A DNA stretch of 64,000 nt. Origin: Salinimicrobium sp. TH3 (GTDB lineage Bacteria > Bacteroidota > Bacteroidia > Flavobacteriales > Flavobacteriaceae). Below are positions 1 to 64,000 of the stretch, one piece after another. The DNA is taken from contig NZ_JAPONB010000009.1 in assembly GCF_026676115.1 (NCBI RefSeq), forward strand, positions 1-64,000. Reading direction: 5' to 3'. A model generated the notes under the pieces. That model was not told the DNA's origin and made no database searches. It saw only the letters and a list, made by a program, of their open reading frames with translations. The translations under genes and the position numbers were made by a program. The stretch's first letter is position 1. Each line of letters starts with the position of its first letter.

Positions 1-3
1 TTT

Positions 4-40
4 AAACCCTTCATCATGTATTTGATGAAGGGTTTTTTTA
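4..40 (+). terminator. Rho-independent terminator at left edge
   Basis: A 13-bp perfect stem (positions 4-16 with 23-35) closes a 6-nt loop and is followed by a T-run. It most likely ends a plus-strand gene lying outside the window to the left. Confidence 0.75.
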
Positions 41-50
41 TGCCCTAAAA

Positions 51-181
51 CCACCCCGGCCTGCGGCCACCCCTCCTTAAAAAGGAGGGGAACACTACAA
101 AAGTGCAATCTGGAAACCGATCTCAGCTCCCCTCCCTTTCAGGGAGGGGAAGTCCGGCAATTGGCGGACGGGGAGGGTCTT
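51..181. repeat. GC-rich intergenic repeat, copy 1
   Basis: This 131-bp unit is repeated nearly identically at 229-361. It contains a hairpin at 70-90 (CCCTCC/GGAGGG arms), a second at 129-149 (CCCCTCCCT/AGGGAGGGG) and a third, imperfect one around 153-168 (TCCGGC/GGCGGA). The base composition is far more GC-rich than the surrounding genes. No coding sequence is supported here. It looks like a dispersed palindromic intergenic element; its function is unknown. Confidence 0.8.
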
Positions 182-228
182 ACTTCCCCAGAGATTATAA
201 CTAACCAAGAACTATTAGATTCCATGCA

Positions 229-361
229 CCACCCCGGCCTGCGGCCACCCCTCCTCAGAGAGGAGGGGAACACTACAAAAGTCCAATCTGGAAACGAATG
301 TCAGCTCCCCTCCCTTCCAGGGAGGGGAAGTCCGGCATTTGGCCGGACGGGGAGGGTCTTT
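229..361. repeat. GC-rich intergenic repeat, copy 2
   Basis: Second copy of the unit at 51-181, in direct orientation, separated by a 47-bp AT-rich spacer. Differences fall mostly in hairpin loops or are compensated: the third hairpin is a perfect GTCCGGC/GCCGGAC stem here (330-336 with 342-348), whereas copy 1 is imperfect. Pairing is therefore kept or restored between copies, which suggests that structure matters. With copy 1 it fills the gene-free stretch 41-434; nothing else was seen there. Confidence 0.8.
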
Positions 362-434
362 TTTCCTCCAATTTGAATTCAGGAAACGGACGGATAGGAC
401 TTTACTTTTTAAAAGTGTCTAAACATGGGAAGAA

Positions 435-1232
435 TTACTCCACCTCATAAGTTAAAACATCAACTTCCGAAAGCCTGAAATAACCAAATGGAAAATTGTC
501 AGGATTCGTCTGGTTCACGATGTTTCCCCGTACTATACTTGGCTGTGTTTGGAAAGGTCCTCCATTATTGTTCCCGGCCTGCGATCGCAGGATGAACATG
601 TATTCATAAAAACCTTCAGAAATCCCCTGGATTTCAAATAAAACCAAATCACCGGGCGCTGCATCTTCATCATTGAAAAATGCAAAGGTTCGGTTCCCGT
701 TAGTGAATTCGTCATTATAGATCTGAATATTGAAACGTTCATTAAGATATCGAAAAAGGTAAAAGTTCTCCCTGTCTGCAGGATCCTCATAGTACACTTT
801 AAATTCATATTCGTCACCAGAAAAGCCTCCCAATTCCTGTTCTACAAACTGTAGATCGGGGGTAGGGATATACTGTTCTGTTGCTGTGTAGACCTCCTCT
901 TCATAAATCACCTCTAGTTGGTAATCTATGTTTTCTACGGGCACCATGCGGTCATTTTGATAAATTCCTTCTTTTACCTCCTCAAAAAGGTATTCCTCTC
1001 CTGTATTTGTTGTCACTTTCACCAAAGCCCCGGTAGCCGGAGGTACGTCCTCGTCAAAGTAAGGAGCTGTGAAAGAGAGTTTGATGATTTGAAAATTGGA
1101 TTCATTTTCTTCATTCCACACCAATGATGCCTCTATCACTAATCTTGGATCAGATTCTTCAAGGTCAATATCTACTACCTCTTCACAGGAAGTTAATCCA
1201 AGGAGCAGAATTATAAATAAGATCTTTTTCAT
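435..1232 (-). CDS. DUF4249 family outer-membrane lipoprotein
   Basis: A 265-residue protein with a lipoprotein signal: a short hydrophobic stretch ends in a lipobox with Cys16 (LTSC), followed by acidic residues. The mature part is beta-rich and acidic and matches the Bacteroidota DUF4249 family as I know it. Such proteins are usually encoded directly after a CarboxypepD-type TonB receptor and are thought to act as its surface partner, much as SusD does for SusC, but their ligands are unknown. Here it follows the receptor gene with a 3-nt gap, so the two are co-transcribed. The substrate cannot be deduced. Confidence 0.85.
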   Translation of the reverse strand: MKKILFIILLLGLTSCEEVVDIDLEESDPRLVIEASLVWNEENESNFQIIKLSFTAPYFDEDVPPATGALVKVTTNTGEEYLFEEVKEGIYQNDRMVPVENIDYQLEVIYEEEVYTATEQYIPTPDLQFVEQELGGFSGDEYEFKVYYEDPADRENFYLFRYLNERFNIQIYNDEFTNGNRTFAFFNDEDAAPGDLVLFEIQGISEGFYEYMFILRSQAGNNNGGPFQTQPSIVRGNIVNQTNPDNFPFGYFRLSEVDVLTYEVE

Positions 1233-1235
1233 TTT

Positions 1236-3599
1236 TCAAAACTTAAAATTGTAAGTTACAGAAGGTACGATCCCAAACAGGGAAAGCCGTACAGCCTCGT
1301 TACGTAATGTATCATCGTTTTCTCTAAAACTTATAGAGACTGCATTTTTTCGGGCGTAAACATTATAGAGCCCGAAATTCCAGGAGGAACTGTAACTCCT
1401 TGAAGATTTTCTTTTAGGAGTGTAAGTAGCCGAAAGATCCAGCCTGTGATAATCTGGTAGCCTACTGCTATTACGCGGAGCATAAACCGGAATAGCCATG
1501 TTTTCAAATCTGTATTGACCTGTTGGATAAGTTGTGGGTAAGCCGGTCTGGTAAATAAAGTTGGCATTCAGATCCCATTTCCGACTAAGTTCGTAAGAAG
1601 CGGTTAATGAAAGATCATGAGTTTTATCGTAGGCAGTTGCGTACCATCGGGAATTGTTGATTCCGGGTTCTGTCGCAGTCCTTCCGGGAGTACGTTGTTC
1701 AGATTTTGAAAGTGTGTAGGCAAACCAGCCGGTAAATCTTCCCTTATTTTTTTTCAGCAATAATTCTGCGCCATAAGCACGGGCTTCTCCCGGCAGGATG
1801 ACCTGTTCAATTGCATCATTGGCAATGAGATTAGCACCGTCAATATAATCAATGCGATTTCTAAGGCTTTTATAGTACGCCTCAATTTCAAGGGAATATT
1901 CTTCATTCTCAAAATTCCTGTAGTAACCTGCTGCTACCTGGTCCAGAGACTGGGGCTCAATATACCTGCCGCTTGGCGTCCAAACATCAAGCGGTGTGGG
2001 AGAGCTGGTATTTGTGATAAGGTGCAGGTACTGGGTCATGCGGTTGTAGCTAAACTTAATGCTTTGATCTTCGTTAAAAGTGTAGGCCAGGGCAAGACGA
2101 GGCTCAAAGTTCCCGAAGGACCGCTCCACCTTACTTTTGTCGAGTTGCCTGATATCTACGGGTTCTGCTTTTTCATAAATCCCAAATCTATCGTTATAAA
2201 TTACAGGTTCTCCCTGGTACAGGTTTAATTCTTCCTGTCCCATTCTTAAAAAATTACTGTACCTAATCCCATATTCTGCTGAAAGTTTTTGGGAGATCGT
2301 ATGCTCCAGAGACAAATACAAAGCCGATTCCAAAGCGTATTTTTTAATGAGTTCCCTGGGAATGATACCTGAAGAAGAGGAGCTGGGTTCAATTTCCCCC
2401 GGATTAAATTCATGCCAGGTGGTATGGAAACCGTAATCAAGATTCAGGTTCTTGTTGAGATAGTGGTCAAGGTCGTATTTGAAATTTAAATTCTTGATCC
2501 CGCTGTTCCAGTTAAATCCAACGAAATCAAGGGTAAGGCCATAATAATAGTCACTGTAGATGAGAGAAAGATTGCTGAAAACATTATCCCTTAGAACATG
2601 GTTCCATCGTAGATTAAAAACTGAATTCCCATAGATATTATTAAAGCTTTCGCTTATGTTAAAGACATCTCTTCCGAAGTAACCAGAGAATAATATGGTA
2701 TTTTCCGGATCCAGTCTAAAGGTCAATTTAGTATTAAGATCGTAGAAGTAGGCCGAATTGTCGTTGTCTGTTAATTTCAGAAATAAATGTGCATACGAAC
2801 TGCGGCCTCCTATTAAATAAGAACTTTTCTCCTTTACTATTGGTCCCTGGGCTAAAAGTCGGCTGGAGATAAGGCCTATTCCGCCGTTGGCTTCAAAATG
2901 GCGGCTGTTTCCATCCTTTTGATAAATATCCAGTACAGAAGATACCCTTCCGCCGTAGTTGGCAGGAATACCTCCCTTATAAAGCTTCAGGTTCTTAATC
3001 GCATCGGGATTAAAGACCGAGAATAACCCAAAGAGATGACTGGCATTATAGATGGTCGCTTCATCAAGAAGGATAAGATTTTGATCGGCAGCACCACCAC
3101 GAACGTTGAATCCCGAAGATCCTTCCCCGGCATTAGACACTCCTGGGAGCAGGAGCAGAGATTTTACAATGTCCACCTCTCCAAATACCACCGGCAGCTT
3201 TTGAATGGTGGAAATTTCAAGTTTATTGACACTCATTTCCGGTTTGCTAATATTTAGTCGTTCGCTGTCATCTACGATAACAACTTCTGCCAGGTCCTGT
3301 GCTGCAGTGTTCAGCTCGAAGTTCAGGTTCAGGTTTTCCTGGATGTCTACTTTTTCAGAAATGGATTGATATCCAAGATAAGAGATTTCCATCCTGTGGT
3401 TTCCCGCCGGAACTTTTAAGGAGTAAAAACCATATTCATTGGTTACTGTTCCGGTTTGAAGCTCGGGGAAAAGAATATTGACTCCAGAAAGCGTCTCATT
3501 ATTTTCGGCATCTTTTATAATACCATTAATAACGAAGCTTTCCTGTGCCCAGGCTGAAACAGAGGACAGAAGTAAACAAAGGAGAATTAAGTTTTTCAA
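1236..3599 (-). CDS. TonB-dependent receptor with CarboxypepD-like N-domain
   Basis: A 787-residue outer-membrane transporter. A signal peptide covers residues 1-18 (cleavage after AWA). A CarboxypepD regulatory-like beta-sandwich spans about 22-105, a plug domain about 120-225 (NVRGG, DEATIYN and YGGRVSS motifs), and a beta barrel runs to the C-terminus, which ends in Phe as expected for barrel insertion. It imports a ligand across the outer membrane using TonB/ExbBD energy. The downstream DUF4249 lipoprotein gene is 3 nt away and is its likely partner. It lacks the typical SusC signature and has no SusD neighbour, so a polysaccharide locus is not supported. Confidence 0.93.
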   Translation of the reverse strand: MKNLILLCLLLSSVSAWAQESFVINGIIKDAENNETLSGVNILFPELQTGTVTNEYGFYSLKVPAGNHRMEISYLGYQSISEKVDIQENLNLNFELNTAAQDLAEVVIVDDSERLNISKPEMSVNKLEISTIQKLPVVFGEVDIVKSLLLLPGVSNAGEGSSGFNVRGGAADQNLILLDEATIYNASHLFGLFSVFNPDAIKNLKLYKGGIPANYGGRVSSVLDIYQKDGNSRHFEANGGIGLISSRLLAQGPIVKEKSSYLIGGRSSYAHLFLKLTDNDNSAYFYDLNTKLTFRLDPENTILFSGYFGRDVFNISESFNNIYGNSVFNLRWNHVLRDNVFSNLSLIYSDYYYGLTLDFVGFNWNSGIKNLNFKYDLDHYLNKNLNLDYGFHTTWHEFNPGEIEPSSSSSGIIPRELIKKYALESALYLSLEHTISQKLSAEYGIRYSNFLRMGQEELNLYQGEPVIYNDRFGIYEKAEPVDIRQLDKSKVERSFGNFEPRLALAYTFNEDQSIKFSYNRMTQYLHLITNTSSPTPLDVWTPSGRYIEPQSLDQVAAGYYRNFENEEYSLEIEAYYKSLRNRIDYIDGANLIANDAIEQVILPGEARAYGAELLLKKNKGRFTGWFAYTLSKSEQRTPGRTATEPGINNSRWYATAYDKTHDLSLTASYELSRKWDLNANFIYQTGLPTTYPTGQYRFENMAIPVYAPRNSSRLPDYHRLDLSATYTPKRKSSRSYSSSWNFGLYNVYARKNAVSISFRENDDTLRNEAVRLSLFGIVPSVTYNFKF

Positions 3600-3612
3600 A
3601 AATAAAAAGGTT

Positions 3613-3631
3613 TTAAAAATGCCATTTTTGG
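3613..3631. repeat. 19-bp palindrome, AAAAATGnCATTTTT family
   Basis: Imperfect 9+1+9 palindrome between the small membrane protein gene and the TonB receptor gene. The same core recurs at 20487, 31598, 45917 and 60137. Here it may act as a terminator or attenuator within a 35-bp gap. Confidence 0.5.
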
Positions 3632-3634
3632 CAC

Positions 3635-3856
3635 CTAATCAAATAGCGCTTTCATTACTGTCTGTATTCCTTTGAACATAAGAAAGATCGCTGCAGCCAT
3701 GGCTGCTAAAGCAAAAACCAGGACCGGAAGGAACCCCGGACTTTCCTGGTTCTTAAAGGAACTAAAAAGTACCACAGGTCCAATGAATGAAAGAGGTAGA
3801 GCGCCGGCCAGGAATTTAAGTCCTTTTAGCAGGAGGTCCTTGTTGGTGTGTTTCAT
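3635..3856 (-). CDS. Small two-helix membrane protein, DUF6095-like
   Basis: A 73-residue protein with two hydrophobic helices, about 12-30 and 42-62, separated by a short polar loop (SSFKNQESPG). Length and pattern fit the DUF6095 family of small Flavobacteriia membrane proteins; function is unknown. It lies 35 bp upstream of the TonB receptor gene on the same strand, with an imperfect palindrome between them, so shared transcription is possible but uncertain. A TATCTTTG promoter element lies just upstream of the start codon. Confidence 0.75.
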   Translation of the reverse strand: MKHTNKDLLLKGLKFLAGALPLSFIGPVVLFSSFKNQESPGFLPVLVFALAAMAAAIFLMFKGIQTVMKALFD

Positions 3857-3862
3857 AAAATC

Positions 3863-3870
3863 AAAGATAA
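3863..3870 (-). promoter_or_regulatory. -7 promoter element for DUF6095-like gene
   Basis: TATCTTTG on the minus strand matches the Bacteroidota -7 consensus TAnnTTTG and lies 6 bp before the start codon, implying a very short leader. No good -33 TTTG was seen. Confidence 0.5.
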
Positions 3871-3937
3871 ATATTACTTTTTAAAATTTGTCTTTGTCCA
3901 CCGCCTCATTCAAAGTCCTTATTTTCATATATTTAAA

Positions 3938-3993
3938 GGATTAATATTTTATCGGGAAACATGTGCTAAATTAATTTCCGGTAATATTAATCC
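3938..3993. promoter_or_regulatory. Long inverted repeat upstream of carH
   Basis: A perfect 11-bp inverted repeat, GGATTAATATT at 3938-3948 and AATATTAATCC at 3983-3993. Pairing continues inward through partly complementary CGGGAAA and TTTCCGG blocks around an AT-rich loop. It sits 57 bp before the carH start codon and just upstream of the promoter. I infer a regulator-binding site, most plausibly for CarH itself; a terminator is less likely because no gene points into it closely and no T-run follows. Confidence 0.5.
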
Positions 3994-4024
3994 AGAATTA
4001 ACATATATCAAAGCTTTTTATGTT

Positions 4025-4049
4025 TAATTTTGGTGTAAATTATTTAAAC
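4025..4049 (+). promoter_or_regulatory. carH/crt operon promoter and operator-like repeat
   Basis: TAATTTTG at 4025-4032 matches the Bacteroidota -7 element exactly. It is followed at once by an imperfect inverted repeat (GTGTAAAT at 4033-4040, ATTTAAAC at 4042-4049) that ends one base before the ATG. The repeat would overlap the transcription start, a fitting place for a repressor. No consensus -33 TTTG is seen at the normal spacing. Confidence 0.5.
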
Positions 4050-4050
4050 A

Positions 4051-4947
4051 ATGGACCAATTTTCCATCAGTCAGCTTTCCCAATTTTCGGGAATTAAACC
4101 GCACACCATTCGCATTTGGGAAAAGCGGTACAACGCTCTCAGGCCCCACCGGTCTGAAGGGAATACCCGGTATTATGACGGTGCCCAACTGCGACGCCTC
4201 CTCAATATCGTAGGATTGGCAGAGACAGGAGTAAAGATATCCAAGCTGTGCGCCATGAGTGATGAGGAGCTTTTCAAGATGAGAGCGGACTATGAGAGTG
4301 AGGCCGGTTTGAAAGAAGATTACCAGTATTTTATCAATCAGCTGGTCGCTGCGGGGATGGGATATGACGAAGCAAATTTTGAGAAAACCTTCTCTCATTG
4401 TTTATTGAAGTTTGGTCTGCAAAAAACCTATGTTGAAATTATACTTCCATTGTTAAATAGAATAGGTCTTATGTGGTCTGTAAACAACATACCTCCTTCA
4501 CAGGAACATTATATTTCCAATCTTTTGAAGCAGAAAATGTTTACAGCCATAGATTCTATGCCACCGGTCAAAAAAGCCGAAGAGAACTGGTTACTCTTTT
4601 TGCCCGAAGATGAATTCCATGAGTTGGGACTTTTATTCACCAATTATTTTTTACGAAGCAGGGGCAAAAATGTCATTTATTTAGGCGCTAATGTTCCATT
4701 GTCCTCTATTAAGCACACCCTAGAGGGACTTGAAATAGATAATCTAATGTTTTTCCTGGTGCATCATGACCTGCCCGAAAAGATAGACACTTACTTAAAG
4801 GAGCTTCGTGATCTGGCAGGACAACGTCAAATCTTTATTGCCGGGGGAGGTGTAGATCCCAAGATTTTAAAGGATAAAAAAAATATAATCCTACTTTCCA
4901 CTGTTGAAGACCTGGAGCGGGAGGTAAAAGAAATAAAATTAGCCTAA
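4051..4947 (+). CDS. carH: CarH-type B12-dependent photoreceptor, MerR-family repressor
   Basis: A 298-residue regulator with a MerR winged-helix domain at about 3-72, a helical bundle at about 90-165 and a Rossmann-type cobalamin-binding domain to the end. Residues that mark adenosylcobalamin light sensors are present: W142 and E152-H153 form the W-x9-EH motif of the helical cap, and H190 lies in ExHxxG, the lower cobalt ligand. In known CarH proteins a dark tetramer represses carotenoid genes, and light breaks the Co-C bond and releases DNA. It is the first gene of the crt operon and its stop codon overlaps the crtI start (TAATG). Autorepression is inferred. Confidence 0.9.
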   Translation: MDQFSISQLSQFSGIKPHTIRIWEKRYNALRPHRSEGNTRYYDGAQLRRLLNIVGLAETGVKISKLCAMSDEELFKMRADYESEAGLKEDYQYFINQLVAAGMGYDEANFEKTFSHCLLKFGLQKTYVEIILPLLNRIGLMWSVNNIPPSQEHYISNLLKQKMFTAIDSMPPVKKAEENWLLFLPEDEFHELGLLFTNYFLRSRGKNVIYLGANVPLSSIKHTLEGLEIDNLMFFLVHHDLPEKIDTYLKELRDLAGQRQIFIAGGGVDPKILKDKKNIILLSTVEDLEREVKEIKLA

Positions 4948-6443
4948 TGTCAAAAATTGCAGTAATAGGAGCAGGTTTTTCGGGTTTAAGTGCGGCAGCA
5001 TACATGGGAGCTGCAGGCCACGAGGTGCATATCTTTGAGAAGAACAGCAGTGCCGGTGGCCGGGCCAGGCAATTCAAAACTTCCAGCGGTTATACTTATG
5101 ACATGGGACCAAGTTGGTACTGGATGCCAGGGGTTTTTGAAAAGTTTTTCGGCGATTTTGGACACAAGGTAGAAGATCTTTATCAACTTGACCTGTTGGA
5201 TCCGTCTTTTGAGGTGGTCTTTCCTCAGAATGAAAAATTAAGTATTCCCGATAATTATACTAAGCTTCGGGAACTGTTTGAAGAAATTGAAACCGGGAGT
5301 GCCGACAAACTCGATAAATTTATGGAGGAGGCACAATATAAATATGAGCAGGGAATGGAAAGACTGGTTTATATGCCGGGCATTTCCCTTACCGAATTTG
5401 TAGACCTGGATCTCATTAAAGGTACCATGCGCCTGCAGGTGTTCTCTTCTTTCAGCAAACATGTGCGAAAATATTTCAAAGATCCAAAGTTGATCTCCCT
5501 TATGGAATTTCCCGTTCTGTTTTTGGGAGCTATGCCGCAGGATACCCCGGCGCTTTACAGTCTCATGAATTACGCAGGACTTAAGCTTGGAACATGGTAT
5601 CCACAGGGGGGCTTCGGAAGTGTGATAGATGCAATGGTGAAAGTAGCCAGGGAACAGGGTGTTGAGATCCATTTTGATGCTCCTGTGGAGCAGATCATTT
5701 CAGCTGAAAGTAGCGTAAAAGGCCTTAGAGTTCATGGGGAAGAAATGAAATTTGATGCAGTCGTAGCAGCGGCCGATTATCAACATGTGGAAGAAAAACT
5801 GCTTCCCAGGGAACTTCAAAACTACAGTGAGAAGTATTGGGAGAATAAGACCTTTGCTCCATCCTGCCTCATCTATTATCTGGGAATTTCAGAAAGAATT
5901 CCGGAGCTGGAACACCATACTTTATTCTTTGATGAAGATCTTTACGATCATTCCGTAGAAATCTATAAAGATCCAAAATGGCCTGCTAAGCCTTTATTTT
6001 ATGTGTGTTGTCCTTCAAGAACCGATGATTCAGTAGCGCCGGAAGGTCATGAAAACCTGTTTATGCTTATGCCACTGGCACCTGGATTAAAAGATGAAGA
6101 GGCGACACGGGAAAAATTCTTCCAGATTATGATAAAGAGGCTTGAGAAACAAATAGGCCGCAGCATTTGTGCTAAAATTGATTATAAGAAGAGCTACTGT
6201 GTTTCAGATTTTATTACAGATTACAACTCTTATAAAGGCAATGCTTACGGCCTTGCCAATACCCTGCAACAAACAGCCGTGCTAAAACCTAAAATCAAGA
6301 ACAAAAAGCTTGACAATCTCTTTTACGCGGGGCAGCTTACAGTGCCCGGCCCGGGAGTGCCGCCGTCGCTTATTTCGGGAAATATCGCGGCAGAACAAGT
6401 TATAAAAGAACTAAAAAAGAAGAAGTATGAAGTCACTGTTTGA
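4947..6443 (+). CDS. crtI: Phytoene desaturase
   Basis: A 498-residue FAD enzyme of the CrtI family. The N-terminal dinucleotide-binding motif GAGFSGLSAA (about residues 8-17) is followed by an FAD-contacting EKN..GGRA region; the C-terminus has the CrtI-type pattern FYAGQLTVPGPGVPPSL. It converts phytoene to lycopene by four desaturations at the cytoplasmic membrane. The start codon overlaps the carH stop by one base and the 3' end overlaps crtB by 17 bp, which indicates translational coupling in one operon. A desaturase for another carotenoid (CrtD-like) is less likely given the adjacent phytoene synthase. Confidence 0.93.
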   Translation: MSKIAVIGAGFSGLSAAAYMGAAGHEVHIFEKNSSAGGRARQFKTSSGYTYDMGPSWYWMPGVFEKFFGDFGHKVEDLYQLDLLDPSFEVVFPQNEKLSIPDNYTKLRELFEEIETGSADKLDKFMEEAQYKYEQGMERLVYMPGISLTEFVDLDLIKGTMRLQVFSSFSKHVRKYFKDPKLISLMEFPVLFLGAMPQDTPALYSLMNYAGLKLGTWYPQGGFGSVIDAMVKVAREQGVEIHFDAPVEQIISAESSVKGLRVHGEEMKFDAVVAAADYQHVEEKLLPRELQNYSEKYWENKTFAPSCLIYYLGISERIPELEHHTLFFDEDLYDHSVEIYKDPKWPAKPLFYVCCPSRTDDSVAPEGHENLFMLMPLAPGLKDEEATREKFFQIMIKRLEKQIGRSICAKIDYKKSYCVSDFITDYNSYKGNAYGLANTLQQTAVLKPKIKNKKLDNLFYAGQLTVPGPGVPPSLISGNIAAEQVIKELKKKKYEVTV

Positions 6444-7263
6444 TGATCTGTCGGTCCAGGTAAGCCGGCTCACTACACGCTCCTATAGTACAAGCTTTTC
6501 GCTAGGGATCTATTTCCTTCACGACCGGCTGCGCGATCCAATTTACTCAATCTATGGATTTGTAAGGGTTGCCGATGAGATCGTGGACAGTTTTGAAGGT
6601 TATGACCAGGAGTACCTGCTAAAGAAATTTAGGGAGGATACCTATGAGGCATTAGAACAGAAGATTTCTGCCAATCCTATACTAAATTCCTTCCAGGAGG
6701 TAGTACATGAGTTTGACATAGACAAAGAACTCATTGATACTTTTTTGAAGAGTATGGAAATGGATCTTCAAAAAGTGGATTATACAGATGAAAAATATCA
6801 ACAGTACATCCTGGGTTCTGCCGAGGTAGTTGGACTTATGTGCCTGCACGTCTTCACCGAAGGAGACAAAAAAATGTTTGCAGAGCTTAAGCCTTATGCG
6901 ATGAAACTGGGGGCAGCTTTTCAGAAAGTAAATTTCCTGAGGGATCTTAAGGATGATTATCATGTATTGGGAAGAACTTATTTCCCGGGAGTGGACATGG
7001 AAAATTTTTCGGCAGAGGCAAAACAACAAATTGAAGAAGAGATTGAAGAAGACTTCAGGATTGCGCTGCAGGGGATAAAGATGTTACCGGCTTCTTCCAA
7101 AGGAGGCGTCTATCTTGCCTATGTTTATTATCAATCTTTATTTAAAAAGATCAAGAGATTACCTGCAAAAAGAATACTTTCGGGCAGGATAAGGATCAAT
7201 AATGGCCGGAAAGTAGGCTTGATGATCAACAGTCTTGTAGAATGTAAAATGAGAATTATTTGA
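6427..7263 (+). CDS. crtB: Phytoene synthase
   Basis: A 278-residue squalene/phytoene synthase family enzyme that joins two geranylgeranyl diphosphates into phytoene. Both Asp-rich metal-binding motifs are present: D50-E-I-V-D54 and D173-L-K-D-D177. The length is normal for CrtB. It overlaps crtI by 17 bp and the next gene by 4 bp. No geranylgeranyl diphosphate synthase gene lies in the window, so its substrate must be made from elsewhere in the genome. Confidence 0.93.
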   Translation: MKSLFDDLSVQVSRLTTRSYSTSFSLGIYFLHDRLRDPIYSIYGFVRVADEIVDSFEGYDQEYLLKKFREDTYEALEQKISANPILNSFQEVVHEFDIDKELIDTFLKSMEMDLQKVDYTDEKYQQYILGSAEVVGLMCLHVFTEGDKKMFAELKPYAMKLGAAFQKVNFLRDLKDDYHVLGRTYFPGVDMENFSAEAKQQIEEEIEEDFRIALQGIKMLPASSKGGVYLAYVYYQSLFKKIKRLPAKRILSGRIRINNGRKVGLMINSLVECKMRII

Positions 7264-7754
7264 TGAAGTATATAATAGTTTTACTTTTTGTGATGACAGG
7301 GATGGTGGTGCAAAAATCTAATATTTCGGAAGCCCGCAAGCTTTATAGCAAGGCTGCCGAGAATGAGAAGGCAGCAAGAAGCCTTTTGGAACTTTCAGAA
7401 AATAAAGATATCAAGGATCCTGTGGTGCTGGGTTACAAAGGTGCGGGACATATGATGATGGCCAAGCACGTGGGAAATCCTTTTAAAAAATTGTCCCATT
7501 TCAATAAAGGCAAGGGTATTTTTAGCAGTGCGATAGCAGCCGATAAACAAAACCTGGAACTGCGGTTCCTTAGGTTTGCTGTCCAGGCCGAAGCTCCCGC
7601 TTTTCTTGGATACCGTGATAATCTTGAAGAGGATAAAGCTTTACTTATTGCAGGTGTAGACACTCTCCAGGATAAGGAACTTCAAAATATGATCCTTGAT
7701 TACCTAAAAACATCCAAAGGCCTTACTGCGGCCGAAAAAGAAAAATTAAAATAA
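7260..7754 (+). CDS. Exported protein of unknown function in the carotenoid operon
   Basis: A 164-residue protein that I cannot assign to a named family. It starts with a hydrophobic segment (about 3-17) that could be a signal peptide or anchor. The rest is helical and Lys/Ala/Leu-rich, with the look of a TPR-like or small helical-repeat fold; there is no obvious metal or nucleotide site. The ATGA overlap with crtB and the 45-bp gap to crtZ place it inside the crt operon. A cell-envelope role linked to pigment, for example carotenoid handling, is only an inference. Start at 7260 (MMKYI) or the next codon are equally possible. Confidence 0.8.
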   Translation: MMKYIIVLLFVMTGMVVQKSNISEARKLYSKAAENEKAARSLLELSENKDIKDPVVLGYKGAGHMMMAKHVGNPFKKLSHFNKGKGIFSSAIAADKQNLELRFLRFAVQAEAPAFLGYRDNLEEDKALLIAGVDTLQDKELQNMILDYLKTSKGLTAAEKEKLK

Positions 7755-7799
7755 AAAATTGAATTTTAGTATCTTAATACTTGAATAAAAAATAACAAA

Positions 7800-8267
7800 A
7801 TGGAGACGATAGCAATAAATTTTCTAATAGTTCTGGCATCTTTTCTTGCCATGGAAGGTGTTGCGTGGTTCACCCATAAATATATCATGCACGGGCTGTT
7901 GTGGACCTTACATAAAGACCACCACAAGAAGGAATCGAAAGGATTTTTTGAACATAATGATTTCTTCTTTCTCATTTTCGCCATTCCGGGGATCATCTCT
8001 CTTTATTTCGGAATGGAAGCAGGCTTCAATTTTCTGTTTTGGATAGGTCTGGGAATTACACTTTATGGAATGGCATATTTCTTTGTTCATGACATCTTTA
8101 TCCATCAACGATTTAAGGTGCTGCGCAAAGCAGATAATTCGTATTTCAAAGCAATACGTCGTGCTCACAAAATGCATCATAAACATATTGGTAAGGAAGA
8201 AGGAGAGTGCTTCGGAATGCTTTGGGTGCCAATGAAATATTTTAGGGAACAAAGAAAAACTGCCTAA
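7800..8267 (+). CDS. crtZ: Beta-carotene 3-hydroxylase
   Basis: A 155-residue membrane di-iron hydroxylase of the fatty acid hydroxylase/sterol desaturase superfamily. All four His clusters are intact: H26-x4-H31, H38-xx-H41-H42, H97-x4-H102 and H123-xx-H126-H127. Three to four membrane segments lie between them. It adds 3-OH groups to the beta rings of beta-carotene, giving cryptoxanthin and then zeaxanthin. A 45-bp gap precedes it, the only real gap in this operon, with an AGTAT/ATACT inverted repeat in it that might be an internal control site. Its stop overlaps the cyclase start (TAATG). Confidence 0.92.
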   Translation: METIAINFLIVLASFLAMEGVAWFTHKYIMHGLLWTLHKDHHKKESKGFFEHNDFFFLIFAIPGIISLYFGMEAGFNFLFWIGLGITLYGMAYFFVHDIFIHQRFKVLRKADNSYFKAIRRAHKMHHKHIGKEEGECFGMLWVPMKYFREQRKTA

Positions 8268-8989
8268 TGCAATACACATATCTGCTGGTCAATTTCTTTA
8301 CCATCATCATTCCCTTCCTGTTTTCTTTTCATCCCCGGCTGAAGTTTCACAAAACCTGGGGTGCATTTTTCCCGGCCGTTTTCCTCACAGGATTAGTTTT
8401 CGTGCTTTGGGATATGTTATTCACTAAAATGGGAGTTTGGGGTTTTAATGACCGCTATCTTACAGGATTAGAAATAGGCAACCTTCCGGTTGAGGAGGTG
8501 CTGTTTTTTTTCTGTATCCCTTATGCCTGCGTCTTCACCTTCCACTGCCTTGATCTTTTTATGAACGAAATAGGGGGGTCAAAAACGCAAAAAATCATCA
8601 CTCTTTTTCTGGTGGCCTTTTTGTTGATCTTTGGCACAATCCATTCTTCCAAAAGCTATACTGCGACTACTTTCTTTAGTTTTGCTATTCTGCTTTTATA
8701 CGCCCAGTTTATTCTGAAGATCAACTGGCTCACCCGGTTTTATGTGATCTATGCGGTATTGTTGATTCCCTTCTTTTTCGTGAACGGGATCCTTACCGGA
8801 AGCTGGATCGAAGAACAGGTAGTATGGTATAATCCCGAAGAATTTATGAACTTCAGGATAGGGACGATCCCTGTTGAAGATGCTTTTTACGGAGCCGAAT
8901 TGATCCTCATGAACCTGCTTATCTACAAATATCTTTTAAACAGGAAAAAAGCAGTCGCAGCGGCAAATCTTAAGACTACAGCATTATGA
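8267..8989 (+). CDS. crtY: Lycopene beta-cyclase, fused CrtYc-CrtYd type
   Basis: A 240-residue integral membrane protein with about seven hydrophobic helices. It carries two related halves, each with the PxE(E/D) signature: P74-V-E-E77 and P202-V-E-D205. This is the fused form of the small-subunit CrtYc/CrtYd cyclases, which are unrelated to the FAD-dependent CrtY. It closes the beta rings of lycopene to give beta-carotene. It overlaps crtZ by one base and the next gene by four. The symbol is applied by function; crtYcd would be equally correct. Confidence 0.88.
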   Translation: MQYTYLLVNFFTIIIPFLFSFHPRLKFHKTWGAFFPAVFLTGLVFVLWDMLFTKMGVWGFNDRYLTGLEIGNLPVEEVLFFFCIPYACVFTFHCLDLFMNEIGGSKTQKIITLFLVAFLLIFGTIHSSKSYTATTFFSFAILLLYAQFILKINWLTRFYVIYAVLLIPFFFVNGILTGSWIEEQVVWYNPEEFMNFRIGTIPVEDAFYGAELILMNLLIYKYLLNRKKAVAAANLKTTAL

Positions 8990-9753
8990 AAAAGATCTTA
9001 CAAATCTCCAACATTGTAGCTTTTATTGCAATGGTGACCATTAATTACTTTTCGAATACCGGAGCGATCAATGGTGAGACCATGGCAACGGTTTCTGCGG
9101 AATATGAGAATTTGTTTACTCCTGCGGGATATGCGTTTTCCATTTGGGGACTAATCTATCTTGGCCTAGCCGGCTTTGTGACTTTCCAGGCGATAAGTTC
9201 CCGCGGGAAGGAGGCAGCTGTAAAAATTGGCTGGTGGTTCGTGATCACCTGTGTCCTTAACATAAGCTGGATCTTTGCCTGGTTAAATCATCTTACCGGC
9301 CTTTCAGTTATTTTAATGTCTTTATTGTTATTTTCTCTAATAATGATCATTATCAAAACCAGGATGGAACTTGATGACGAACCATTAAAAGTAATAGCAT
9401 TTTTGTGGTGGCCGTTTTCATTTTATTCCGGGTGGATCAGCGTTGCTCTAATTGCAAATACTGCTGCTTTTCTCACTTCTTTGGGATGGGATGGCTTAGG
9501 GATTTCTAATGTCACCTGGACCCTTATTATGATCATTGTAGCTACCTTTATTAACTTACTAATTACCTGGACTCGTAACATGAGAGAATTTGCTCTTGTT
9601 GGCGCCTGGGGCCTTGTAGCTGTTGGGATTGCTAATCAGGGAGAAAATGAAGGGATCTTTTTAACAGCTGTGATCACGGCAGGAATATTAGTGATTAGCA
9701 GCGGAATTCATGGTTATAAAAACCGAAAATACTCTCCGTGGAAAAAGCTGTAG
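8986..9753 (+). CDS. TspO/MBR-like tryptophan-rich membrane protein
   Basis: A 255-residue membrane protein with seven to eight hydrophobic helices, longer than classical five-helix TspO (about 155 residues). TspO-like features include the FTPAGYAFSIWGLIYLG segment near residues 44-60 and LNISWIFAW near 96-104, both Trp-rich. Classical TspO binds porphyrins and in Rhodobacter tunes pigment gene expression under oxygen and light. Its place between the lycopene cyclase and the photolyase supports a link with light or tetrapyrrole sensing, but that is an inference. The family assignment is by pattern, with the C-terminal helices unexplained. Confidence 0.7.
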   Translation: MKKILQISNIVAFIAMVTINYFSNTGAINGETMATVSAEYENLFTPAGYAFSIWGLIYLGLAGFVTFQAISSRGKEAAVKIGWWFVITCVLNISWIFAWLNHLTGLSVILMSLLLFSLIMIIIKTRMELDDEPLKVIAFLWWPFSFYSGWISVALIANTAAFLTSLGWDGLGISNVTWTLIMIIVATFINLLITWTRNMREFALVGAWGLVAVGIANQGENEGIFLTAVITAGILVISSGIHGYKNRKYSPWKKL

Positions 9754-11048
9754 ACAAGGGAATTGCTGTTTGCTGGCTGAGAAGAGACCTTCGGTTATTT
9801 GACAACACAGCCCTTTACCATGCTCTCGACAGGGGACTCCCGGTGCAGGTCATCTTTATCTTTGATCCCGAAATTTTAAATACTTTACCTCATAAAAAAG
9901 ATCAACGAGTGGCTTTTATTCATCAAGAGCTGGAGAAGATCAATTCAAAACTTTTAGAATTTGGCGCATCTCTTCTGGTACTTCATGAAGTTCCAAAAAA
10001 GGCATTCGAAAAGCTCATTTTAGAGTATCCTGTTCGGGAGGTTTTCACAAATCATGACTATGAACCTTATGCCCGGCAAAGGGATAAAGAGGTAAAAGAT
10101 CTTCTGAATAAAAATAATGTTGGATTCACCACTTACAAAGATCAGGTGATGTTTGAGAAGGCAGAAGTAATGAAACCCGATGGTACTCCTTACACTGTTT
10201 TTACACCTTACTCCAAAAAATGGAAGGAAAATCTTTACCGGCAATCTGTTCCGGAATTTCCTTCTGAAACTCTTTTATCTCACCTGCTGAAAAAGGCAAA
10301 CGAGAGAATACCTTCTCTGGAAAAAATAGGATTTAAAAATGTGGAGCTCCATATTCCTGAAGCAGATCTTTCTGAAGAATTGATAAAAGATTACCATAAA
10401 AAACGGGATCTTCCGTTTGTGGAAGGGACCAGCAGAGCAGGTATTCACTTGAGGTTTGGAACTGTGAGCGTGCGACAGCTTGTAAAGCAGGCATTGCAAC
10501 AAAATGAAACCTGGCTGAATGAACTCATTTGGCGGGAATTTTTCATGATGATCCTGTACCATTTTCCTCATGTAGAGCAGCATAACTTCCGAAGAAAATA
10601 TGATAGAATTCCGTGGCGCAACGATGAAAGAGAATTCGAATTGTGGTGCAGGGGAGAAACAGGATATCCCATGGTGGATGCCGGGATGCGGCAGCTTAAC
10701 CAAACCGGCTGGATGCATAATAGAGTAAGGATGGTGGTTGCCGGTTTCCTGTGTAAACATTTATTGATCGATTGGTGCTGGGGGGAAGCTTACTTTGCCG
10801 AAAAGCTCCTGGATTATGAACTGGCTTCCAACAATGGAAACTGGCAATGGGCAGCAGGCACGGGTTGTGATTCTGCACCGTATTTCAGGATCTTTAATCC
10901 TGAATCTCAACTAAAGAAATTCGACCCCGATCTAAAATATGTAAAGACCTGGATTCCCAATTTTAGGGCGGGTTATTTAGAACCTATTGTAGAGCATAAA
11001 TTTGCGCGGGCAAGAGCATTGGAAGTGTATAAGAAAGCTCTGAATTAA
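9738..11048 (+). CDS. phr: Deoxyribodipyrimidine photolyase (class I CPD type)
   Basis: A 436-residue cryptochrome/photolyase family enzyme. It has an N-terminal alpha/beta antenna domain (WLRRDLRLFDN at about 13-23), then the helical FAD domain with GTSRAGIHLRFG (230-241) and NNGNWQWAAGTG (365-376). The three electron-transfer tryptophans of E. coli PhrB align with W303, W346 and W369. It uses blue light to split cyclobutane pyrimidine dimers. The start is GTG and lies 16 bp inside the preceding gene, so it is the last gene of the light operon. A cryptochrome role cannot be excluded from sequence alone. Confidence 0.92.
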   Translation: MEKAVDKGIAVCWLRRDLRLFDNTALYHALDRGLPVQVIFIFDPEILNTLPHKKDQRVAFIHQELEKINSKLLEFGASLLVLHEVPKKAFEKLILEYPVREVFTNHDYEPYARQRDKEVKDLLNKNNVGFTTYKDQVMFEKAEVMKPDGTPYTVFTPYSKKWKENLYRQSVPEFPSETLLSHLLKKANERIPSLEKIGFKNVELHIPEADLSEELIKDYHKKRDLPFVEGTSRAGIHLRFGTVSVRQLVKQALQQNETWLNELIWREFFMMILYHFPHVEQHNFRRKYDRIPWRNDEREFELWCRGETGYPMVDAGMRQLNQTGWMHNRVRMVVAGFLCKHLLIDWCWGEAYFAEKLLDYELASNNGNWQWAAGTGCDSAPYFRIFNPESQLKKFDPDLKYVKTWIPNFRAGYLEPIVEHKFARARALEVYKKALN

Positions 11049-11083
11049 AAGTGAAGTTGTCTTATAGACCCCAACTTTTACGG

Positions 11084-11134
11084 AGCGAAGAATCTATCGT
11101 GTACTGAAGAGATTCCTCCTTCGTCGGAATGACA
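11084..11134. repeat. 51-bp intergenic repeat, copy 1
   Basis: Starts AGCGAAGAATCT and ends GGAATGACA. It is repeated at 11171-11221 with a few substitutions, a period of 87 bp. Each copy contains an ATTCC/GGAAT hairpin. It lies between the convergent photolyase and DUF58 genes, where no clear terminator is seen. Confidence 0.75.
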
Positions 11135-11170
11135 TTGGAGGGTTTGTCATTCATAGGTTAGATTTTGCGC

Positions 11171-11221
11171 AGCGAAGAATCTTTCGCATGCTGAAGAGAT
11201 TCCTCCTTCGTCGGAATGACA
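11171..11221. repeat. 51-bp intergenic repeat, copy 2
   Basis: Second direct copy of the unit at 11084-11134. This copy also has a near-palindromic GCGAAGAATCTTTCGC segment at its left end, which the first copy has partly lost. Confidence 0.75.
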
Positions 11222-11258
11222 ATGAGTAAAGCACAGAATAAGCACCATTGAATCCTAG

Positions 11259-12590
11259 TTACAGAATCCCTCTTTTTTTGATCTCAAGGTATTTATTGAT
11301 CGTGTTGACTGTGAGATCTTCGGGTCGGGTAAGGATGGTTTGAATTCCGTGTTTTTGAAGTTCTTTTGCCATTAATCGTTTGTCATAGCTAAATTGTTCG
11401 GCAATGGTTTGATTGAAGATTTCTGGTACTTTTTCGGCTTTAGTGTGAATAAAGCTTTCCAGTTCGGTGTTTTCGAAAAAGATGACTACCAGTAAATGTT
11501 TTCTCGCCAAAGCCAGCAGGTAAGGCATTTGCCTGCGAAGTGCACCCAAATGTTCAAAGTTGGTGTATAACAACAGCAGGCTTCGCTGTGGTAAGCTGCG
11601 ATTCATGTGAGTATACAGAAGGCCAAAATCTGAATCTCTAAAGCGCGTGCCAACATTGTAAAGCGATTCCAAAAGCAGGTTTAGATGGGTCTTTTTAGAA
11701 CTTGCCGGGAGTATCTTTTCCATTTTATTAGAAAAAGTGATCAATCCTGCTTTATCTTTTTTCTTTAGGGCAATGTTTGAAAATGCCAGGGCACTGTTTA
11801 TGGCATAATCCAGCAACTTGAGGTTATTAAAGGGCATTTTCATGGTACGCCCGGTATCAATGACAGAATAGACGGGTTGTGACCGTTCATCCTGGTACTG
11901 GTTCACCATGAGATCTCCCTGCTTTGCAGTAGCTTTCCAGTTTATGCTTCGCACATCGTCTCCCGGCACGTAATCCTTGATCTGCTCGAATTCCATGGTG
12001 TGGCCAATCTTCCTTATCTTCTTTAAGCCCGGCTGTGAGATCTTTCGATCTATAGCCATGAAGTCATACTTCTTCATTTGAATAAAAGAAGGATAAACTT
12101 TCAACATTTGTTCTTTGCCAAACTTCTTCCGGCGTTTTGCCAGCTTGAGAGGTGTAGAGGCAAAGACATTCAGGTTACCGAAGAAATATTCCCCGCGTTC
12201 TACCGGTCGCAAAGAATAGCTGAAAGATGAAGAATCCCCGGCAGGTATATTTAAGAGTTTCAAAAAATCCCTTTTTTGGAACTGTACCGGGATCTCATCT
12301 ATAATTTCAAGCCGGGATTTAAAACCATAGTTGTTCTGCAGTAAAATTTCTACGGGGTTTTGATCGCTATTAGAAAATTTCTCGGGCAGGATCCTTTCTG
12401 CAGTTATTCCGCGACTCTTATACAAAGCAATAATATCTGCCAGAAAAATTAATAGAAATATCACGGTGATGATCCACAGCACGGGGTAGAGCCATTGAAG
12501 CCAATAGGAGAACAGGAAACCGGCGGCCAGGACAAAGATGGTCACAAAAAAACGCTGGTGCAGGTATAATGACTTGAAAAAGTGTACCAA
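11259..12590 (-). CDS. DUF58 domain protein (VWA-like partner of MoxR)
   Basis: A 443-residue protein with two N-terminal membrane helices (about 14-50) and a cytoplasmic part carrying the DUF58 signature YVPGDDVRSINWKATA near residue 210, followed by a von Willebrand A-like fold (SVIDTGRTM). DUF58 proteins are encoded with MoxR AAA+ ATPases across bacteria and are thought to act as their metal-binding adaptors in assembling or activating other proteins. It directly abuts the moxR gene (stop and start adjacent) as the last gene of the operon. The client is unknown. Confidence 0.9.
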   Translation of the reverse strand: MVHFFKSLYLHQRFFVTIFVLAAGFLFSYWLQWLYPVLWIITVIFLLIFLADIIALYKSRGITAERILPEKFSNSDQNPVEILLQNNYGFKSRLEIIDEIPVQFQKRDFLKLLNIPAGDSSSFSYSLRPVERGEYFFGNLNVFASTPLKLAKRRKKFGKEQMLKVYPSFIQMKKYDFMAIDRKISQPGLKKIRKIGHTMEFEQIKDYVPGDDVRSINWKATAKQGDLMVNQYQDERSQPVYSVIDTGRTMKMPFNNLKLLDYAINSALAFSNIALKKKDKAGLITFSNKMEKILPASSKKTHLNLLLESLYNVGTRFRDSDFGLLYTHMNRSLPQRSLLLLYTNFEHLGALRRQMPYLLALARKHLLVVIFFENTELESFIHTKAEKVPEIFNQTIAEQFSYDKRLMAKELQKHGIQTILTRPEDLTVNTINKYLEIKKRGIL

Positions 12591-13589
12591 TTATCTCGGG
12601 ATTTCTACAGAGTGAGTGATCATATCTATAGCACTTGCCGTAGTACTGCCTTCCATTTCACGTTCGGGAGACAAAATAATGCGGTGACCCAACACAGGTT
12701 CCAGTACTTTTTTGATGTCTTCGGGGATAACGAAATCTCTTCCATCTACTGCCGCCACTGCTTTTGAAGCATTCATCACCGCAATAGACGCACGCGGAGA
12801 AGCTCCCAGATACAAATGCGGATGATTTCTTGTTTTACTCACAATTTCGGCAATATAAGTAAGCAGTTTCTTTTCAACTCTTACTCCTTGTATCTGAGAA
12901 CGCAGCACCCGCAGTTTTTCGGGATCTAAAACGGCTTCGACCTCATTTTGAGGTGCAGCTCCCTGCCGGTCATGGTGGGTTTGAAGTATCCTCACTTCCT
13001 CTTCCATCGCCGGGTAATCAACATTGATCTTAAATAGGAACCTGTCAAGTTGTGCTTCGGGAAGGGCATAAGTTCCCTCCTGGTCAATAGGGTTTTGGGT
13101 AGCAATTACCATGAATGGCGGTGGCATGCTATGCTGCTTTCCGTCAATAGTGATCTGCCGTTCTTCCATCACTTCAAAAAGAGCAGCCTGTGTCTTAGCG
13201 GGTGCCCTGTTGATCTCGTCGATGAGAACAATATTGGAAAAAACAGGACCCGGCTTAAATTCAAAGTCCGAAGTTTTTGCATTGAGTACCGATGTCCCCA
13301 AAACGTCACTCGGCATAAGATCGGGGGTGAACTGGATGCGACTAAATCCGGTTTTTAAAGTTTTGGCAAATAATTTTGCAGTGATCGTCTTTGCTACCCC
13401 GGGCACTCCCTCAATGAGTACATGCCCATCGGCCAGCAAGCCAATGATCAAAAGGTCGATAAATCTCTCCTGTCCAATGATGATATGTGAAAGCTGAGTT
13501 TTCACATTTTCTACTGCCGACTTTAATTCCTCCAGCGGAATGCGGTTTTCAAAAGTGATCTCGTCGTTCTTTATTTCCTCGTTTTCCAT
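12591..13589 (-). CDS. MoxR-family AAA+ ATPase
   Basis: A 332-residue AAA+ ATPase. Walker A is GVPGVAKT (61-68), Walker B is VLIDEINRA (121-129), and the sensor region includes ATQNPIDQEGTY. The AAA lid-2 domain fills the C-terminus. MoxR proteins act with VWA/DUF58 partners as chaperone-like machines in cofactor insertion, stress tolerance or envelope integrity. The gene sits between DUF4350 and DUF58 genes with no intergenic bases, which matches the standard Bacteroidota arrangement. Confidence 0.95.
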   Translation of the reverse strand: MENEEIKNDEITFENRIPLEELKSAVENVKTQLSHIIIGQERFIDLLIIGLLADGHVLIEGVPGVAKTITAKLFAKTLKTGFSRIQFTPDLMPSDVLGTSVLNAKTSDFEFKPGPVFSNIVLIDEINRAPAKTQAALFEVMEERQITIDGKQHSMPPPFMVIATQNPIDQEGTYALPEAQLDRFLFKINVDYPAMEEEVRILQTHHDRQGAAPQNEVEAVLDPEKLRVLRSQIQGVRVEKKLLTYIAEIVSKTRNHPHLYLGASPRASIAVMNASKAVAAVDGRDFVIPEDIKKVLEPVLGHRIILSPEREMEGSTTASAIDMITHSVEIPR

Positions 13590-14789
13590 TTATTTCTTTT
13601 TAAAAGCCTCCATGGCTTTGTTTAAATGTAGCAATTCCTCTTTTGACACAGATTGTTGGTTTTCCAATCTATGCATGAGTTGCCATAAATTTTTGACCTC
13701 CTCTTTACTATTATCGCTTAGTGCTGCCAGGTTTTCATAAAAACTTTCATTTACATTCCCCGTAGAAACCCGGTAGTGGGTACGAACATATTCCAAAAAT
13801 AAAGTAATCTTTTTTGAAGCAATACTACTGTAATCTTCCCGGTCCAGGTAAAGGCCTGCAATTGTTCGGGTGAAATCCAGAGTTTGATTCCGTAGCGGCT
13901 GGACCACGGGGATACTGCGTTGCTTGCGTTTCCCTTCAAAAAGGATAAATAATACGCTGCCTATAATCACAAAATAATAGGCCCAGCGCAGGGCTTTACT
14001 GTTTAGGATCACGAAAAGAGGAGAAGTGTAGAATGATTTTCCCGTTTTATAATAATGATCCCAATAAACAACTTTTTGAGCAGGCAGGTAAGCCAGAACT
14101 TTTTCAACATACTCTGCATTGTTGTCCTGCAGCAGGAAATAATTGCTGAAAGCTTTTGGTGTGGAATGTAAATAAACCACGCCTTTTCCAATAGTATCTC
14201 TCAAAAAGTTAATTTTTGGCGAGGTAATTTCGGCTGAATCCCTCTTAAGTTGGGTTACCCCAAGAACCTCCTTAGGCAGGGAATCTGAAATTATAAAAAT
14301 ATCCTGGTAAGTCTCTTTGTCAAACAGGAACGGTTGTGAGTTCTTGAGCGCAGGATCCTTGAGGTTCAATAATGGTTTTGAGGAAAAACCTTTTTCGGGC
14401 GTAAGGGTTTCCTTTTTTAGATCAAGGGTATCGAGAAGATTTGCGCTAAATTGCTCGGCTATAAAAAAAGCAGTATTTCCCTTTGCCACCCATTCAAAGA
14501 TCTTTTTAAGCTCATGTTTATCAAAGCCAAGCCCATTGTTAAGAAAGAAATAAGTGCCGGTGACAGTGGTGTCATTAAGAAATTCAAAAGGAGGAACATT
14601 GACCTCCTTTAATTCCAGGTCCTGTTGCTTAAGGTTATCAAAAAGCACTTTTGTTCCCAGGGGGATCTTATCAAGGGCCGAATAGCTGGGGCTCCAATTT
14701 AATTCCTGCGGTTCATTGGCCTCCAGCCAGGTGAGGAAAACCAGCAGCAGAACGAGCAGGGCAAGTGTGATCTTATATGCTTTGCTCAT
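13590..14789 (-). CDS. DUF4350 domain membrane protein
   Basis: A 399-residue protein with an N-terminal membrane helix (about 6-23), a large extracytoplasmic part, a second helix near 268-284 (YYFVIIGSVLFILF) and a cytoplasmic helical tail. The extracytoplasmic part resembles DUF4350/GldG-like domains, which have a class I glutamine amidotransferase-like fold. It overlaps the preceding DUF4129 gene by 17 bp and abuts moxR. I infer that it is a membrane component of the MoxR system; its biochemical role is not known. Confidence 0.85.
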   Translation of the reverse strand: MSKAYKITLALLVLLLVFLTWLEANEPQELNWSPSYSALDKIPLGTKVLFDNLKQQDLELKEVNVPPFEFLNDTTVTGTYFFLNNGLGFDKHELKKIFEWVAKGNTAFFIAEQFSANLLDTLDLKKETLTPEKGFSSKPLLNLKDPALKNSQPFLFDKETYQDIFIISDSLPKEVLGVTQLKRDSAEITSPKINFLRDTIGKGVVYLHSTPKAFSNYFLLQDNNAEYVEKVLAYLPAQKVVYWDHYYKTGKSFYTSPLFVILNSKALRWAYYFVIIGSVLFILFEGKRKQRSIPVVQPLRNQTLDFTRTIAGLYLDREDYSSIASKKITLFLEYVRTHYRVSTGNVNESFYENLAALSDNSKEEVKNLWQLMHRLENQQSVSKEELLHLNKAMEAFKKK

Positions 14790-15519
14790 GCTGTGGCTGA
14801 ATTATTTCTTCGGTTAATAGAAACTCATTTTTGATCTTGTCGTAATCCAGAGCTGTGGTGGCAAAATTCCCGTACCACACAAAATCATAGATACGGTTAA
14901 GTCTTTTGAAGCGCCGTTGAAGTTCGGGCGCTTTGATTTCCATCACGTATTCCTCATCGGTCTTGGAGGCATCGTAGATCACAAGCTCCTGTCGCGACAA
15001 TTGCTGAAGTATATAAAGAAAGTGATAGCGAATAGCCAGACGGTAATTTTCGGCCGCTACGGCTTTCTCAATTAATTTTTTAATGTTTCTCGTTTTGATG
15101 ATCTTTTCCTCTTCATTGAAATGAAGTTCCCCACTAGATGGAGTCCCAAAAAGGTAATTTCCGGGGTTCATTTTTCCGAAGAGATAGAGAATGAGTGCGA
15201 GCAACAACCCCAGCAGCAGGTAAGGTAGGATATCAAGAAGAATGGCCAGCAGCAGGGGGGCTTCATAATCCCCAAACATCCAGTCCAGAAACCGCTCCCA
15301 TTGTAGCCCAATGTATCTTTTGAATTTGCTCCACCAGCTATCTTCGGCCGCTGCTTCGGAATAATCATAAGCGGGATCCTGTTTGAATTCCTCAATGGTT
15401 TCTTCAGAAAAATCTAATGGCACCAACTCTTCTTCCGAAGTTTGTACCGGCATCACCAACTCCCCGGCAGATACCGAAAGATTGAAGCCGAAAAGGAAAA
15501 AGAGGAGGAATTTTACCAT
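14773..15519 (-). CDS. DUF4129 domain membrane protein
   Basis: A 248-residue protein with a signal peptide (about 1-18, VSA cleavage), an acidic extracytoplasmic segment, one strong membrane helix near 88-112 (LLLAILLDILPYLLLG onward) and a cytoplasmic helical DUF4129 domain (RLAIRYHFLYILQQLS). DUF4129 is often found in MoxR/DUF58/transglutaminase loci. It lies 2 bp after the preceding membrane-protein gene and overlaps the DUF4350 gene. No catalytic residues can be named. Confidence 0.85.
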   Translation of the reverse strand: MVKFLLFFLFGFNLSVSAGELVMPVQTSEEELVPLDFSEETIEEFKQDPAYDYSEAAAEDSWWSKFKRYIGLQWERFLDWMFGDYEAPLLLAILLDILPYLLLGLLLALILYLFGKMNPGNYLFGTPSSGELHFNEEEKIIKTRNIKKLIEKAVAAENYRLAIRYHFLYILQQLSRQELVIYDASKTDEEYVMEIKAPELQRRFKRLNRIYDFVWYGNFATTALDYDKIKNEFLLTEEIIQPQHEQSI

Positions 15520-15521
15520 TT

Positions 15522-16385
15522 TTAAGATCCCAGGTTTGAGATACGTTCATAAGTACCTGTGGCATTCTTTTTTTCGTCCAGGTGGTAATAAATAAAAGCA
15601 GAAGCTACTACCCCAATAACCGAAAGCAGGTACTGGAAGAGTGACGAGAGCACGTTAAAAAACACATATACCCAATCGACAACATCGGCAGGATTTGCAA
15701 TACTTCCCTCCTGGGACATTACCAGAGCCTTAATGAACATATAGATCATAAGCGGAAACTGAAAGATGAGTCCAATGATGTATATGAGCAGGGTAATTAC
15801 AAAAAGAGTGAAAAATGTTGTCCACCAGTTGTCTTTAATAAGGCTGAAGGAATAGCTTATGGAATCCATGACCGAGGTACGTGCAAAGATGAGCATAGCC
15901 GGCGCTAGTGATAGGGGCACCCATACATAAACTCCCGGGAAAAAACAGAGCATAAGTCCAAAAACGGTAATGATACCAATCAGGATTACCAGCCCGAGCA
16001 TGCTTCCAAAGTCTTGTTTAACTCCCCGGGAAACTTGTGAATGATCTACTTCTCCTGAATTTTCAATGTAACTTTTAATATAATGCAAAACTGTATTGTA
16101 AAGGAGCACATAAAATGCCAGCAGGGAAACGAAGAGGATAAACACCGAAATGAAGAAGGTCTCAACATTTATCTCAGAAGTTTCTACTAAAAACGGGTTG
16201 GAGAGTAGATCCATTCCCAGGTAAGAATAATATCCTATGGCAAGAATAAGAATTACAAAAACAGGGCCTGTTATCTTAAAAATGTCCATAAACAGGGGCT
16301 TCAGGTTTTGGCGAAGAAATTTAAAGGTATCGGTAATGATATCTCCCAGCTCGCGCTGTTTTCTAAATTCGATTGGTTGGGACAT
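15522..16385 (-). CDS. Multi-pass membrane protein, GPDPase membrane-domain-like
   Basis: A 287-residue protein with about six membrane helices and a conserved N-terminal stretch FRKQRELGDIITDTFKF typical of Bacteroidota proteins with this arrangement. The fold resembles the membrane domain of glycerophosphoryl diester phosphodiesterases, without a catalytic domain. I chose the start at 16385 (MSQPIEF) over a longer open frame from 16505, because the extra 40 residues show no family likeness and overlap the upstream gene more. It still overlaps that gene by 23 bp. It belongs to the MoxR operon; function unknown. Confidence 0.8.
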   Translation of the reverse strand: MSQPIEFRKQRELGDIITDTFKFLRQNLKPLFMDIFKITGPVFVILILAIGYYSYLGMDLLSNPFLVETSEINVETFFISVFILFVSLLAFYVLLYNTVLHYIKSYIENSGEVDHSQVSRGVKQDFGSMLGLVILIGIITVFGLMLCFFPGVYVWVPLSLAPAMLIFARTSVMDSISYSFSLIKDNWWTTFFTLFVITLLIYIIGLIFQFPLMIYMFIKALVMSQEGSIANPADVVDWVYVFFNVLSSLFQYLLSVIGVVASAFIYYHLDEKKNATGTYERISNLGS

Positions 16386-17340
16386 TGGGTGGTTTTCTAT
16401 GTAAATAAATGGGATAGTAAACGTAGTAAAATAATATAAGTGCCAGGGAGCCGGTAATGATGAGAATGGCCAGCCAGTCGGGCATTTGTGTTTGCCTGGT
16501 AACAAAACCTTCCAGGAAACCGGCTAATACAAAGAAAGGAATAGTGCTAATTACGATCTTGAGTCCGGCTTTTATTCCGTTCACAAAAGAGGTGAGCCGG
16601 GAATAGGTGCCGGGGAAAAGAATGCCTTTCCCAACAACGAGACCGGCACAGGCAGCGACTATGATCACCGAGATCTCTATTGTGCCGTGAATCCAGATGG
16701 TCCTTACCGATTCCCATAGTAATCCTTTTTCATAAAAGAAGTATTGGAAGGAACCCAACATTATAGCATTCTGCATGATGATATATAGAGTTCCCAATCC
16801 CGCAAAAATGCCAAAAACAAAGGCCATTAAAGCTACCCGTACATTGTTGATCGTTATCCCGAGAAACATTTCCATTTCCCCCATTTTTTTATAAACAGCC
16901 ATGGGATCATCATTGGCAATGTTTTCAAGAGTCATATTGACATAGGCATCACCCAGGATAGAGCGAACAAAAGCGCCGTCACTCGAGGCAGAGAAACTTC
17001 CAGCTGCAACAAAGAGTACAAAAACCAGGAAGGCCAGCAACAACTGCTTTTGATACCGGTAAAATTCCCGCGGAAATTCTTCAGTGAAAAAGGTAATAAA
17101 CCTGCTTTTTGGTTCTTTTTTATTGCGGTAGATCTTTTGATGTGCTCTTGAAGCAAGGCCATTTAGGTAGTGAAATGTATTGCTGCCGGGATAGAAAGTC
17201 TGTGCATAGCTAAGATGATCTGTCACCTCAAGGTATAGTACCGATAATTCACCGGGAGACAAGATTGCATTATTTTGCAGGGCGCTTTCAAATCTTTGCC
17301 AATTATCCTTATTTTGCCGTACAAAAGCAGCCTCGCGCAT
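16363..17340 (-). CDS. SpoIIM-family (stage II sporulation protein M-like) membrane protein
   Basis: A 325-residue protein with a soluble N-terminal part (about 1-90; AAFVRQNKDNWQRFE start) and about five to six membrane helices, with the IWIHGTIEIS motif in the middle that typifies the SpoIIM/DUF95 family. In non-spore-formers this family accompanies RDD and MoxR genes. It is the first gene of the minus-strand operon, and 33 bp separate it from the divergent RDD gene, so the two probably share a control region. It is not evidence for sporulation. Confidence 0.88.
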   Translation of the reverse strand: MREAAFVRQNKDNWQRFESALQNNAILSPGELSVLYLEVTDHLSYAQTFYPGSNTFHYLNGLASRAHQKIYRNKKEPKSRFITFFTEEFPREFYRYQKQLLLAFLVFVLFVAAGSFSASSDGAFVRSILGDAYVNMTLENIANDDPMAVYKKMGEMEMFLGITINNVRVALMAFVFGIFAGLGTLYIIMQNAIMLGSFQYFFYEKGLLWESVRTIWIHGTIEISVIIVAACAGLVVGKGILFPGTYSRLTSFVNGIKAGLKIVISTIPFFVLAGFLEGFVTRQTQMPDWLAILIITGSLALILFYYVYYPIYLHRKPPNVPTNRI

Positions 17341-17373
17341 TCTTTGCTATTTTGTCTCAAAGAAACATATTAA

Positions 17374-18087
17374 ATGGATAATTTTCAAATTGAAACTGCC
17401 CAAAATATAAGCATTTCCCAAAATGTTGCCGGGGTAGGGGAGCGTATCCTGGCGTATCTAATCGATGGCCTCATTATGCTGGCATATATCATCATTGCGA
17501 TTATGCTCCTGGGAGGCCTTGATGCCAGCCAGGGGCAGGAATGGCTTTTCATAAGTGTGATTATGTTGCCATTACTCCTTTACTTCCTGTTATGGGAGAG
17601 CTTATGGAATGGGCAATCGCCCGGTAAGGCAGCATTGGACTTAAGGGTTGTAAAGATCGATGGATCAAGACCGGCATTTTCAAATTACCTGGTCCGCTGG
17701 CTTTTAAGGATCGTGGACATCACTTTAACCAGCGGGAGTGTTGCAGTAGTTACTATCTTAATGAACGGCAAAGGGCAACGTTTGGGAGACCTTGCCGCAG
17801 GTACCACTGTTATTTCTGAAAGAGTGAGAACCGGGCTGGACAGGACCCTCCTGGTCAATGTTCCTGAAGATTACCGGCCGGTCTACCCGCAGGTAACCAT
17901 GCTTTCTGACCGGGATGTGCAGGAAATAAAGGAGATCTACAAACATTCTCTTCAAAACTCCAACTACAAGGTGATAGGGAAATTGTCTAACCGGGTATCG
18001 GAATTACTGCAGGTTACCCCGGAAGAAAATTCGGTGCAATTTTTAAAAACTATACTAAAGGATTACAGCTATTATACAAGGCACTAA
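17374..18087 (+). CDS. RDD family membrane protein
   Basis: A 237-residue protein. Residues about 18-150 form the RDD domain: two to three membrane helices with GERILAYLIDG (the Arg and Asp of the family name) and GQSPGKAALDLRVV. The C-terminal 85 residues are soluble and helical. RDD proteins have been linked to transport or ion exchange, but here the context is the divergent MoxR/SpoIIM operon, where such genes are commonly found. Its stop codon touches the stop codon of the convergent cyclophilin gene with no base between. Confidence 0.88.
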   Translation: MDNFQIETAQNISISQNVAGVGERILAYLIDGLIMLAYIIIAIMLLGGLDASQGQEWLFISVIMLPLLLYFLLWESLWNGQSPGKAALDLRVVKIDGSRPAFSNYLVRWLLRIVDITLTSGSVAVVTILMNGKGQRLGDLAAGTTVISERVRTGLDRTLLVNVPEDYRPVYPQVTMLSDRDVQEIKEIYKHSLQNSNYKVIGKLSNRVSELLQVTPEENSVQFLKTILKDYSYYTRH

Positions 18088-18831
18088 TTAATCGATAATT
18101 TCCATCTGGATATGGATGTTTCTTAGAGGCCATTCGCTGCCATCTGTCGGCACCTTGTTAATTTCATCTACCACATCCATTCCTGATATCACCCTGCCAA
18201 AAACAGTGTGGTCATTGTTGAGGTGTGGTGCACCGCCGGGATCCTGGACAATATAAAATTCATAAGGAGACGAGGCTTTACTCACATTTTGTTCAGAATA
18301 TTTTGCGGCTGCAAGGGCACCTCGCACATGGCGATGACCGGCTTCAAACTCACTGGGAATAAGGTAATCTCCTATCCTGTGTCGTTTTTGATTGGTGTCG
18401 GGATTATCGGAATTTCCTCCCTGGATGACAAAACCTTCCGAAACCCGATGAAAGAACGTGCCGTCATAGTAATCGTTATTGACCATATAGAGAAAGTTGG
18501 CGCGGTGCAAAGGAGTATCTCTAAACAATTCTACATCAATATTTCCAAAACGTGTTTTTATTCGCACCCTGTTTTCGTCGTGTTCCTTTGCATATTTCGT
18601 TAAAAAAGGGATCAATTCTTCCTGTACCAAAAGTGGGCCTTCACGTTCTTCTTTTTCAACTTCGGCTTCCACCATTTTTTCTGTCTTAGTGTTATCAACA
18701 CGGGCAGTATCGGGTTGAACGGGTTCTTCAAGCATGCTTTCCACCTCATTTTGTGATGAAGATTTCTTATCTTCACAACTTGCAAAAACGGCTGCTACCA
18801 AAATCATTATCAGGAAAAATTTAGATCTCAT
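18088..18831 (-). CDS. Cyclophilin-type peptidyl-prolyl isomerase lipoprotein
   Basis: A 247-residue lipoprotein: lipobox Cys19 (FASC), an acidic linker to about residue 70, then a bacterial cyclophilin domain with the active-site FFHRVSEGFVIQGG segment and the HTVFGRVISGMDVVD motif. It isomerises X-Pro bonds in proteins outside the cytoplasmic membrane. The start codon overlaps the start codon of the divergent Nudix gene by two bases, so its promoter must lie within that gene. An alternative downstream Met would remove most of the signal peptide, so the start at 18831 is firm. Confidence 0.9.
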   Translation of the reverse strand: MRSKFFLIMILVAAVFASCEDKKSSSQNEVESMLEEPVQPDTARVDNTKTEKMVEAEVEKEEREGPLLVQEELIPFLTKYAKEHDENRVRIKTRFGNIDVELFRDTPLHRANFLYMVNNDYYDGTFFHRVSEGFVIQGGNSDNPDTNQKRHRIGDYLIPSEFEAGHRHVRGALAAAKYSEQNVSKASSPYEFYIVQDPGGAPHLNNDHTVFGRVISGMDVVDEINKVPTDGSEWPLRNIHIQMEIID

Positions 18832-19471
18832 GGATTTTCAGGATTTTTTAAGTCTAAGCCCGAATTTAAGGAAAATTACACTTCCGGGCGAAGAGGCGCA
18901 CTTTAAATTGGCTCCTGTGCTGAGGATGAAGGAACTTGAGAACCTGAATATTGACAGGAAAAATCCAAAACAGGCGGCGGTTCTTTCAGTTTTTTATCCG
19001 GCAGAGAACGGGGAAACCAGCTTTGTTTTGATCCTAAGAAAGACCTACAAAGGAGTACATTCCAACCAGGTAGGTTTTCCCGGGGGCAGAGTAGAATTGG
19101 CCGATAGGGATCTCGCACATACGGCCCTGCGGGAAACAGAAGAAGAAGTTGGTATTCCACAGCATGAAGTAGAGATCATGAGGGAGATGTCAAGATTATA
19201 TATTCCTCCAAGTAATTTTTGGGTGCATCCTTTTATGGGTATTATGAAAAAGACTCCGGTACTGGTGCCACAGGAGGATGAGGTGGAATCTGTGCTGGAG
19301 ATTAAACTTGATGAGTTTATGAGCGAATCCTGTTTGATCAAGGAAACCCTTAGTACCTCTTATGCCAAAGAGATCGAGGTGCCTGCATTTTTACTTAATG
19401 GTCATGTGGTGTGGGGAGCTACCGCAATGATGTTGAGCGAAATGAAAGAAATCCTAAGGCAGCTGCTGTAA
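18830..19471 (+). CDS. Nudix hydrolase, coenzyme A pyrophosphatase-like
   Basis: A 213-residue Nudix enzyme. The signature region GFPGGRVEL...RETEEEVGI lies near residues 81-108 and matches the CoA diphosphatase subgroup, which cleaves CoA and acyl-CoA to phosphopantetheine and 3',5'-ADP. I start it at 18830 (MDFQDFL), which fits homologues; a longer frame from 18734 would add 32 residues coded inside the cyclophilin gene. The chosen ATG shares two bases with the divergent start codon. The Nudix box is recognisable, but the exact substrate is inferred. Confidence 0.85.
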   Translation: MDFQDFLSLSPNLRKITLPGEEAHFKLAPVLRMKELENLNIDRKNPKQAAVLSVFYPAENGETSFVLILRKTYKGVHSNQVGFPGGRVELADRDLAHTALRETEEEVGIPQHEVEIMREMSRLYIPPSNFWVHPFMGIMKKTPVLVPQEDEVESVLEIKLDEFMSESCLIKETLSTSYAKEIEVPAFLLNGHVVWGATAMMLSEMKEILRQLL

Positions 19472-19483
19472 GTTATATTTAAG

Positions 19484-19491
19484 TATCTTTG
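19484..19491 (+). promoter_or_regulatory. -7 promoter element for acyltransferase gene
   Basis: TATCTTTG matches TAnnTTTG exactly and lies 27 bp before the start codon. No clear -33 TTTG is present at normal spacing. Confidence 0.5.
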
Positions 19492-19518
19492 TTCTTTCTT
19501 TAAAATGTAAGGGAACAA

Positions 19519-20322
19519 ATGGGGATATTGAAAAAGAATCCTTTTGGACATTATCTTTTCTTTAAAAAATGGCTGATCCGAATCTTTGGAGTGCTCTCAC
19601 ACAGACGATACAGGGGATTTAATGAACTCCATATCGAGGGTTCAGAAATTATCAAGAACCTGCCCGGGAACAACGTTCTGTTCGTTTCCAACCACCAAAC
19701 CTATTTTGCCGATGTTACGGCCATGTTCCATGTTTTTAATGCAGCATTAAGCGGAAGGGTAGATTCTATTAAGAACGTTGGATACTTGTGGCAGCCCAAA
19801 CTCAACATTTATTATGTTGCTGCAAAGGAAACAATGAATTCTGGCCTTCTCACTCGTTTGATGGCTTATGCCGGAGCGGTTTCGGTAGAGAGGACCTGGC
19901 GGGAAAAAGGAAAGGAAGTACAACGGGAAGTAAACCCCGATGACCATAAAAATATTGGGACAGCCTTACAGGATGGCTGGGTGATCACTTTCCCTCAAGG
20001 AACAACTAAACCCTTTAAACCTATAAGAAAGGGAACTGCCCACATAATCAAACAGTACAAACCAATAGTAATCCCAATCGTTATTGATGGTTTTAGACGT
20101 TCTTTTGATAAAAAAGGTCTGAGAATAAGGAAAAAAGGTATTCTTCAGAGTTTCCAGATAAAAGAACCACTTGTTATAGATTATGATAACGAAACTATTG
20201 AAGAGATTGTAGAGAAGCTGGAGTATGCCATTGAGCAACATCCTTCTTTCCTGAAAGTGATTCCGAGAGAAGAGCTAGAAGTTATGGAAGAGTTGAACAA
20301 GACCCGACAATGGGAATATTAG
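19519..20322 (+). CDS. PlsC-like lysophospholipid acyltransferase
   Basis: A 267-residue glycerolipid acyltransferase family protein. The catalytic block is NHQTYFAD (H59, D65), which has five rather than the usual four residues between His and Asp, and the phosphate-binding block reads FPQGTT instead of FPEGTR. The rest, including a hydrophobic N-terminal part and VIPIVIDG, fits the fold. It probably acylates lysophosphatidic acid or another lysolipid at the inner membrane. The motif shifts may mark a Bacteroidota subgroup rather than loss of activity. It follows the Nudix gene but has its own -7 element. Confidence 0.82.
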   Translation: MGILKKNPFGHYLFFKKWLIRIFGVLSHRRYRGFNELHIEGSEIIKNLPGNNVLFVSNHQTYFADVTAMFHVFNAALSGRVDSIKNVGYLWQPKLNIYYVAAKETMNSGLLTRLMAYAGAVSVERTWREKGKEVQREVNPDDHKNIGTALQDGWVITFPQGTTKPFKPIRKGTAHIIKQYKPIVIPIVIDGFRRSFDKKGLRIRKKGILQSFQIKEPLVIDYDNETIEEIVEKLEYAIEQHPSFLKVIPREELEVMEELNKTRQWEY

Positions 20323-20486
20323 ATTTCATACTGAAGAATTCTTTTAGAAAACAGAAGCAAAAATCAGGTCTGAAGATCTCGAAATTAGAAAGGAAAATGC
20401 TCTTTATGACGTAGAGCATATTTGGTGATTTGCTTTTAGGAGTAGGCTGAACAAGGGTTTAGTTGTAGTTGCTTTTTTATTGAAAT

Positions 20487-20505
20487 CCAAAAATGTCATT
20501 TTTGG
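20487..20505. repeat. Perfect 19-bp palindrome CCAAAAATGTCATTTTTGG
   Basis: A perfect 9+1+9 inverted repeat at the 3' end of the minus-strand gene starting at 20989. It is the best copy of a motif that recurs at several gene ends in this window. It may be part of a terminator, but only short T-runs follow it. Confidence 0.65.
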
Positions 20506-20542
20506 AAGATATTTTCCCCGGCTGCTTAAAACGGAACTTCAG

Positions 20543-20989
20543 CTACTGCTTATCAATATTAAGAACCCGACCCTCTTTTTCAGCTTTTTTGTCCAGACTG
20601 GCTCCGTAGAAGCTTCCAAAAGCCATTCCAATTGGGAGGCCGATACCTATAAAGGCAACATTTCCAGTTATAGCAAAGATTGCGGTTCCAATAGGTAGTC
20701 CAAAGGCGCTCATTCCAAGAGGAAGCCATAAAGTGGTGTAGTAATTTTTTTGAACAATTCCAGGTCCTTTTGCAAGAAGGTTTAAGATCCTGCCTTTTGC
20801 CGTTTTTATTTTCTTACTAAGGTTCTTATCTTCAGGAGAAAGATTGTTCACTTCTTTGATCTGCTCGTTGATTAAGGCCACAGTGTTTTCGGGAAGTTCC
20901 CGAACCTCGAGATCCTTCAGAAGTAACTCAAGCTCTAGAGCTGCCCCTCCTTTTTCGGATTCTTCAGAATTTAAACTTAGAAGTTCCAT
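20543..20989 (-). CDS. Small two-helix membrane protein in sigma-factor operon
   Basis: A 148-residue protein of unknown family. The first 80 residues are acidic and helical; two Gly-rich hydrophobic segments follow (about 87-107 and 110-128, with GxxxG-like spacing such as GIGLPIGMAFGSFYG), then a basic tail. The gene starts 3 bp after the stop of the larger membrane protein and belongs to the ECF sigma operon. A role in the same envelope response is an inference; no function can be assigned. Confidence 0.75.
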   Translation of the reverse strand: MELLSLNSEESEKGGAALELELLLKDLEVRELPENTVALINEQIKEVNNLSPEDKNLSKKIKTAKGRILNLLAKGPGIVQKNYYTTLWLPLGMSAFGLPIGTAIFAITGNVAFIGIGLPIGMAFGSFYGASLDKKAEKEGRVLNIDKQ

Positions 20990-20992
20990 TAG

Positions 20993-21631
20993 CTATATTT
21001 CCAGTCTTTTTAGCTCCCTGTAATTTTTCTTGAGTCGGCGCAGTAGAATTCCGTAGATAAGCCTGTAAAACAGCCAAAGGGCCAGAAGAAAAACAGCAAG
21101 GATAATAGAGAATACTACTGTGAATTTTACCCAGTCCATAGCATCAAAGGTGTATTTGGAAGTATTTTCAATATCCTGTATTAACTGGTGGTTTTGGACA
21201 GTGAGATAACCAATGACTAAATAATATATCCCTGTTGAGATAAGAACATAGGCGATATATGTCCTTACTGTTCTACGGGTTCTAAGGATGTTGTGCATAA
21301 GCGTGGCAGCATCATCTGTAGTAGAAATCCTTTTGTAGTTCCTGTAGAAACAGTAAATAAAGTAGAAAGTAATTAAGTAGCTAATTACATATACAATAAT
21401 TGTCACCTTCTTGAGATGTAACTGCTCCAATTGATCCCAGTAATTGGCATCGGCCATGAAAATAGTGAATAAGGTGGAAAGTAGTAACTCCACAATACTT
21501 ATCACAAAGATCCACTTAACTATGGAAGAGGATTTCTTCCATATCATACTGTAAATATCATCATAGGAAAGTCTTGGAAGATTTTCCTCCTGCTTTTTCC
21601 AATTTTGTTTTAAAAATTCAAGTTCATCCAT
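20993..21631 (-). CDS. Membrane protein, probable anti-sigma partner
   Basis: A 212-residue protein with a soluble N-terminal region of about 38 residues (FLKQNWKKQEENLPRLS), then four membrane helices (about 38-58, 74-93, 113-133, 165-192) and a short basic tail. The N-terminal Trp/Lys-rich region followed by helices is seen in many Bacteroidota proteins encoded right after ECF sigma genes. I infer an anti-sigma role from position, 10 bp after the sigma gene, not from a recognised zinc-finger domain. Confidence 0.7.
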   Translation of the reverse strand: MDELEFLKQNWKKQEENLPRLSYDDIYSMIWKKSSSIVKWIFVISIVELLLSTLFTIFMADANYWDQLEQLHLKKVTIIVYVISYLITFYFIYCFYRNYKRISTTDDAATLMHNILRTRRTVRTYIAYVLISTGIYYLVIGYLTVQNHQLIQDIENTSKYTFDAMDWVKFTVVFSIILAVFLLALWLFYRLIYGILLRRLKKNYRELKRLEI

Positions 21632-21641
21632 ATCGTAGGTA

Positions 21642-22136
21642 CTACGGATTTAAAATATTTCTAAGGGTTTTTTTGATCCTGTTCATCTTCACGCGTGCGT
21701 TCACTTCAGATATCCCCAACATTTCTGAAATTTCTCTATAAGACTGGTCTTCCAGGTATAAAAAAACCAGTGCCTTATCAATGTCATTTAATTCTTTAAC
21801 AGCTTTATACATTAGTTGCAGTTGTTTCTCAACTTCATCATTATAAGCCTCTGCCTTAATTTTAAAGCTTATTTCATCGTAGTTCTGGGTATGCAGCTCT
21901 TTTTTAGATTTCCTGTAAAGGGTAATTGCGGTATTAAGTGCAACCCGGTACATCCAGGTACTAAATTTCGAATCACCTCTAAACTTTGGGTAAGCATTCC
22001 AAAGCTGTATTGTTATCTCCTGGAACAGGTCGTTATGTGAATCCTTATCATTGGTGTACATGCGACATATCTTGTGCACAATATTCTGGTGCTTTTCAAG
22101 ATTACTCACAAATTCATGTTCCAGTTGTTTCTTCAC
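21642..22136 (-). CDS. ECF RNA polymerase sigma factor
   Basis: A 164-residue sigma-70 family factor. Region 2 spans about 20-85 (DLFQEITIQLWNAYPKF, STWMYRVALNTAI) and region 4 about 108-160 (LEDQSYREISEMLGISE helix-turn-helix). It directs RNA polymerase to a small regulon, and its membrane partner is encoded 10 bp downstream. Upstream there is a TGTAAC...CGCTAC element resembling an ECF-type promoter, which suggests autoregulation. The inducing signal is unknown. Confidence 0.93.
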   Translation of the reverse strand: MKKQLEHEFVSNLEKHQNIVHKICRMYTNDKDSHNDLFQEITIQLWNAYPKFRGDSKFSTWMYRVALNTAITLYRKSKKELHTQNYDEISFKIKAEAYNDEVEKQLQLMYKAVKELNDIDKALVFLYLEDQSYREISEMLGISEVNARVKMNRIKKTLRNILNP

Positions 22137-22154
22137 AAGGCTGTTTAGACTATT

Positions 22155-22184
22155 ATAAGTAGCGAAAGTAATGCACTTGTTACA
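22155..22184 (-). promoter_or_regulatory. Candidate ECF-type autoregulated promoter
   Basis: On the minus strand TGTAAC (22184-22179) is followed after 14 bp by CGCTAC and an AT-rich stretch. An AAC-containing -35 box and a CG-containing -10 box are typical of ECF promoters. It lies 19-48 bp before the sigma-factor start codon. Its use by this sigma factor is inferred. Confidence 0.4.
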
Positions 22185-22230
22185 ATTCCCTTAAAATTTA
22201 TTTATCTTCTATTTTGTGTAAGGAAAGCTT

Positions 22231-22238
22231 TAACTTTG
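22231..22238 (+). promoter_or_regulatory. -7 promoter element for NADH dehydrogenase gene
   Basis: TAACTTTG matches the Bacteroidota -7 consensus, 19 bp before the start codon. A TTTTG lies 14 bp upstream of it, closer than the usual 17-23 bp. Confidence 0.5.
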
Positions 22239-22257
22239 AAATAAAGGTTCATTAAGG

Positions 22258-23568
22258 ATGAATATTCCAGTTTCCGAATACCCCCGTGTTGTCATTGTTG
22301 GTGGCGGCTTTGCGGGAATTTCAATTGCCAAGCATCTTCTAAAGGAGAAAATACAGGTGGTCCTGCTGGATCGTCATAATTACCACACTTTCCAACCTTT
22401 ATTATACCAGGTTTCTACCTCGGGCCTGGAACCCGATTCCATTGCTTACCCTCTTCGAAAGATCACGCGTCACAGCCGTGATGGTTATTTTAGGCTCACC
22501 GAAGTACAACGTATTATTCCTGAAGAGAACAAGATCAAAACTTCAATTGGCGAACTTGCTTATGATTATCTTGTTCTGGCTACAGGCTCCCGGACAAATT
22601 TCTTCGGAAATAAAAGTATTGAGAAGAATGCCATGTGGATGAAAACAATTCCGCAGGCATTGAATATCCGTAGTTTGATCCTGGAAAATCTCGAGCAGGC
22701 GGTAATCACCGAAGACCCTGAAAAACGGAAGGCGCTCCTTAATTTTGTGGTGGCCGGGGCAGGTCCAACTGGAGTGGAACTTTGTGGTGCTATAGCCGAA
22801 GTGCGAAATCACATCGTACCAAAGGATTTTCGGGACCTTGATCCAACCGAGATGGAGATACATCTTGTGGAAGGACTTGACAGGGTATTGCCTCCCATGA
22901 GTGCCGAAGCATCTAAAAAAGCCGAAAAATTCCTGAGGGAACTGGGGGTGGATATCCATCTCAATGTCATGGTGCAGGAGTATGATGGCAATAAGGTGAC
23001 AACAAATAAAGAAGATCTAACTTTTATTACTTCCACTTTTATTTGGGCGGCAGGAGTATCGGGTGCACCCGTGGAGGGATTGAATGCCTCTGCACTTGTC
23101 GATAAGGCCGATAGATATGAGGTAAATGTGTTTAACCAGGTGAAAGGTTACGAGAATATTTTTGCTATTGGGGACATTGCTTTAATGAGCAATGAAGATT
23201 ATCCCAAAGGGCATCCTATGGTTGCACAGCCGGCAATTCAACAGGGAAAACACTTGGCGAAAAATATAAAGAGAATCCTGAATAAGGAAAAAATGAAGGC
23301 TTTTGAATACAATGACAAAGGCACCATGGCAACTGTGGGTAGAAATAAAGCTGTAGTTGATCTTGGAAAACTAAAATTTGGAGGCTTCTTTGCCTGGTTC
23401 ATCTGGATGTTCATTCACCTCTACTTTTTGGTAGGTTTCAGGAACCGGCTTATTACATTTTTCAATTGGGTATACAACTATGTTAATTTTGATAAAGCTG
23501 CAAGATTGATCATTAGGCCGTTTAAAAGTAATAAAGAGAACCTGGAAGTAGACCAGAAAAAGGTATAA
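22258..23568 (+). CDS. ndh: Type II NADH dehydrogenase (NDH-2)
   Basis: A 436-residue FAD oxidoreductase. The FAD-binding motif VGGGFAGISIAKHL is at about 14-27, the NADH-binding segment VVAGAGPTGVELCG at about 163-176, and the AIGDIA motif near 302. The C-terminal WFIWMFIHLYFLVGF segment is amphipathic/hydrophobic and anchors the enzyme at the inner membrane. It oxidises NADH with quinone without pumping ions. It is a single-gene unit ending at a strong bidirectional terminator; the carbonic anhydrase gene converges on it. Confidence 0.92.
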   Translation: MNIPVSEYPRVVIVGGGFAGISIAKHLLKEKIQVVLLDRHNYHTFQPLLYQVSTSGLEPDSIAYPLRKITRHSRDGYFRLTEVQRIIPEENKIKTSIGELAYDYLVLATGSRTNFFGNKSIEKNAMWMKTIPQALNIRSLILENLEQAVITEDPEKRKALLNFVVAGAGPTGVELCGAIAEVRNHIVPKDFRDLDPTEMEIHLVEGLDRVLPPMSAEASKKAEKFLRELGVDIHLNVMVQEYDGNKVTTNKEDLTFITSTFIWAAGVSGAPVEGLNASALVDKADRYEVNVFNQVKGYENIFAIGDIALMSNEDYPKGHPMVAQPAIQQGKHLAKNIKRILNKEKMKAFEYNDKGTMATVGRNKAVVDLGKLKFGGFFAWFIWMFIHLYFLVGFRNRLITFFNWVYNYVNFDKAARLIIRPFKSNKENLEVDQKKV

Positions 23569-23572
23569 AAAA

Positions 23573-23605
23573 AGCCGGCTCAAAAAAGATCATTTTGAGC
23601 CGGCT
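23573..23605. terminator. Bidirectional terminator between ndh and carbonic anhydrase
   Basis: A perfect 13-bp stem (AGCCGGCTCAAAA with TTTTGAGCCGGCT) with A-runs on the left and T-runs on the right, so it can end transcription from both sides. Confidence 0.88.
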
Positions 23606-23625
23606 AAATTTTTATGGTAAATATT

Positions 23626-24402
23626 TTATTCTAACCATTCTACGCGTCCTGTATCCACATCATAAACAGCTCCTACAATTTTTATCTCTCCATTTTCGGC
23701 CATTTCGGCTATTATAGGGCTTTCATTCTTGATCACATCTATAGTGTGAAGCACGTTGTTTCGGGTTACTGCGTCAACAAACTCCTTGTTCTCAACAGTT
23801 CTTTGATCATCAGAAAAACCCTCGGTCATGTCGATTGCCGGTTCAATATGATTCAGCATTCCGGTAATATTTCCAAGCTCCACGCCTGCAATGGCAGATT
23901 TTACTGCGCCACAACTTTCATGGCCCATTACCACTATTACCTTTGAACCTGCAACTTTAGTTGCAAATTCCATGCTTCCAAGCATACCTTCATCTGCGAA
24001 ATTACCCGCTATACGACCTACAAAAATATCTCCAAGTCCCTGGTCGAATATTTCTTCTACAGGAACCCTGCTGTCGATACATGAAAGTACCATTCCTGTG
24101 GGATACTGTGCTGATCCAGTTGCTCCCCTTCTTGCTTCCCGATTTCTTGGGGTAAGGCTGTCCTGAACAAATCGAAGATTTCCTCCCTTAAATTCTGCGA
24201 CTACATCAGCAGGCATTAAGGCATCACGTTCTGCCTGTGTTAAAGTTATATCCGCTTCTCTTTGGGTTTCCATGGCGGTGTTTTCAGTTTCTTCAACTTC
24301 TTCAACAGGCTCATTTCTTTCCTCTGTTTCTCCACAAGAAACCATTAGAAGTGAAATGAATAGAATAAAGCTCCAGTAATTAATAGTCTTAGTTTTTTTC
24401 AT
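23626..24402 (-). CDS. Exported beta-class carbonic anhydrase lipoprotein
   Basis: A 258-residue protein with a lipoprotein signal (Cys23 after LLMVS), a 40-residue acidic Glu/Thr linker, then a beta-carbonic anhydrase domain. Zinc and catalytic residues are all present: C108, D110, R112 (CIDSR), H161 and C164 (HESC). It interconverts CO2 and bicarbonate, here outside the inner membrane rather than in the cytoplasm, where most beta enzymes work. I start at 24402 (MKKTKT) so that the signal peptide is canonical; a start 6 codons earlier is possible. Terminators lie on both sides, so it is monocistronic. Confidence 0.92.
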   Translation of the reverse strand: MKKTKTINYWSFILFISLLMVSCGETEERNEPVEEVEETENTAMETQREADITLTQAERDALMPADVVAEFKGGNLRFVQDSLTPRNREARRGATGSAQYPTGMVLSCIDSRVPVEEIFDQGLGDIFVGRIAGNFADEGMLGSMEFATKVAGSKVIVVMGHESCGAVKSAIAGVELGNITGMLNHIEPAIDMTEGFSDDQRTVENKEFVDAVTRNNVLHTIDVIKNESPIIAEMAENGEIKIVGAVYDVDTGRVEWLE

Positions 24403-24493
24403 TGTTATATGTGTTAGCATTAGTGAATAAAATAAAATTATTGACTGCAGATAGGTGTTTAATGATTGTGAAAAAGGTTTAAAACTGTAATAA

Positions 24494-24519
24494 AAAAAGC
24501 GGCCCGGAGGCCGCTTTTT
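24494..24519 (-). terminator. Terminator of sodC
   Basis: An 11-bp stem, AAAAAGCGGCC with GGCCGCTTTTT, around a 4-nt loop. It sits 23 bp past the sodC stop codon, with a T-run on the minus strand. Confidence 0.85.
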
Positions 24520-24541
24520 GTTAATTTTTGCACTTACGGCC

Positions 24542-25144
24542 TTATAACTTTATCTCTGCACAACCTATTCTTGCACCTGCATTACCACTAGGTTGAGAAG
24601 TGAAATCATCTACACCGGCGTGCACGATCACCGATTTGTTCAGAATATTTTTCTTTTCATCTTCGCAGCCAATACACCACTCATCTGTAGTAAAAGTAAT
24701 ACTGCCTTCTCCACTTGAGTTCACGTCAAAGTTCCCTATGTCTCCTCTATGATAACCACCTGCATCTCCCCATTCTCCGTGATCTTCAAATGTCGGGTTC
24801 CAATGTCCTCCGGCAGAGGTTCCATCTTCTGCAGAACAATCGGCATTCTCATGAAGGTGGATTGCATGCATTCCTTCCTCAAGTCCTGCAAGATCTGCTG
24901 TCATAGTCACTTCTCCATTTTCCTGGATAAATGTTATTGTCCCCGAAACATTACTACCGCTGCGCGGCTCCATTTGAATAGTTAGCTCATCCTGGACATA
25001 AGTATCACCAGGTCCCGCCTCTTCTTCCTGCTGAGTAAGATTAGTGTGTTCATCTACGCGCTCATCGGCAGATTCTTTCTCATCCCGGCAACCGGTTAAG
25101 GTTAAAGCGGTAAAAAGAAAAAGGGATAGTCCTATTTGTTTCAT
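24542..25144 (-). CDS. sodC: Cu/Zn superoxide dismutase lipoprotein
   Basis: A 200-residue lipoprotein (lipobox Cys19, LTGC) with an acidic linker and a bacterial Cu/Zn superoxide dismutase domain. Metal-binding His residues lie in HAIHLHENADC, GGHWNP and GGYHRGDIGN, and the C-terminal GNAGARIGCAEI supplies the active-site Arg and disulfide Cys. It disproportionates superoxide outside the inner membrane. Its own promoter and terminator make it a single-gene unit. Being next to NDH-2, a known superoxide source, is suggestive but not proof of a link. Confidence 0.95.
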   Translation of the reverse strand: MKQIGLSLFLFTALTLTGCRDEKESADERVDEHTNLTQQEEEAGPGDTYVQDELTIQMEPRSGSNVSGTITFIQENGEVTMTADLAGLEEGMHAIHLHENADCSAEDGTSAGGHWNPTFEDHGEWGDAGGYHRGDIGNFDVNSSGEGSITFTTDEWCIGCEDEKKNILNKSVIVHAGVDDFTSQPSGNAGARIGCAEIKL

Positions 25145-25176
25145 AGTTGGTATTTTAAAATTATTTTTTCAGCTCA

Positions 25177-25211
25177 CTAAAATAGAGTATGCTGCCTCAT
25201 TTGCCAAAAAA
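25177..25211 (-). promoter_or_regulatory. Candidate sodC promoter
   Basis: On the minus strand TTTTTTG is followed after about 20 bp by TATTTTAG, close to the TTTG-N19-TAnnTTTG promoter pattern. It lies 32 bp before the start codon. The rest of the stretch 25212-25416 is AT-rich and shows no feature I can support. Confidence 0.45.
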
Positions 25212-25416
25212 TTAAGGAGAGCTTAACAATAGCTGGATTTTACTGTAGAAATGTTGACTAAATATCTTAAATGCTAGTAGTTGATTTACAGGTTTTTACT
25301 AATCTTCTATTTTTTGCAACTAAATGCATTTATCAAATGCTTTCAGTAAAGATAAAAGCACTTATGAATTTTTTAAAACAGCAAAAGAAGTTCAAGACCT
25401 ATTTTTTTAAGGATGA

Positions 25417-26631
25417 TTAAATTTTCTTCAATTGGGTAGTTATTTTCACTTTGTTTGAAAGAGTACGATGCACCGGACATTTATCGGCAATTTCCAATAG
25501 CTTTTGTTGCTGCTGTTCGTCGAGATTTCCTTCAAGAACTATTTCCCTCTCAAAAAGGTCAATTTTCGCGGTGTTTCTTTCACAGTTCTCACAATCTTCG
25601 GCGTGACTTTTTTGGTGATCTACGTGGGTCTCAACATTGAGTAGGGGCCATTTTTTACGTCGTGCATACATTTGGATGGTCATAGAGGTGCAGGCTGCCA
25701 GGCCGGCAGAAAGAAGTTCGTATGGAGAAGGACCAAAGTCCTCTCCTCCAAAGGATTTTGGTTCATCGGCCGTGAAGTAGTGTTTGCCTGCTCGCATTTG
25801 GGTTGTGAATCCTTCTTCTCCCAGGTTTGCAACAACCTGATGGTTGGTTTCCAATTCTTTTTCTTCTGGTATTTCGAGATATCGCGAGGCCCAGGAGGCT
25901 ATTACCATTCCTGCATATTCTGAATCCTTAGTATTGGTTAACAAATGATCTGCGCCATCCAGAGAAACAAAACTTTTGGGATGTTTCACACTTTTGTATA
26001 AAGCTTCTGCATTGCTAATTTCTACTACAGAGTCCTGTGGGGAATGCATAATCAAAAATGCTTTTTTTAGATCCCTTGCAAAACTGGTAAGATCATGGGT
26101 ATTTATATCTTCCAGGAATTTTTTCTTTATGGTAAAATTCCTACCTCCAACATTCACTTGAGCTACACCTTTTTCATCAATTTCCTCGAGACTGGATTTC
26201 AGTAAATTTTTTACATGAACGGGGGAGGAGGGTGCTCCAATTGTGACCACACTTTTCACAGAGGTCAATTTTTCTGCAGCAAAAATAACTGCAGCCCCTC
26301 CCAGAGAATGACCAATGAGCATTTCGGGTGCTTTATACTCTTGCTTGAGGAAATCAGCAGCTGCAAGCAGATCTTCCACGTTCCCAGAAAAAGTGGTATT
26401 GGCAAATTCGCCATCACTTTCTCCCAGACCCGAAAAATCAAAACGCAGCACGCCATATCCTTTTGCGGAAAGTGCCCGTGCAATATTTTTAACTGCAAAG
26501 AAATTTTTATTACAGGTAAAGCAGTGGGCGAAAAGTACGTAACTGTGGGGATGCCTGTTAAGGGGAAGTTCAAGGTAACCTGAGAGTTCCAGGCCTTCTG
26601 AATTTTTGAATTTTATTTTTTTATAGTTCAT
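25417..26631 (-). CDS. Alpha/beta hydrolase-OsmC fusion protein
   Basis: A 404-residue two-domain protein. Residues about 1-255 are an alpha/beta hydrolase with nucleophile S109 in GHSLGG. Residues about 265-404 are an OsmC/Ohr-like domain with the paired Cys of AACTSM and CPVHRT, which in OsmC proteins reduce organic peroxides. Known family members with this fusion are annotated as bifunctional hydrolase/OsmC proteins; the substrate is unknown, perhaps a peroxidised lipid ester that one domain cleaves and the other reduces. It is a single-gene unit; no terminator was recognised. Confidence 0.92.
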   Translation of the reverse strand: MNYKKIKFKNSEGLELSGYLELPLNRHPHSYVLFAHCFTCNKNFFAVKNIARALSAKGYGVLRFDFSGLGESDGEFANTTFSGNVEDLLAAADFLKQEYKAPEMLIGHSLGGAAVIFAAEKLTSVKSVVTIGAPSSPVHVKNLLKSSLEEIDEKGVAQVNVGGRNFTIKKKFLEDINTHDLTSFARDLKKAFLIMHSPQDSVVEISNAEALYKSVKHPKSFVSLDGADHLLTNTKDSEYAGMVIASWASRYLEIPEEKELETNHQVVANLGEEGFTTQMRAGKHYFTADEPKSFGGEDFGPSPYELLSAGLAACTSMTIQMYARRKKWPLLNVETHVDHQKSHAEDCENCERNTAKIDLFEREIVLEGNLDEQQQQKLLEIADKCPVHRTLSNKVKITTQLKKI

Positions 26632-26779
26632 AGGAAAGATATTGAATTATAAAAAAGGCTTTTAAAAAGCATCCTGAATTCCATCTCTACATCAAAGTCC
26701 AAATGGTTTCTTTAATGCCTCATATAATGGAAACAGTGAATACTTTTTAAAAGCCCTGCTTTCTACAGGTAATTACCTG

Positions 26780-27508
26780 TTATCTGCGATATTTGGTTTG
26801 ATCGAATTCTCCTCTATCATAGAAAGAGTCATCTTCCGAAATTGTTCCGCTGCTGCGGCGGTCAGAATGTTTTCCAGATTCATTCCCGGTAAGAGGGTCA
26901 CGATCACGATCTACAACTCCACGATCCCTGTCTGTAAGGGTACGTTCTCGATCACTTTTGTTATGATCAGAAAGGTCATTTTTTCTATCGGCATCTCTCA
27001 TTCTTTTTCTTTCTTCATCTTTGTCGTGTGAACCAAGATCTTTGTCTCTGTCTCTGCGGTCTTCGCGGTTGTAGGATTCCAGCACAACCATCTCATATTC
27101 ACGATCTACGTCATACCCTTTCTCCATCCTTTTTGTCTCGGCAAAGGTGCGGTGGTCAATTTTATCTGTATACACAAACTTATCATCCACATTTAATCTT
27201 GCGAGTCCTATAGGAAGGATCAGGTGATTCTCTCCTTCTTTGTTTATAAATTCGTGTACATCTCCAGATGCAGATTTCCCATATGGATCATGGTTTGCAT
27301 CAATTATGGATTTATCCACTTCAACATCAAGATATACTACTCTTCTTTTTTCTTTGCTTACCAACAGGTTATCTACTTTCCCTATTACTTTGTTGTCAAC
27401 ATCTTTTACAGGCCATCCTCTTACATCTGGATCGTCACTGTCAACTTTAAAGTCGGAAAGTTCATTGAGGTAAAACAAATGTTTTCTATTGTCTTTTCTA
27501 TCTGTCAT
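26780..27508 (-). CDS. PRC-barrel protein with charged Asp/Arg-rich tail
   Basis: A 242-residue soluble protein. The N-terminal part (about 12-135) carries a PRC-barrel-like region (DVRGWPVKDVDNKVIGKVDN). From about residue 148 the tail is almost entirely Asp, Arg, Lys, Glu and Ser with recurring DRD/DRE units, and is probably disordered. PRC-barrel proteins of this kind are often stress-induced, but function is unknown. The gene follows the acidic membrane-anchored protein gene after 18 bp on the same strand, so they probably form a two-gene operon. Confidence 0.82.
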   Translation of the reverse strand: MTDRKDNRKHLFYLNELSDFKVDSDDPDVRGWPVKDVDNKVIGKVDNLLVSKEKRRVVYLDVEVDKSIIDANHDPYGKSASGDVHEFINKEGENHLILPIGLARLNVDDKFVYTDKIDHRTFAETKRMEKGYDVDREYEMVVLESYNREDRRDRDKDLGSHDKDEERKRMRDADRKNDLSDHNKSDRERTLTDRDRGVVDRDRDPLTGNESGKHSDRRSSGTISEDDSFYDRGEFDQTKYRR

Positions 27509-27526
27509 AATTTCTTTCTTTTTTGA

Positions 27527-28156
27527 TTAGCTCATTTTCTTTAATAAGTCTCCTGCTTCGTCAAAGAACTTTTTTACCTGATCTTTTTGGTCAAGGGTAG
27601 GAGTAGATCCCTCAATGTTTTGTGCTGCAGTTTTCACTTCAGTTACATCACTGGAAAGGTTAGGAAACTCTTCCTTTTGCATTTTTTCCATCACATTAGC
27701 CAGTTTTGTCCCTGCAGATTTAATTGTATTTGCATGGGTTAAAGACATTGGGTCGCTTTTTATTGCCTGTGCCTCCTGTCTTACAGTTTCCATATCGGCA
27801 CTAATGTCATAGTTCATATCATCTGCTTTTGCCTGTACAGCGTTTATAAGCTCAATTAGAGCATTATTTGTATATTGATGATCTATGCCCATTTTCTCCT
27901 GATCTGAGATGTAGGCCAAATAACCTTCAACTCCTTCACTGGTGTCCCAGTCTGTGGTATCAGTCTGGTCTTCCCAATTGGTGGTTTCAGCGTCTTCTTC
28001 CTCCCAGGTAGTTTCTTCAACCTGTTCAGTTTCTACCTCGTCTAAGTCATCATCATCATCGGCAAATACTAAAAAGTATAGTATTGCAAGGATAACCAGT
28101 ACCAGGATAATCCAAGGCCAAATTGGTTTCTTCTTTTCGATCTTAATCTCTGCCAT
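27527..28156 (-). CDS. Membrane-anchored acidic protein of unknown function
   Basis: A 209-residue protein: a basic N-terminus, one membrane helix (about 13-31, PWIILVLVILAILYFLVF), a long Asp/Glu/Thr/Trp-rich stretch (32-75, repeated TTxWE/TDWD units) and a helical, possibly coiled-coil C-terminal domain. No family is recognised with confidence. The N-in topology would place the acidic and helical parts outside the inner membrane. It is the first gene of a probable pair with the PRC-barrel protein. Trp-containing acidic repeats are unusual. Confidence 0.75.
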   Translation of the reverse strand: MAEIKIEKKKPIWPWIILVLVILAILYFLVFADDDDDLDEVETEQVEETTWEEEDAETTNWEDQTDTTDWDTSEGVEGYLAYISDQEKMGIDHQYTNNALIELINAVQAKADDMNYDISADMETVRQEAQAIKSDPMSLTHANTIKSAGTKLANVMEKMQKEEFPNLSSDVTEVKTAAQNIEGSTPTLDQKDQVKKFFDEAGDLLKKMS

Positions 28157-28311
28157 AATTGTTCTTTTTTAATTAGTTAGATTGAACATCTAAATTACTC
28201 ATTTGGCAGCCCAATTTAACTAAGGGTAGCCTAAATTATTGTTAATTAAGCATTAAAATAGCTAATTGTTTGCGAGAATGCTAGCGTAGTTGAAGATGTA
28301 GAGAGTTATTT

Positions 28312-29187
28312 TTAAGGAACTGCAATTTTAATCTTTACCGGTGATATGCTGGCAGTTACATCGCTAATATCTCCTCTATATTCCCCATCTATTTGGAATG
28401 GGATCTTTTTGTCACTGTAAATTCTTGCTTCTTCGGCAGAAATGATTTCCAGAAAATCCTCATCAAGTTCTGCATTTTCGCTAAAGGTTTTAAGGATCTG
28501 GGGAATATTGAATTCCTTAAATATGAGGATCTCGAACTTGCCGTCATTATACCTGCCATGAGGGTTAATATTGGCGCCAGTACCATATTTCCTGGCATTG
28601 GCAACAGCTACAAGAACTGCGTTGCGGGAGAATTTTTTTCCGTCCACCTGTATATCAAACTGAAAAGGAAAGTCACTTTTTATAAGAGTCGGGATAGATT
28701 TTAATAAGTAACCTAATTTTCCGCGGATATTTCCTTCCTGATAATTTTTTATCAACTCAGCATTTAATCCAATATCGCTTATATGTAGACAAAGCTCATT
28801 ATTTATGAGAATAGAATCCATATTTTCAAATTTATCCCCCAAAGCTACTTCGGTAAGATATTCATCACTGCCGTGAAGATTAAAGTTTTCGGCGAGACCG
28901 TTTGCCGAACCGGCAGGGAATATTCCAATGGGAACAGAATCATCTTTAAGAAGTTCGGCAATCAATTTTATAGTTCCATCACCGCCTACAGATACAATAC
29001 GATGAGGGGCATAATTTTCAATTTTTGAAAAGAGGAGTTCTTTGTCATCCTTGCCGGTGGTGTAGTAGATATCCAGGTCGTAATTCTTCTTCTTTGCCTG
29101 TTTTTTAACCTCCTCGATGATATCTGATTTATCTATTCCACCCGAGATCGGGTTAACTACCATTAAAACCCTGCTAAAGTCTGTCAT
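28312..29187 (-). CDS. Diacylglycerol/lipid kinase family protein (YegS/DgkB-like)
   Basis: A 291-residue protein of the DAGK catalytic-domain family. The nucleotide-binding GGDGT motif is at 68-72 and a second conserved block GIFPAGSANGLAENF at about 88-102. These enzymes phosphorylate diacylglycerol or related lipids with ATP. The gene is divergent from an App1-like lipid phosphatase gene with 65 bp between start codons, so kinase and phosphatase could be co-regulated. The true lipid substrate cannot be read from sequence. Confidence 0.9.
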   Translation of the reverse strand: MTDFSRVLMVVNPISGGIDKSDIIEEVKKQAKKKNYDLDIYYTTGKDDKELLFSKIENYAPHRIVSVGGDGTIKLIAELLKDDSVPIGIFPAGSANGLAENFNLHGSDEYLTEVALGDKFENMDSILINNELCLHISDIGLNAELIKNYQEGNIRGKLGYLLKSIPTLIKSDFPFQFDIQVDGKKFSRNAVLVAVANARKYGTGANINPHGRYNDGKFEILIFKEFNIPQILKTFSENAELDEDFLEIISAEEARIYSDKKIPFQIDGEYRGDISDVTASISPVKIKIAVP

Positions 29188-29252
29188 TTTTATTGAGCTT
29201 GTGCCTAAAAATAACTAATTTGGGAGGGATAGGTAGTTAAAAAATATTAAAT

Positions 29253-30215
29253 ATGAGGTTAGACATTAAGCTCTACCGGGGTTATGTGAATGATCAGGAA
29301 TTAGTAGTGTTTGGACATGTTTTTAAGTCCTGGGCACCAGATAAATATGAAATTGACCGCAGGGGCTACAGGCATGCAAAATCTGTTTACAAGATGTTTA
29401 CGATTAGTCCCATAAAAAATGCCACTGTGAAATTAAATTTTAGAAGTCTTGAGGTGGTTACAAAAACTACAGATGATGGGTACTTCAGGTTTAATCTGCC
29501 TTATAACAAATTCCTGGAGAGCGGTTGGCACGAATACTCGGTCACCTGTCAATTTGGAGAGATTGGAGTGGTAGAGACAGGAGAATTGCTTAAGCCGTTT
29601 AAAAGTAAACTTGGAATAATATCAGATATTGATGATACTTTTCTTATTTCTCACACCCAGAATTTTTTCAAGAAGCTATATGTGATCCTTACCCAAAATA
29701 TAGACAACCGTGAGATTTTCGACGATGTTGTTCCCCATTACCAGGCTTTAAGCAGGGCCGGGCAGGAAGAAGGACAATTCAATTCATTTTTTTATGTTTC
29801 CAGCAGTGAATGGAATTTATATGAATTTATTCTGCAGTTTGCACGTAAACATAAGCTTCCCAAAGCGGTAATAAAATTAAAAAGTATTAAAACCGGTCTT
29901 GGGGATTTTCTATTTACGGGCAGGGGTGGTCATGACCATAAATTTATCAAGATCAAAGATGTTATTTCTTTTTATCCACAACTTCAATATGTTTTAATGG
30001 GAGATGATTCCCAGCAGGATGCTTACCTGTATGAGCGTATAACAAAAATGTTCCCCTTAAACATTAGAGCTATTTACATTAGGCAAACTTCAAAACGGCA
30101 GAAAGAGAAAATAATTCAGGTATTGGAAAATATTGAGGATCTTGGAGTTGCCACCTGCTATTTTAAAGATAGTGGAAAAGCCATTGGACATTCAAAAAAA
30201 ATAGGGATCGTTTGA
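29253..30215 (+). CDS. App1-like phosphatidate phosphatase (DUF2183)
   Basis: A 320-residue protein. The N-terminal part (about 1-115) is a beta-rich domain; the C-terminal part is a HAD-like phosphatase with D125-x-D127-x-T129 and later DSQQDAY, as in the yeast App1 phosphatidate phosphatase family. Removal of phosphate from phosphatidic acid or a similar lipid is the likely reaction. It is divergent from a lipid kinase gene, which may carry out the reverse step. Its last codons contain the terminator of the convergent peptidase gene. Confidence 0.88.
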   Translation: MRLDIKLYRGYVNDQELVVFGHVFKSWAPDKYEIDRRGYRHAKSVYKMFTISPIKNATVKLNFRSLEVVTKTTDDGYFRFNLPYNKFLESGWHEYSVTCQFGEIGVVETGELLKPFKSKLGIISDIDDTFLISHTQNFFKKLYVILTQNIDNREIFDDVVPHYQALSRAGQEEGQFNSFFYVSSSEWNLYEFILQFARKHKLPKAVIKLKSIKTGLGDFLFTGRGGHDHKFIKIKDVISFYPQLQYVLMGDDSQQDAYLYERITKMFPLNIRAIYIRQTSKRQKEKIIQVLENIEDLGVATCYFKDSGKAIGHSKKIGIV

Positions 30216-30222
30216 TCCCTAT
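30193..30222 (-). terminator. Terminator of M28 peptidase gene, inside the App1 gene end
   Basis: A 9-bp stem, ATAGGGATC with GATCCCTAT, overlaps the plus-strand stop codon. Read on the minus strand it is followed by eight T residues, so it terminates the peptidase transcript about 43 bp past its stop. Confidence 0.7.
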
Positions 30223-30264
30223 ATGACTTTCAATAAAATTTGGTTTGGTAAGTAATTTTTGATT

Positions 30265-31620
30265 TTAGAAGGTGCTGGATGGAAACACTACCACACTTTC
30301 ATTTCCATTCTTTCCTACAGTTGAAACACCAAAGAAGAAATTATCTATTACTATTCCCTCGAGAGTAAAGTTGTCTACGTTCCCAACAAATCTCGAATGC
30401 TGCCATTGAGGGGAGGTCGTTTCCCTCCAGTAAATCTTATAACCGGCTACATTATCGCCAGTCACTTTTTCCCATTTTAATTTAGCCGAAGGCTCTACAA
30501 TTCCACCAATCTTTACTTCTTTAGGAGCAGGTGGTGCCCATGCAAGACTTGCCATAGTGATTGCGTTCACAGCAGTTAGCTTGGCGGCGTAATCAAAATT
30601 CACATGTTCAATCACATCTCCATATTCGATCCCATCTTCAGTACGAATATCCTGATGCTGCTGGTTATAGTTCTCATGGGCTTCCATGATTCTAATTCCT
30701 GCAAACCCAAGATCATTGAAAGGCCGGTGATGCCCTCCACGACCAAACCTGTCAAGTCTGTAGATCATCATTGGGTTCATTTCGGGCATATAGGTCTCGG
30801 TAGTACGATGAACATAGCGGGCTAATTGTCGGGAAATACCGTCTACTTCCCCTCCGTAATACCTTCTCATTTTTCTTTCGTCCTCAGTTTCTGTGGGAGG
30901 AACGGGTTCAGAAAAGATCCTGAAACTTCGGTTGTCAATGACTCCGTCAACTCCTTTAATATTGCCGATCATATCATTATTTAGAACTCCTATGATGTCC
31001 CAGCCTTCGTCTTTAGCCATTTTAGCAAAACCCTGTCCCCCAAACAATCCCTGTTCTTCTCCAGATAGTCCAAGGTATATAATGCTGTTCTCAAAATCAT
31101 ATTTTGAAAGCACACGTGCCGCCTCCATAACTCCTGCCATTCCGCTGGCATTGTCGTTGGCTCCAGGAGCATCTGTGGTGAAATCCATTGTGTTGCTAGC
31201 CCGGGAATCAATGTCACCGCTCATAATAATATATCGGTTTGGATATTTGGTTCCTTTTTGTACTGCCACAACATTTACTACCCATGCATCTTTGGGAACG
31301 CGGTTATTTCCTTCTTTGGTGACAAAATCCTTCTGGTAAAATACATCAAGACAGTCATTGCACTCCTGGGAAATTTTTTCAAAATCGGCTTTAATAAATC
31401 TCCGGGCAGCTCCAATTCCGCGGGTATTGGAAACGGTATCGCTAAAGGTATTTCGTGTTCCAAAACCAGCCAGACGACGAATATCGCTCTCAATTTCATC
31501 GGCAGAAACCGATTCCACTATATCGTAAATTCTAAGGTCTACCTGTGGGGGTGCAACCTCTTGAGCAAAGCTGGTAAGACCACAAAAAACAAAGGTGGCA
31601 AAAATGGCATTTTTAAGCAT
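30265..31620 (-). CDS. Exported M28-family metallopeptidase with C-terminal FN3-like domain
   Basis: A 451-residue secreted protein with a signal peptide (1-20, SFAQ). The M28 domain covers about 40-355: D156 (GANDNASG), E188-E189 (SGEEQGL) and D216 (NNDMIG) are metal or catalytic residues, and HH lies late in GRGGHHRPF. At the position of the usual first zinc ligand His, this protein has D136 (SGDIDSR). A fibronectin III-like domain fills about 360-450. It is probably an aminopeptidase acting in the periplasm or outside. The start region encodes part of a palindrome found elsewhere in the window. Confidence 0.87.
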   Translation of the reverse strand: MLKNAIFATFVFCGLTSFAQEVAPPQVDLRIYDIVESVSADEIESDIRRLAGFGTRNTFSDTVSNTRGIGAARRFIKADFEKISQECNDCLDVFYQKDFVTKEGNNRVPKDAWVVNVVAVQKGTKYPNRYIIMSGDIDSRASNTMDFTTDAPGANDNASGMAGVMEAARVLSKYDFENSIIYLGLSGEEQGLFGGQGFAKMAKDEGWDIIGVLNNDMIGNIKGVDGVIDNRSFRIFSEPVPPTETEDERKMRRYYGGEVDGISRQLARYVHRTTETYMPEMNPMMIYRLDRFGRGGHHRPFNDLGFAGIRIMEAHENYNQQHQDIRTEDGIEYGDVIEHVNFDYAAKLTAVNAITMASLAWAPPAPKEVKIGGIVEPSAKLKWEKVTGDNVAGYKIYWRETTSPQWQHSRFVGNVDNFTLEGIVIDNFFFGVSTVGKNGNESVVVFPSSTF

Positions 31621-31670
31621 ATTAATTTTTTAGATTCCTGTTTACAAAATAGGAAAAATAAAACATAAAA

Positions 31671-31693
31671 AAAGCTGCATGAGATGCAGCTTT
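31671..31693 (-). terminator. Terminator of YtxH gene
   Basis: A 10-bp stem, AAAGCTGCAT with ATGCAGCTTT, with a poly-A on the left that reads as a T-run on the minus strand. It lies 22 bp beyond the YtxH gene stop. Confidence 0.85.
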
Positions 31694-31714
31694 AATTTAA
31701 ATCTTCAAGAAGTC

Positions 31715-31981
31715 TTAGTAGATGATCTTATCATCTCCGTCCATTTCTGTTTGAAGTTCTTTAGACTTTCCTTTAATCTTTGATTTTACAGAATCATATC
31801 TGTGAGAAAGATTATCGCTTAGGTCGTTGTATTTGCTTTTGGCTCCATACATATATTCGTTGCCTTTATCAGCAATGTTTTTCCGTGTTTCAGATCCTTT
31901 TTTTGGTGCGAATAATAATCCTGCTACAGCACCAAGAGCAGCCCCTGAAAGTATTCCTGCTAAAATTTTTCCTGTTTTCAT
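31715..31981 (-). CDS. YtxH-domain small membrane protein
   Basis: An 88-residue protein with one Gly/Ala-rich membrane helix (about 7-26, with the LLFAPKKGSETR boundary typical of YtxH) and a basic, helical cytoplasmic tail. YtxH proteins belong to general stress regulons in several phyla; molecular role unknown. It is monocistronic with its own terminator and lies near trehalose and osmotic-stress genes, which fits a stress function. Confidence 0.88.
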   Translation of the reverse strand: MKTGKILAGILSGAALGAVAGLLFAPKKGSETRKNIADKGNEYMYGAKSKYNDLSDNLSHRYDSVKSKIKGKSKELQTEMDGDDKIIY

Positions 31982-32127
31982 GTTTCGTTGTTTTCTAAAT
32001 TCGATAATGGTTAAATATCCAATTGCTAATATACCTTATTTGCAGGTTTCGTATGGAAAACCAGAGTTAAGGTTGATTTAAAATAACAATTAATATTTAC
32101 TCCTTTTTAACAGTTTTTGTTCCTATA

Positions 32128-34344
32128 TCAACGGGTAAGGCTTACAAATTGCCCCAATAATTCAAGCACCTCATCTACATCATCTACGTAGTATTTTGCC
32201 TTAGTCTTATTCCTTCCCACTTTAACACTTACTGTTTGATCTGGAAGTTCGGTAAACAGGTATTCATCGGTCCAGTCATCACCTATGGCAAAGATGAAAT
32301 CGTATTTTTCTACCAGCAATTTATTGGCTGCCTTACCTTTATTTACTCCGCTATTCTTTATTTCAAGTACTTTATTTCCCTGTAACACGGTTAAGCCGTG
32401 ATTAGAGATCATGTCTTTTAGAACTGCCGAAAGTTCATTCGCTCTTACTTCGCCCAATTCGGGATTTGCTTTTCTATAATGCCACGCAAGCGAGAAGTTC
32501 TTTTCTTCAATGAAGGTGCCGGGAGTTCGATCTACATAAGTCTCCAGAACGGGACGAACAGAGGACATCCAGTTATTGTTGAGATTTTCTGTTAATTGCC
32601 AGCTTTCATTTACCGGCCGGTTCCAGACCCCATGTTCAGAAATTAATTCTATGGGAACATTCTTCCACCAGGTTCCAAGGGTTTCTTTGTCTCTTCCGCT
32701 TATAAGTACAACCCGGGTATTTTTTTGTTCCCCAAGTCTTGTAACCAATTGAATTAGATCGGGATCGGGCATGGCATCATCGGGCTTGTCTACAAATTTA
32801 CGAAGGGTGCCATCATAATCCAGGAACAGGATGCGGCGCTGTGCCGCACTGTATTTATCAAAAAGGTCCTTTTTAATATTCTCTGTAATTTGAATAGCCT
32901 TGAAAGCCTTTCGGGAATCTCTGGTTTGCCGCAGGCTCTTCATAAAATCTTTAGCCCACTTTTCTACATTATATCGCTTAAGCCTTTTTTGAAGGAGTTT
33001 ATTGCGGCGCACCTGCTCTTCTTTGGGCATTTCGAGAGCCATTTTTATACTGTCTACTATTTGTTCGAAGTTATTGGGGTTGATGATAAGTGCCTCATTT
33101 AGTTCGTGTGCCGCCCCTGCCATTTCGCTTAGAATAAGGACTCCTGTTTGGTCTGTCCTGGTAGCGATGTATTCTTTTGCAACCAGGTTCATACCATCGC
33201 GGGTAGGGGTGATGAGTGCAACATCGCTTGAGGTATAAAGGTCAATAAGATTTTCAAAAGGCATAGAGCGATAAAAATACCAAATGGGTGTCCAGTTAAT
33301 GGAAGCGAACTTTCCATTAATACGTCCCACAAGTTCGTCAATCTCTTTCTTCAATAGTTGGTACTGCGGAACATTGGTGCGCGAAGGTACAGCCAGCATA
33401 ATAAGCCTTACTTTTTCCTGATACTCCGGGTACTTCTCAAGAAAATATCCAAATGCCCTAATTCGATTGGCAATTCCTTTAGTGTAATCCAAGCGATCTA
33501 TTGAAAGTATCAATTTGGTGTTGCGGGTCACATACTTGTGATAATCCAGCTTCTTTTGAATATCAGAATTTTCACTCCGGGGCTGATTAAAATGTTCTTT
33601 TGCGGCCGTTCGGAATTTCTTGTAATCAATTCCCATTGGGAATGAATCTGACCTCACAATACGGCCGCCAATATTGACGCTGTTAAAATTAATATCGAGG
33701 CGAAGTATTCGGTTAACAGAGCGCAGGAAGTGTCTCTCGTAATCATAAGTATGAAAACCAATAAGATCGGCCCCCAGCATACCTTTTAATACCTCTTCCC
33801 TCCATGGAAGGGTCCTGAAAACTTCAGAAGACGGGAAAGGAATATGATTAAAAAAGCCGATAGTTACCTTCATATTTTTCTTTCTAATATACTCGGGCAA
33901 CAACAGCAGCTGGTAATCGTGAACCCATACTACATCATCATCATCAAGGTGCTCTACAACTGCCTCGGCGTATTTTTCATTTACTTGTTTATAAGCCTCC
34001 CAATGATCTGGGTGAAATTCTGTGTATTCCATAAAATAATGGAACAAAGGCCAAATGGTGCGGTTACTGAAGCCGTAATAAAATTTTTCAATTTCTTCGG
34101 TGGTTAAAGTGACGGGAATACATCCCTGTTTCCTGGCTTCAGATTTTACTTCCTCCTCCATTCCTTCGGGAATATCTTCAGCAGAAAGACCTGTCCATCC
34201 AATCCATATGCTGTCTCCTTCCTGATGAAAACTCTTTAATCCGGTGGCAAGCCCTCCGACACTGGGTGTAACTTCTAATTTTTCATCTTCAGTAATATTT
34301 ATTTGTAAGGGTAGGCGATTAGAGATTATTATTGTTTTGCCCAT
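32128..34344 (-). CDS. otsAB: Trehalose-6-phosphate synthase/phosphatase fusion
   Basis: A 738-residue bifunctional enzyme. Residues about 1-465 are a GT20 trehalose-6-phosphate synthase (WVHDYQLLLLPEYI, RLDYTKGI, EMAGAAHELNEALIINP), using UDP-glucose and glucose-6-phosphate. Residues about 500-738 are a HAD phosphatase (FLDYDGTLRKF, SGRDKETL, GDDWTDEYLF) that releases trehalose. Both active sites look complete. Trehalose protects against osmotic and desiccation stress. The gene is divergent from a GH15 hydrolase gene with 95 bp between them, a common pairing. The symbol denotes function, not gene order. Confidence 0.93.
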   Translation of the reverse strand: MGKTIIISNRLPLQINITEDEKLEVTPSVGGLATGLKSFHQEGDSIWIGWTGLSAEDIPEGMEEEVKSEARKQGCIPVTLTTEEIEKFYYGFSNRTIWPLFHYFMEYTEFHPDHWEAYKQVNEKYAEAVVEHLDDDDVVWVHDYQLLLLPEYIRKKNMKVTIGFFNHIPFPSSEVFRTLPWREEVLKGMLGADLIGFHTYDYERHFLRSVNRILRLDINFNSVNIGGRIVRSDSFPMGIDYKKFRTAAKEHFNQPRSENSDIQKKLDYHKYVTRNTKLILSIDRLDYTKGIANRIRAFGYFLEKYPEYQEKVRLIMLAVPSRTNVPQYQLLKKEIDELVGRINGKFASINWTPIWYFYRSMPFENLIDLYTSSDVALITPTRDGMNLVAKEYIATRTDQTGVLILSEMAGAAHELNEALIINPNNFEQIVDSIKMALEMPKEEQVRRNKLLQKRLKRYNVEKWAKDFMKSLRQTRDSRKAFKAIQITENIKKDLFDKYSAAQRRILFLDYDGTLRKFVDKPDDAMPDPDLIQLVTRLGEQKNTRVVLISGRDKETLGTWWKNVPIELISEHGVWNRPVNESWQLTENLNNNWMSSVRPVLETYVDRTPGTFIEEKNFSLAWHYRKANPELGEVRANELSAVLKDMISNHGLTVLQGNKVLEIKNSGVNKGKAANKLLVEKYDFIFAIGDDWTDEYLFTELPDQTVSVKVGRNKTKAKYYVDDVDEVLELLGQFVSLTR

Positions 34345-34439
34345 AGTAAATTTTAAGCGGGTTCTATCTTATTCATTTTGCTTAAATTTCCGAAATTTTA
34401 AATAAGCCCCCTACCATTTTAAAAGAACTTTAAGACTAA

Positions 34440-36257
34440 ATGAAAACATTGGATTATGGATTGATAGGCAACTGTAAAAGTGCTGCCTTGATCACGAAAT
34501 CAGGCTCCCTCGACTGGTGTTGTTTGCCTAATTTTAATTCGGCTTCGGTCTTTGCAAAATTGCTTGATAAGGATAAAGGAGGACATTTTTCTTTTGAAGT
34601 GTCTTCAGATTATAACATTTCTCAAAAATACCTTCGGAAAACTAATATATTGTGTACCACCTTTGCTTCGGAAGAAGCTGCCTTCCAGGTGATAGATTTT
34701 ATGCCCCGTTACAAGGAGGAGGATGGAACTTTTTATACACCTCCAGATGTGGTAAGATATATTAACCTTTTAAAAGGGTCCCCAAAATTTAAGGTAAGCT
34801 ATCAACCCCGCTTGAATTATGCCCGGGAAGAAACAATTACCGAAAATCATCGCTATTATCTCAAGAGCTTTACCAAAGAAGGTACTTATGACTCGCTGTA
34901 TCTCTACACCAGTCTGGATTTGGATAAGGTATTGAACGGGGAGGAGATAACCCTGGAGGAGAATGCATATTTTTTGATGGGATATCATGAAAAACTCAGG
35001 GAACAAAATCTGGAAAGAGCCTATCTAAAGTTTCAGCGAACCAAGACTTATTGGATGAACTGGAGCGAATCTACTACCAAATTTCCGCATTACGATGAGG
35101 CCATAAACCGAAGTGCTCTTGTACTAAAGGCTATGACCTATCAAAAGACGGGAGCGGTTCTTGCAGCTGTGACCACTTCCCTGCCCGAGACTATTGGGGA
35201 AGTGCGTAACTGGGATTACCGTTTTTGCTGGATTCGTGACGCTTCTATGGTGATCAAGGTGATGAGCAGCCTGGGACATCGGGAGTCGGCAGAGCACTTC
35301 CTGCAGTTTATTATCGATCTTATTCCGAATAAGGATGAAAAACTGCAAATCATGTATGGGATCAACGGTGAAAAAGAATTGACCGAACATATCCTGGATC
35401 ACCTCGATGGCTATGAAGGTTCAAAGCCGGTACGTATTGGGAATGCTGCATATATTCAAAAGCAGAATGATATCTATGGGATTCTAATGGAAGTGATCTA
35501 TCAGCAATTCTTAAGATTTGAAACTACTTTGGAAAACAGTGAAGAACTATGGACCATTGTGAGAGGGATTGTGCGTATTGTCGAAGAGCACTGGAAACAA
35601 CCTGACAAAGGTATATGGGAGTTTAGAACTGAAGAACGACATTTTACCTTTTCGAAACTGTTATGCTGGGTAGCAGTAGACAGAGCCGTTAAAATAGGTG
35701 AAATCCTTAGGAATGGGATCAATGATCAAAAGTGGAAAGATTTGCGACAGGAGATCTATGATGATATTTATCACCGCGGATGGAATGAAGAGGTGCAGGC
35801 TTACACGCAGTCGTACGGTTCCAAAGATCTTGACGCCTCGACTTTGTTGATGGAGAATTATGGCTTTATCAAAGCTAAAGATCCTCGGTATATTAGCACG
35901 GTGAAGGCTACAGAACGGGAACTTAGCTATAACGGGCTTTTATTCAGGTATAAAAATAAGGACGATTTTGGAACTCCTTCTTCATCTTTTACTATTTGTA
36001 CCTTCTGGTTTATCAACAGCCTTTATAAAATTGGAGAAAAGAAAAAAGCAATGAAGATGTTTGATCAATTGCTATCATACAGTAACCACCTTGGCTTATT
36101 TAGTGAAGATCTCGATTTTGAAACCAAACGTTTGCTGGGCAATTTCCCACAGGCTTATTCACACCTGGCACTAATTGAAACAGCAATGAATTTTTCTCAG
36201 AATATTACGTCTGAGGCTCGTTTGAAGATCCTTCTTGAGGAGGAAGATCTTCTTTAA
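34440..36257 (+). CDS. Glycoside hydrolase family 15 protein (glucoamylase/trehalase-like)
   Basis: A 605-residue cytoplasmic protein (no signal peptide). The N-terminal beta domain starts DYGLIGNCKSAALITKSGS, followed by an (alpha/alpha)6 barrel with WDYRFCWIRDASMVI near residue 258. GH15 enzymes cleave glucosides; in actinobacteria some are trehalases. Lack of a signal peptide and its divergent place next to the trehalose synthase/phosphatase favour a trehalose or other intracellular glucoside substrate. Its 3' end overlaps the convergent mscS-like gene by 53 bp. Confidence 0.88.
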   Translation: MKTLDYGLIGNCKSAALITKSGSLDWCCLPNFNSASVFAKLLDKDKGGHFSFEVSSDYNISQKYLRKTNILCTTFASEEAAFQVIDFMPRYKEEDGTFYTPPDVVRYINLLKGSPKFKVSYQPRLNYAREETITENHRYYLKSFTKEGTYDSLYLYTSLDLDKVLNGEEITLEENAYFLMGYHEKLREQNLERAYLKFQRTKTYWMNWSESTTKFPHYDEAINRSALVLKAMTYQKTGAVLAAVTTSLPETIGEVRNWDYRFCWIRDASMVIKVMSSLGHRESAEHFLQFIIDLIPNKDEKLQIMYGINGEKELTEHILDHLDGYEGSKPVRIGNAAYIQKQNDIYGILMEVIYQQFLRFETTLENSEELWTIVRGIVRIVEEHWKQPDKGIWEFRTEERHFTFSKLLCWVAVDRAVKIGEILRNGINDQKWKDLRQEIYDDIYHRGWNEEVQAYTQSYGSKDLDASTLLMENYGFIKAKDPRYISTVKATERELSYNGLLFRYKNKDDFGTPSSSFTICTFWFINSLYKIGEKKKAMKMFDQLLSYSNHLGLFSEDLDFETKRLLGNFPQAYSHLALIETAMNFSQNITSEARLKILLEEEDLL

Positions 36258-37272
36258 TATTAATACGGGTACGCGGTAAACTGTCGGGGTAATTTTCCTG
36301 AATGAATTTAAGAAGATTTTCCCTGGCATAGACCCGCAGATCCCAGGCAGTAGGTGCGTCTTTGGCACTCATTAATGCTCTTAATTCCATGGTATTTTCG
36401 GTTAGATCTGTGACCTGTATAACATTCACTTCTCTATCCCATAGTTCTGTGGCATTGAGCAGGCGCGTAAGTTCCTCCCTTAGTTTGTCTATGGGAAGAT
36501 CAAAATCTGTATAGATGAAAACAGTACCAAGAATGTCCGATGAACTTCTTGTCCAGTTCTGGAAAGGTTTCTCGATGAAGTAGGTAGTAGGAAGTACAAG
36601 ACGTCTTTTATCCCAAATTTTCACTACGACGTATGTGAGTTTTATTTCTTCGATTTTTCCCCATTCCCCTTCAACTATAACAACATCATCTATACGTATG
36701 GGTTGTGCAATCGCTATTTGAATTCCGGCGAAAATAGTTCCAAAGACTTTTTGAGCAGAAAGACCAAGGATTATACCGGCAATTCCGGCAGAGGTGAGGA
36801 TGCTTATACCAATTTCTTCAACTCCGTCAAAAGTGAGGAGTGCAATGCCCAGGGCAAAAAGCACGACGACGAAAATCGAAATTCTTTCAATAATGTTGAA
36901 TTGAGTATAGAATTTACGGGCCCGTAAATTATTTTGAGTGGTGACATCAAACTGCTTTAAAAATTGATTTTTGGCAACCCTTATAGCGACTACAATAAAC
37001 CAGGTAAAACTGAAAATAAGCAGAATGGTACGCAATTGCTGAAAGAAATCTACCTGCCCTTCATCTGTAATGATTTCTCTGCGAATAAGAACGAACTGTA
37101 TGGCAACCGCAAAAAAAAGAATTATAATGGGGATTTTTAAACGGCTGGCAATATTTTGGGGTAATATATTACTGGGATCCTTTCCCAGTCTCTTCAATAT
37201 AAAATGCAGCAAAAAGTATAATACAATTAATGCTGCTAAAAATATGAGGATGTTGCGGGTTGTATCTCCCAT
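36205..37272 (-). CDS. MscS-type mechanosensitive ion channel
   Basis: A 355-residue membrane protein. Four to five helices precede a pore helix rich in Gly and Ala (about 155-185, ISILTSAGIAGIILGLSAQKVFGTIFAG), followed by the beta domain (RIDDVVIVEGEWGKIEEI) and a C-terminal alpha/beta domain. Such channels open under membrane tension and release solutes after osmotic downshock. It converges on, and overlaps by 53 bp, the GH15 gene, so C-terminal codons of both are shared antisense. The trehalose neighbours support an osmotic role. Confidence 0.92.
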   Translation of the reverse strand: MGDTTRNILIFLAALIVLYFLLHFILKRLGKDPSNILPQNIASRLKIPIIILFFAVAIQFVLIRREIITDEGQVDFFQQLRTILLIFSFTWFIVVAIRVAKNQFLKQFDVTTQNNLRARKFYTQFNIIERISIFVVVLFALGIALLTFDGVEEIGISILTSAGIAGIILGLSAQKVFGTIFAGIQIAIAQPIRIDDVVIVEGEWGKIEEIKLTYVVVKIWDKRRLVLPTTYFIEKPFQNWTRSSSDILGTVFIYTDFDLPIDKLREELTRLLNATELWDREVNVIQVTDLTENTMELRALMSAKDAPTAWDLRVYARENLLKFIQENYPDSLPRTRINIKEDLPPQEGSSNEPQT

Positions 37273-37346
37273 AGGTGTGATATTTCCGTTTCTTTCAAGC
37301 TAAAAAATGGAATTCATTTATGCTGTTAAAGAAATACAAAAAGAAA

Positions 37347-37367
37347 AAGGTCGCCAGTGGCGACCTT
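37347..37367 (-). terminator. Terminator of the beta-oxidation operon
   Basis: A 9-bp stem, AAGGTCGCC with GGCGACCTT, with A-rich sequence on the left that gives T residues on the minus strand. It lies 30 bp after the acyl-CoA dehydrogenase stop. Confidence 0.75.
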
Positions 37368-37396
37368 CATCAGATTTAATTGACGCAAATTATATT

Positions 37397-39217
37397 TTAG
37401 AAAGGATATTTGTTTTCAGAAATTACTTTTTCGGCAATTGTCTTACGAAGTTCCACTACATTTGGATGGTTCTCATATTTGGTGAATCTCTTCAAGCCCA
37501 TCAACATCATTCTTTGTTCATCTCCTTCAGCAAAAGAAACGATTCCTTCCTTGGCTTTTTGGTTTATAGTGTCAACAGCGTGATATAAATACAATTTCGA
37601 CATTGCAATTTGTTCTTTCTGACTGTCGGCGCCAAAACGGTTAACATTTTTCTCTGTCCTAAGAATAGTAGACTCGGCCATATAGATCTCGATAAGAATA
37701 TCGGCAGAAGCCAGCAGCAACTGTTGGTGATCTTCAAGCTGAGGTCCAAATTTTTGAACAGCACTACCTGCAACCATCAAAAATACTTTTTTCAACTTTT
37801 TCACCATTTCCTTTTCTTCGGCAAAAAGCTCTGAATAATCTGGCTTGTCAAAAGAAGGAATTCCGGTGAGTTCTTCTCCAACTTTAGTCGCTGGTCCAAG
37901 AAGGTCCACGTGTCCTTTCATGGCCTTTTTCACGAGCATTCCCACACAAAGCATGCGGTTGATTTCATTAGTACCTTCATAAATCCTGGTAATTCTCGCA
38001 TCTCTCCAAGCAGATTCCATAGGAGCATCGGCCGAGAAGCCCATTCCCCCAAAGATCTGTATACCTTCATCTGTACAATTCTGAAGATCTTCTGAAGCTG
38101 CAACCTTTAGGATGGAACACTCTATGGCGTATTCCTCAACTCCTTTCAACTCGGCTTCCTGGTGAGAATTCCCTTCTTCCTGACGGATGGAAATCCTGTC
38201 CTCAATATCTTTAGCAGCACGATATGAAGCAGATTCCCCTGCATAAGCCGAAGTTGCCATTTCGGCTAATTTCGACTGAACAGCACCAAAATTGGCTATT
38301 GGAGTTTTAAACTGTACGCGCTCATTTGCGTATTTTACTGAAGCATCGATTGATCGGCGTTGTGCGTCCAAACAAGCTCCGGCTAGTTTTATACGTCCTA
38401 CGTTTAGAGCATTCATCGCGATCTTGAAACCGCTCCCTCTTTCTGAAAGCATATTCTCTACCGGAACTTTTGTGTCGTTAAAGAACACCTGCCGGGTAGA
38501 GGAGGAGTGGATTCCCAGTTTCTTTTCTTCTTCTCCCAACGAGATTCCATTTGGATTTTCGGAATCATATTCCACTATAAATCCGGTGATGTTTTTATCA
38601 TCTTCAATTCGGGCGAATACGATCATCATGTTGCAGAAGCCCGCATTGGAGATCCACATTTTTTGTCCGGTGATGTTGTAATATTTTCCATCTTCAGAAA
38701 GAACTGCTTTGGTCTTTCCTGAATTTGCATCACTACCTGCTCCTGGTTCTGTCAAGGCATAAGCTCCAAACCATTCTCCTGTGGCAAGCTTCGGAAGATA
38801 TTTTTTCTTCTGCTCTTCATTCCCGTAGAGCGTGATTGGAAGTGTTCCAATCCCCGAATGTGCTCCAAAAGCGGTGGAAAATGATCCCGTAGCACCCGAA
38901 ATATAATCTACCACAAGCATAGTAGTGACAAAACCCATTCCCAAGCCATCGTATTCTTCGGGTACCGAAACTCCCAAAAAGCCCATTTCCCCGGCCTTTT
39001 TCATAAGATCTTCGGTAAGTTCATAATTTTTCTTTTCAAATTCTTCCCTTCTTGGCATCAATTCGCGATTCACGAATTCCTGCACCGAATCCCGCATCAT
39101 TTTTTGCTCATCAGTGAAATCTTCCGGAGTAAATACATCCTCTGCCTTAGTCTCCTTTACCAGGAATTGCCCTCCGCGTAGAAGGTCTTTCTTGTTACTA
39201 TTGGTTTGTGTGCTCAT
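37397..39217 (-). CDS. Acyl-CoA dehydrogenase, long form
   Basis: A 606-residue flavoenzyme for the first step of beta-oxidation. The core acyl-CoA dehydrogenase domain spans about 35-420, with the FAD-binding ALTEPGAGSDANSG motif and the catalytic Glu region RIYEGTNEINRM. About 170 C-terminal residues extend beyond classical 380-residue enzymes, as in very-long-chain dehydrogenases. It is the last gene of the operon. The 103-bp gap from the thiolase gene is filled with CTAG-rich repeats. Confidence 0.93.
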   Translation of the reverse strand: MSTQTNSNKKDLLRGGQFLVKETKAEDVFTPEDFTDEQKMMRDSVQEFVNRELMPRREEFEKKNYELTEDLMKKAGEMGFLGVSVPEEYDGLGMGFVTTMLVVDYISGATGSFSTAFGAHSGIGTLPITLYGNEEQKKKYLPKLATGEWFGAYALTEPGAGSDANSGKTKAVLSEDGKYYNITGQKMWISNAGFCNMMIVFARIEDDKNITGFIVEYDSENPNGISLGEEEKKLGIHSSSTRQVFFNDTKVPVENMLSERGSGFKIAMNALNVGRIKLAGACLDAQRRSIDASVKYANERVQFKTPIANFGAVQSKLAEMATSAYAGESASYRAAKDIEDRISIRQEEGNSHQEAELKGVEEYAIECSILKVAASEDLQNCTDEGIQIFGGMGFSADAPMESAWRDARITRIYEGTNEINRMLCVGMLVKKAMKGHVDLLGPATKVGEELTGIPSFDKPDYSELFAEEKEMVKKLKKVFLMVAGSAVQKFGPQLEDHQQLLLASADILIEIYMAESTILRTEKNVNRFGADSQKEQIAMSKLYLYHAVDTINQKAKEGIVSFAEGDEQRMMLMGLKRFTKYENHPNVVELRKTIAEKVISENKYPF

Positions 39218-39234
39218 TTTGTTTTTTTTTAGAA

Positions 39235-39311
39235 CCTAGACTTCTAGAACCTAGAGCCTAGACTGGTTTTGTTTTAATTGGAAAGTCTAGTATCTAGACT
39301 CTAGTCTCTAA
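39235..39311. repeat. CTAG heptad arrays between thiolase and acyl-CoA dehydrogenase genes
   Basis: CTAG recurs at 39236, 39244, 39251 and 39258, then at 39287, 39294 and 39301, with a degenerate CTAA at 39308. Spacing is 7 nt apart from one 8-nt step and the gap between the two blocks. The second block shares 20 identical bases with the array at 40946. CTAG is usually a scarce tetranucleotide, so chance clustering is unlikely. Confidence 0.8.
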
Positions 39312-39320
39312 TATCTTTTT

Positions 39321-40514
39321 CTACGACAGGAATTCAAAAACTCCCGCGGCTCCCTGTCCTGTTCCTACGCACATGGTTACCATTCCGTATTTATTTTTCA
39401 GTTCACGTTTGCGCATTTCATCAAACAACTGAACTGAAAGTTTGGCTCCTGTACATCCAAGTGGATGGCCCATTGAAATAGCTCCTCCGTTGGGGTTCAT
39501 GCGGTCCATATCTAATCCAAGTTCTCGAATTACTGCTAAAGATTGAGATGCAAAGGCTTCATTAAGCTCGATCAACTCAAGATCATTTAATTGAATTCCG
39601 GCTTGTTTAACAGCCTTTGGAATCGCATAAACAGGTCCTATCCCCATTATTCTTGGTTCAACCCCAACAGCCGAATAACTAACAAGTCTGGCTACAGGCT
39701 CCAGATTTAATTCCTTCACCATTTCTTCGCTCATGACCATGACGAAAGCAGCACCATCACTCATTTGAGAAGAGTTACCAGCGGTCACACTTCCACCCTC
39801 CTCAAAAACGGGACGTAGTTTTCCTAATACTTCTCTGGAAGTATCGGCTCTTGGTCCTTCATCTTTATTGACGGTATATGATTTTGTCTGTTTTTTGCCA
39901 TTTTCATCGACATAGGTTTGATCTACTGTGATCGGTACTATTTGATCCTGAAAACGATCTTCTTTTTGAGCTTTTAGAGACTTTTGGTGAGAGTTAAATG
40001 CGAACTCATCTTGATCTTCTCTCGAAACCTTATATTTTTGAGCAACTGCTTCTGCAGTTAATCCCATTCCCCAGTAATAATCTTCTTTTCCGGCTTTTGC
40101 AAGTTTATAATCGGGTACAGGTTTATAACCTCCCATAGGGATATAGCTCATGCTTTCTGCACCACCTGCAATTATACAGTTGGCCATACCGCTTTGGATC
40201 TTTGCTGTGGCGATTGCTATAGTCTCCAGGCCTGAAGCACAGTAGCGGTTTACAGTCATCCCGGGTACGTCTTCGGTCTTTAATCCCATGAGAGAGATAA
40301 AGCGCCCAACATTAAGTCCCTGTTCGGCTTCGGGCATCGCGTTCCCCACGATCACGTCATCAATTCGTTTTTTATCAAATTCGGGCAGCTTATCCATCAT
40401 AAACTGGATAGTTTCTGCCGCTAATTCATCTGGCCTTTTAAATCTGAATACCCCCCGTGGTGCTTTTCCCACTGCAGTTCGGTATCCTTTTACGATGTAA
40501 GCTGTTTTGTTCAT
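39321..40514 (-). CDS. fadA: Acetyl-CoA C-acyltransferase (3-ketoacyl-CoA thiolase)
   Basis: A 397-residue thiolase. The acyl-accepting Cys is C92 (NRYCASGLE); the C-terminal [15 protein letters not shown] and [10 protein letters not shown] motifs give the catalytic His and second Cys. It performs the last step of beta-oxidation, releasing acetyl-CoA. The gene lies in an operon between the four-helix-bundle gene and the dehydrogenase gene. A biosynthetic acetoacetyl-CoA thiolase role is less likely in this context. Confidence 0.93.
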
Positions 40515-40540
40515 AGTTCTAAATATTAATCTGAAAACGA

Positions 40541-40571
40541 GAGTCTGGAAACTAGAGCCTAGATTCTAGAC
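40541..40571. repeat. CTAG heptad array 3' of the four-helix-bundle gene
   Basis: CTAG at 40552, 40559 and 40566, all 7 nt apart, with a degenerate CTGG in phase at 40545. The array ends exactly at the stop codon of the four-helix-bundle gene. Confidence 0.8.
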
Positions 40572-40943
40572 TTAATCATTTCCAAGGTTGTCCATAAAGG
40601 AGCCTATCATTTTCTGTATTTGTAAAATCTTATTTTCCAGTTCTTCAAATCTTTCCTTAGAAAGAAAGTTTTCATTGTAGGCGACAATTAGTTGTGTTTC
40701 CCATTCAAAAGCCGACCCAAGACTGTTCTCCAAAAACTTTTTAAAATGCCTGTCGGTACTTTTGCTGGAGCCTTCAGCTATGTTAGAAGGAATAGAAACG
40801 GCACAACGGTTTAACTGACTTATTAAATTGAATCTTTCACTATCAGGCAATGTTCGGGTAAGTTTATAGCTTTCCCCAACAAGAGCAATCCCCTCATTCC
40901 AGATCTTTAATTTTTTAAAATTATGTCGTCCCATTTTCTCCAT
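40572..40943 (-). CDS. Four-helix-bundle protein (23S rRNA intervening-sequence/S23 family)
   Basis: A 123-residue helical protein with the family pattern FKKLKIWNEGIALV at the start, FNLISQLNRCAVSIPSNIAEGSS in the middle and an FLENSLGSAFEWETQL helix. Relatives are found inside 23S rRNA intervening sequences, scattered in Bacteroidota genomes, and as accessory proteins of diversity-generating retroelements; biochemical role unknown, probably nucleic-acid binding. Here it is inserted in a fatty-acid operon with CTAG-heptad arrays abutting its stop codon and its start codon. Start may be 40943 or the Met at 40934. It has no known role in beta-oxidation, so it looks like a cargo gene. Confidence 0.85.
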   Translation of the reverse strand: MEKMGRHNFKKLKIWNEGIALVGESYKLTRTLPDSERFNLISQLNRCAVSIPSNIAEGSSKSTDRHFKKFLENSLGSAFEWETQLIVAYNENFLSKERFEELENKILQIQKMIGSFMDNLGND

Positions 40944-40945
40944 TC

Positions 40946-40972
40946 GTCTAGTATCTAGACTCTAGATTCTAG
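40946..40972. repeat. CTAG heptad array between fadB-like and four-helix-bundle genes
   Basis: Four TCTAG units at 40947, 40954, 40961 and 40968, each exactly 7 nt from the next. The last unit supplies the TAG stop codon of the upstream fadB-like gene (minus strand), and the array ends 2 bp before the four-helix-bundle start codon. Confidence 0.85.
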
Positions 40973-43374
40973 TTTCTTAAAGGTTTACCTTTTTGCAACA
41001 TATGCTGCAACCTCTCCAGTGTCTTCTTTTCTCCCGTAAGAGATAAAAATGCTTCTCTTTCCAGATCAAGCAGATATTGCTCACTCACATAAGAATTTTC
41101 GGAAAGATCTCCTCCCGCCATCACGTAGGCGAGTTTGTTGGCGATCTTCTTGTCATGTTCGCTAATGTACTTACCGGCGAACATCTGATCTGTACCTACT
41201 AAAAAGGCTCCCAGTGCCTGTTTACCTAATACCTTAATGTCTTTTCTCATAATAGGCTTGGTATAACCGTTTTCTGCCATGAGAAGCGCGTGTTTCTTAG
41301 CAATTGCTAACTGACGATCGGGGTTTATTACCACAATGTCTTTTCCTTTCTGAAGGATATTAAGGTCGTAAGCTTCGTAAGCTGATGTAGAAACCTTTGC
41401 CATACCAATAGTAAGGAAATGTTCCCGCAGTCGGTTCAACTCCACATCATCCTTCTGGAAAGTATCAGCAGCACGTAAGGTCATTTCCTTGGAGCCTCCA
41501 CCGCCGGGAATCACCCCAACTCCAAATTCTACAAGTCCGATGTACGTTTCAGCCGCGGCGACTACTTTATCTGCGTGTAAGGAAAGTTCACATCCACCAC
41601 CCAAAGTCATAGCGTGTGGTGCTGCAACTGTTGGAATTGAAGAATAGCGCATTCTCATCATGGTGTCCTGGAAATATTTTATAGCCATATTAAGCTCGTC
41701 ATATTCCTGCTCTACAGCCATCATGAAGATCATCCCAATATTGGCTCCTACAGAAAAGTTCTTTCCGGTGTTGGCTACAACCAGTCCCTGATAATCTTTT
41801 TCTGCCATATCAATGGCCTTGTTCAAACCATCGAGTACATCGCCTCCAATAGAGTTCATTTTACTGCGGAATTCCACATTAAGGATTCCGTCACCAAGAT
41901 CTTCTACCACAACTCCGCTGTTGCTGAAGACTTCTTTAGATTCCCTGATGTTGTCAAGGATAATGAAAGCATCCTGTCCCGGGATCTTTTTGTATTCCTT
42001 TGAAGGAATGTCGTAATACCAGGTATTTCCTTCTTTTACGGTGTAGAAATTCTTGTTTCCATTCTCGAGCATCTCCTTCACCCAGGCTGCAGGCTCTTTA
42101 CCTTCAGCTTTCATGATCTCGATTCCTTTTTCCACACCAATGGCATCCCAAATCTGGAAGGGTCCATGTTCCCAACCGTAACCGGCTTTCATGGCATCAT
42201 CGATCTTGTAAAGTTCATCTGTGATTTCAGGAATACGTTTTGAGGAATAAGTAAAAATAGCGGCGAAATTCTTTCTGTAGAACTCTCCTGCTTTGTCTTT
42301 TCCATCAACAAGAACTTTAAATCTGTCCTCTACTTTATCAATCGTTTTCGTTAATTCAAGAGTAGCAAAATTTGCTTTTTTCTGAGATCTGTATTCCAAA
42401 GTGTTGAGGTCGAGTGATTGTATTTCACTTGAACCGTCGTCTTTTTTTATCTTTTTATAGAACCCTTGCCCGCTTTTGCTCCCAAACCATTCATTGTCGA
42501 CCATAGTATTAATATAGTCGGGCATGGCGTAGAGATCGTGCTCTTCATCTGTGGGTACTCCTTTGTGAAGACCTTCGGCAACATGTTTAAGAGTATCCAG
42601 TCCTACAAGGTCAACAGTTCTAAAAGTGGCAGATTTTTGTCTTCCAATTACAGGGCCTGTAAGTTTATCAACCTCCTCAATAGTAAGGTCCAGTTCCTTC
42701 ACCATGTGGAAAAGGCTCATGATGCTATAAGTACCAATCCTGTTCCCAATAAAGGCCGGCGTATCTTTTGCGACAACCGATTTCTTTCCCAGGAATTTCT
42801 CACCGTACTCATTCAGGAATTCCAAAACTTCTTCGGAAGTGTCTGGCCCCGGAATAATTTCAAAAAGTCTTAGATAACGTGGTGGGTTGAAGAAGTGTGT
42901 TCCGCAGAAGTGTCTTTGGAAATCTTCACTTCGACCCTCATTCATCTGCTGAATAGGGATACCGGAAGTATTTGAAGTTATTAAAGTACCTGGTTTGCGG
43001 TATTTTTCGAGGTTATCAAAAACCTTCTTTTTGATATCCAGTCGCTCCACAACCACTTCCATGATCCAGTCAACTTCCGAAACCTTAGAGATATCATCCT
43101 CCAGGTTCCCCGTTTTAATACGATTTGCAAAGTCTTTATGATAAATAGGAGAGGGCTTGGATTTTAGGGCGTCTTGTAAAGAGGTATTTACAATTCGGTT
43201 TCTTACCTGCTTGTCATCCATGGTAAGACCCTGTTTCTTTTCCTTTTCTGTTAGCTCTCTCGGCACAATATCCAGCAGTAAAACTTCCACTCCAATATTG
43301 GCGAAGTGACATGCAATCCCGCTGCCCATAATACCCGAGCCTATTATTGCAACTTTGTTAATTCGTCTTTTCAT
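40969..43374 (-). CDS. fadB: 3-hydroxyacyl-CoA dehydrogenase/enoyl-CoA hydratase fusion
   Basis: An 801-residue bifunctional beta-oxidation enzyme. The NAD-binding domain comes first (VAIIGSGIMGSGIACHF, about 7-23), then the dehydrogenase C-domains to about 430, and the enoyl-CoA hydratase (crotonase) domain at about 490-720 (APHAMTLGGGCELSLHAD). This order is the reverse of E. coli FadB and matches the longer family found in Bacteroidota and many other bacteria. The start at 43374 (MKRRINK) is preferred to one 8 codons upstream. The stop codon lies in the CTAG array. It follows the MarR gene after 39 bp. Confidence 0.92.
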   Translation of the reverse strand: MKRRINKVAIIGSGIMGSGIACHFANIGVEVLLLDIVPRELTEKEKKQGLTMDDKQVRNRIVNTSLQDALKSKPSPIYHKDFANRIKTGNLEDDISKVSEVDWIMEVVVERLDIKKKVFDNLEKYRKPGTLITSNTSGIPIQQMNEGRSEDFQRHFCGTHFFNPPRYLRLFEIIPGPDTSEEVLEFLNEYGEKFLGKKSVVAKDTPAFIGNRIGTYSIMSLFHMVKELDLTIEEVDKLTGPVIGRQKSATFRTVDLVGLDTLKHVAEGLHKGVPTDEEHDLYAMPDYINTMVDNEWFGSKSGQGFYKKIKKDDGSSEIQSLDLNTLEYRSQKKANFATLELTKTIDKVEDRFKVLVDGKDKAGEFYRKNFAAIFTYSSKRIPEITDELYKIDDAMKAGYGWEHGPFQIWDAIGVEKGIEIMKAEGKEPAAWVKEMLENGNKNFYTVKEGNTWYYDIPSKEYKKIPGQDAFIILDNIRESKEVFSNSGVVVEDLGDGILNVEFRSKMNSIGGDVLDGLNKAIDMAEKDYQGLVVANTGKNFSVGANIGMIFMMAVEQEYDELNMAIKYFQDTMMRMRYSSIPTVAAPHAMTLGGGCELSLHADKVVAAAETYIGLVEFGVGVIPGGGGSKEMTLRAADTFQKDDVELNRLREHFLTIGMAKVSTSAYEAYDLNILQKGKDIVVINPDRQLAIAKKHALLMAENGYTKPIMRKDIKVLGKQALGAFLVGTDQMFAGKYISEHDKKIANKLAYVMAGGDLSENSYVSEQYLLDLEREAFLSLTGEKKTLERLQHMLQKGKPLRN

Positions 43375-43413
43375 GTTAATATAAATTTTGACGATCACCG
43401 GGGGTGACCTTTA

Positions 43414-43851
43414 TTATTCATTATAAATTTTTCTGGACGCGATAAGGTCCATGATCTTGGAGGCTACTTCAATGAATTTATCCAGATCTTCCTGCGGAAT
43501 TTCTTTTCTCACTGCTTCATCAAAGGTTAAAACCACCTTTTTTGAATAGTCTCTCATCTCCTTACCAAAATCGGTAAGACAAATGAGCACACTTCGGCCA
43601 TCAACGGGATTTTTCTTCCGTGTAATGAGGCCTTTATCTTCCATAGTTTTAAGGGTGCGCGACAAACTGGTCGCTTCCATTCCCATTTTTGGACCCAATG
43701 AAGTGGAGGGGGTGCCATTTTCTGGATCAATACTCAAGAGGGCAAAGCCCGTAGCCATTGTACTTCCTTCTTTACCTGCCTCCTCATTATACATTTTTGA
43801 AATTGAGATCCAGGTCGCCCGGAGGACATAATCAATGGTTTTTTCTTTCAT
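43414..43851 (-). CDS. MarR-family transcriptional regulator of the beta-oxidation operon
   Basis: A 145-residue winged-helix regulator (TSLGPKMGMEATSLSRTLKTMEDKGLI recognition region split over about 50-76, then the wing with DGRSVLI). It is the first gene of the operon that continues with the hydroxyacyl-CoA dehydrogenase, thiolase and acyl-CoA dehydrogenase genes. Members in this position often sense acyl-CoAs; that ligand is an inference. A perfect 12-bp palindrome lies in its promoter, which suggests autorepression and control of the whole operon. Confidence 0.9.
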   Translation of the reverse strand: MKEKTIDYVLRATWISISKMYNEEAGKEGSTMATGFALLSIDPENGTPSTSLGPKMGMEATSLSRTLKTMEDKGLITRKKNPVDGRSVLICLTDFGKEMRDYSKKVVLTFDEAVRKEIPQEDLDKFIEVASKIMDLIASRKIYNE

Positions 43852-43858
43852 AGAATCT

Positions 43859-43890
43859 CAAAGTTAAGAAAATTTTGTTATGCGCGCATA
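43859..43890 (-). promoter_or_regulatory. Operon promoter with MarR-type palindrome
   Basis: On the minus strand TAACTTTG (43866-43859) is an exact -7 element, 7 bp before the ATG. The perfect palindrome TATGCGCGCATA at 43879-43890 lies 12 bp upstream of it, covering the spacer and the -33 zone, where a MarR dimer would block RNA polymerase. Confidence 0.6.
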
Positions 43891-44008
43891 GTAAATAAAA
43901 AATATTTTCCTTCTATTTAATGCCTCTCCTAAATTAATTAGAAAAACACAACAAAACTCTCCGTTAAAGAGGAGTTTGACAGTTTTTTCGACAATTAACT
44001 TAGAGGCT

Positions 44009-44785
44009 TTACTTTGAAGTGCTCTGCATCTTATCCTTTAGCTGAAACCAGGAATCGTGAAGAAAGAGCTTGATCTGGGCATCATTGTTCTCTTCCAAAA
44101 GGCGGGGAATTTTCTTTTTTTCCAGCATGAAATCTATGAGAAGTGCCGATTCCTGTTGGCTTAACTCCATCGTTTCTTCCATATAAGTTTTATAATGTAT
44201 CTTAAAAAAGGCAATATTTCTTTGCGCTTTTTCAATCCTAATATTCCTTTTTAATTTTTTGGTTCTACTGTTAATGGCATTTAAAATGGGATCAATTTCC
44301 AGGGATCCCCCTAAAAGGCCTAATAAATGTATAGGTTTAAAATCCCCGGCAGTTCTAAGCCGTCTTTCATTCATGGAAAGCTTTTCTATTTTCCTGGGAA
44401 TGATACCGAGACTTACGACATTAATTTCTGAATTTTCCTTGACTACCACTTCTTTAAGTTCCATCGAACTTTCCTCCATTTCAAAAACAACCGGAAATTC
44501 CTGAAGGTCCTCCTGTTTTATGAACCTTATAAGGTCCTCCATTCCCACATGTGACAAAACAAGGGTGTCTCCCGATTTAATGTTCAGTTCAAATATCCCT
44601 TTTTTGCCCGAAACCGAATATTTTCCTGAAGAAACATTATTTATATGGACGTTTTGTAGCAGATTTTCCTGGTTCGTGACTATTCCCCGCACCGTGACTC
44701 TCTCCTGTGCCTCAAGATTGAGTGAGAAAAGTGTGCAAAAAATAATAATGAGATACTTCAAAGTTCTTGTGCTAATCCAGGACAA
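44009..44785 (-). CDS. Exported protein with CarboxypepD-like domain
   Basis: A 258-residue protein with a hydrophobic signal (about 9-26, LEAQ cleavage) and a CarboxypepD regulatory-like beta-sandwich (about 28-115, RVTVRGIVTNQENLLQNVHINN...ELKEVVV). The rest is a charged helical region. It resembles the N-domain of TonB receptors without plug or barrel; such stand-alone proteins are frequent in Bacteroidota and have no known function. It stands alone between the MarR and manA promoter regions. It is likely periplasmic or outer-membrane associated. Confidence 0.8.
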   Translation of the reverse strand: MSWISTRTLKYLIIIFCTLFSLNLEAQERVTVRGIVTNQENLLQNVHINNVSSGKYSVSGKKGIFELNIKSGDTLVLSHVGMEDLIRFIKQEDLQEFPVVFEMEESSMELKEVVVKENSEINVVSLGIIPRKIEKLSMNERRLRTAGDFKPIHLLGLLGGSLEIDPILNAINSRTKKLKRNIRIEKAQRNIAFFKIHYKTYMEETMELSQQESALLIDFMLEKKKIPRLLEENNDAQIKLFLHDSWFQLKDKMQSTSK

Positions 44786-44915
44786 AGTAGAACTTTAAAA
44801 TAAAATAGGTGGAGAAAATGAGATTTTTGAAGGTTAAATGCCTGGTGTCTTCTTTAAAAAATCCATATTAATCCAGCGTTACAATTATTATCTTTACCAC
44901 ATTAAACAATATTAA

Positions 44916-45887
44916 ATGCTCAATTACCCAATTCGTTTTGAACCCATTCTTAAGGAAAAGATATGGGGAGGAAATAAACTGAAACAAATCCTGCATAAGC
45001 CCTCAACCTCAGAAAATACGGGTGAAAGCTGGGAAATTTCTGGAGTGAAAGGTGATATTTCTGTGGTGGAAAATGGTCCTCTTAAAGGACAGAACCTAAA
45101 TGACCTTTTGGCGAGGTATAAAGAAAAATTGCTGGGGAAGAGGAACTTTAAAAAGTTTGGAGAAGAATTCCCTCTTTTGATCAAGTTTATAGATGCAAAG
45201 ACCGAACTTTCGGTGCAGCTGCATCCACACGACAGCATTGCAAAAGAACGCCACAACTCCTTTGGAAAGACCGAAATGTGGTACATCATGCAGGCAGATG
45301 AAGGCGCAGAGATCAATGTAGGTTTTAAAAAGAGCATTTCTGAAGCCGAATATCTCGAGCACCTCAATTCGGGAAGAATCACAGATTTGCTAAACTTCGA
45401 AAAAGTTCAAAAAGGAGACTCTTTTTTCATCAACACCGGAAAAGTTCATGCCATTGGCGCAGGAGTACTTTTGGCCGAAATTCAGCAGACATCAGATATT
45501 ACTTATAGAATCTATGACTGGGACCGGGTGGATTCAGAAGGAAATTCAAGGGAATTGCATACAGATCTTGCACTGGATGCTATAGATTTTGAGAGAAAAG
45601 AGGATTTTAAAATGGAATATTCCCGGGAGGAGAATAGTTCCACCAATATTGCTAACTGCGAATATTTCACCACCAACTTTCTTCCGGTAAAAGGAAGTAT
45701 TATAAAGGATTATTCAAATTTGGATTCCTTTGTCATTTTTATGTGTGTAAGCGGGGAAGCAGAAATAAGCATTGAAGGAAATTCAGAAAAAGTTTTCCAG
45801 GGGCAGACGCTGCTAATTCCGGCAGAAAATTCTGAAGTAAAAATAACCGCGAATGGAGCAGAACTTCTTGAAGTTTATGTCTCCTAA
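44916..45887 (+). CDS. manA: Mannose-6-phosphate isomerase, class I type
   Basis: A 323-residue cupin-type enzyme that interconverts mannose-6-phosphate and fructose-6-phosphate. Metal-binding residues lie in QLHPHD (about 98-103), with the E of the GKTEMWY segment and the H of NTGKVHAIG. The length matches the short bacterial class I form. A near-consensus -7 element (TATCTTTA at 44889) lies 19 bp before the start. It ends at a bidirectional terminator shared with the SMP-30 gene and supplies sugar nucleotides for cell-surface glycans. Confidence 0.92.
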   Translation: MLNYPIRFEPILKEKIWGGNKLKQILHKPSTSENTGESWEISGVKGDISVVENGPLKGQNLNDLLARYKEKLLGKRNFKKFGEEFPLLIKFIDAKTELSVQLHPHDSIAKERHNSFGKTEMWYIMQADEGAEINVGFKKSISEAEYLEHLNSGRITDLLNFEKVQKGDSFFINTGKVHAIGAGVLLAEIQQTSDITYRIYDWDRVDSEGNSRELHTDLALDAIDFERKEDFKMEYSREENSSTNIANCEYFTTNFLPVKGSIIKDYSNLDSFVIFMCVSGEAEISIEGNSEKVFQGQTLLIPAENSEVKITANGAELLEVYVS

Positions 45888-45901
45888 GTCCAAATGCTAG
45901 A

Positions 45902-45950
45902 ATCAAAAAACACCTTCCAAAAATGGCATTTCTGGAAGGTGTTTTTGATT
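45902..45950. terminator. Bidirectional terminator with embedded 19-bp palindrome
   Basis: A long hairpin of about 24 bp with one bulge joins ATCAAAAAACACCTTCC to its complement and encloses CCAAAAATG/CATTTCTGG (45917-45935), a copy of the palindrome seen at 20487. It ends both manA and the SMP-30 gene. Confidence 0.85.
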
Positions 45951-45960
45951 TAAGCGGCAT

Positions 45961-46851
45961 TTAACGGCCACTTACATTCATCTCCAGACTATATAAGGAG
46001 TCCATAGCCGTAATGAACAATGTCTTGTTTTCCTTACCACCAAAAGTTACATTGGCAGTCCACTCTTTATCTATTGGAATGTGAAGGATCTTTTTTCCTT
46101 GTGGATTGAACACCGTCACGCCGTCGCCGGTGAGGTAAAGGTTTCCCTGCTTGTCTATTGTCATCCCGTCAGACCCCAGTTCAGTAAAAAGGATTTTGTC
46201 TTCCAGTTTTCCGTCTTTTCCAATAGAGTATTTCCAGGTTTTATTGTCCTCAATGTCTGCTACATATAATGTTTTACCGTCCACAGTCCCAATGATGCCA
46301 TTTGGCTTCACAAGATCCTCGGCAGCGATGAAAAGACCTTTGCGGTTTGGGGTGAGATAATACACCCGCTGCTCCTTGATAGGCTGTTTAGTGTGCTTCC
46401 AATAATCTCTTTTGTAGAAAGGATCGGTAATAAAGATTCCGCCATCGGGGGCGATCCATAGATCATTAGGTCCGTTAAATCTTTGTCCTCTAAATCCTTC
46501 GAGCAGTACCCTCACCTCCTTATTGCTGTTAATCATCCAAATCTCGGAATGTTTATCGGCTGCGGCGTAGAGATTACCTTCAGCATCAAAGTAGAGACCG
46601 TTTGCACGTCCTGCATCTTCCATAAAGACATTTACTTTGTTGTCTTCCACAGACCATTTGTGAATGCGATTGTTCGGCTGATCTGTAAAATAAACATTTC
46701 CCTGAGAATCGGCAGCAGGGCCTTCGGTAAATTCAAAACCGTTGGACACAAGTTGCAATTCTGCGCCATCGGCAATAAGGTTCTTATCCTGGGCTTTTCC
46801 TGAAATACTGAACAAAATTGTAACAAGAAAAATATTACATGGTATTTTCAT
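45961..46851 (-). CDS. SMP-30/gluconolactonase-family exported protein
   Basis: A 296-residue six-bladed beta-propeller with a signal peptide (about 1-20, GKAQ). Motifs of the family include FTEGPAADSQGNVYFTDQ near 36-53, the NGPNDLWIAPDGGIFITDP metal-site block and KPNGIIG. These calcium- or zinc-dependent proteins hydrolyse sugar lactones or related esters. The start is preceded at 37 bp by the aldo/keto reductase gene on the same strand, so the two may be co-transcribed. Exact substrate unknown. Confidence 0.9.
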   Translation of the reverse strand: MKIPCNIFLVTILFSISGKAQDKNLIADGAELQLVSNGFEFTEGPAADSQGNVYFTDQPNNRIHKWSVEDNKVNVFMEDAGRANGLYFDAEGNLYAAADKHSEIWMINSNKEVRVLLEGFRGQRFNGPNDLWIAPDGGIFITDPFYKRDYWKHTKQPIKEQRVYYLTPNRKGLFIAAEDLVKPNGIIGTVDGKTLYVADIEDNKTWKYSIGKDGKLEDKILFTELGSDGMTIDKQGNLYLTGDGVTVFNPQGKKILHIPIDKEWTANVTFGGKENKTLFITAMDSLYSLEMNVSGR

Positions 46852-46888
46852 AGCGTTTTTATCTTTTCAATGTGGGGTCTCCAATTTT

Positions 46889-47899
46889 TCAATTGTCACT
46901 GTTATTTCTTTTAAGGATGTCCTCAATTTTTTCCAGCTCTTCTTTGCTAAATTTCAGGTTTTGCAGCCCTGCAATATTGTCTTTAAGCTGGGAAACCTTA
47001 CTCACTCCAATTAAAACCGAGCTGACTCTGTGATCTTTTATGAACCACGCAATTGCCATTTGAGCAAGAGATTGATTTCGACTTTCGGCAATTGCATTTA
47101 GTTCTTTAACCTGCTCCAGAAGTCGGGGAGTGATTTTAGTTTTGTCAAGATAACCACCTTCAATTGCTGCACGGGAATCTTCCGGGATTCCATGCAGGTA
47201 CTTTGAGGTTAGTATTCCCTGTTCCAGGGGCGAAAATACGATGCTGCCCAGGCCTTCTTTCTCAAGAGTGTCAAGGAGTCCGTCTTCAACCCAACGATCG
47301 AACATGTTATAGCGGGGCTGATGGATGACAAATGGAGTACCGAGATTGCGCAGTATTTCGGAAGCTTTGGCTGTCTGCCCGGCCGAATATTGTGATACGC
47401 CAACATAAAGTGCTTTTCCCTGCCGCACGATCTGGTCCAAAGCACCCATTGTCTCTTCCAGAGGAGTGGAAGGATCTGGCCTGTGGTGATAAAATATATC
47501 TACATAATCCAGTCCCATTCGTTTAAGCGACTGGTCCAGACTTGCGATAAGATACTTTCGGGAGCCGAAATTTCCATATGGTCCCGGCCACATATCCCAG
47601 CCTGCCTTGGTGGAAATTAGCAGCTCATCACGATATTTTTGAAAATCTTCTTTGAAGATCTTTCCGAAGTTAATCTCTGCCGAACCGTAAGGTGGTCCAT
47701 AATTATTGGCAAGATCGAAATGGGTAATTCCATGGTCGAAAGCTGTTCGCAGGAGTTGTTTTGAATTTTCAAAACTGGTGGTATCTCCAAAGTTATGCCA
47801 AAGGCCAAGGGAAAGCAGAGGCAGCTTTAATCCGCTTTTACCACAACGGCGATATTCAATTTTTTCGTAGCGGTCTTCGGCCGCAGTATATGAACTCAT
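46889..47899 (-). CDS. Aldo/keto reductase, YghZ/glyceraldehyde-3-phosphate reductase-like
   Basis: A 336-residue NADPH-dependent TIM-barrel oxidoreductase. The catalytic region is FDLANNYGPPYGSAE (Tyr of the AKR tetrad at about 66), with the YHHRPDPSTPLEETM segment and C-terminal SSVLIGVSKVSQL. Similarity is closest to the YghZ (AKR14) group, which reduces L-glyceraldehyde 3-phosphate and methylglyoxal and so counters carbonyl stress. It lies just upstream of the SMP-30 gene. Confidence 0.9.
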   Translation of the reverse strand: MSSYTAAEDRYEKIEYRRCGKSGLKLPLLSLGLWHNFGDTTSFENSKQLLRTAFDHGITHFDLANNYGPPYGSAEINFGKIFKEDFQKYRDELLISTKAGWDMWPGPYGNFGSRKYLIASLDQSLKRMGLDYVDIFYHHRPDPSTPLEETMGALDQIVRQGKALYVGVSQYSAGQTAKASEILRNLGTPFVIHQPRYNMFDRWVEDGLLDTLEKEGLGSIVFSPLEQGILTSKYLHGIPEDSRAAIEGGYLDKTKITPRLLEQVKELNAIAESRNQSLAQMAIAWFIKDHRVSSVLIGVSKVSQLKDNIAGLQNLKFSKEELEKIEDILKRNNSDN

Positions 47900-48050
47900 A
47901 ATCTATTTTTAATCGAGAATTTTTTGTAAGAAAGGCTTTAATTTTTCTGAAAAATAATAAGTGTCATTTATTCCTTTTTCGGGACTCTAATTTACGGTTT
48001 TCCTGAGGATCCTCTTTTACCGATTCCTTCAAATTGAGATATTATTTAAA

Positions 48051-48082
48051 AAAAATGTCCGGGATATTGTCCGGACATTTTT
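48051..48082 (-). terminator. Terminator of acyl-CoA ligase gene
   Basis: A 12-bp stem, AAAAATGTCCGG with CCGGACATTTTT, with A-rich flank giving T residues on the minus strand, 19 bp after the stop codon. Confidence 0.87.
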
Positions 48083-48100
48083 AATTAGTTTTTCACCTAT

Positions 48101-49879
48101 TTACTGCTTTTCATAGATCCCGTCATACAGGTTCTGGTAAAGCTTGATGATATTCCTGCGCTTCAGCTTCATAGTAGGAGTAAGGTGTTCCCCTTCAATG
48201 CTCCAAACATCGGGAGTGAGTTCAAATTTTTTGATCTTTTCCCAGCTTCCAAATTTTTGGTTGTAAAAATCCACTTCTTCCTGGATCCTGGCTTTAACCT
48301 GCGTATTTGAAATGAGGTCTGCGTTGGTTGGTCCTACTTCAATATGTTTTCTTTTGGCCCATTCCCTCAAAAATTCAAAGTCGGGCTGTATTAGAGCTGC
48401 AGGCATTTTTTCACCTTCCCCAATAACCATTAGTTCCGCAATGAATCGGGATTGCTTCATTTGATTTTCAATGACCTGAGGAGCTACATATTTCCCGCCA
48501 GAAGTCTTGAACATTTCCTTTTTACGATCTGTGATCTTGAGGAAACCTTCGCTGTCCACTTCTCCTATATCTCCCGTGTGGAAATAACCATCTCCATTAA
48601 TTGCTTCTTTGGTCTTTTCGGGCTCTTTATAATAGCCTTTCATAACATTAGGACCTTTACAGAGTATCTCTCCGTCTTCAGCAATTTTCACTTCCACATC
48701 TCTAAGGACTCTTCCTACTGTTCCAATCTTAAAACCATGGTTTCTTTGGTCATTAACAGCTATTACCGGAGAAGTTTCGGTCAATCCATAACCCTCCATT
48801 ACCGGAATTCCCGCAGCAGCGAAAACTCTCGCAAGTCTTGGCTGTAAAGCCGCGCTACCCGATACTATAAGTTCAATTTTGCCTCCCAAACCTTCTTTCC
48901 ATTTGGAGAAAACCAGTTTACGGGCCAGGCTAAGCTGGGTTTCATACCACCAACCTTTTGCGCCATAAGGTTCGTATTCCAGGCCGAGTTCCACTGCCCA
49001 GAAAAATAATTTCTGTTTGATCCCGCCAACAGTTGAGCCTTTTGCGATGATCTTGTCATAAACTTTTTCCAGAAGTCGGGGTACAGCCGAAATAACATGA
49101 GGTTGTACCTCCTTAAGGTTGTCACTAATTTTGTCAATTGATTCGGCAAAATGAATGGATACACTGTAGTATTGATACAGATAAAGGATCATTCTTTCAA
49201 AAATGTGGCAAACAGGAAGGAAACTAAGAGATACGTAACTTCCAAAATCAAAAGGAACCCGTTCTGAACTTAGCAGCACATCACTCACAATATTTTTATG
49301 GGTAAGCATAACTCCCTTTGGTCTCCCGGTAGTTCCCGAGGTATAGATAAGGGTGGCAAGATCATCTTCTTTAACTGATTTCTTCCTGGCTTCGACCTCT
49401 TCCTGGTTTGATTTGTCCTCCCCAAGTTTCAGGATCTCGCTCCAATTGTCGACTCCTGCGATCTCATCAAAGGTGTAGACCCCTTTTAATTTAGTGTTTC
49501 CACGAATGGAATTAAGCTTGTCAAGGATCTCCCTGTCTGAAACGAAACAATAAATAGATTCACTGTGATTGATCACATACTCATAATCTTCCTCAGAAAC
49601 TGTGGGATAAATGGGCACGTTTTGGGCACCGAGCTGTAAGATCCCAATGTCCATTATGTTCCATTCGGTACGGTTACTGGTGGAGATCACCGCAATTTTA
49701 TCATTTGGCTGGATCCCCAGCCGTAGCAGCCCACGGCTTACAGCATTCGCCTTGTCAATGTATTCCTGGGTAGAAATGGCTTCCCACTTCCCATTATACT
49801 TAGTGACCAGGGATTTTTCAAGAGGGGCATTTTCCAATTGGAAATATGGAAAATCAAAGAGTCTTTTTATTTCAATCAT
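48101..49879 (-). CDS. fadD: Long-chain acyl-CoA synthetase (AMP-forming)
   Basis: A 592-residue ANL-superfamily ligase. The AMP-binding P-loop TLIYTSGTTGRPKG is near 176-189, GYGLTETSP near 367-375, and the C-terminal GDIGEVDSEGFLKITDRKKEMFKTSGGKYVAP holds the hinge and catalytic Lys region. It activates free fatty acids to acyl-CoA, feeding the beta-oxidation operon at 37397-43851. It has its own promoter and terminator. Eukaryotic-like long-chain synthetase length suggests long-chain specificity. Confidence 0.92.
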   Translation of the reverse strand: MIEIKRLFDFPYFQLENAPLEKSLVTKYNGKWEAISTQEYIDKANAVSRGLLRLGIQPNDKIAVISTSNRTEWNIMDIGILQLGAQNVPIYPTVSEEDYEYVINHSESIYCFVSDREILDKLNSIRGNTKLKGVYTFDEIAGVDNWSEILKLGEDKSNQEEVEARKKSVKEDDLATLIYTSGTTGRPKGVMLTHKNIVSDVLLSSERVPFDFGSYVSLSFLPVCHIFERMILYLYQYYSVSIHFAESIDKISDNLKEVQPHVISAVPRLLEKVYDKIIAKGSTVGGIKQKLFFWAVELGLEYEPYGAKGWWYETQLSLARKLVFSKWKEGLGGKIELIVSGSAALQPRLARVFAAAGIPVMEGYGLTETSPVIAVNDQRNHGFKIGTVGRVLRDVEVKIAEDGEILCKGPNVMKGYYKEPEKTKEAINGDGYFHTGDIGEVDSEGFLKITDRKKEMFKTSGGKYVAPQVIENQMKQSRFIAELMVIGEGEKMPAALIQPDFEFLREWAKRKHIEVGPTNADLISNTQVKARIQEEVDFYNQKFGSWEKIKKFELTPDVWSIEGEHLTPTMKLKRRNIIKLYQNLYDGIYEKQ

Positions 49880-49904
49880 TTATTGATTTGTTACAATAAT
49901 CTCT

Positions 49905-49935
49905 GCAAAATAGCAAAAGAAGCATCTATTTCAAA
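49905..49935 (-). promoter_or_regulatory. Candidate fadD promoter
   Basis: On the minus strand TTTG (49935-49932) is followed after exactly 19 bp by TATTTTGC (49912-49905), a close match to TTTG-N19-TAnnTTTG with the TTTG one base short. It lies 25 bp before the start codon. Confidence 0.5.
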
Positions 49936-49958
49936 TAAAATATTGAAAATGTCTTTTT

Positions 49959-51137
49959 CTAGACACAACTTTTTAATATTTCGATTCCTTTATAGGCAGT
50001 TTCTTTGGTCATTTGAAAATTGGGTAAAAATAACAGGCTGGAACCTTCAGTGTTCATTAGCAGCCCCTTTTTCATAGCTTTACTCTTAATTGTAGAAGCA
50101 TAATCTTCATCTTTGAGATCTACACCTATTGCAGCTCCTTTGATCCGCACTTCAGGTGTATTCTTAAAATTTACTTCTGAAATACCTTTTTTGAAGGTCT
50201 CTGCAAGCTGCTTTATATTTTTAAAAAGTCTATTCTCGTGCTTCTGAAGGTAATCCAGAGCAGCCAGCGAAGCATCTACTGCAACGGGATGCCATCCATA
50301 AGAGGAATACAGGCCAATTTTTTCACCCACTTTGTCATCAATTTCCTCTGTGATAATAACCGCGCCCATCCCGGCATGTCCCGCAGTTATTGCTTTTGCC
50401 ATACACAAAATATCCGGTTCAATATCAAAGTGCTCAGAAGCAAACATTTTTCCTGTGCGTCCAAAACCGGTAATAGCTTCATCCATGATCAACAAGGTAT
50501 CTGTTTCTTTACAAATCTTATCTAATCCTGCCATAAAATCTTTTTCAGGGATTACTACCCCCAGGTTGATGATTACAGGTTCCATGATGACGGCAGCTAC
50601 TTCTTTTGAAGAGAGGAGGGAACTTACCTGTTCCAGATTCTCCTTATTTAGGGGAAGCTCCAATTTTAAACAGCCTTCAAGCAGATTAGGGAATTTTTCC
50701 CTTTTCTTGGTGGCCCCAATGCTTAGTGCACCTATAGTATTTCCATGGTAACTACCTTCAATTGAAAGGATCTTCTTACGACCGGTATACATGGTGGCCA
50801 TTTCAAGGGCTGCTTCTACTGCTTCAGACCCACCGGTCATCCTGTAGCTCTTTTTTAGATTTCCGGGACTGAGTTTGGCTAAAGTCTCTGCCAATTCGGT
50901 CCAGGGCTTGTAATAAAAATTTGGATATATATAGGAGGGACGATCGCCATTGCGAATTGCATCCTCTATCTCTTTTACATTCCAACCCAGATTTCCAACG
51001 CCTGCACCACCAAGGAAATCGATATATTCTTTTCCGTCGGCACCATATATAAAACTTCCTTCTGCTTTTACAACTTCCAGTTCTATAGCCGGATTCCCTC
51101 GTCCAAAATATTTTTTATCTTTTTCTTTTACAATCAT
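49959..51137 (-). CDS. Class III PLP-dependent aminotransferase
   Basis: A 392-residue fold-type I aminotransferase. The PLP-binding Lys is K248 (CMAKAITAG); SYHGNTIGALS (129-139) and the MDEAITGFGRTGK block (218-230) are typical of the acetylornithine/4-aminobutyrate/taurine-pyruvate group. Substrate cannot be fixed, as no pathway genes adjoin it. It is a stand-alone gene on the minus strand, divergent from the DUF4136 lipoprotein gene. Confidence 0.9.
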   Translation of the reverse strand: MIVKEKDKKYFGRGNPAIELEVVKAEGSFIYGADGKEYIDFLGGAGVGNLGWNVKEIEDAIRNGDRPSYIYPNFYYKPWTELAETLAKLSPGNLKKSYRMTGGSEAVEAALEMATMYTGRKKILSIEGSYHGNTIGALSIGATKKREKFPNLLEGCLKLELPLNKENLEQVSSLLSSKEVAAVIMEPVIINLGVVIPEKDFMAGLDKICKETDTLLIMDEAITGFGRTGKMFASEHFDIEPDILCMAKAITAGHAGMGAVIITEEIDDKVGEKIGLYSSYGWHPVAVDASLAALDYLQKHENRLFKNIKQLAETFKKGISEVNFKNTPEVRIKGAAIGVDLKDEDYASTIKSKAMKKGLLMNTEGSSLLFLPNFQMTKETAYKGIEILKSCV

Positions 51138-51325
51138 TTCTTAAGCTTTTCCTTAAAATTTAAGGAATAAATTCTGGCAGGAATGTTAGTAAAAGGTGAA
51201 ATCTTGAGGATGCCCCGATTTTGATGAAAATTTAGAGATTTGGTTAAATTCGTTTTAAATGTTTTAATAATTTGAGTGCTAAAGGTATAAATGTTTAAAT
51301 TATGGGGAATCGAAAAAAACTGACT

Positions 51326-51913
51326 ATGAAAAAATTGAACATTTTAATGCTGCTGTTATTTTCTTTTGCCATTCTAAGTTGTGGTCCAAGAGTAGCAACC
51401 CAAAAAACGACTTCTAAAGACCTTAGCTCTTATAATTCCTTTGCTTATCTCCCCAATGCAAATGTTAGTGCACAGGGGATGCAGATGAGTTCAGAAGATG
51501 TAAGTCGTGCAGTAATTGAAGCAGTAAACACCAATTTACAACAAGCCGGTTATAATCTCAACCGTCAAAATCCAGACCTGCTGGTGTTAATTAGCACAGA
51601 GACCGATACGGAAGTCACTACTACTACAGATCCTGTTTATGCTGCTTATCCTTATACTACAGGGGTAAGAACCATAAATCCTTTGTACAACAACTATTAC
51701 TACGGAGGTTATGCGGGATATAATAATATCATTGGCTATGACACCGATACTTATACCTATGAAGAAGGGACGGTAGTAATTAACCTGGTGGACAGAGAGA
51801 CTAAAAATACTGTATGGAAAGGAGTAGCTTCAGAAAGTATTACAGGCCAAACTTCAACACAGGGAATAAGGGATCTGGTAAACCCCATTTTTGAAGAGTA
51901 TCCTGTGGAATAA
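51326..51913 (+). CDS. DUF4136 family lipoprotein
   Basis: A 195-residue lipoprotein: signal MKKLNILMLLLFSFAILSC with lipobox Cys19, then a domain with the DUF4136 pattern YNSFAYLPNANV at the start and GTVVINLVDRETKNTVWKG near the end. A Tyr-rich loop (NPLYNNYYYGGYAGYNN) separates the halves. I chose the start at 51326, 8 codons into the longest frame, because it gives a standard signal. Function unknown; probably outer-membrane associated. Confidence 0.87.
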   Translation: MKKLNILMLLLFSFAILSCGPRVATQKTTSKDLSSYNSFAYLPNANVSAQGMQMSSEDVSRAVIEAVNTNLQQAGYNLNRQNPDLLVLISTETDTEVTTTTDPVYAAYPYTTGVRTINPLYNNYYYGGYAGYNNIIGYDTDTYTYEEGTVVINLVDRETKNTVWKGVASESITGQTSTQGIRDLVNPIFEEYPVE

Positions 51914-51936
51914 CCAAAACGAAGTGATCTGAAATA

Positions 51937-51971
51937 AAAACGTCCGACGAAATTAATCTGTCGGACGTTTT
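51937..51971. terminator. Bidirectional terminator between DUF4136 gene and purL
   Basis: A 12-bp stem, AAAACGTCCGAC with GTCGGACGTTTT, with A residues on the left and T residues on the right. It serves both converging genes. Confidence 0.87.
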
Positions 51972-51984
51972 CTTTGTTTGATCT

Positions 51985-54900
51985 TTATTCAGATTTCTCC
52001 AGCCACTTTCTGGCATTTACAAAAGCTTCAATCCAGGGACTAATTTCATCCTCTCTATCCTTTGGATAGTAAGCCCAGTTCCATGGGAAAGTAGAACGCT
52101 CCAGGTGTGGCATCATCGCCAAATGGCGGCCGTTGTCACTTACGATCATTGCGGTATTGTAGTGAGAACCATTAGGATTGGAAGGATAGGTCTCATATCC
52201 ATATTTTCCAATGATCTTATAACGTTCAATTTCATAAGGAAAACTGAATTTTCCTTCCCCGTGTGCAGCCCATATTCCAAGGCGGCTACCCGATAATGTA
52301 GACATCATCACCGAATCATTTTTTTCGATCTCCATAGAGGTGAAGTTACATTCAAACTTATGAGATTCGTTGTGCAGCATTTTTGGTTTCTCCTCATGGT
52401 CTGGGTGCAGTAATCCCAGTTCCATGAATAGTTGACAACCGTTACATACACCCAGGGATAAGGTATCTTCTCTCGCGAAAAAGTTGTCCAGGGCAGCCTT
52501 GGCTTTTTCATTGTACAAGAATGCTCCGGCCCAGCCTTTTGCACTTCCCAGGACATCCGAATTTGAAAATCCACCCACCGCTGCGATGAACTGAATATCC
52601 TCCAGGTTTTCCCGCCCGGTGATCAGGTCGGTCATATGCACGTCCTTCACGTCAAAGCCGGCAAGATCCATAGCGTAAGCCATCTCTCTTTCTGAATTTG
52701 AACCTTTTTCCCGTATAATGGCAGCCTTTATTCTTTGTCCTTCTTTTAGAGCAGGGATTTTTCCGCTGAAACCTTCCGGAAATCTAAAGTGTAGTGGCTG
52801 TTTGGCGTAATTTTTATAACGCTCGGTAGCATTGTCTATTCCGCTTTGCCTCTCGTCAAGTAGGAAAGAAGTTCGGGACCAGGTATTTCGAAGCTTTGGA
52901 ATATCAAATTTCAGGTTTTCTTCCCCGTTCTTGATCTTCAGGGTCTTTCCTTCAGTTGCTTTTCCAATCTTGAAGAACTCTACTTTCTGTTCCTTTAAAA
53001 TGGCTTCTACACTCTTATCTTTTGCCTGAAATACTATTCCGCAGTTTTCAGCAAATAGCAATTTCACGCTGTCTTCTTCTCCCAGTTTGGTAAGATTAAG
53101 TTCGGCAGCAAGATCTACATCTGCAAAGCACATTTCCAGAAGGGTGGTGATCAATCCTCCCGAAGCCACATCGTGACCTGCAAGAATAAGATCCTTCCGA
53201 ATCAATTCCTGAACTGCATTAAAGGCTGCAGCGAATTTTTTGTCGTCTTTTATAGTAGGTGTCTCAGCACCTACCTTGTTGAGGATCTGTCCAAAGGAAG
53301 AGCCTCCAAGTTTAAAAGTATCCTGAGAAAAATTGATATAGTAAATAGGTCCACCATCTTTTTGCAATACGGGTTCCACAACCTTAGTGATCTCATCGCA
53401 ATGTCCAGCGGCAGAAATGATCACTGTGCCCGGGGCCAGCACATTTCCGTCTTCATATCGCTGCTTCATGGAAAGAGAATCCTTTCCTGTAGGCACATTT
53501 ATTCCAAGGCCAATAGCAAAATCTGATACTCCCTGCACTGCCTCATAAAGTCTCGCGTCTTCCCCTTCGTTATTACATGGCCACATCCAGTTAGCCGATA
53601 AGGAAATTGACTTCAAACCTTTTTCAAGAGGTGCCCATACGATATTTGTAAGTGCTTCGGCAATGGAGTTCCGGGAACCGGCTACAGGATCGATCAATGC
53701 CGAAACAGGGGAGTGGCCAATAGAAGTAGCCACGCCATTTTTTCCTTTGTAATCAAGAGCCATTACTCCGCAGTTGTTGAGTGGTAACTGCAAGGGCCCT
53801 GCGGTTTGTTGTTTTGCCACTCTTCCCGTGACACAGCGGTCAACCTTGTTGGTAAGCCAGTCTTTGGAACCAACAGCTTCCAGGAGCAGGACACGGTCAA
53901 GGTAGCTGTGCAGGTCTTCCTGCCTGTATTCTACATCGGCATATTTCCTGTCAACGGTCTTGTCTTTCATGATCATTTTCGGCGAGCTGCCAAACATATC
54001 ACCCAAAGCAAGGTCCATAGGTTTTGCACCGGTTTTTTTGCTTTCAAAGGTGAACTGCCTGTCCTCGGTTACATTTCCTACAGAATATAGGGGAGTCCTT
54101 TCCCTTTCAGCGATCTTTTGCATTTGCTTTAGATCCTTTTCAGAAATGATAAGGCCCATTCTTTCCTGAGATTCATTTCCTATAATTTCCTTAGCGGAAA
54201 GAGTAGGGTCTCCAACGGGTAATTTATCCAGATCAATATTTCCTCCGGTATCTTCTACCAGCTCGCTAAGGCAGTTGAGGTGCCCACCGGCACCGTGATC
54301 GTGAATAGAGACAATTGGGTTCTCATCTGCCTCAACCATGGCACGGATAGTATTGGCGGCACGTTTTTGCATTTCGGGGTTCGATCGCTGGATGGCATTG
54401 AGTTCAATACCACTGCTAAATTCCCCTGTATCTGCCGAAGAAACTGCAGCACCGCCCATTCCAATCCGGTAATTTTCTCCTCCTAAAACAACGATCTGAT
54501 CTCCCTTTTTTGGAGCTCCTTTGATCGCCTGGTCGGCTTTCCCATAACCAATTCCGCCGGCCATCATGATCACCTTGTCATAACCCAGTGCTCTTCTGTT
54601 TTCGGAATGTTCGAAAGTAAGGACCGAACCTGCAATAAGAGGCTGCCCAAATTTATTTCCAAAATCAGAAGCCCCATTGGAAGCTTTGATAAGGATGTCC
54701 ATTGGCGTTTGGTAAAGCCATGGTCTCGCCGGGAAAGCGTCTTCCCATGGTCGGTTTTCTTCAAGTCGGGAGTAGGAAGTCATGTAAACGGCAGTTCCCG
54801 CCAGGGGCAGTGAACCTTTTCCGCCTGCGAGCCTGTCGCGGATTTCCCCTCCACTTCCCGTTGCAGCTCCGTTAAAAGGTTCTACTGTAGTTGGGAAGTT

Positions 54901-55647
54901 GTGGGTTTCGGCCTTTAGAGAAATGACCGAATCAAAATCTTTCTTTTTATAAAAATCTGATTTGTCTGCCGACTGTGGGGCGAATTGTTCAACCCTCGGA
55001 CCTTTTACAAATGCAACATTGTCCTTGTATGCCGAAACTATGTCATTCGGATTTTCTTCAGAAGTCTTTCTTATCAGTTTAAAGAGGGAAACCGGCTTGG
55101 CTTTTCCATCTATTTCAAAGGTCCCGTTAAAGATCTTATGACGGCAGTGTTCAGAATTTACCTGGGAAAAACCAAAAACTTCAGAATCGGTGAGTTTGCG
55201 ATCAATTCTTTCTGAAAGCTTTTCCAGGTATTCAACTTCCTCTTCATTAAGAGCCAGTCCTTCTTTGTTGTTGTAGGCAGCAATGTTTTCTACTTCGCGA
55301 ATAGGTTCGGGTTCTATGTTGATCGTGAAAATATCCTGGTCCAGCCCATTGTACTTTTGAGAAAGCATGGGATCAAAATCGTGATAATTTTCGTCAACTT
55401 TATAGAACTCCTCGATCCTGCGGATGCCTTCAATACCCATATTTTGAGTAATCTCTACCGCATTTGTACTCCAGGGAGTGATCATGGCGGCACGGGGACC
55501 AACAAAAAAATCTGCCAGGGCAGATTTTTCTAAATATTGTGCGTTTCCAAAAAGCCAGTCTAATTTTGCAATGTTTTCGGCCGAAAGTGCCTTATGCGTG
55601 TCAACCGCATAGACCTTGTTTGGACGATTTCCGAAGAATAAGATCAT
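51985..55647 (-). CDS. purL: Phosphoribosylformylglycinamidine synthase, single-chain
   Basis: A 1,220-residue enzyme of purine synthesis that converts FGAR, ATP and glutamine to FGAM. It is the large form: N-terminal PurS-like region, two AIRS-type ATP-binding halves (SLKAETHNFPTTVEPFNGAATGSGGEIRD is the first signature) and a C-terminal class I glutaminase with nucleophile C1068 (GVCNG) and late His/Glu in HLERS. Bacteroidota and enterobacteria use this form; many other bacteria have separate PurS, PurL and PurQ. It is monocistronic, with a -7 element 27 bp before the start. Confidence 0.95.
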   Translation of the reverse strand: MILFFGNRPNKVYAVDTHKALSAENIAKLDWLFGNAQYLEKSALADFFVGPRAAMITPWSTNAVEITQNMGIEGIRRIEEFYKVDENYHDFDPMLSQKYNGLDQDIFTINIEPEPIREVENIAAYNNKEGLALNEEEVEYLEKLSERIDRKLTDSEVFGFSQVNSEHCRHKIFNGTFEIDGKAKPVSLFKLIRKTSEENPNDIVSAYKDNVAFVKGPRVEQFAPQSADKSDFYKKKDFDSVISLKAETHNFPTTVEPFNGAATGSGGEIRDRLAGGKGSLPLAGTAVYMTSYSRLEENRPWEDAFPARPWLYQTPMDILIKASNGASDFGNKFGQPLIAGSVLTFEHSENRRALGYDKVIMMAGGIGYGKADQAIKGAPKKGDQIVVLGGENYRIGMGGAAVSSADTGEFSSGIELNAIQRSNPEMQKRAANTIRAMVEADENPIVSIHDHGAGGHLNCLSELVEDTGGNIDLDKLPVGDPTLSAKEIIGNESQERMGLIISEKDLKQMQKIAERERTPLYSVGNVTEDRQFTFESKKTGAKPMDLALGDMFGSSPKMIMKDKTVDRKYADVEYRQEDLHSYLDRVLLLEAVGSKDWLTNKVDRCVTGRVAKQQTAGPLQLPLNNCGVMALDYKGKNGVATSIGHSPVSALIDPVAGSRNSIAEALTNIVWAPLEKGLKSISLSANWMWPCNNEGEDARLYEAVQGVSDFAIGLGINVPTGKDSLSMKQRYEDGNVLAPGTVIISAAGHCDEITKVVEPVLQKDGGPIYYINFSQDTFKLGGSSFGQILNKVGAETPTIKDDKKFAAAFNAVQELIRKDLILAGHDVASGGLITTLLEMCFADVDLAAELNLTKLGEEDSVKLLFAENCGIVFQAKDKSVEAILKEQKVEFFKIGKATEGKTLKIKNGEENLKFDIPKLRNTWSRTSFLLDERQSGIDNATERYKNYAKQPLHFRFPEGFSGKIPALKEGQRIKAAIIREKGSNSEREMAYAMDLAGFDVKDVHMTDLITGRENLEDIQFIAAVGGFSNSDVLGSAKGWAGAFLYNEKAKAALDNFFAREDTLSLGVCNGCQLFMELGLLHPDHEEKPKMLHNESHKFECNFTSMEIEKNDSVMMSTLSGSRLGIWAAHGEGKFSFPYEIERYKIIGKYGYETYPSNPNGSHYNTAMIVSDNGRHLAMMPHLERSTFPWNWAYYPKDREDEISPWIEAFVNARKWLEKSE

Positions 55648-55673
55648 TCTGAGGGTTTTGTGTTGTTGAGGAG

Positions 55674-55681
55674 CAAATTTA
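55674..55681 (-). promoter_or_regulatory. -7 promoter element of purL
   Basis: TAAATTTG on the minus strand matches TAnnTTTG exactly. No -33 TTTG lies at the usual distance; a TTTTGA begins about 27 bp upstream. Confidence 0.5.
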
Positions 55682-55773
55682 CATTTTTTGAAGGAACTCC
55701 TTTAGCCTCAAAACAAAAAGAAAGTAAAAAAAATACCTATCCAAAATGTTATTTTTGAAAGTTCTTTTTTTGG

Positions 55774-55908
55774 TTGGGCTAAAGCCAATTGAAACTGATC
55801 CTTTTAACCTTCGCCTAAACGCGGAGGCAATTCATAGGCTAGAAATAAATAGCCCCCAAATTTATTTGGGGGCCTAAGATTATAGTTGAAAAGTGGGCTT
55901 TAGCCCAA
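55774..55908. repeat. Palindrome-ended intergenic element
   Basis: A stretch of about 135 bp is bounded by inverted copies of a GGCTTTAGCCCAA motif (TTGGGCTAAAGCC at 55774, GGGCTTTAGCCCAAT at 55895). Inside is a strong hairpin at 55851-55875 (GCCCCCAAAT with ATTTGGGGGC). It has no reading frame of note and may be a REP/MITE-like element. The inner hairpin may also terminate the RNA methyltransferase gene read from the right. Confidence 0.6.
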
Positions 55909-55915
55909 TGGAACT

Positions 55916-57133
55916 CTATTTGTTCTTCTCTAACAATGCCATATAAAAGCCGTCAAATCCTGTCTCGCTGGAAAGGATCTTTTGTTCTTTTGCAAGATTA
56001 AAATTCTTCCCTTCTTCGGCAGAAAGAAATTTCTTCACCTGCTCTTCATTTTCCGAAGGTAAAACCGAGCAAGTAGCGTAAACCAACTTCCCGCCGTCTT
56101 TTACCATTTTTGAATACTGCTTCAGGATCTCTTCCTGAGTTTGTTTGATAGTTTCAATGAATTCCGGCCGCAGTTTCCATTTTGCATCAGGATTTCGACT
56201 TAGAACTCCTAATCCGCTACAGGGAGCGTCGATAAGGACACGATCTGCAGTATTATAAAGTTTTTTCACCACTTTAGTGGAATCAATAGCGCGGGGTTCA
56301 ATATTGTGAGCTCCTGCACGGCGTGCGCGGCGCTTGAGTTCCTTAAGTTTGTTCTCGTAAATATCTGTAGCTATCAACTGTCCCTTATTTTCCATCAAGG
56401 CAGCAAGATGCAGGGTCTTACCACCGGCACCGGCACAGGTATCGACTACTCTCATTCCCGGCTTAACCTCCAGGAATTGGGCTACAAGTTGAGATGAGGC
56501 ATCCTGTACTTCAAACAAACCATTTTTGAAGGCTTCGGTTTGAAAGACATTAGTACGTTCCTTTAGCTGCAAAGCATCGGGATAACCTTTCAAAAATTCG
56601 GTTTCAATTCCCTCTTTTTGAAGCTCCTGTTGTAGCTTTTCTTTTGTCGTTTTAAGAGTGTTTGTCCTAAGAATTACTGGCGCCTGTTGGTTGAGGGCGT
56701 GTATTTCCTTCTCCCATACTTCTTCTCCCAGTTCTTTTACACCAAGCTCATCCAGCCAGTCGGGCACAGATTCACGGAACTTTCTTATCTGGCTCAACTC
56801 ATCAAATTTTCCTTTGATGCGACGGGTGGGCACGGGTTCTATCTGTTTCCAGTCAGACGGAATTTCAATTCCTCTTAAGGTAGCCCAAACTGCGAACAGG
56901 CGAAAAAGGTTTTCTCTCGAATAAGGAGCTTTTACTTCGGCAATTTCAGCATAAAGACGCTTCCAGCGAACAATGTCATAAGTGGTTTCAGCAATAAAAC
57001 CACGGTCGCGGGAACCCCAGCGCTTGTCACGTTTTAGTGTTTTTGCAATTACCTTATCGGCGTATCCTCCTTCATTAAATATTTCTCCCAGTGCGTCAAC
57101 GGTTGCAAACACCAGGTTTCTGTATAAGCGCAT
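55916..57133 (-). CDS. RsmB/NSUN-type RNA cytosine-5 methyltransferase
   Basis: A 405-residue SAM-dependent enzyme. An N-terminal NusB-like helical region (about 1-140) precedes the Rossmann domain with DTCAGAGGKTLHLA (SAM binding), DAPCSGLGVLSRNPD and the catalytic-Cys motif YATCSVLPSENE. It methylates cytosine C5 in rRNA or tRNA; RsmB (16S m5C967) is the nearest model, though the exact site is not provable. It has an exact -7 element (57152-57159), and is divergent from the BNR lipoprotein gene. Confidence 0.9.
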   Translation of the reverse strand: MRLYRNLVFATVDALGEIFNEGGYADKVIAKTLKRDKRWGSRDRGFIAETTYDIVRWKRLYAEIAEVKAPYSRENLFRLFAVWATLRGIEIPSDWKQIEPVPTRRIKGKFDELSQIRKFRESVPDWLDELGVKELGEEVWEKEIHALNQQAPVILRTNTLKTTKEKLQQELQKEGIETEFLKGYPDALQLKERTNVFQTEAFKNGLFEVQDASSQLVAQFLEVKPGMRVVDTCAGAGGKTLHLAALMENKGQLIATDIYENKLKELKRRARRAGAHNIEPRAIDSTKVVKKLYNTADRVLIDAPCSGLGVLSRNPDAKWKLRPEFIETIKQTQEEILKQYSKMVKDGGKLVYATCSVLPSENEEQVKKFLSAEEGKNFNLAKEQKILSSETGFDGFYMALLEKNK

Positions 57134-57151
57134 AAAATTTGTTTAAAGCCG

Positions 57152-57159
57152 CAAAGGTA
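57152..57159 (-). promoter_or_regulatory. -7 element of RNA methyltransferase gene
   Basis: TACCTTTG on the minus strand, 18 bp before the start codon. With 57184-57191 it forms a compact divergent promoter pair. Confidence 0.5.
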
Positions 57160-57183
57160 AGCTTTTTAAACTTCGGAAAAATC

Positions 57184-57191
57184 TATCTTTG
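57184..57191 (+). promoter_or_regulatory. -7 element of BNR lipoprotein gene
   Basis: TATCTTTG matches TAnnTTTG exactly, 17 bp before the start codon. Confidence 0.5.
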
Positions 57192-57208
57192 AAGGCAAAT
57201 TTCTATTT

Positions 57209-58249
57209 ATGAAGCGTCTGTTTTTTATACTCTTTTTAGTCATCGCCGCATGTAAATCTGAACCTGAAAAGGTAGAAAGAAAGATTTTTACTGAAGTAGA
57301 AGTTGAGGTGCTCCTGGAAGATTCCATAAGTATAAGAGCGATTGAAATTATGGGGGAGGATCTGGCTTTTGCAGGCTCCAATGGTGCTTACGGAATTTAT
57401 AATTCACAGCAGGATGAGGTGCGGGTAAGCCGGCAGCAATATGACTCTATTTATCCTGAATTTAGGGCTGTTGCAGGAACTTCTGAAGATTTCTTTATGC
57501 TAAGTGTGGCTAATCCTGCTTTGCTGTACAAAACCGGTGATAGCGGAGAAATGGAACTCGTGTTTAAAGAGGAGGGGGAAAATGTGTTTTACGACGCCAT
57601 GACCTTTTGGAATGATAAAGAAGGAATTGCAATGGGCGACCCTGTGGAGAATTGCCTTTCGGTTATCATAACGGGCGATGGCGGGAAGAGCTGGAGCAAA
57701 GTTTCCTGCGAACAACTTCCCGAAGTGGCTGATGGAGAAGCCGCTTTTGCAGCAAGCAATTCTAATATTGCCGTACAGGGAGATAAAGCCTGGATACTTT
57801 CTGGAGGAGCACGATCAAGGGTTTTCTTTACTCCCGATAAAGGTAAGACCTGGGAAGTGTTTGAAACTCCTTTGGTACAGGGCGGGAGTACACAGGGAGG
57901 ATACTCTATCGATTTTTATGATGAACAACAGGGAATTATCATTGGGGGTGATTACACAGCTCCCCAGGAAAATAAAGCTAATAAAGCGGTTACTACCGAT
58001 GGCGGAAAAACCTGGAACCTTATAGCCCAGGGCAAAGATCCGGGTTATAAGAGCAGTGTGCGCTATGTTCCCGGTGGGGAAGGAAAGGAAATTGTCGCTG
58101 TTGGTTTTACCGGGATTTCTTACTCGGTAGATGCAGGGGAGAATTGGAAAGAATTTTCTTCAGAGGGTTTTTACACCATCAGGTTCCTAAATGACTCTGT
58201 AGCTTACGCGGCAGGGAAAAACAGGCTGGCAAAGTTGAAATTCAAATAA
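57209..58249 (+). CDS. BNR/Ycf48-like beta-propeller lipoprotein
   Basis: A 346-residue lipoprotein (lipobox Cys16, VIAACKSE) followed by a beta-propeller with BNR/Asp-box-like repeats: ITGDGGKSW, FTPDKGKTW, TTDGGKTW and SVDAGENW. The fold resembles plant photosystem II assembly factor Ycf48 and sialidase-type propellers, but here the organism need not be photosynthetic and no catalytic residues are seen. Homologues in Flavobacteriia are often labelled as oxidoreductases without evidence. Function unknown; probably a periplasmic binding or scaffold protein. Confidence 0.83.
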   Translation: MKRLFFILFLVIAACKSEPEKVERKIFTEVEVEVLLEDSISIRAIEIMGEDLAFAGSNGAYGIYNSQQDEVRVSRQQYDSIYPEFRAVAGTSEDFFMLSVANPALLYKTGDSGEMELVFKEEGENVFYDAMTFWNDKEGIAMGDPVENCLSVIITGDGGKSWSKVSCEQLPEVADGEAAFAASNSNIAVQGDKAWILSGGARSRVFFTPDKGKTWEVFETPLVQGGSTQGGYSIDFYDEQQGIIIGGDYTAPQENKANKAVTTDGGKTWNLIAQGKDPGYKSSVRYVPGGEGKEIVAVGFTGISYSVDAGENWKEFSSEGFYTIRFLNDSVAYAAGKNRLAKLKFK

Positions 58250-58253
58250 AAAC

Positions 58254-58287
58254 AAATGATCCGGCGCCTTAAGCAACCGGATCATTT
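58254..58287. terminator. Hairpin between BNR gene and sigma operon
   Basis: An 11-bp stem, AAATGATCCGG with CCGGATCATTT, lies between convergent genes. A-rich on the left and only a short T-run on the right, so it may work better for the minus-strand operon. Confidence 0.65.
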
Positions 58288-58311
58288 CAACTAACCAACC
58301 AACCATCTAAC

Positions 58312-58743
58312 TTATTTATTGGATTCCTTTCTTTCACGGTATTCCCGCATCATTTTATGATTAAATTCATCTTCAACCTTTTTTAGTTGCATGATTCTGC
58401 GGGCGCTAAAGAATTTTTTTAAATCGTTGTAATACTGTTTTTTCAGCAGGTAATCTTCCTTTTCAATTTCAACATATTCATTGAGTTTTGAGTTTGCCTT
58501 TTCTTCACTAAGACACTCAATATTTTCAACCTCGGCCCTCTCTCTGCGATAAAGAGCTCTTCTTTTTTCTTCAAATTCATTGTACACCGGCCAAAATTGC
58601 TGAGCTTCCTGGGCTGTCAAATTCAAACCGTCTGTGATGAAGGCGGTTTTGAGAGCTCTAATTTTCTCACGGTGTGCCTCCCTGTCCTGGGCATGGGCAA
58701 AAAACCCGGTAAACAAAAGGAGTATTATTATTTTCTTTTTCAT
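58312..58743 (-). CDS. Small exported helical protein of ECF sigma operon
   Basis: A 143-residue protein with a signal peptide (about 1-19, FAHAQ) and a highly charged, helical mature part (LNLTAQEAQQFWPVYNEFEEKRRAL). The pattern resembles Spy/CpxP-like periplasmic proteins that are often encoded with ECF sigma factors. I start at 58743, because TAG-A-ATG couples it to the preceding stop and gives a clean signal; a longer frame from 58779 overlaps that gene. Chaperone or sensor function is inferred only. Confidence 0.8.
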   Translation of the reverse strand: MKKKIIILLLFTGFFAHAQDREAHREKIRALKTAFITDGLNLTAQEAQQFWPVYNEFEEKRRALYRRERAEVENIECLSEEKANSKLNEYVEIEKEDYLLKKQYYNDLKKFFSARRIMQLKKVEDEFNHKMMREYRERKESNK

Positions 58744-58744
58744 T

Positions 58745-59254
58745 CTAATCTTCATTAAGTAGGAGTGCCGGCTCATCAATATTCTCGGTTAAATATTCGA
58801 AAAGGGCTTCTTTATCAATATTGGGGTTTGCCGAAGCAGTTACTTCATATTCAGTAAAAGGTGGCTGAGTTGGATTTTCCATGTCCAGGGACTCTAAAAG
58901 GTAATTTTCAAGAGCTGTTATTTCAAGGTCTTCAAAACCTAATTCTCCATTGGTATTTATAACTAAAGAACTAAAGAAGATTGCGGCGACCGCTGCTACA
59001 CCGGCCACATAAGACCAGATTTTCTTTTTGAAAAGCGGAACAACTTTTCCTTCTTTGGGAGGATTTTCAATCCTTGCAAAGACCCGGTCCCCAAACTTTT
59101 CGAAATAATTTTCAGGAACTTTAAAGGGGGTATCTCCAAAGCTTTTCTCTTCTTCGGTTACGTGCGCCATCATGCGAGCTTCAAAGTCCTGGAAATAACC
59201 TTCCGGAACTTTAAACCCGCCTGTATTGGGATATGGTAACCTGTTCTTTTTCAT
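58745..59254 (-). CDS. Membrane protein, probable anti-sigma factor
   Basis: A 169-residue protein with a soluble N-terminal part, one membrane helix (about 80-99, WSYVAGVAAVAAIFFSSLVI) and an extracytoplasmic acidic C-terminus. The N-terminal part holds an internal repeat: FKVPEGYFQDFEARMMAHV (14-32) and FKVPENYFEKFGDRVFARI (43-61). One helix with a cytoplasmic sigma-facing part and a location between an ECF sigma gene and an exported protein gene favour an anti-sigma role. No zinc-binding motif was seen. Confidence 0.78.
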   Translation of the reverse strand: MKKNRLPYPNTGGFKVPEGYFQDFEARMMAHVTEEEKSFGDTPFKVPENYFEKFGDRVFARIENPPKEGKVVPLFKKKIWSYVAGVAAVAAIFFSSLVINTNGELGFEDLEITALENYLLESLDMENPTQPPFTEYEVTASANPNIDKEALFEYLTENIDEPALLLNED

Positions 59255-59286
59255 TTGTTTATTTGACTGAATATTCCTCTTAAGGT

Positions 59287-59832
59287 TTAAACATTTTTTA
59301 AAAATTCCTCGATTTTTTTAGTAGCATGGTGGTAAGAAGCCTTCAGCGCGCCTTCAGACGTACCTAAGATATCAGAAATTTCCTTATACTTCAATTCCTG
59401 AAAGTATTTCATGTTAAAAACCTGTTGTTGTTTTTCCGGAAGCGTGGCTATGGCTTTTTGTAGCTTCAGCTGAATTTCATCTCCTTCAAAGTAAACATCA
59501 TTTTCAAGATTGTCAATGATTTGTTGCTGCAGCTCTTCTGAACTTATTTTCTGCTTTTTTGCCCTGTTATTGAGGAAGGTGATAGCTTCATTTGTTGCAA
59601 TGCGATACATCCAGGAAAACAGCTGACTATCTCCTTTAAACTTCCCAATATTCCTGAAAATTTTAAGAAAGGTATTTTGCAGTACATCATCGGCATCTTC
59701 GTGATTTTTTACAATATTTCGACATTGCCAGTAAAGTCGCTCCTGATATAATTCCAGCAATTCCCGAAATGCCGAATCCCTTGATTGGGGATCCTGGAGG
59801 CGGAGAACTAATTTTTCTTCGGAAGATTTCAA
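59287..59832 (-). CDS. ECF RNA polymerase sigma factor
   Basis: A 181-residue sigma-70 family factor with region 2 at about 22-90 (DADDVLQNTFLKIFRNIGKF, FSWMYRIATNEAI) and region 4 at about 125-175 (FNMKYFQELKYKEISDILGTSEGALKA helix-turn-helix in two parts). The apparent start is TTG at 59832; no ATG lies nearby in frame. It heads an operon with an anti-sigma-like membrane protein and a small exported protein, which suggests a response to envelope stress. Confidence 0.92.
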   Translation of the reverse strand: MKSSEEKLVLRLQDPQSRDSAFRELLELYQERLYWQCRNIVKNHEDADDVLQNTFLKIFRNIGKFKGDSQLFSWMYRIATNEAITFLNNRAKKQKISSEELQQQIIDNLENDVYFEGDEIQLKLQKAIATLPEKQQQVFNMKYFQELKYKEISDILGTSEGALKASYHHATKKIEEFLKNV

Positions 59833-59969
59833 TCGATGCCGGAATTATTTGAGCGGTTAAAGATAGGAGGAAATCTTTTAAGATTAGAAAGAGGGGAATT
59901 GCTGTTTTTTCCGAAAAGGATCGACGAAATACACATAATTTGGATAAAATACACAAATAATTTTTTTGT

Positions 59970-60105
59970 GTTTATTTTTGTAGTATATTCACATTGTGAA
60001 AAAGTAATCTTTTTTGCTCCAATTGCTGGAGATTCTTTCGCCACATACCCCATAGTGGTGCAAAGATTATGAAAAATGGATGAACCTACTTCATCCATTT
60101 TTTTC
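59970..60105 (+). ncRNA. Candidate small RNA with terminator
   Basis: Within the 356-bp gene-free stretch 59833-60188, a plus-strand unit can be drawn. A TATTTTTG element lies near 59970-59977. After it come a hairpin at about 60016-60030 (CTCCA/TGGAG), a hairpin at about 60041-60057 (CCAC/GTGG) and a Rho-independent terminator at 60072-60105 (AAATGGATGA with TCATCCATTT plus T7). No plus-strand gene follows, so the terminator would end a short RNA of roughly 120 nt. Identity unknown. The rest of the stretch (59833-59969) shows nothing I can support. Confidence 0.35.
60072..60105 (+). terminator. Rho-independent terminator of candidate small RNA
   Basis: A 12-bp stem, AAAAATGGATGA with TCATCCATTTTT, with a 7-nt loop and a T-run. 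It is stronger on the plus strand. Confidence 0.75.
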
Positions 60106-60122
60106 TCCTTTAGATTACCTAC

Positions 60123-60168
60123 AAAAAAATAAGGTTCCGAAAATGTTATTTTGGAACCTTATTTTTTT
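60123..60168 (-). terminator. Terminator of ABC exporter gene, with embedded palindrome
   Basis: A stem of about 16 bp (AAAAAAATAAGGTTCC with GGAACCTTATTTTTTT) encloses CCGAAAATG/TATTTTGG (60137-60154), a relative of the 19-bp palindrome at 20487. It lies 21 bp beyond the minus-strand stop. Confidence 0.85.
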
Positions 60169-60188
60169 AACTTTTTTTTGGGAATTCC

Positions 60189-62012
60189 TTATTCGAAAGA
60201 CTGCATCTCAACCAGTTTTTGATAAACAGATTTTTTCGCCAGCAGTTCATCGTGTTTTCCCTGTTCCACAATTTCTCCTTTTTGCATAACCACGATCTGG
60301 TCGGCATTTTGAATGGTCGAAAGCCGGTGGGCGATCACAATTGAAGTTCTATTCTTCATCATGTTCTCAAGGGCTTTTTGTACCAGCCTTTCGCTTTCGG
60401 TGTCAAGCGCCGACGTCGCCTCATCAAGGATCATTATTGGCGGATTTTTTAGGACGGCTCTTGCAATTGAAAGACGCTGCTTTTGTCCCCCGCTAAGTTT
60501 ATTTCCACTATCACCAATGTTCGTATCCAGACCAAGGGGAAGGTCTTTTACAAATTCCCAGGCATTCGCAATCTTTAATGCATCTATAATTTCTTCGTCT
60601 GTTGAATTATCTTTTCCAAGACCTACATTATTTCTAATCGTGTCGTTGAAGAGAATGGAATCCTGAGTCACGAGTCCCATCAAATTCCGCAGGGATTTTT
60701 TGGTCATGTTCCTAATGTCAATTCCGTCGATCTTTATTGCTCCTTCGTTGACATCATAGAACCGCGTCACCAGGTTGGCAATGGTTGATTTTCCACTTCC
60801 AGATTGTCCTACCAGCGCAACCGTGGAACCTTTAGGGACGGCAATACTGAAATTCTTCAGGACATTTTCTTCTTCGTATCTAAAGGAAATATTTTCAATT
60901 TTTATTACCTCTTCAAAATCAGATTTTTCAACTGCATTTTTAGCATCTGTAATATTACTTTCGGTATCTAGCACGTGGAAGATCCTTTCGGCAGCTGCAT
61001 CTCCTTTTTTCACGCTGTAGGTTGCCTTACTTATTTGCTTTGCCGGTGTAAGGATATTATAAGCAAGGCCCATGAAAGCAATAAAAGTAGCTCCATCAAG
61101 AGTGCCTTCTACCAAAACCATATTTCCTCCATACCACAGGATGATCACGATCACAAAGATCCCGAGGAATTCACTGGTAGGAGAGGCGAGGTTCTGCCGG
61201 TTAATAAGACTGTCCAGGATTTTCTTTAATCGGTTTGTAGATTCATGAAACTTGTTCCTGAACTTATCTTCAGCATTAAAACCTTTTACAATTTTTAAAC
61301 TTGATAAAGTCTCTTCCACAAGCGACAGGAAATGTCCATTTTCCTCTTGCGCCTGATTTGATTTGCTCTTCAGCTTTTTCCCAATAGCCGAAATAATAAA
61401 TCCTGAAATAGGTAAAAAAATAAACACGAAGATCGTGAGGCTCGGGCTCATGATAAGCATGGCCGTAATAGTAAAGATGATCGTAAGAGGTTCGCGAACG
61501 ATCAATTCAAGAATTGATAGAAAAGAAGTCTGCACCTCATTCACATCGGCTGTAATTCGGGAAATGGTGTCTCCTTTTCGTTTTTCAGAAAAATAAGAAA
61601 CCGGTAAGACAAGGATCTTATCATAAATAGCATTCCGCACATCCCGCAGCACTCCATTCCGTAGGAAAGTGATGAAGAAGGCAGCCATGTATCCAAAAAA
61701 GTTTTTTAGAAAGAAAAGAATCACCACAATTCCGCAGACAAATAGAAGAGCAGTGACTTCATCTTCATTGACACGGCGGGTGACTTCATAGTTAAAAGAT
61801 TCGACCACATAATCTTTTATGCTGTTTAAACCTGCCCATTTAGGTTCGACAGCAACTCTTTTAGTCTTGTCAAACAGGATCTGGATCACCGGGATGAGCG
61901 CCAGGAAGGACAGGGTGCTGAAAAGAGCGTAGAAAACGTTACAAATAATATTAAGGATCGCGAACCTCTTGTAGGGGATCGCGAACCTCATAATCTTCTT
62001 AAAGTAATTCAT
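60189..62012 (-). CDS. ABC exporter, fused permease/ATPase (MsbA-like)
   Basis: A 607-residue half transporter. Six membrane helices fill about 15-330. The ATPase domain follows with Walker A GQSGSGKST, signature LSGGQKQRLSIARA, Walker B IMILDEATSALD and an H-loop IVIAHRLST. The nearest known models are MsbA and other lipid or drug exporters; lipid A-core flipping is possible, but the substrate cannot be proved from sequence. It follows the phosphohexomutase gene with a 13-bp gap and its own strong terminator, suggesting a two-gene unit linked to envelope glycolipids. Confidence 0.92.
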   Translation of the reverse strand: MNYFKKIMRFAIPYKRFAILNIICNVFYALFSTLSFLALIPVIQILFDKTKRVAVEPKWAGLNSIKDYVVESFNYEVTRRVNEDEVTALLFVCGIVVILFFLKNFFGYMAAFFITFLRNGVLRDVRNAIYDKILVLPVSYFSEKRKGDTISRITADVNEVQTSFLSILELIVREPLTIIFTITAMLIMSPSLTIFVFIFLPISGFIISAIGKKLKSKSNQAQEENGHFLSLVEETLSSLKIVKGFNAEDKFRNKFHESTNRLKKILDSLINRQNLASPTSEFLGIFVIVIILWYGGNMVLVEGTLDGATFIAFMGLAYNILTPAKQISKATYSVKKGDAAAERIFHVLDTESNITDAKNAVEKSDFEEVIKIENISFRYEEENVLKNFSIAVPKGSTVALVGQSGSGKSTIANLVTRFYDVNEGAIKIDGIDIRNMTKKSLRNLMGLVTQDSILFNDTIRNNVGLGKDNSTDEEIIDALKIANAWEFVKDLPLGLDTNIGDSGNKLSGGQKQRLSIARAVLKNPPIMILDEATSALDTESERLVQKALENMMKNRTSIVIAHRLSTIQNADQIVVMQKGEIVEQGKHDELLAKKSVYQKLVEMQSFE

Positions 62013-62025
62013 GCAGGGTGGCGGC

Positions 62026-63756
62026 TTAGGCCAATTTAAGATCTGATTTTATTCCGGCAATTTTATTTGAAAGTTGTTGTTCCACTTCCTCATAATTTGC
62101 AACATCATCAAGTGGTGCATTTACACTTATATAGAACTTAATCTTTGGCTCAGTACCACTAGGCCTGGCAGCTACTTTTGTTCCGTTTTCGGTGTAATAG
62201 ATCAAAACGTTCGACTTTGGAACATCAAGTGTTTCGATCTTTGTTTCTGCAAGATCATAGTGAAAGGCTTTAGAGCTTTGATAATCTTCTACCAATACTA
62301 CTTTTTCCCCATCAATTTCGGTTAGTGGATTATCCCGTAAGCTAACCATCATGTTCTTGATCTGGGCGGCACCGTCAATACCTTTCTTTACAAGTGAAAT
62401 TAATTCTTCTTTGTAAAGGCCATATTCTTTATACAGCTCCAGCAATTTTTCATAAAATGAAATGCCATTGGCTTTCATTTGGGCAGCGATCTCGCAGGCC
62501 AGTAGAGTAGAAGTGGCCGCATCTTTATCGCGAACAAAATCTCCTACCATGAAACCAAAACTCTCTTCCCCACCGCCTATGTAATCCAGGCCTGGGTTAT
62601 CTTTGATCATTTTGGCAATCCATTTAAAGCCTGTAAGCCCTTCTTTATATTGTACTCCATAATCTTCAGTCACAACTCTCAACATTGGTGTTGAAACAAT
62701 TGTAGAGCCAACAAATTCACGTCCTTTGATCCTGTCCTGTTTTTTCCACTGCTCAAGAAGGAACCAGGTCATTACCAGCATGGTTTGATTTCCATTTAGA
62801 AGTTCCATTTCTCCCTTGAGATTCTTTACTGCTACTCCCAGGCGGTCCCCATCGGGATCTGTTCCAATAACAATGTCGGCATCTATTTCCTTTGCCTTTT
62901 CAAGAGCCATTTTAAGAGCTTCGGGCTCTTCGGGGTTTGGAGATTCTACGGTAGGGAAATTACCGTCTGGTACAGCCTGCTCTTCAACAATATGAATATT
63001 TGTATATCCTGCAGCTTCCAAAACTTTGGGATTGAGTTTTATGGCTGTTCCATGGAGGGAAGTAAAGACGATCTTTAAATTGTCTTTGTCTTTTTGTGAA
63101 GTGTCAAAACTGCCACTTTTGACAGATGCTTCCACAAAAGCTTCATCTACTTCTTTATCTATATATTCAATAAGATCTTCATTGGCTTCGAATTTCACTT
63201 CGGAATATTCCAGGCGGCTTATCTCTTCCACGATCTCCTGGTCTTGTGGTGGCACCAGTTGTCCCCCATCCTGCCAGTAAACTTTGTACCCGTTGTACTC
63301 TGGCGGATTGTGGCTGGCTGTGAGCACAATTCCGCAGTGACAGTTAAGGTGTTTTACAGCAAATGATAGCTCTGGGGTAGGGCGTAGTTCAGAAAAGAGA
63401 AAAACTTTGATTCCATTGGCCGAAAAGACGTTGGCTACAACTTTAGCCAGTTCCTTACTGTTCTTTCTACAATCGTACGCAATCACGGCTTTCAAATCTT
63501 CGCCCGGGAATTGGAGCTTCAGGTAATTGGAAAGTCCCTGAGTATTCTTTCCCAGGGTGTATTTGTTGATCCTGTTAGTCCCAACTCCCATAATGCCACG
63601 CATTCCGCCGGTACCAAACTCCAGATCTTTATAAAAACTTTCCTTTAGTTCATCCTGATCTTTTTCAAGAAGGTCTTTTATTTTCGATTGGGTTTTGTCA
63701 TCAAATTCTGGATTTAACCAGGACTCTGCCCGAGATTTTACGTCGTAGTAACTCAT
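62026..63756 (-). CDS. Phosphoglucomutase/phosphomannomutase family enzyme
   Basis: A 576-residue alpha-D-phosphohexomutase. The phosphoserine loop is TASHNPPEYNGYK, the Mg2+ loop is GTDPDGDRLG, the sugar-binding loop is GGEESFGF and the C-terminal phosphate loop is RPSGTEPKIKFY. The length fits the PGM2-like subgroup acting on glucose-1-phosphate or other pentose/hexose phosphates. It supplies activated sugars for surface glycans. A TATTTTTG promoter element precedes it, and the ABC exporter gene follows 13 bp downstream. Confidence 0.93.
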   Translation of the reverse strand: MSYYDVKSRAESWLNPEFDDKTQSKIKDLLEKDQDELKESFYKDLEFGTGGMRGIMGVGTNRINKYTLGKNTQGLSNYLKLQFPGEDLKAVIAYDCRKNSKELAKVVANVFSANGIKVFLFSELRPTPELSFAVKHLNCHCGIVLTASHNPPEYNGYKVYWQDGGQLVPPQDQEIVEEISRLEYSEVKFEANEDLIEYIDKEVDEAFVEASVKSGSFDTSQKDKDNLKIVFTSLHGTAIKLNPKVLEAAGYTNIHIVEEQAVPDGNFPTVESPNPEEPEALKMALEKAKEIDADIVIGTDPDGDRLGVAVKNLKGEMELLNGNQTMLVMTWFLLEQWKKQDRIKGREFVGSTIVSTPMLRVVTEDYGVQYKEGLTGFKWIAKMIKDNPGLDYIGGGEESFGFMVGDFVRDKDAATSTLLACEIAAQMKANGISFYEKLLELYKEYGLYKEELISLVKKGIDGAAQIKNMMVSLRDNPLTEIDGEKVVLVEDYQSSKAFHYDLAETKIETLDVPKSNVLIYYTENGTKVAARPSGTEPKIKFYISVNAPLDDVANYEEVEQQLSNKIAGIKSDLKLA

Positions 63757-63778
63757 GCCATAAAATTTATTTCAGCAA

Positions 63779-63786
63779 CAAAAATA
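63779..63786 (-). promoter_or_regulatory. -7 element of phosphohexomutase gene
   Basis: TATTTTTG on the minus strand matches TAnnTTTG, 22 bp before the start codon. No clear -33 was seen. Confidence 0.45.
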
Positions 63787-63808
63787 AGGATTTATGTGAT
63801 AATGCCTG

Positions 63809-64000
63809 CTAAATCTCTCCTGTAGTTTCACTTATACGGTAGCGCTCTTTTTCCCTGCTACTGCGTAAAATTAATTCTCCAAGGAAGCCGGCGATGAATA
63901 ACAGGGTTCCTAAGACCATGGTGGTAAGGGAGATGTAAAACCAAGGATTATCAGTTACCAGGATGTTTGGGAGTCCATGGTACAGTTTATACAATTTTGA
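63809..64000 (-). CDS. Glycosyltransferase C-terminus, cut by window edge
   Basis: Only the last 63 residues or so lie in the window. The NILVTDNPWFYISL segment followed by one hydrophobic helix (MVLGTLLFIAGFLGELILRSS) matches the C-terminal membrane region of Bacteroidota family 2 glycosyltransferases of the dolichyl-phosphate-mannose synthase type, usually about 310 residues with two helices at the C-terminus. The reading frame stays open to the last base, so the gene begins outside the window to the right. It is upstream of the phosphohexomutase gene on the same strand, consistent with surface glycan synthesis. Confidence 0.7.
   Translation of the reverse strand, partial: SKLYKLYHGLPNILVTDNPWFYISLTTMVLGTLLFIAGFLGELILRSSREKERYRISETTGEI

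Follow-up and report, generated by a model that had tools for sequence, protein, structure and literature searches.

The closest described counterparts of the locus reported here are the intervening sequences (IVSs) of 23S rRNA genes that carry an S23p/IVP reading frame, as in Leptospira and Coxiella, and the arrays of heptamers that lie in the spacers of some bacterial genomes. For the protein-coding IVS of Coxiella, the accessible text of PMC4990558 describes an insert that is bounded by a hairpin with a 28-bp stem and excised by RNase III. Arrays of TAACTGA and other heptamers occur in Beggiatoaceae, cyanobacteria and some Bacteroidetes; the accessible text of PMC4679880 treats them as direct repeats (with one indirect case in the genome described there) and, on how they are transferred, states that 'no mechanism is evident'; the terms 'four helix' and 'intervening sequence' are absent from its main text. 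Degenerate heptads (TDNGATT / NNTGAGT) belonging to replaceable motif classes also build the P6b hairpin stem of the Nostoc trnL intron (PMC4476775). Heptamer arrays and IVSs are each already known; full-text literature searches, with subscription journals and preprints outside their coverage, found no paper linking the PF05635 family with heptad arms. Two old puzzles, the role of the S23/IVP protein and the 7-nt spacer arrays, are linked in the same loci, and because they share these loci, both become testable in ordinary flavobacteria.

The window, the whole 64,000-nt stretch of Salinimicrobium sp. TH3 DNA that was analyzed, contains a minus-strand fatty-acid oxidation operon in the order FadB-like gene, four-helix-bundle gene, thiolase and acyl-CoA dehydrogenase. 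The features are as follows:

40969 to 43398, minus strand: host gene for a FadB-like 3-hydroxyacyl-CoA dehydrogenase/enoyl-CoA hydratase (listed NCBIfam matches below their cut-offs)
40944 to 40978, minus strand: 5' heptad arm, in gene sense CTAGAAT CTAGAGT CTAGATA CTAGACG, including the fadB stop codon (letters; predicted fold)
40572 to 40943, minus strand: four-helix-bundle gene (PF05635 23S_rRNA_IVP / TIGR02436), 123 aa (profile match E 8.6e-35; TIGR02436; AlphaFold pLDDT 94.8; nearest solved structure 2GSC)
40540 to 40571, minus strand: 3' heptad arm, complementary to the 5' arm and placed before the thiolase start (letters; predicted fold)
39321 to 40514, minus strand: host gene for acetyl-CoA C-acyltransferase (thiolase) (TIGR01930 above cut-off)
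39283 to 39317, minus strand: 5' arm of a hollow (gene-less) CTAG hairpin in the thiolase/acyl-CoA dehydrogenase spacer (letters; predicted fold)
39230 to 39263, minus strand: 3' arm of the hollow CTAG hairpin (letters; predicted fold)
37397 to 39217, minus strand: host gene for acyl-CoA dehydrogenase (NF058590 above cut-off)

The CTAG heptads that the first-pass annotation had reported at three sites are confirmed as real and beyond chance. Specifically, CTAG starts at 40948, 40955, 40962 and 40969 in the first array (four units), at 40552, 40559 and 40566 in the second (where 40545 has a degenerate CTGG), and at 39236, 39244, 39251 and 39258 and again at 39287, 39294 and 39301 in the gene-less site, where the first gap of the first block is 8 rather than 7. 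All five copies of CTAGNNNCTAGNNNCTAG in the window fall within the reported region, with 0 in 100 shuffles, and scanning for period 7 irrespective of the word (18 of 24 matches) found two arrays in the 64 kb, both at this locus. Across the whole genome, the triple CTAG motif has 13 matches in five places, counting the window once, and a backwards control pattern has 3. The arrays do abut the ends of the four-helix-bundle gene, as had been claimed: its frame lies 4 nt from one and 2 nt from the other, and the FadB-like frame ends at 40969, with its TAG stop inside the last CTAG unit.

What the first-pass annotation missed is that these arrays are inverted arms. The reverse complement of the downstream array reads CTGGAAA CTAGAGC CTAGATT CTAGACT, matching the upstream array in gene sense; the two arrays are the arms of one inverted repeat that holds the gene in its loop. 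In a predicted RNA fold, run with no shuffle control, 27 of the 35 left-arm bases pair with the right arm, a stem of complementary insert ends like that of an IVS. The pair at 39230-39317, likewise not recognized as a hairpin, has arms of this type too but encloses no gene (26 of 35 bases paired in a predicted RNA fold, again with no shuffle control), and the spacer containing this hollow hairpin is 91.5% identical in genome G003. Elsewhere in the window's own genome, at C21:130818-130971 (L010, L084, L233), inverted CTAG arms lie about 75-85 nt apart around a terminator-like hairpin, a second hollow, gene-less element.

The locus shares with the 23S rRNA IVSs its protein family, the complementary ends of the insert, recurrent places of insertion and a patchy distribution. 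It differs from them in that its host is a protein operon (no Rfam family matches within 38900-41400, so this insert, between fadB and thiolase, is not inside a 23S rRNA gene), in that gene-less copies and solo arms exist, and in that its arms have a 7-nt period, which the accessible text of PMC4990558 does not mention for IVSs. With the TAACTGA-type arrays, as far as they are described in the accessible text of PMC4679880, it shares 7-nt units, location in spacers, orientation towards a start codon, mixed words and 7-nt indels; unlike those direct repeats, its arms are inverted, and its word is CTAGAnn. The Nostoc P6b stem is likewise a hairpin of heptads, but it sits inside a group I intron, and no protein gene is reported for it in the accessible text of PMC4476775.

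The encoded protein belongs to the PF05635 and TIGR02436 families, scoring 119.6 bits against a cut-off of 33.8 and 111.6 bits against a cut-off of 24, respectively. A Foldseek search with its AlphaFold model (pLDDT 94.8) gave 2GSC as the best match (E 1.2e-6, TM 0.84), indicating a four-helix fold like that of 2GSC and 2RLD; 2GSC is the structure of a Xanthomonas campestris relative, which is a homopentamer according to the accessible text of PMC4990558. The fold also matches Avd in the reverse-transcriptase complexes of diversity-generating retroelements (TM 0.68-0.78, E 0.02 and worse), and there is a weak Pfam match to bAvd (E 6e-4), although the protein falls below both profile cut-offs (19.9 bits vs 80 for Avd and 20.7 bits vs 40 for bAvd). 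Recognition of the arrays by this protein, the role that the first-pass annotation had given it, is a candidate function, hinted at by the Avd-like fold and by a weak correlation, over 54 loci, between protein similarity and shared arm words (rho 0.16, permutation p 0.004). The differing words of the copies within one genome and a net charge near zero (median 0 over the profile-matched region) argue against it. Among phages, no relative of the protein of locus L093 was found at E 1e-3.

The arms are a property of this gene family rather than of the window alone. Relatives and a class-wide sample together supplied 68 loci, of which 43 have a flank that reaches 18 of 24 matches at lag 7; each of the other lags from 4 to 13 does so at 0-5 loci, and lag 14 at 31. 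In the genome collection, 44 of the 80 named loci reached the same level at lag 7, compared with 17 of 320 same-locus control windows; multiples of 7 aside, the runner-up was lag 8, in 11 loci. Measured against the same-locus controls, the inverted match between flanks lay above the 99th percentile at 42 of 53 loci in Bacteroidota, 3 of 4 in Balneolota/Ignavibacteria and 17 of 23 elsewhere; going by record titles, the last group includes Verrucomicrobia, Planctomycetes, Lentisphaerae, Ruminococcus, Thiobacillus and Thiohalocapsa. Many of the records are metagenome bins, so that individual assignments may be wrong.

Because the same-locus control windows are mostly coding DNA, the test was redone with control genes from nine genomes rich in the PF05635 family, each flanked on either side by 40 nt or more of noncoding sequence, under a joint criterion of an inverted match of at least 28 and a period-7 signal of at least 16 of 24. 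This joint signal was present at 96 of 156 four-helix genes (159 loci less 3 dropped for short flanks; orthologous loci are included, so the loci are not independent) and at 2 of 421 other genes, or 1 of 137 when control genes were limited to 600 nt; a period-7 array alone was found at 39 of the 421. The enrichment of arrays at four-helix genes that the first-pass annotation predicted is borne out by these counts and by the own genome, where nine of nine copies have an array within 260 nt. The joint signal is missing at 60 of the 156 genes. With a looser flank length, the joint signal was seen in 28/53 named Bacteroidota, 2/4 Balneolota/Ignavibacteria, 14/23 loci of other phyla, 9/11 plasmid loci, 19/30 of the class sample, 19/29 of the relatives and 6/9 of the own-genome copies, the other three of which have no matching second arm. 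A gene between matching heptad arms recurs in many kinds of bacteria, in what looks like one widespread hitch-hiking element, and the arms offer a simple annotation rule for many genes labelled 'four helix bundle protein'. The host sites are unrelated (fad, ffh/folD, iscA/sufB, cas6/cas4, nrd and 23S rRNA). On cyanobacterial plasmids of Pseudanabaena and Anabaena (L204, L207), the four-helix gene and its heptad arms lie between cas6 and cas4; on the Nostoc edaphicum plasmid pNe_5 (L203), the element sits antisense between the genes for the two subunits of ribonucleotide reductase, and its GGGAGTA arms are nearly perfect.

One locus ties the arms directly to the classical system. On an Azospirillum lipoferum plasmid (L212), the gene and its GAGGACG/GATGACA arms lie inside a 23S rRNA gene, a single Rfam LSU_rRNA match spanning both sides, and the insert is flanked by what we take to be helix 45. 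This is a classical protein-coding IVS, and the period of its arms is again 7 nt. Of the 159 loci, no other was placed in 23S rRNA by blastn with one alphaproteobacterial 23S query.

The heptad words themselves vary from locus to locus. CTAG, which the first-pass annotation took as the key, was rejected as such, being one word among many: the arms of inserted genes carry CTAGAnn, CAAGAnn, TGAGTAT, TGAGATT, GTATAATG-like and AAAGAATA-like heptads, and the nine four-helix copies of the own genome have several different words. What stays constant across loci, whatever the word, is the 7-nt period together with the inverted layout. At L258 (G000 C15:129863-130476), CAAGAAT-type and CAGTGNT-type arrays alternate three times, 160-300 nt apart, perhaps as a larger tandem unit of heptad arms, and at L263 (G011 C45:233689-233997) about 300 nt consist mostly of AAGGTTT heptads, a single-word expansion.

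The fatty-acid oxidation operon is a recurrent home of the element: with both neighbors confirmed, one or other of its two spacers houses 11 of the 80 named loci and 6 of the 30 in the class sample. A survey of 40 genomes, 33 with a thiolase match and 32 read (the own genome included and one distant genome left out), placed a four-helix gene in one or both spacers of 17 operons by tblastn with the window protein: in 14 in the fadB/thiolase spacer, in 7 in the thiolase/dehydrogenase spacer and in 4 in both. In the other 15 operons, tblastn found no such gene; several spacers are only 3-18 nt long, and a few of the gene-less spacers contain heptad hairpins. The thiolase/dehydrogenase spacer of G028 (L079) has a 556-nt insert with no four-helix match and, by eye, another short reading frame. 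The view that the gene is not fixed in this operon holds across the 32 operons, but not within the genus, where the fadB/thiolase spacer is occupied in all 11 congeners read.

That spacer is nevertheless filled by distant copies with different arms, between flanks up to 93% identical. G000 and G007 share 90-93% DNA identity in the flanking genes, whereas their inserts are at chance-level DNA identity and encode proteins that are 37% identical. The pairs G000-G006 and G008-G002 show the reverse, with flanks 78-82% and inserts 92-93% identical; at third codon positions, identity between G000 and G006 is 53% in fadB and 81% in the insert gene. In four congeners, the high insert identity extends about 150 nt into thiolase, so that homologous recombination of a tract can explain those transfers. 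Presence also varies at other sites: the element is at ffh/folD in 9 of 12 congeners, with spacers of 61-115 nt in its place in the other 3, and at iscA/sufB in 9 of 10 congeners read, the remaining one having a 128-nt spacer. On a quick and poorly resolved tree of 160 proteins (L034 left out), the fadB/thiolase site label changes 12 times, against a shuffled mean of 23. Neither a target duplication nor a clean empty site was seen in the congener comparisons, the congeners having diverged too far for duplications to be read. Complementarity of arms within an element did not significantly exceed that between elements at ffh/folD (p 0.053) or iscA/sufB (p 0.11); at fadB/thiolase, it did (p 0.0002), although several element types are mixed there.

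We read 40540-40978, with a probability of roughly 0.6, as one compact IVS-type element, a PF05635 gene between inverted heptad arms, seated in an operon spacer rather than in an rRNA helix. The anatomy, the specificity of the arms to the PF05635 family, the spread over phyla, the one 23S rRNA case, the presence/absence and replacement between relatives and the gene-less hairpins are all observed. The earlier view of a repeat-bracketed, apparently mobile unit alien to fatty-acid breakdown is upheld, and the first-pass interpretation as a whole is partly supported. In the operon transcript, the arms would pair and hold the fadB end close to the thiolase start; RNase III may then cut the stem, such that the insert is tolerated and a small mRNA is freed. 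The four-helix protein, a pentamer if it resembles its solved relative and with an Avd-like fold, would bind the hairpin RNA and, together with an enzyme provided in trans, help to place copies of the unit in further short spacers. On this view, solo arrays and hollow hairpins would derive from such elements, either through decay or as parasites, and the heptad words probably drift by 7-nt slippage, the arms being kept matched mainly by word and not base by base.

An RNA-based element of this kind is favored by the placement of the arms (the 5' arm ends near the gene start and the 3' arm before the start of the next gene), by the direction shared with both neighbors in 66 of the 83 loci where both are known, by the polarity of the arms, by the RNase III precedent in Coxiella and by the 2GSC/Avd fold. 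Left arms have 30% G and 10% C and right arms 30% C and 8% G, the inward strand being G-rich and C-poor on both sides (right C>G in 69/78, left G>C in 54/63), a fixed polarity that would prevent an arm from pairing with itself. Against it stand the neutral charge of the protein, the lack of a G-U bias and the weak register match: among arm mismatches at 116 loci, 150 are of the wobble type vs 182 of the A-C type (p 0.09, in the wrong direction), giving no sign of selection on RNA base pairs, and heptad-by-heptad copying of register reaches p<0.05 at only 10 of 108 loci (combined p 0.003). The missing wobble bias, the inverted arms of fixed polarity, the hollow hairpins and dispersed word families and the antisense position between nrdB and nrdA in Nostoc would all suit the main rival, an element acting at the level of DNA, whose arms would be terminal inverted repeats, read either as DNA or as hairpins of single-stranded DNA; a trans-acting transposase or replication enzyme would move the unit, with the four-helix protein as helper or cargo and the hollow hairpins as MITE-like (REPIN-like) copies. 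REPINs, reportedly small hairpins scattered in spacers and tied to a gene family, the RAYTs, resemble the window element in this respect; RAYT is a Y1 transposase, unlike the window protein, a four-helix bundle without known catalysis. Of the features of an insertion sequence or MITE, the window locus has the inverted arms, and a duplication is unreadable at congener divergence. We consider this rival unlikely, given that the unit has no transposase, no target duplication was seen, neighbors are co-directional in those 66 of 83 loci, and arm words differ among the copies of one genome, which a single enzyme would not read by sequence.

Less probable still is an origin of the arms as ordinary spacer repeats formed by heptanucleotide slippage, which template switching in quasi-palindromes would have made complementary, with the gene a bystander. 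Heptads are over-represented as simple repeats in many bacterial genomes, according to the accessible text of PMC4679880 and PMC4692102, solo gene-less arrays are frequent, and the register match is weak; yet the joint pattern occurs at just 2 of 421 other spacer-flanked genes of the same genomes, five genomes with no PF05635 gene show little or no period-7 excess over control periods, and the 23S IVS also has heptad arms. We give least credence to a regulatory module in which the arms control translation of the inserted and downstream genes. Translational regulation was proposed for TAACTGA arrays before start codons (accessible text of PMC4679880), and the arms do end near one start codon and precede the next, but the host genes are unrelated, and the gene is missing from 15 of 32 related operons. 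Beyond the reading of the window locus as an IVS-type element, we tentatively entertain a broader and doubtful possibility, that PF05635 proteins are the active component of an element family found across bacteria, which either writes 7-nt hairpin arms or spreads them. The pentamer would read the 7-bp-periodic hairpin by shape rather than sequence and drive an RNA-templated (Avd-like) spread; 23S rRNA IVSs, gene-less hairpins and the heptamer arrays known from Bacteroidetes, cyanobacteria and Beggiatoaceae would then represent different states of a single system.

Arrays are also common away from the gene. A 400-kb sample of the own genome (20 stretches, one picked for a known array; threshold 17 of 24) contained 24 period-7 arrays, 5 of them within 900 nt of a four-helix gene and 19 not beside one; of the latter, 4 form two hollow hairpins and the remaining 15 lack an inverted partner as well. 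In a comparison of 20 genomes, sampled at 100 kb apiece except for 400 kb of the own, those with more PF05635 genes have a higher density of arrays more than 1 kb from a detected family gene (rho 0.63, p 0.003) and also a larger excess of arrays over control periods (rho 0.78, p 5e-5), both uncorrected for phylogeny; for the control periods, rho is 0.05. Some gene-rich genomes are array-poor (G053 has 7 PF05635 genes yet 1 array per 100 kb), and one genome with no such gene (23% G+C) has many arrays at every tested period. At C2:120648-120665 of the own genome (L001, L085), a CTAG array ends a long frame, kynureninase-like by eye, and is followed by SFEDLKMWK, which, again by eye, resembles the start of a four-helix protein and is perhaps a decayed copy.
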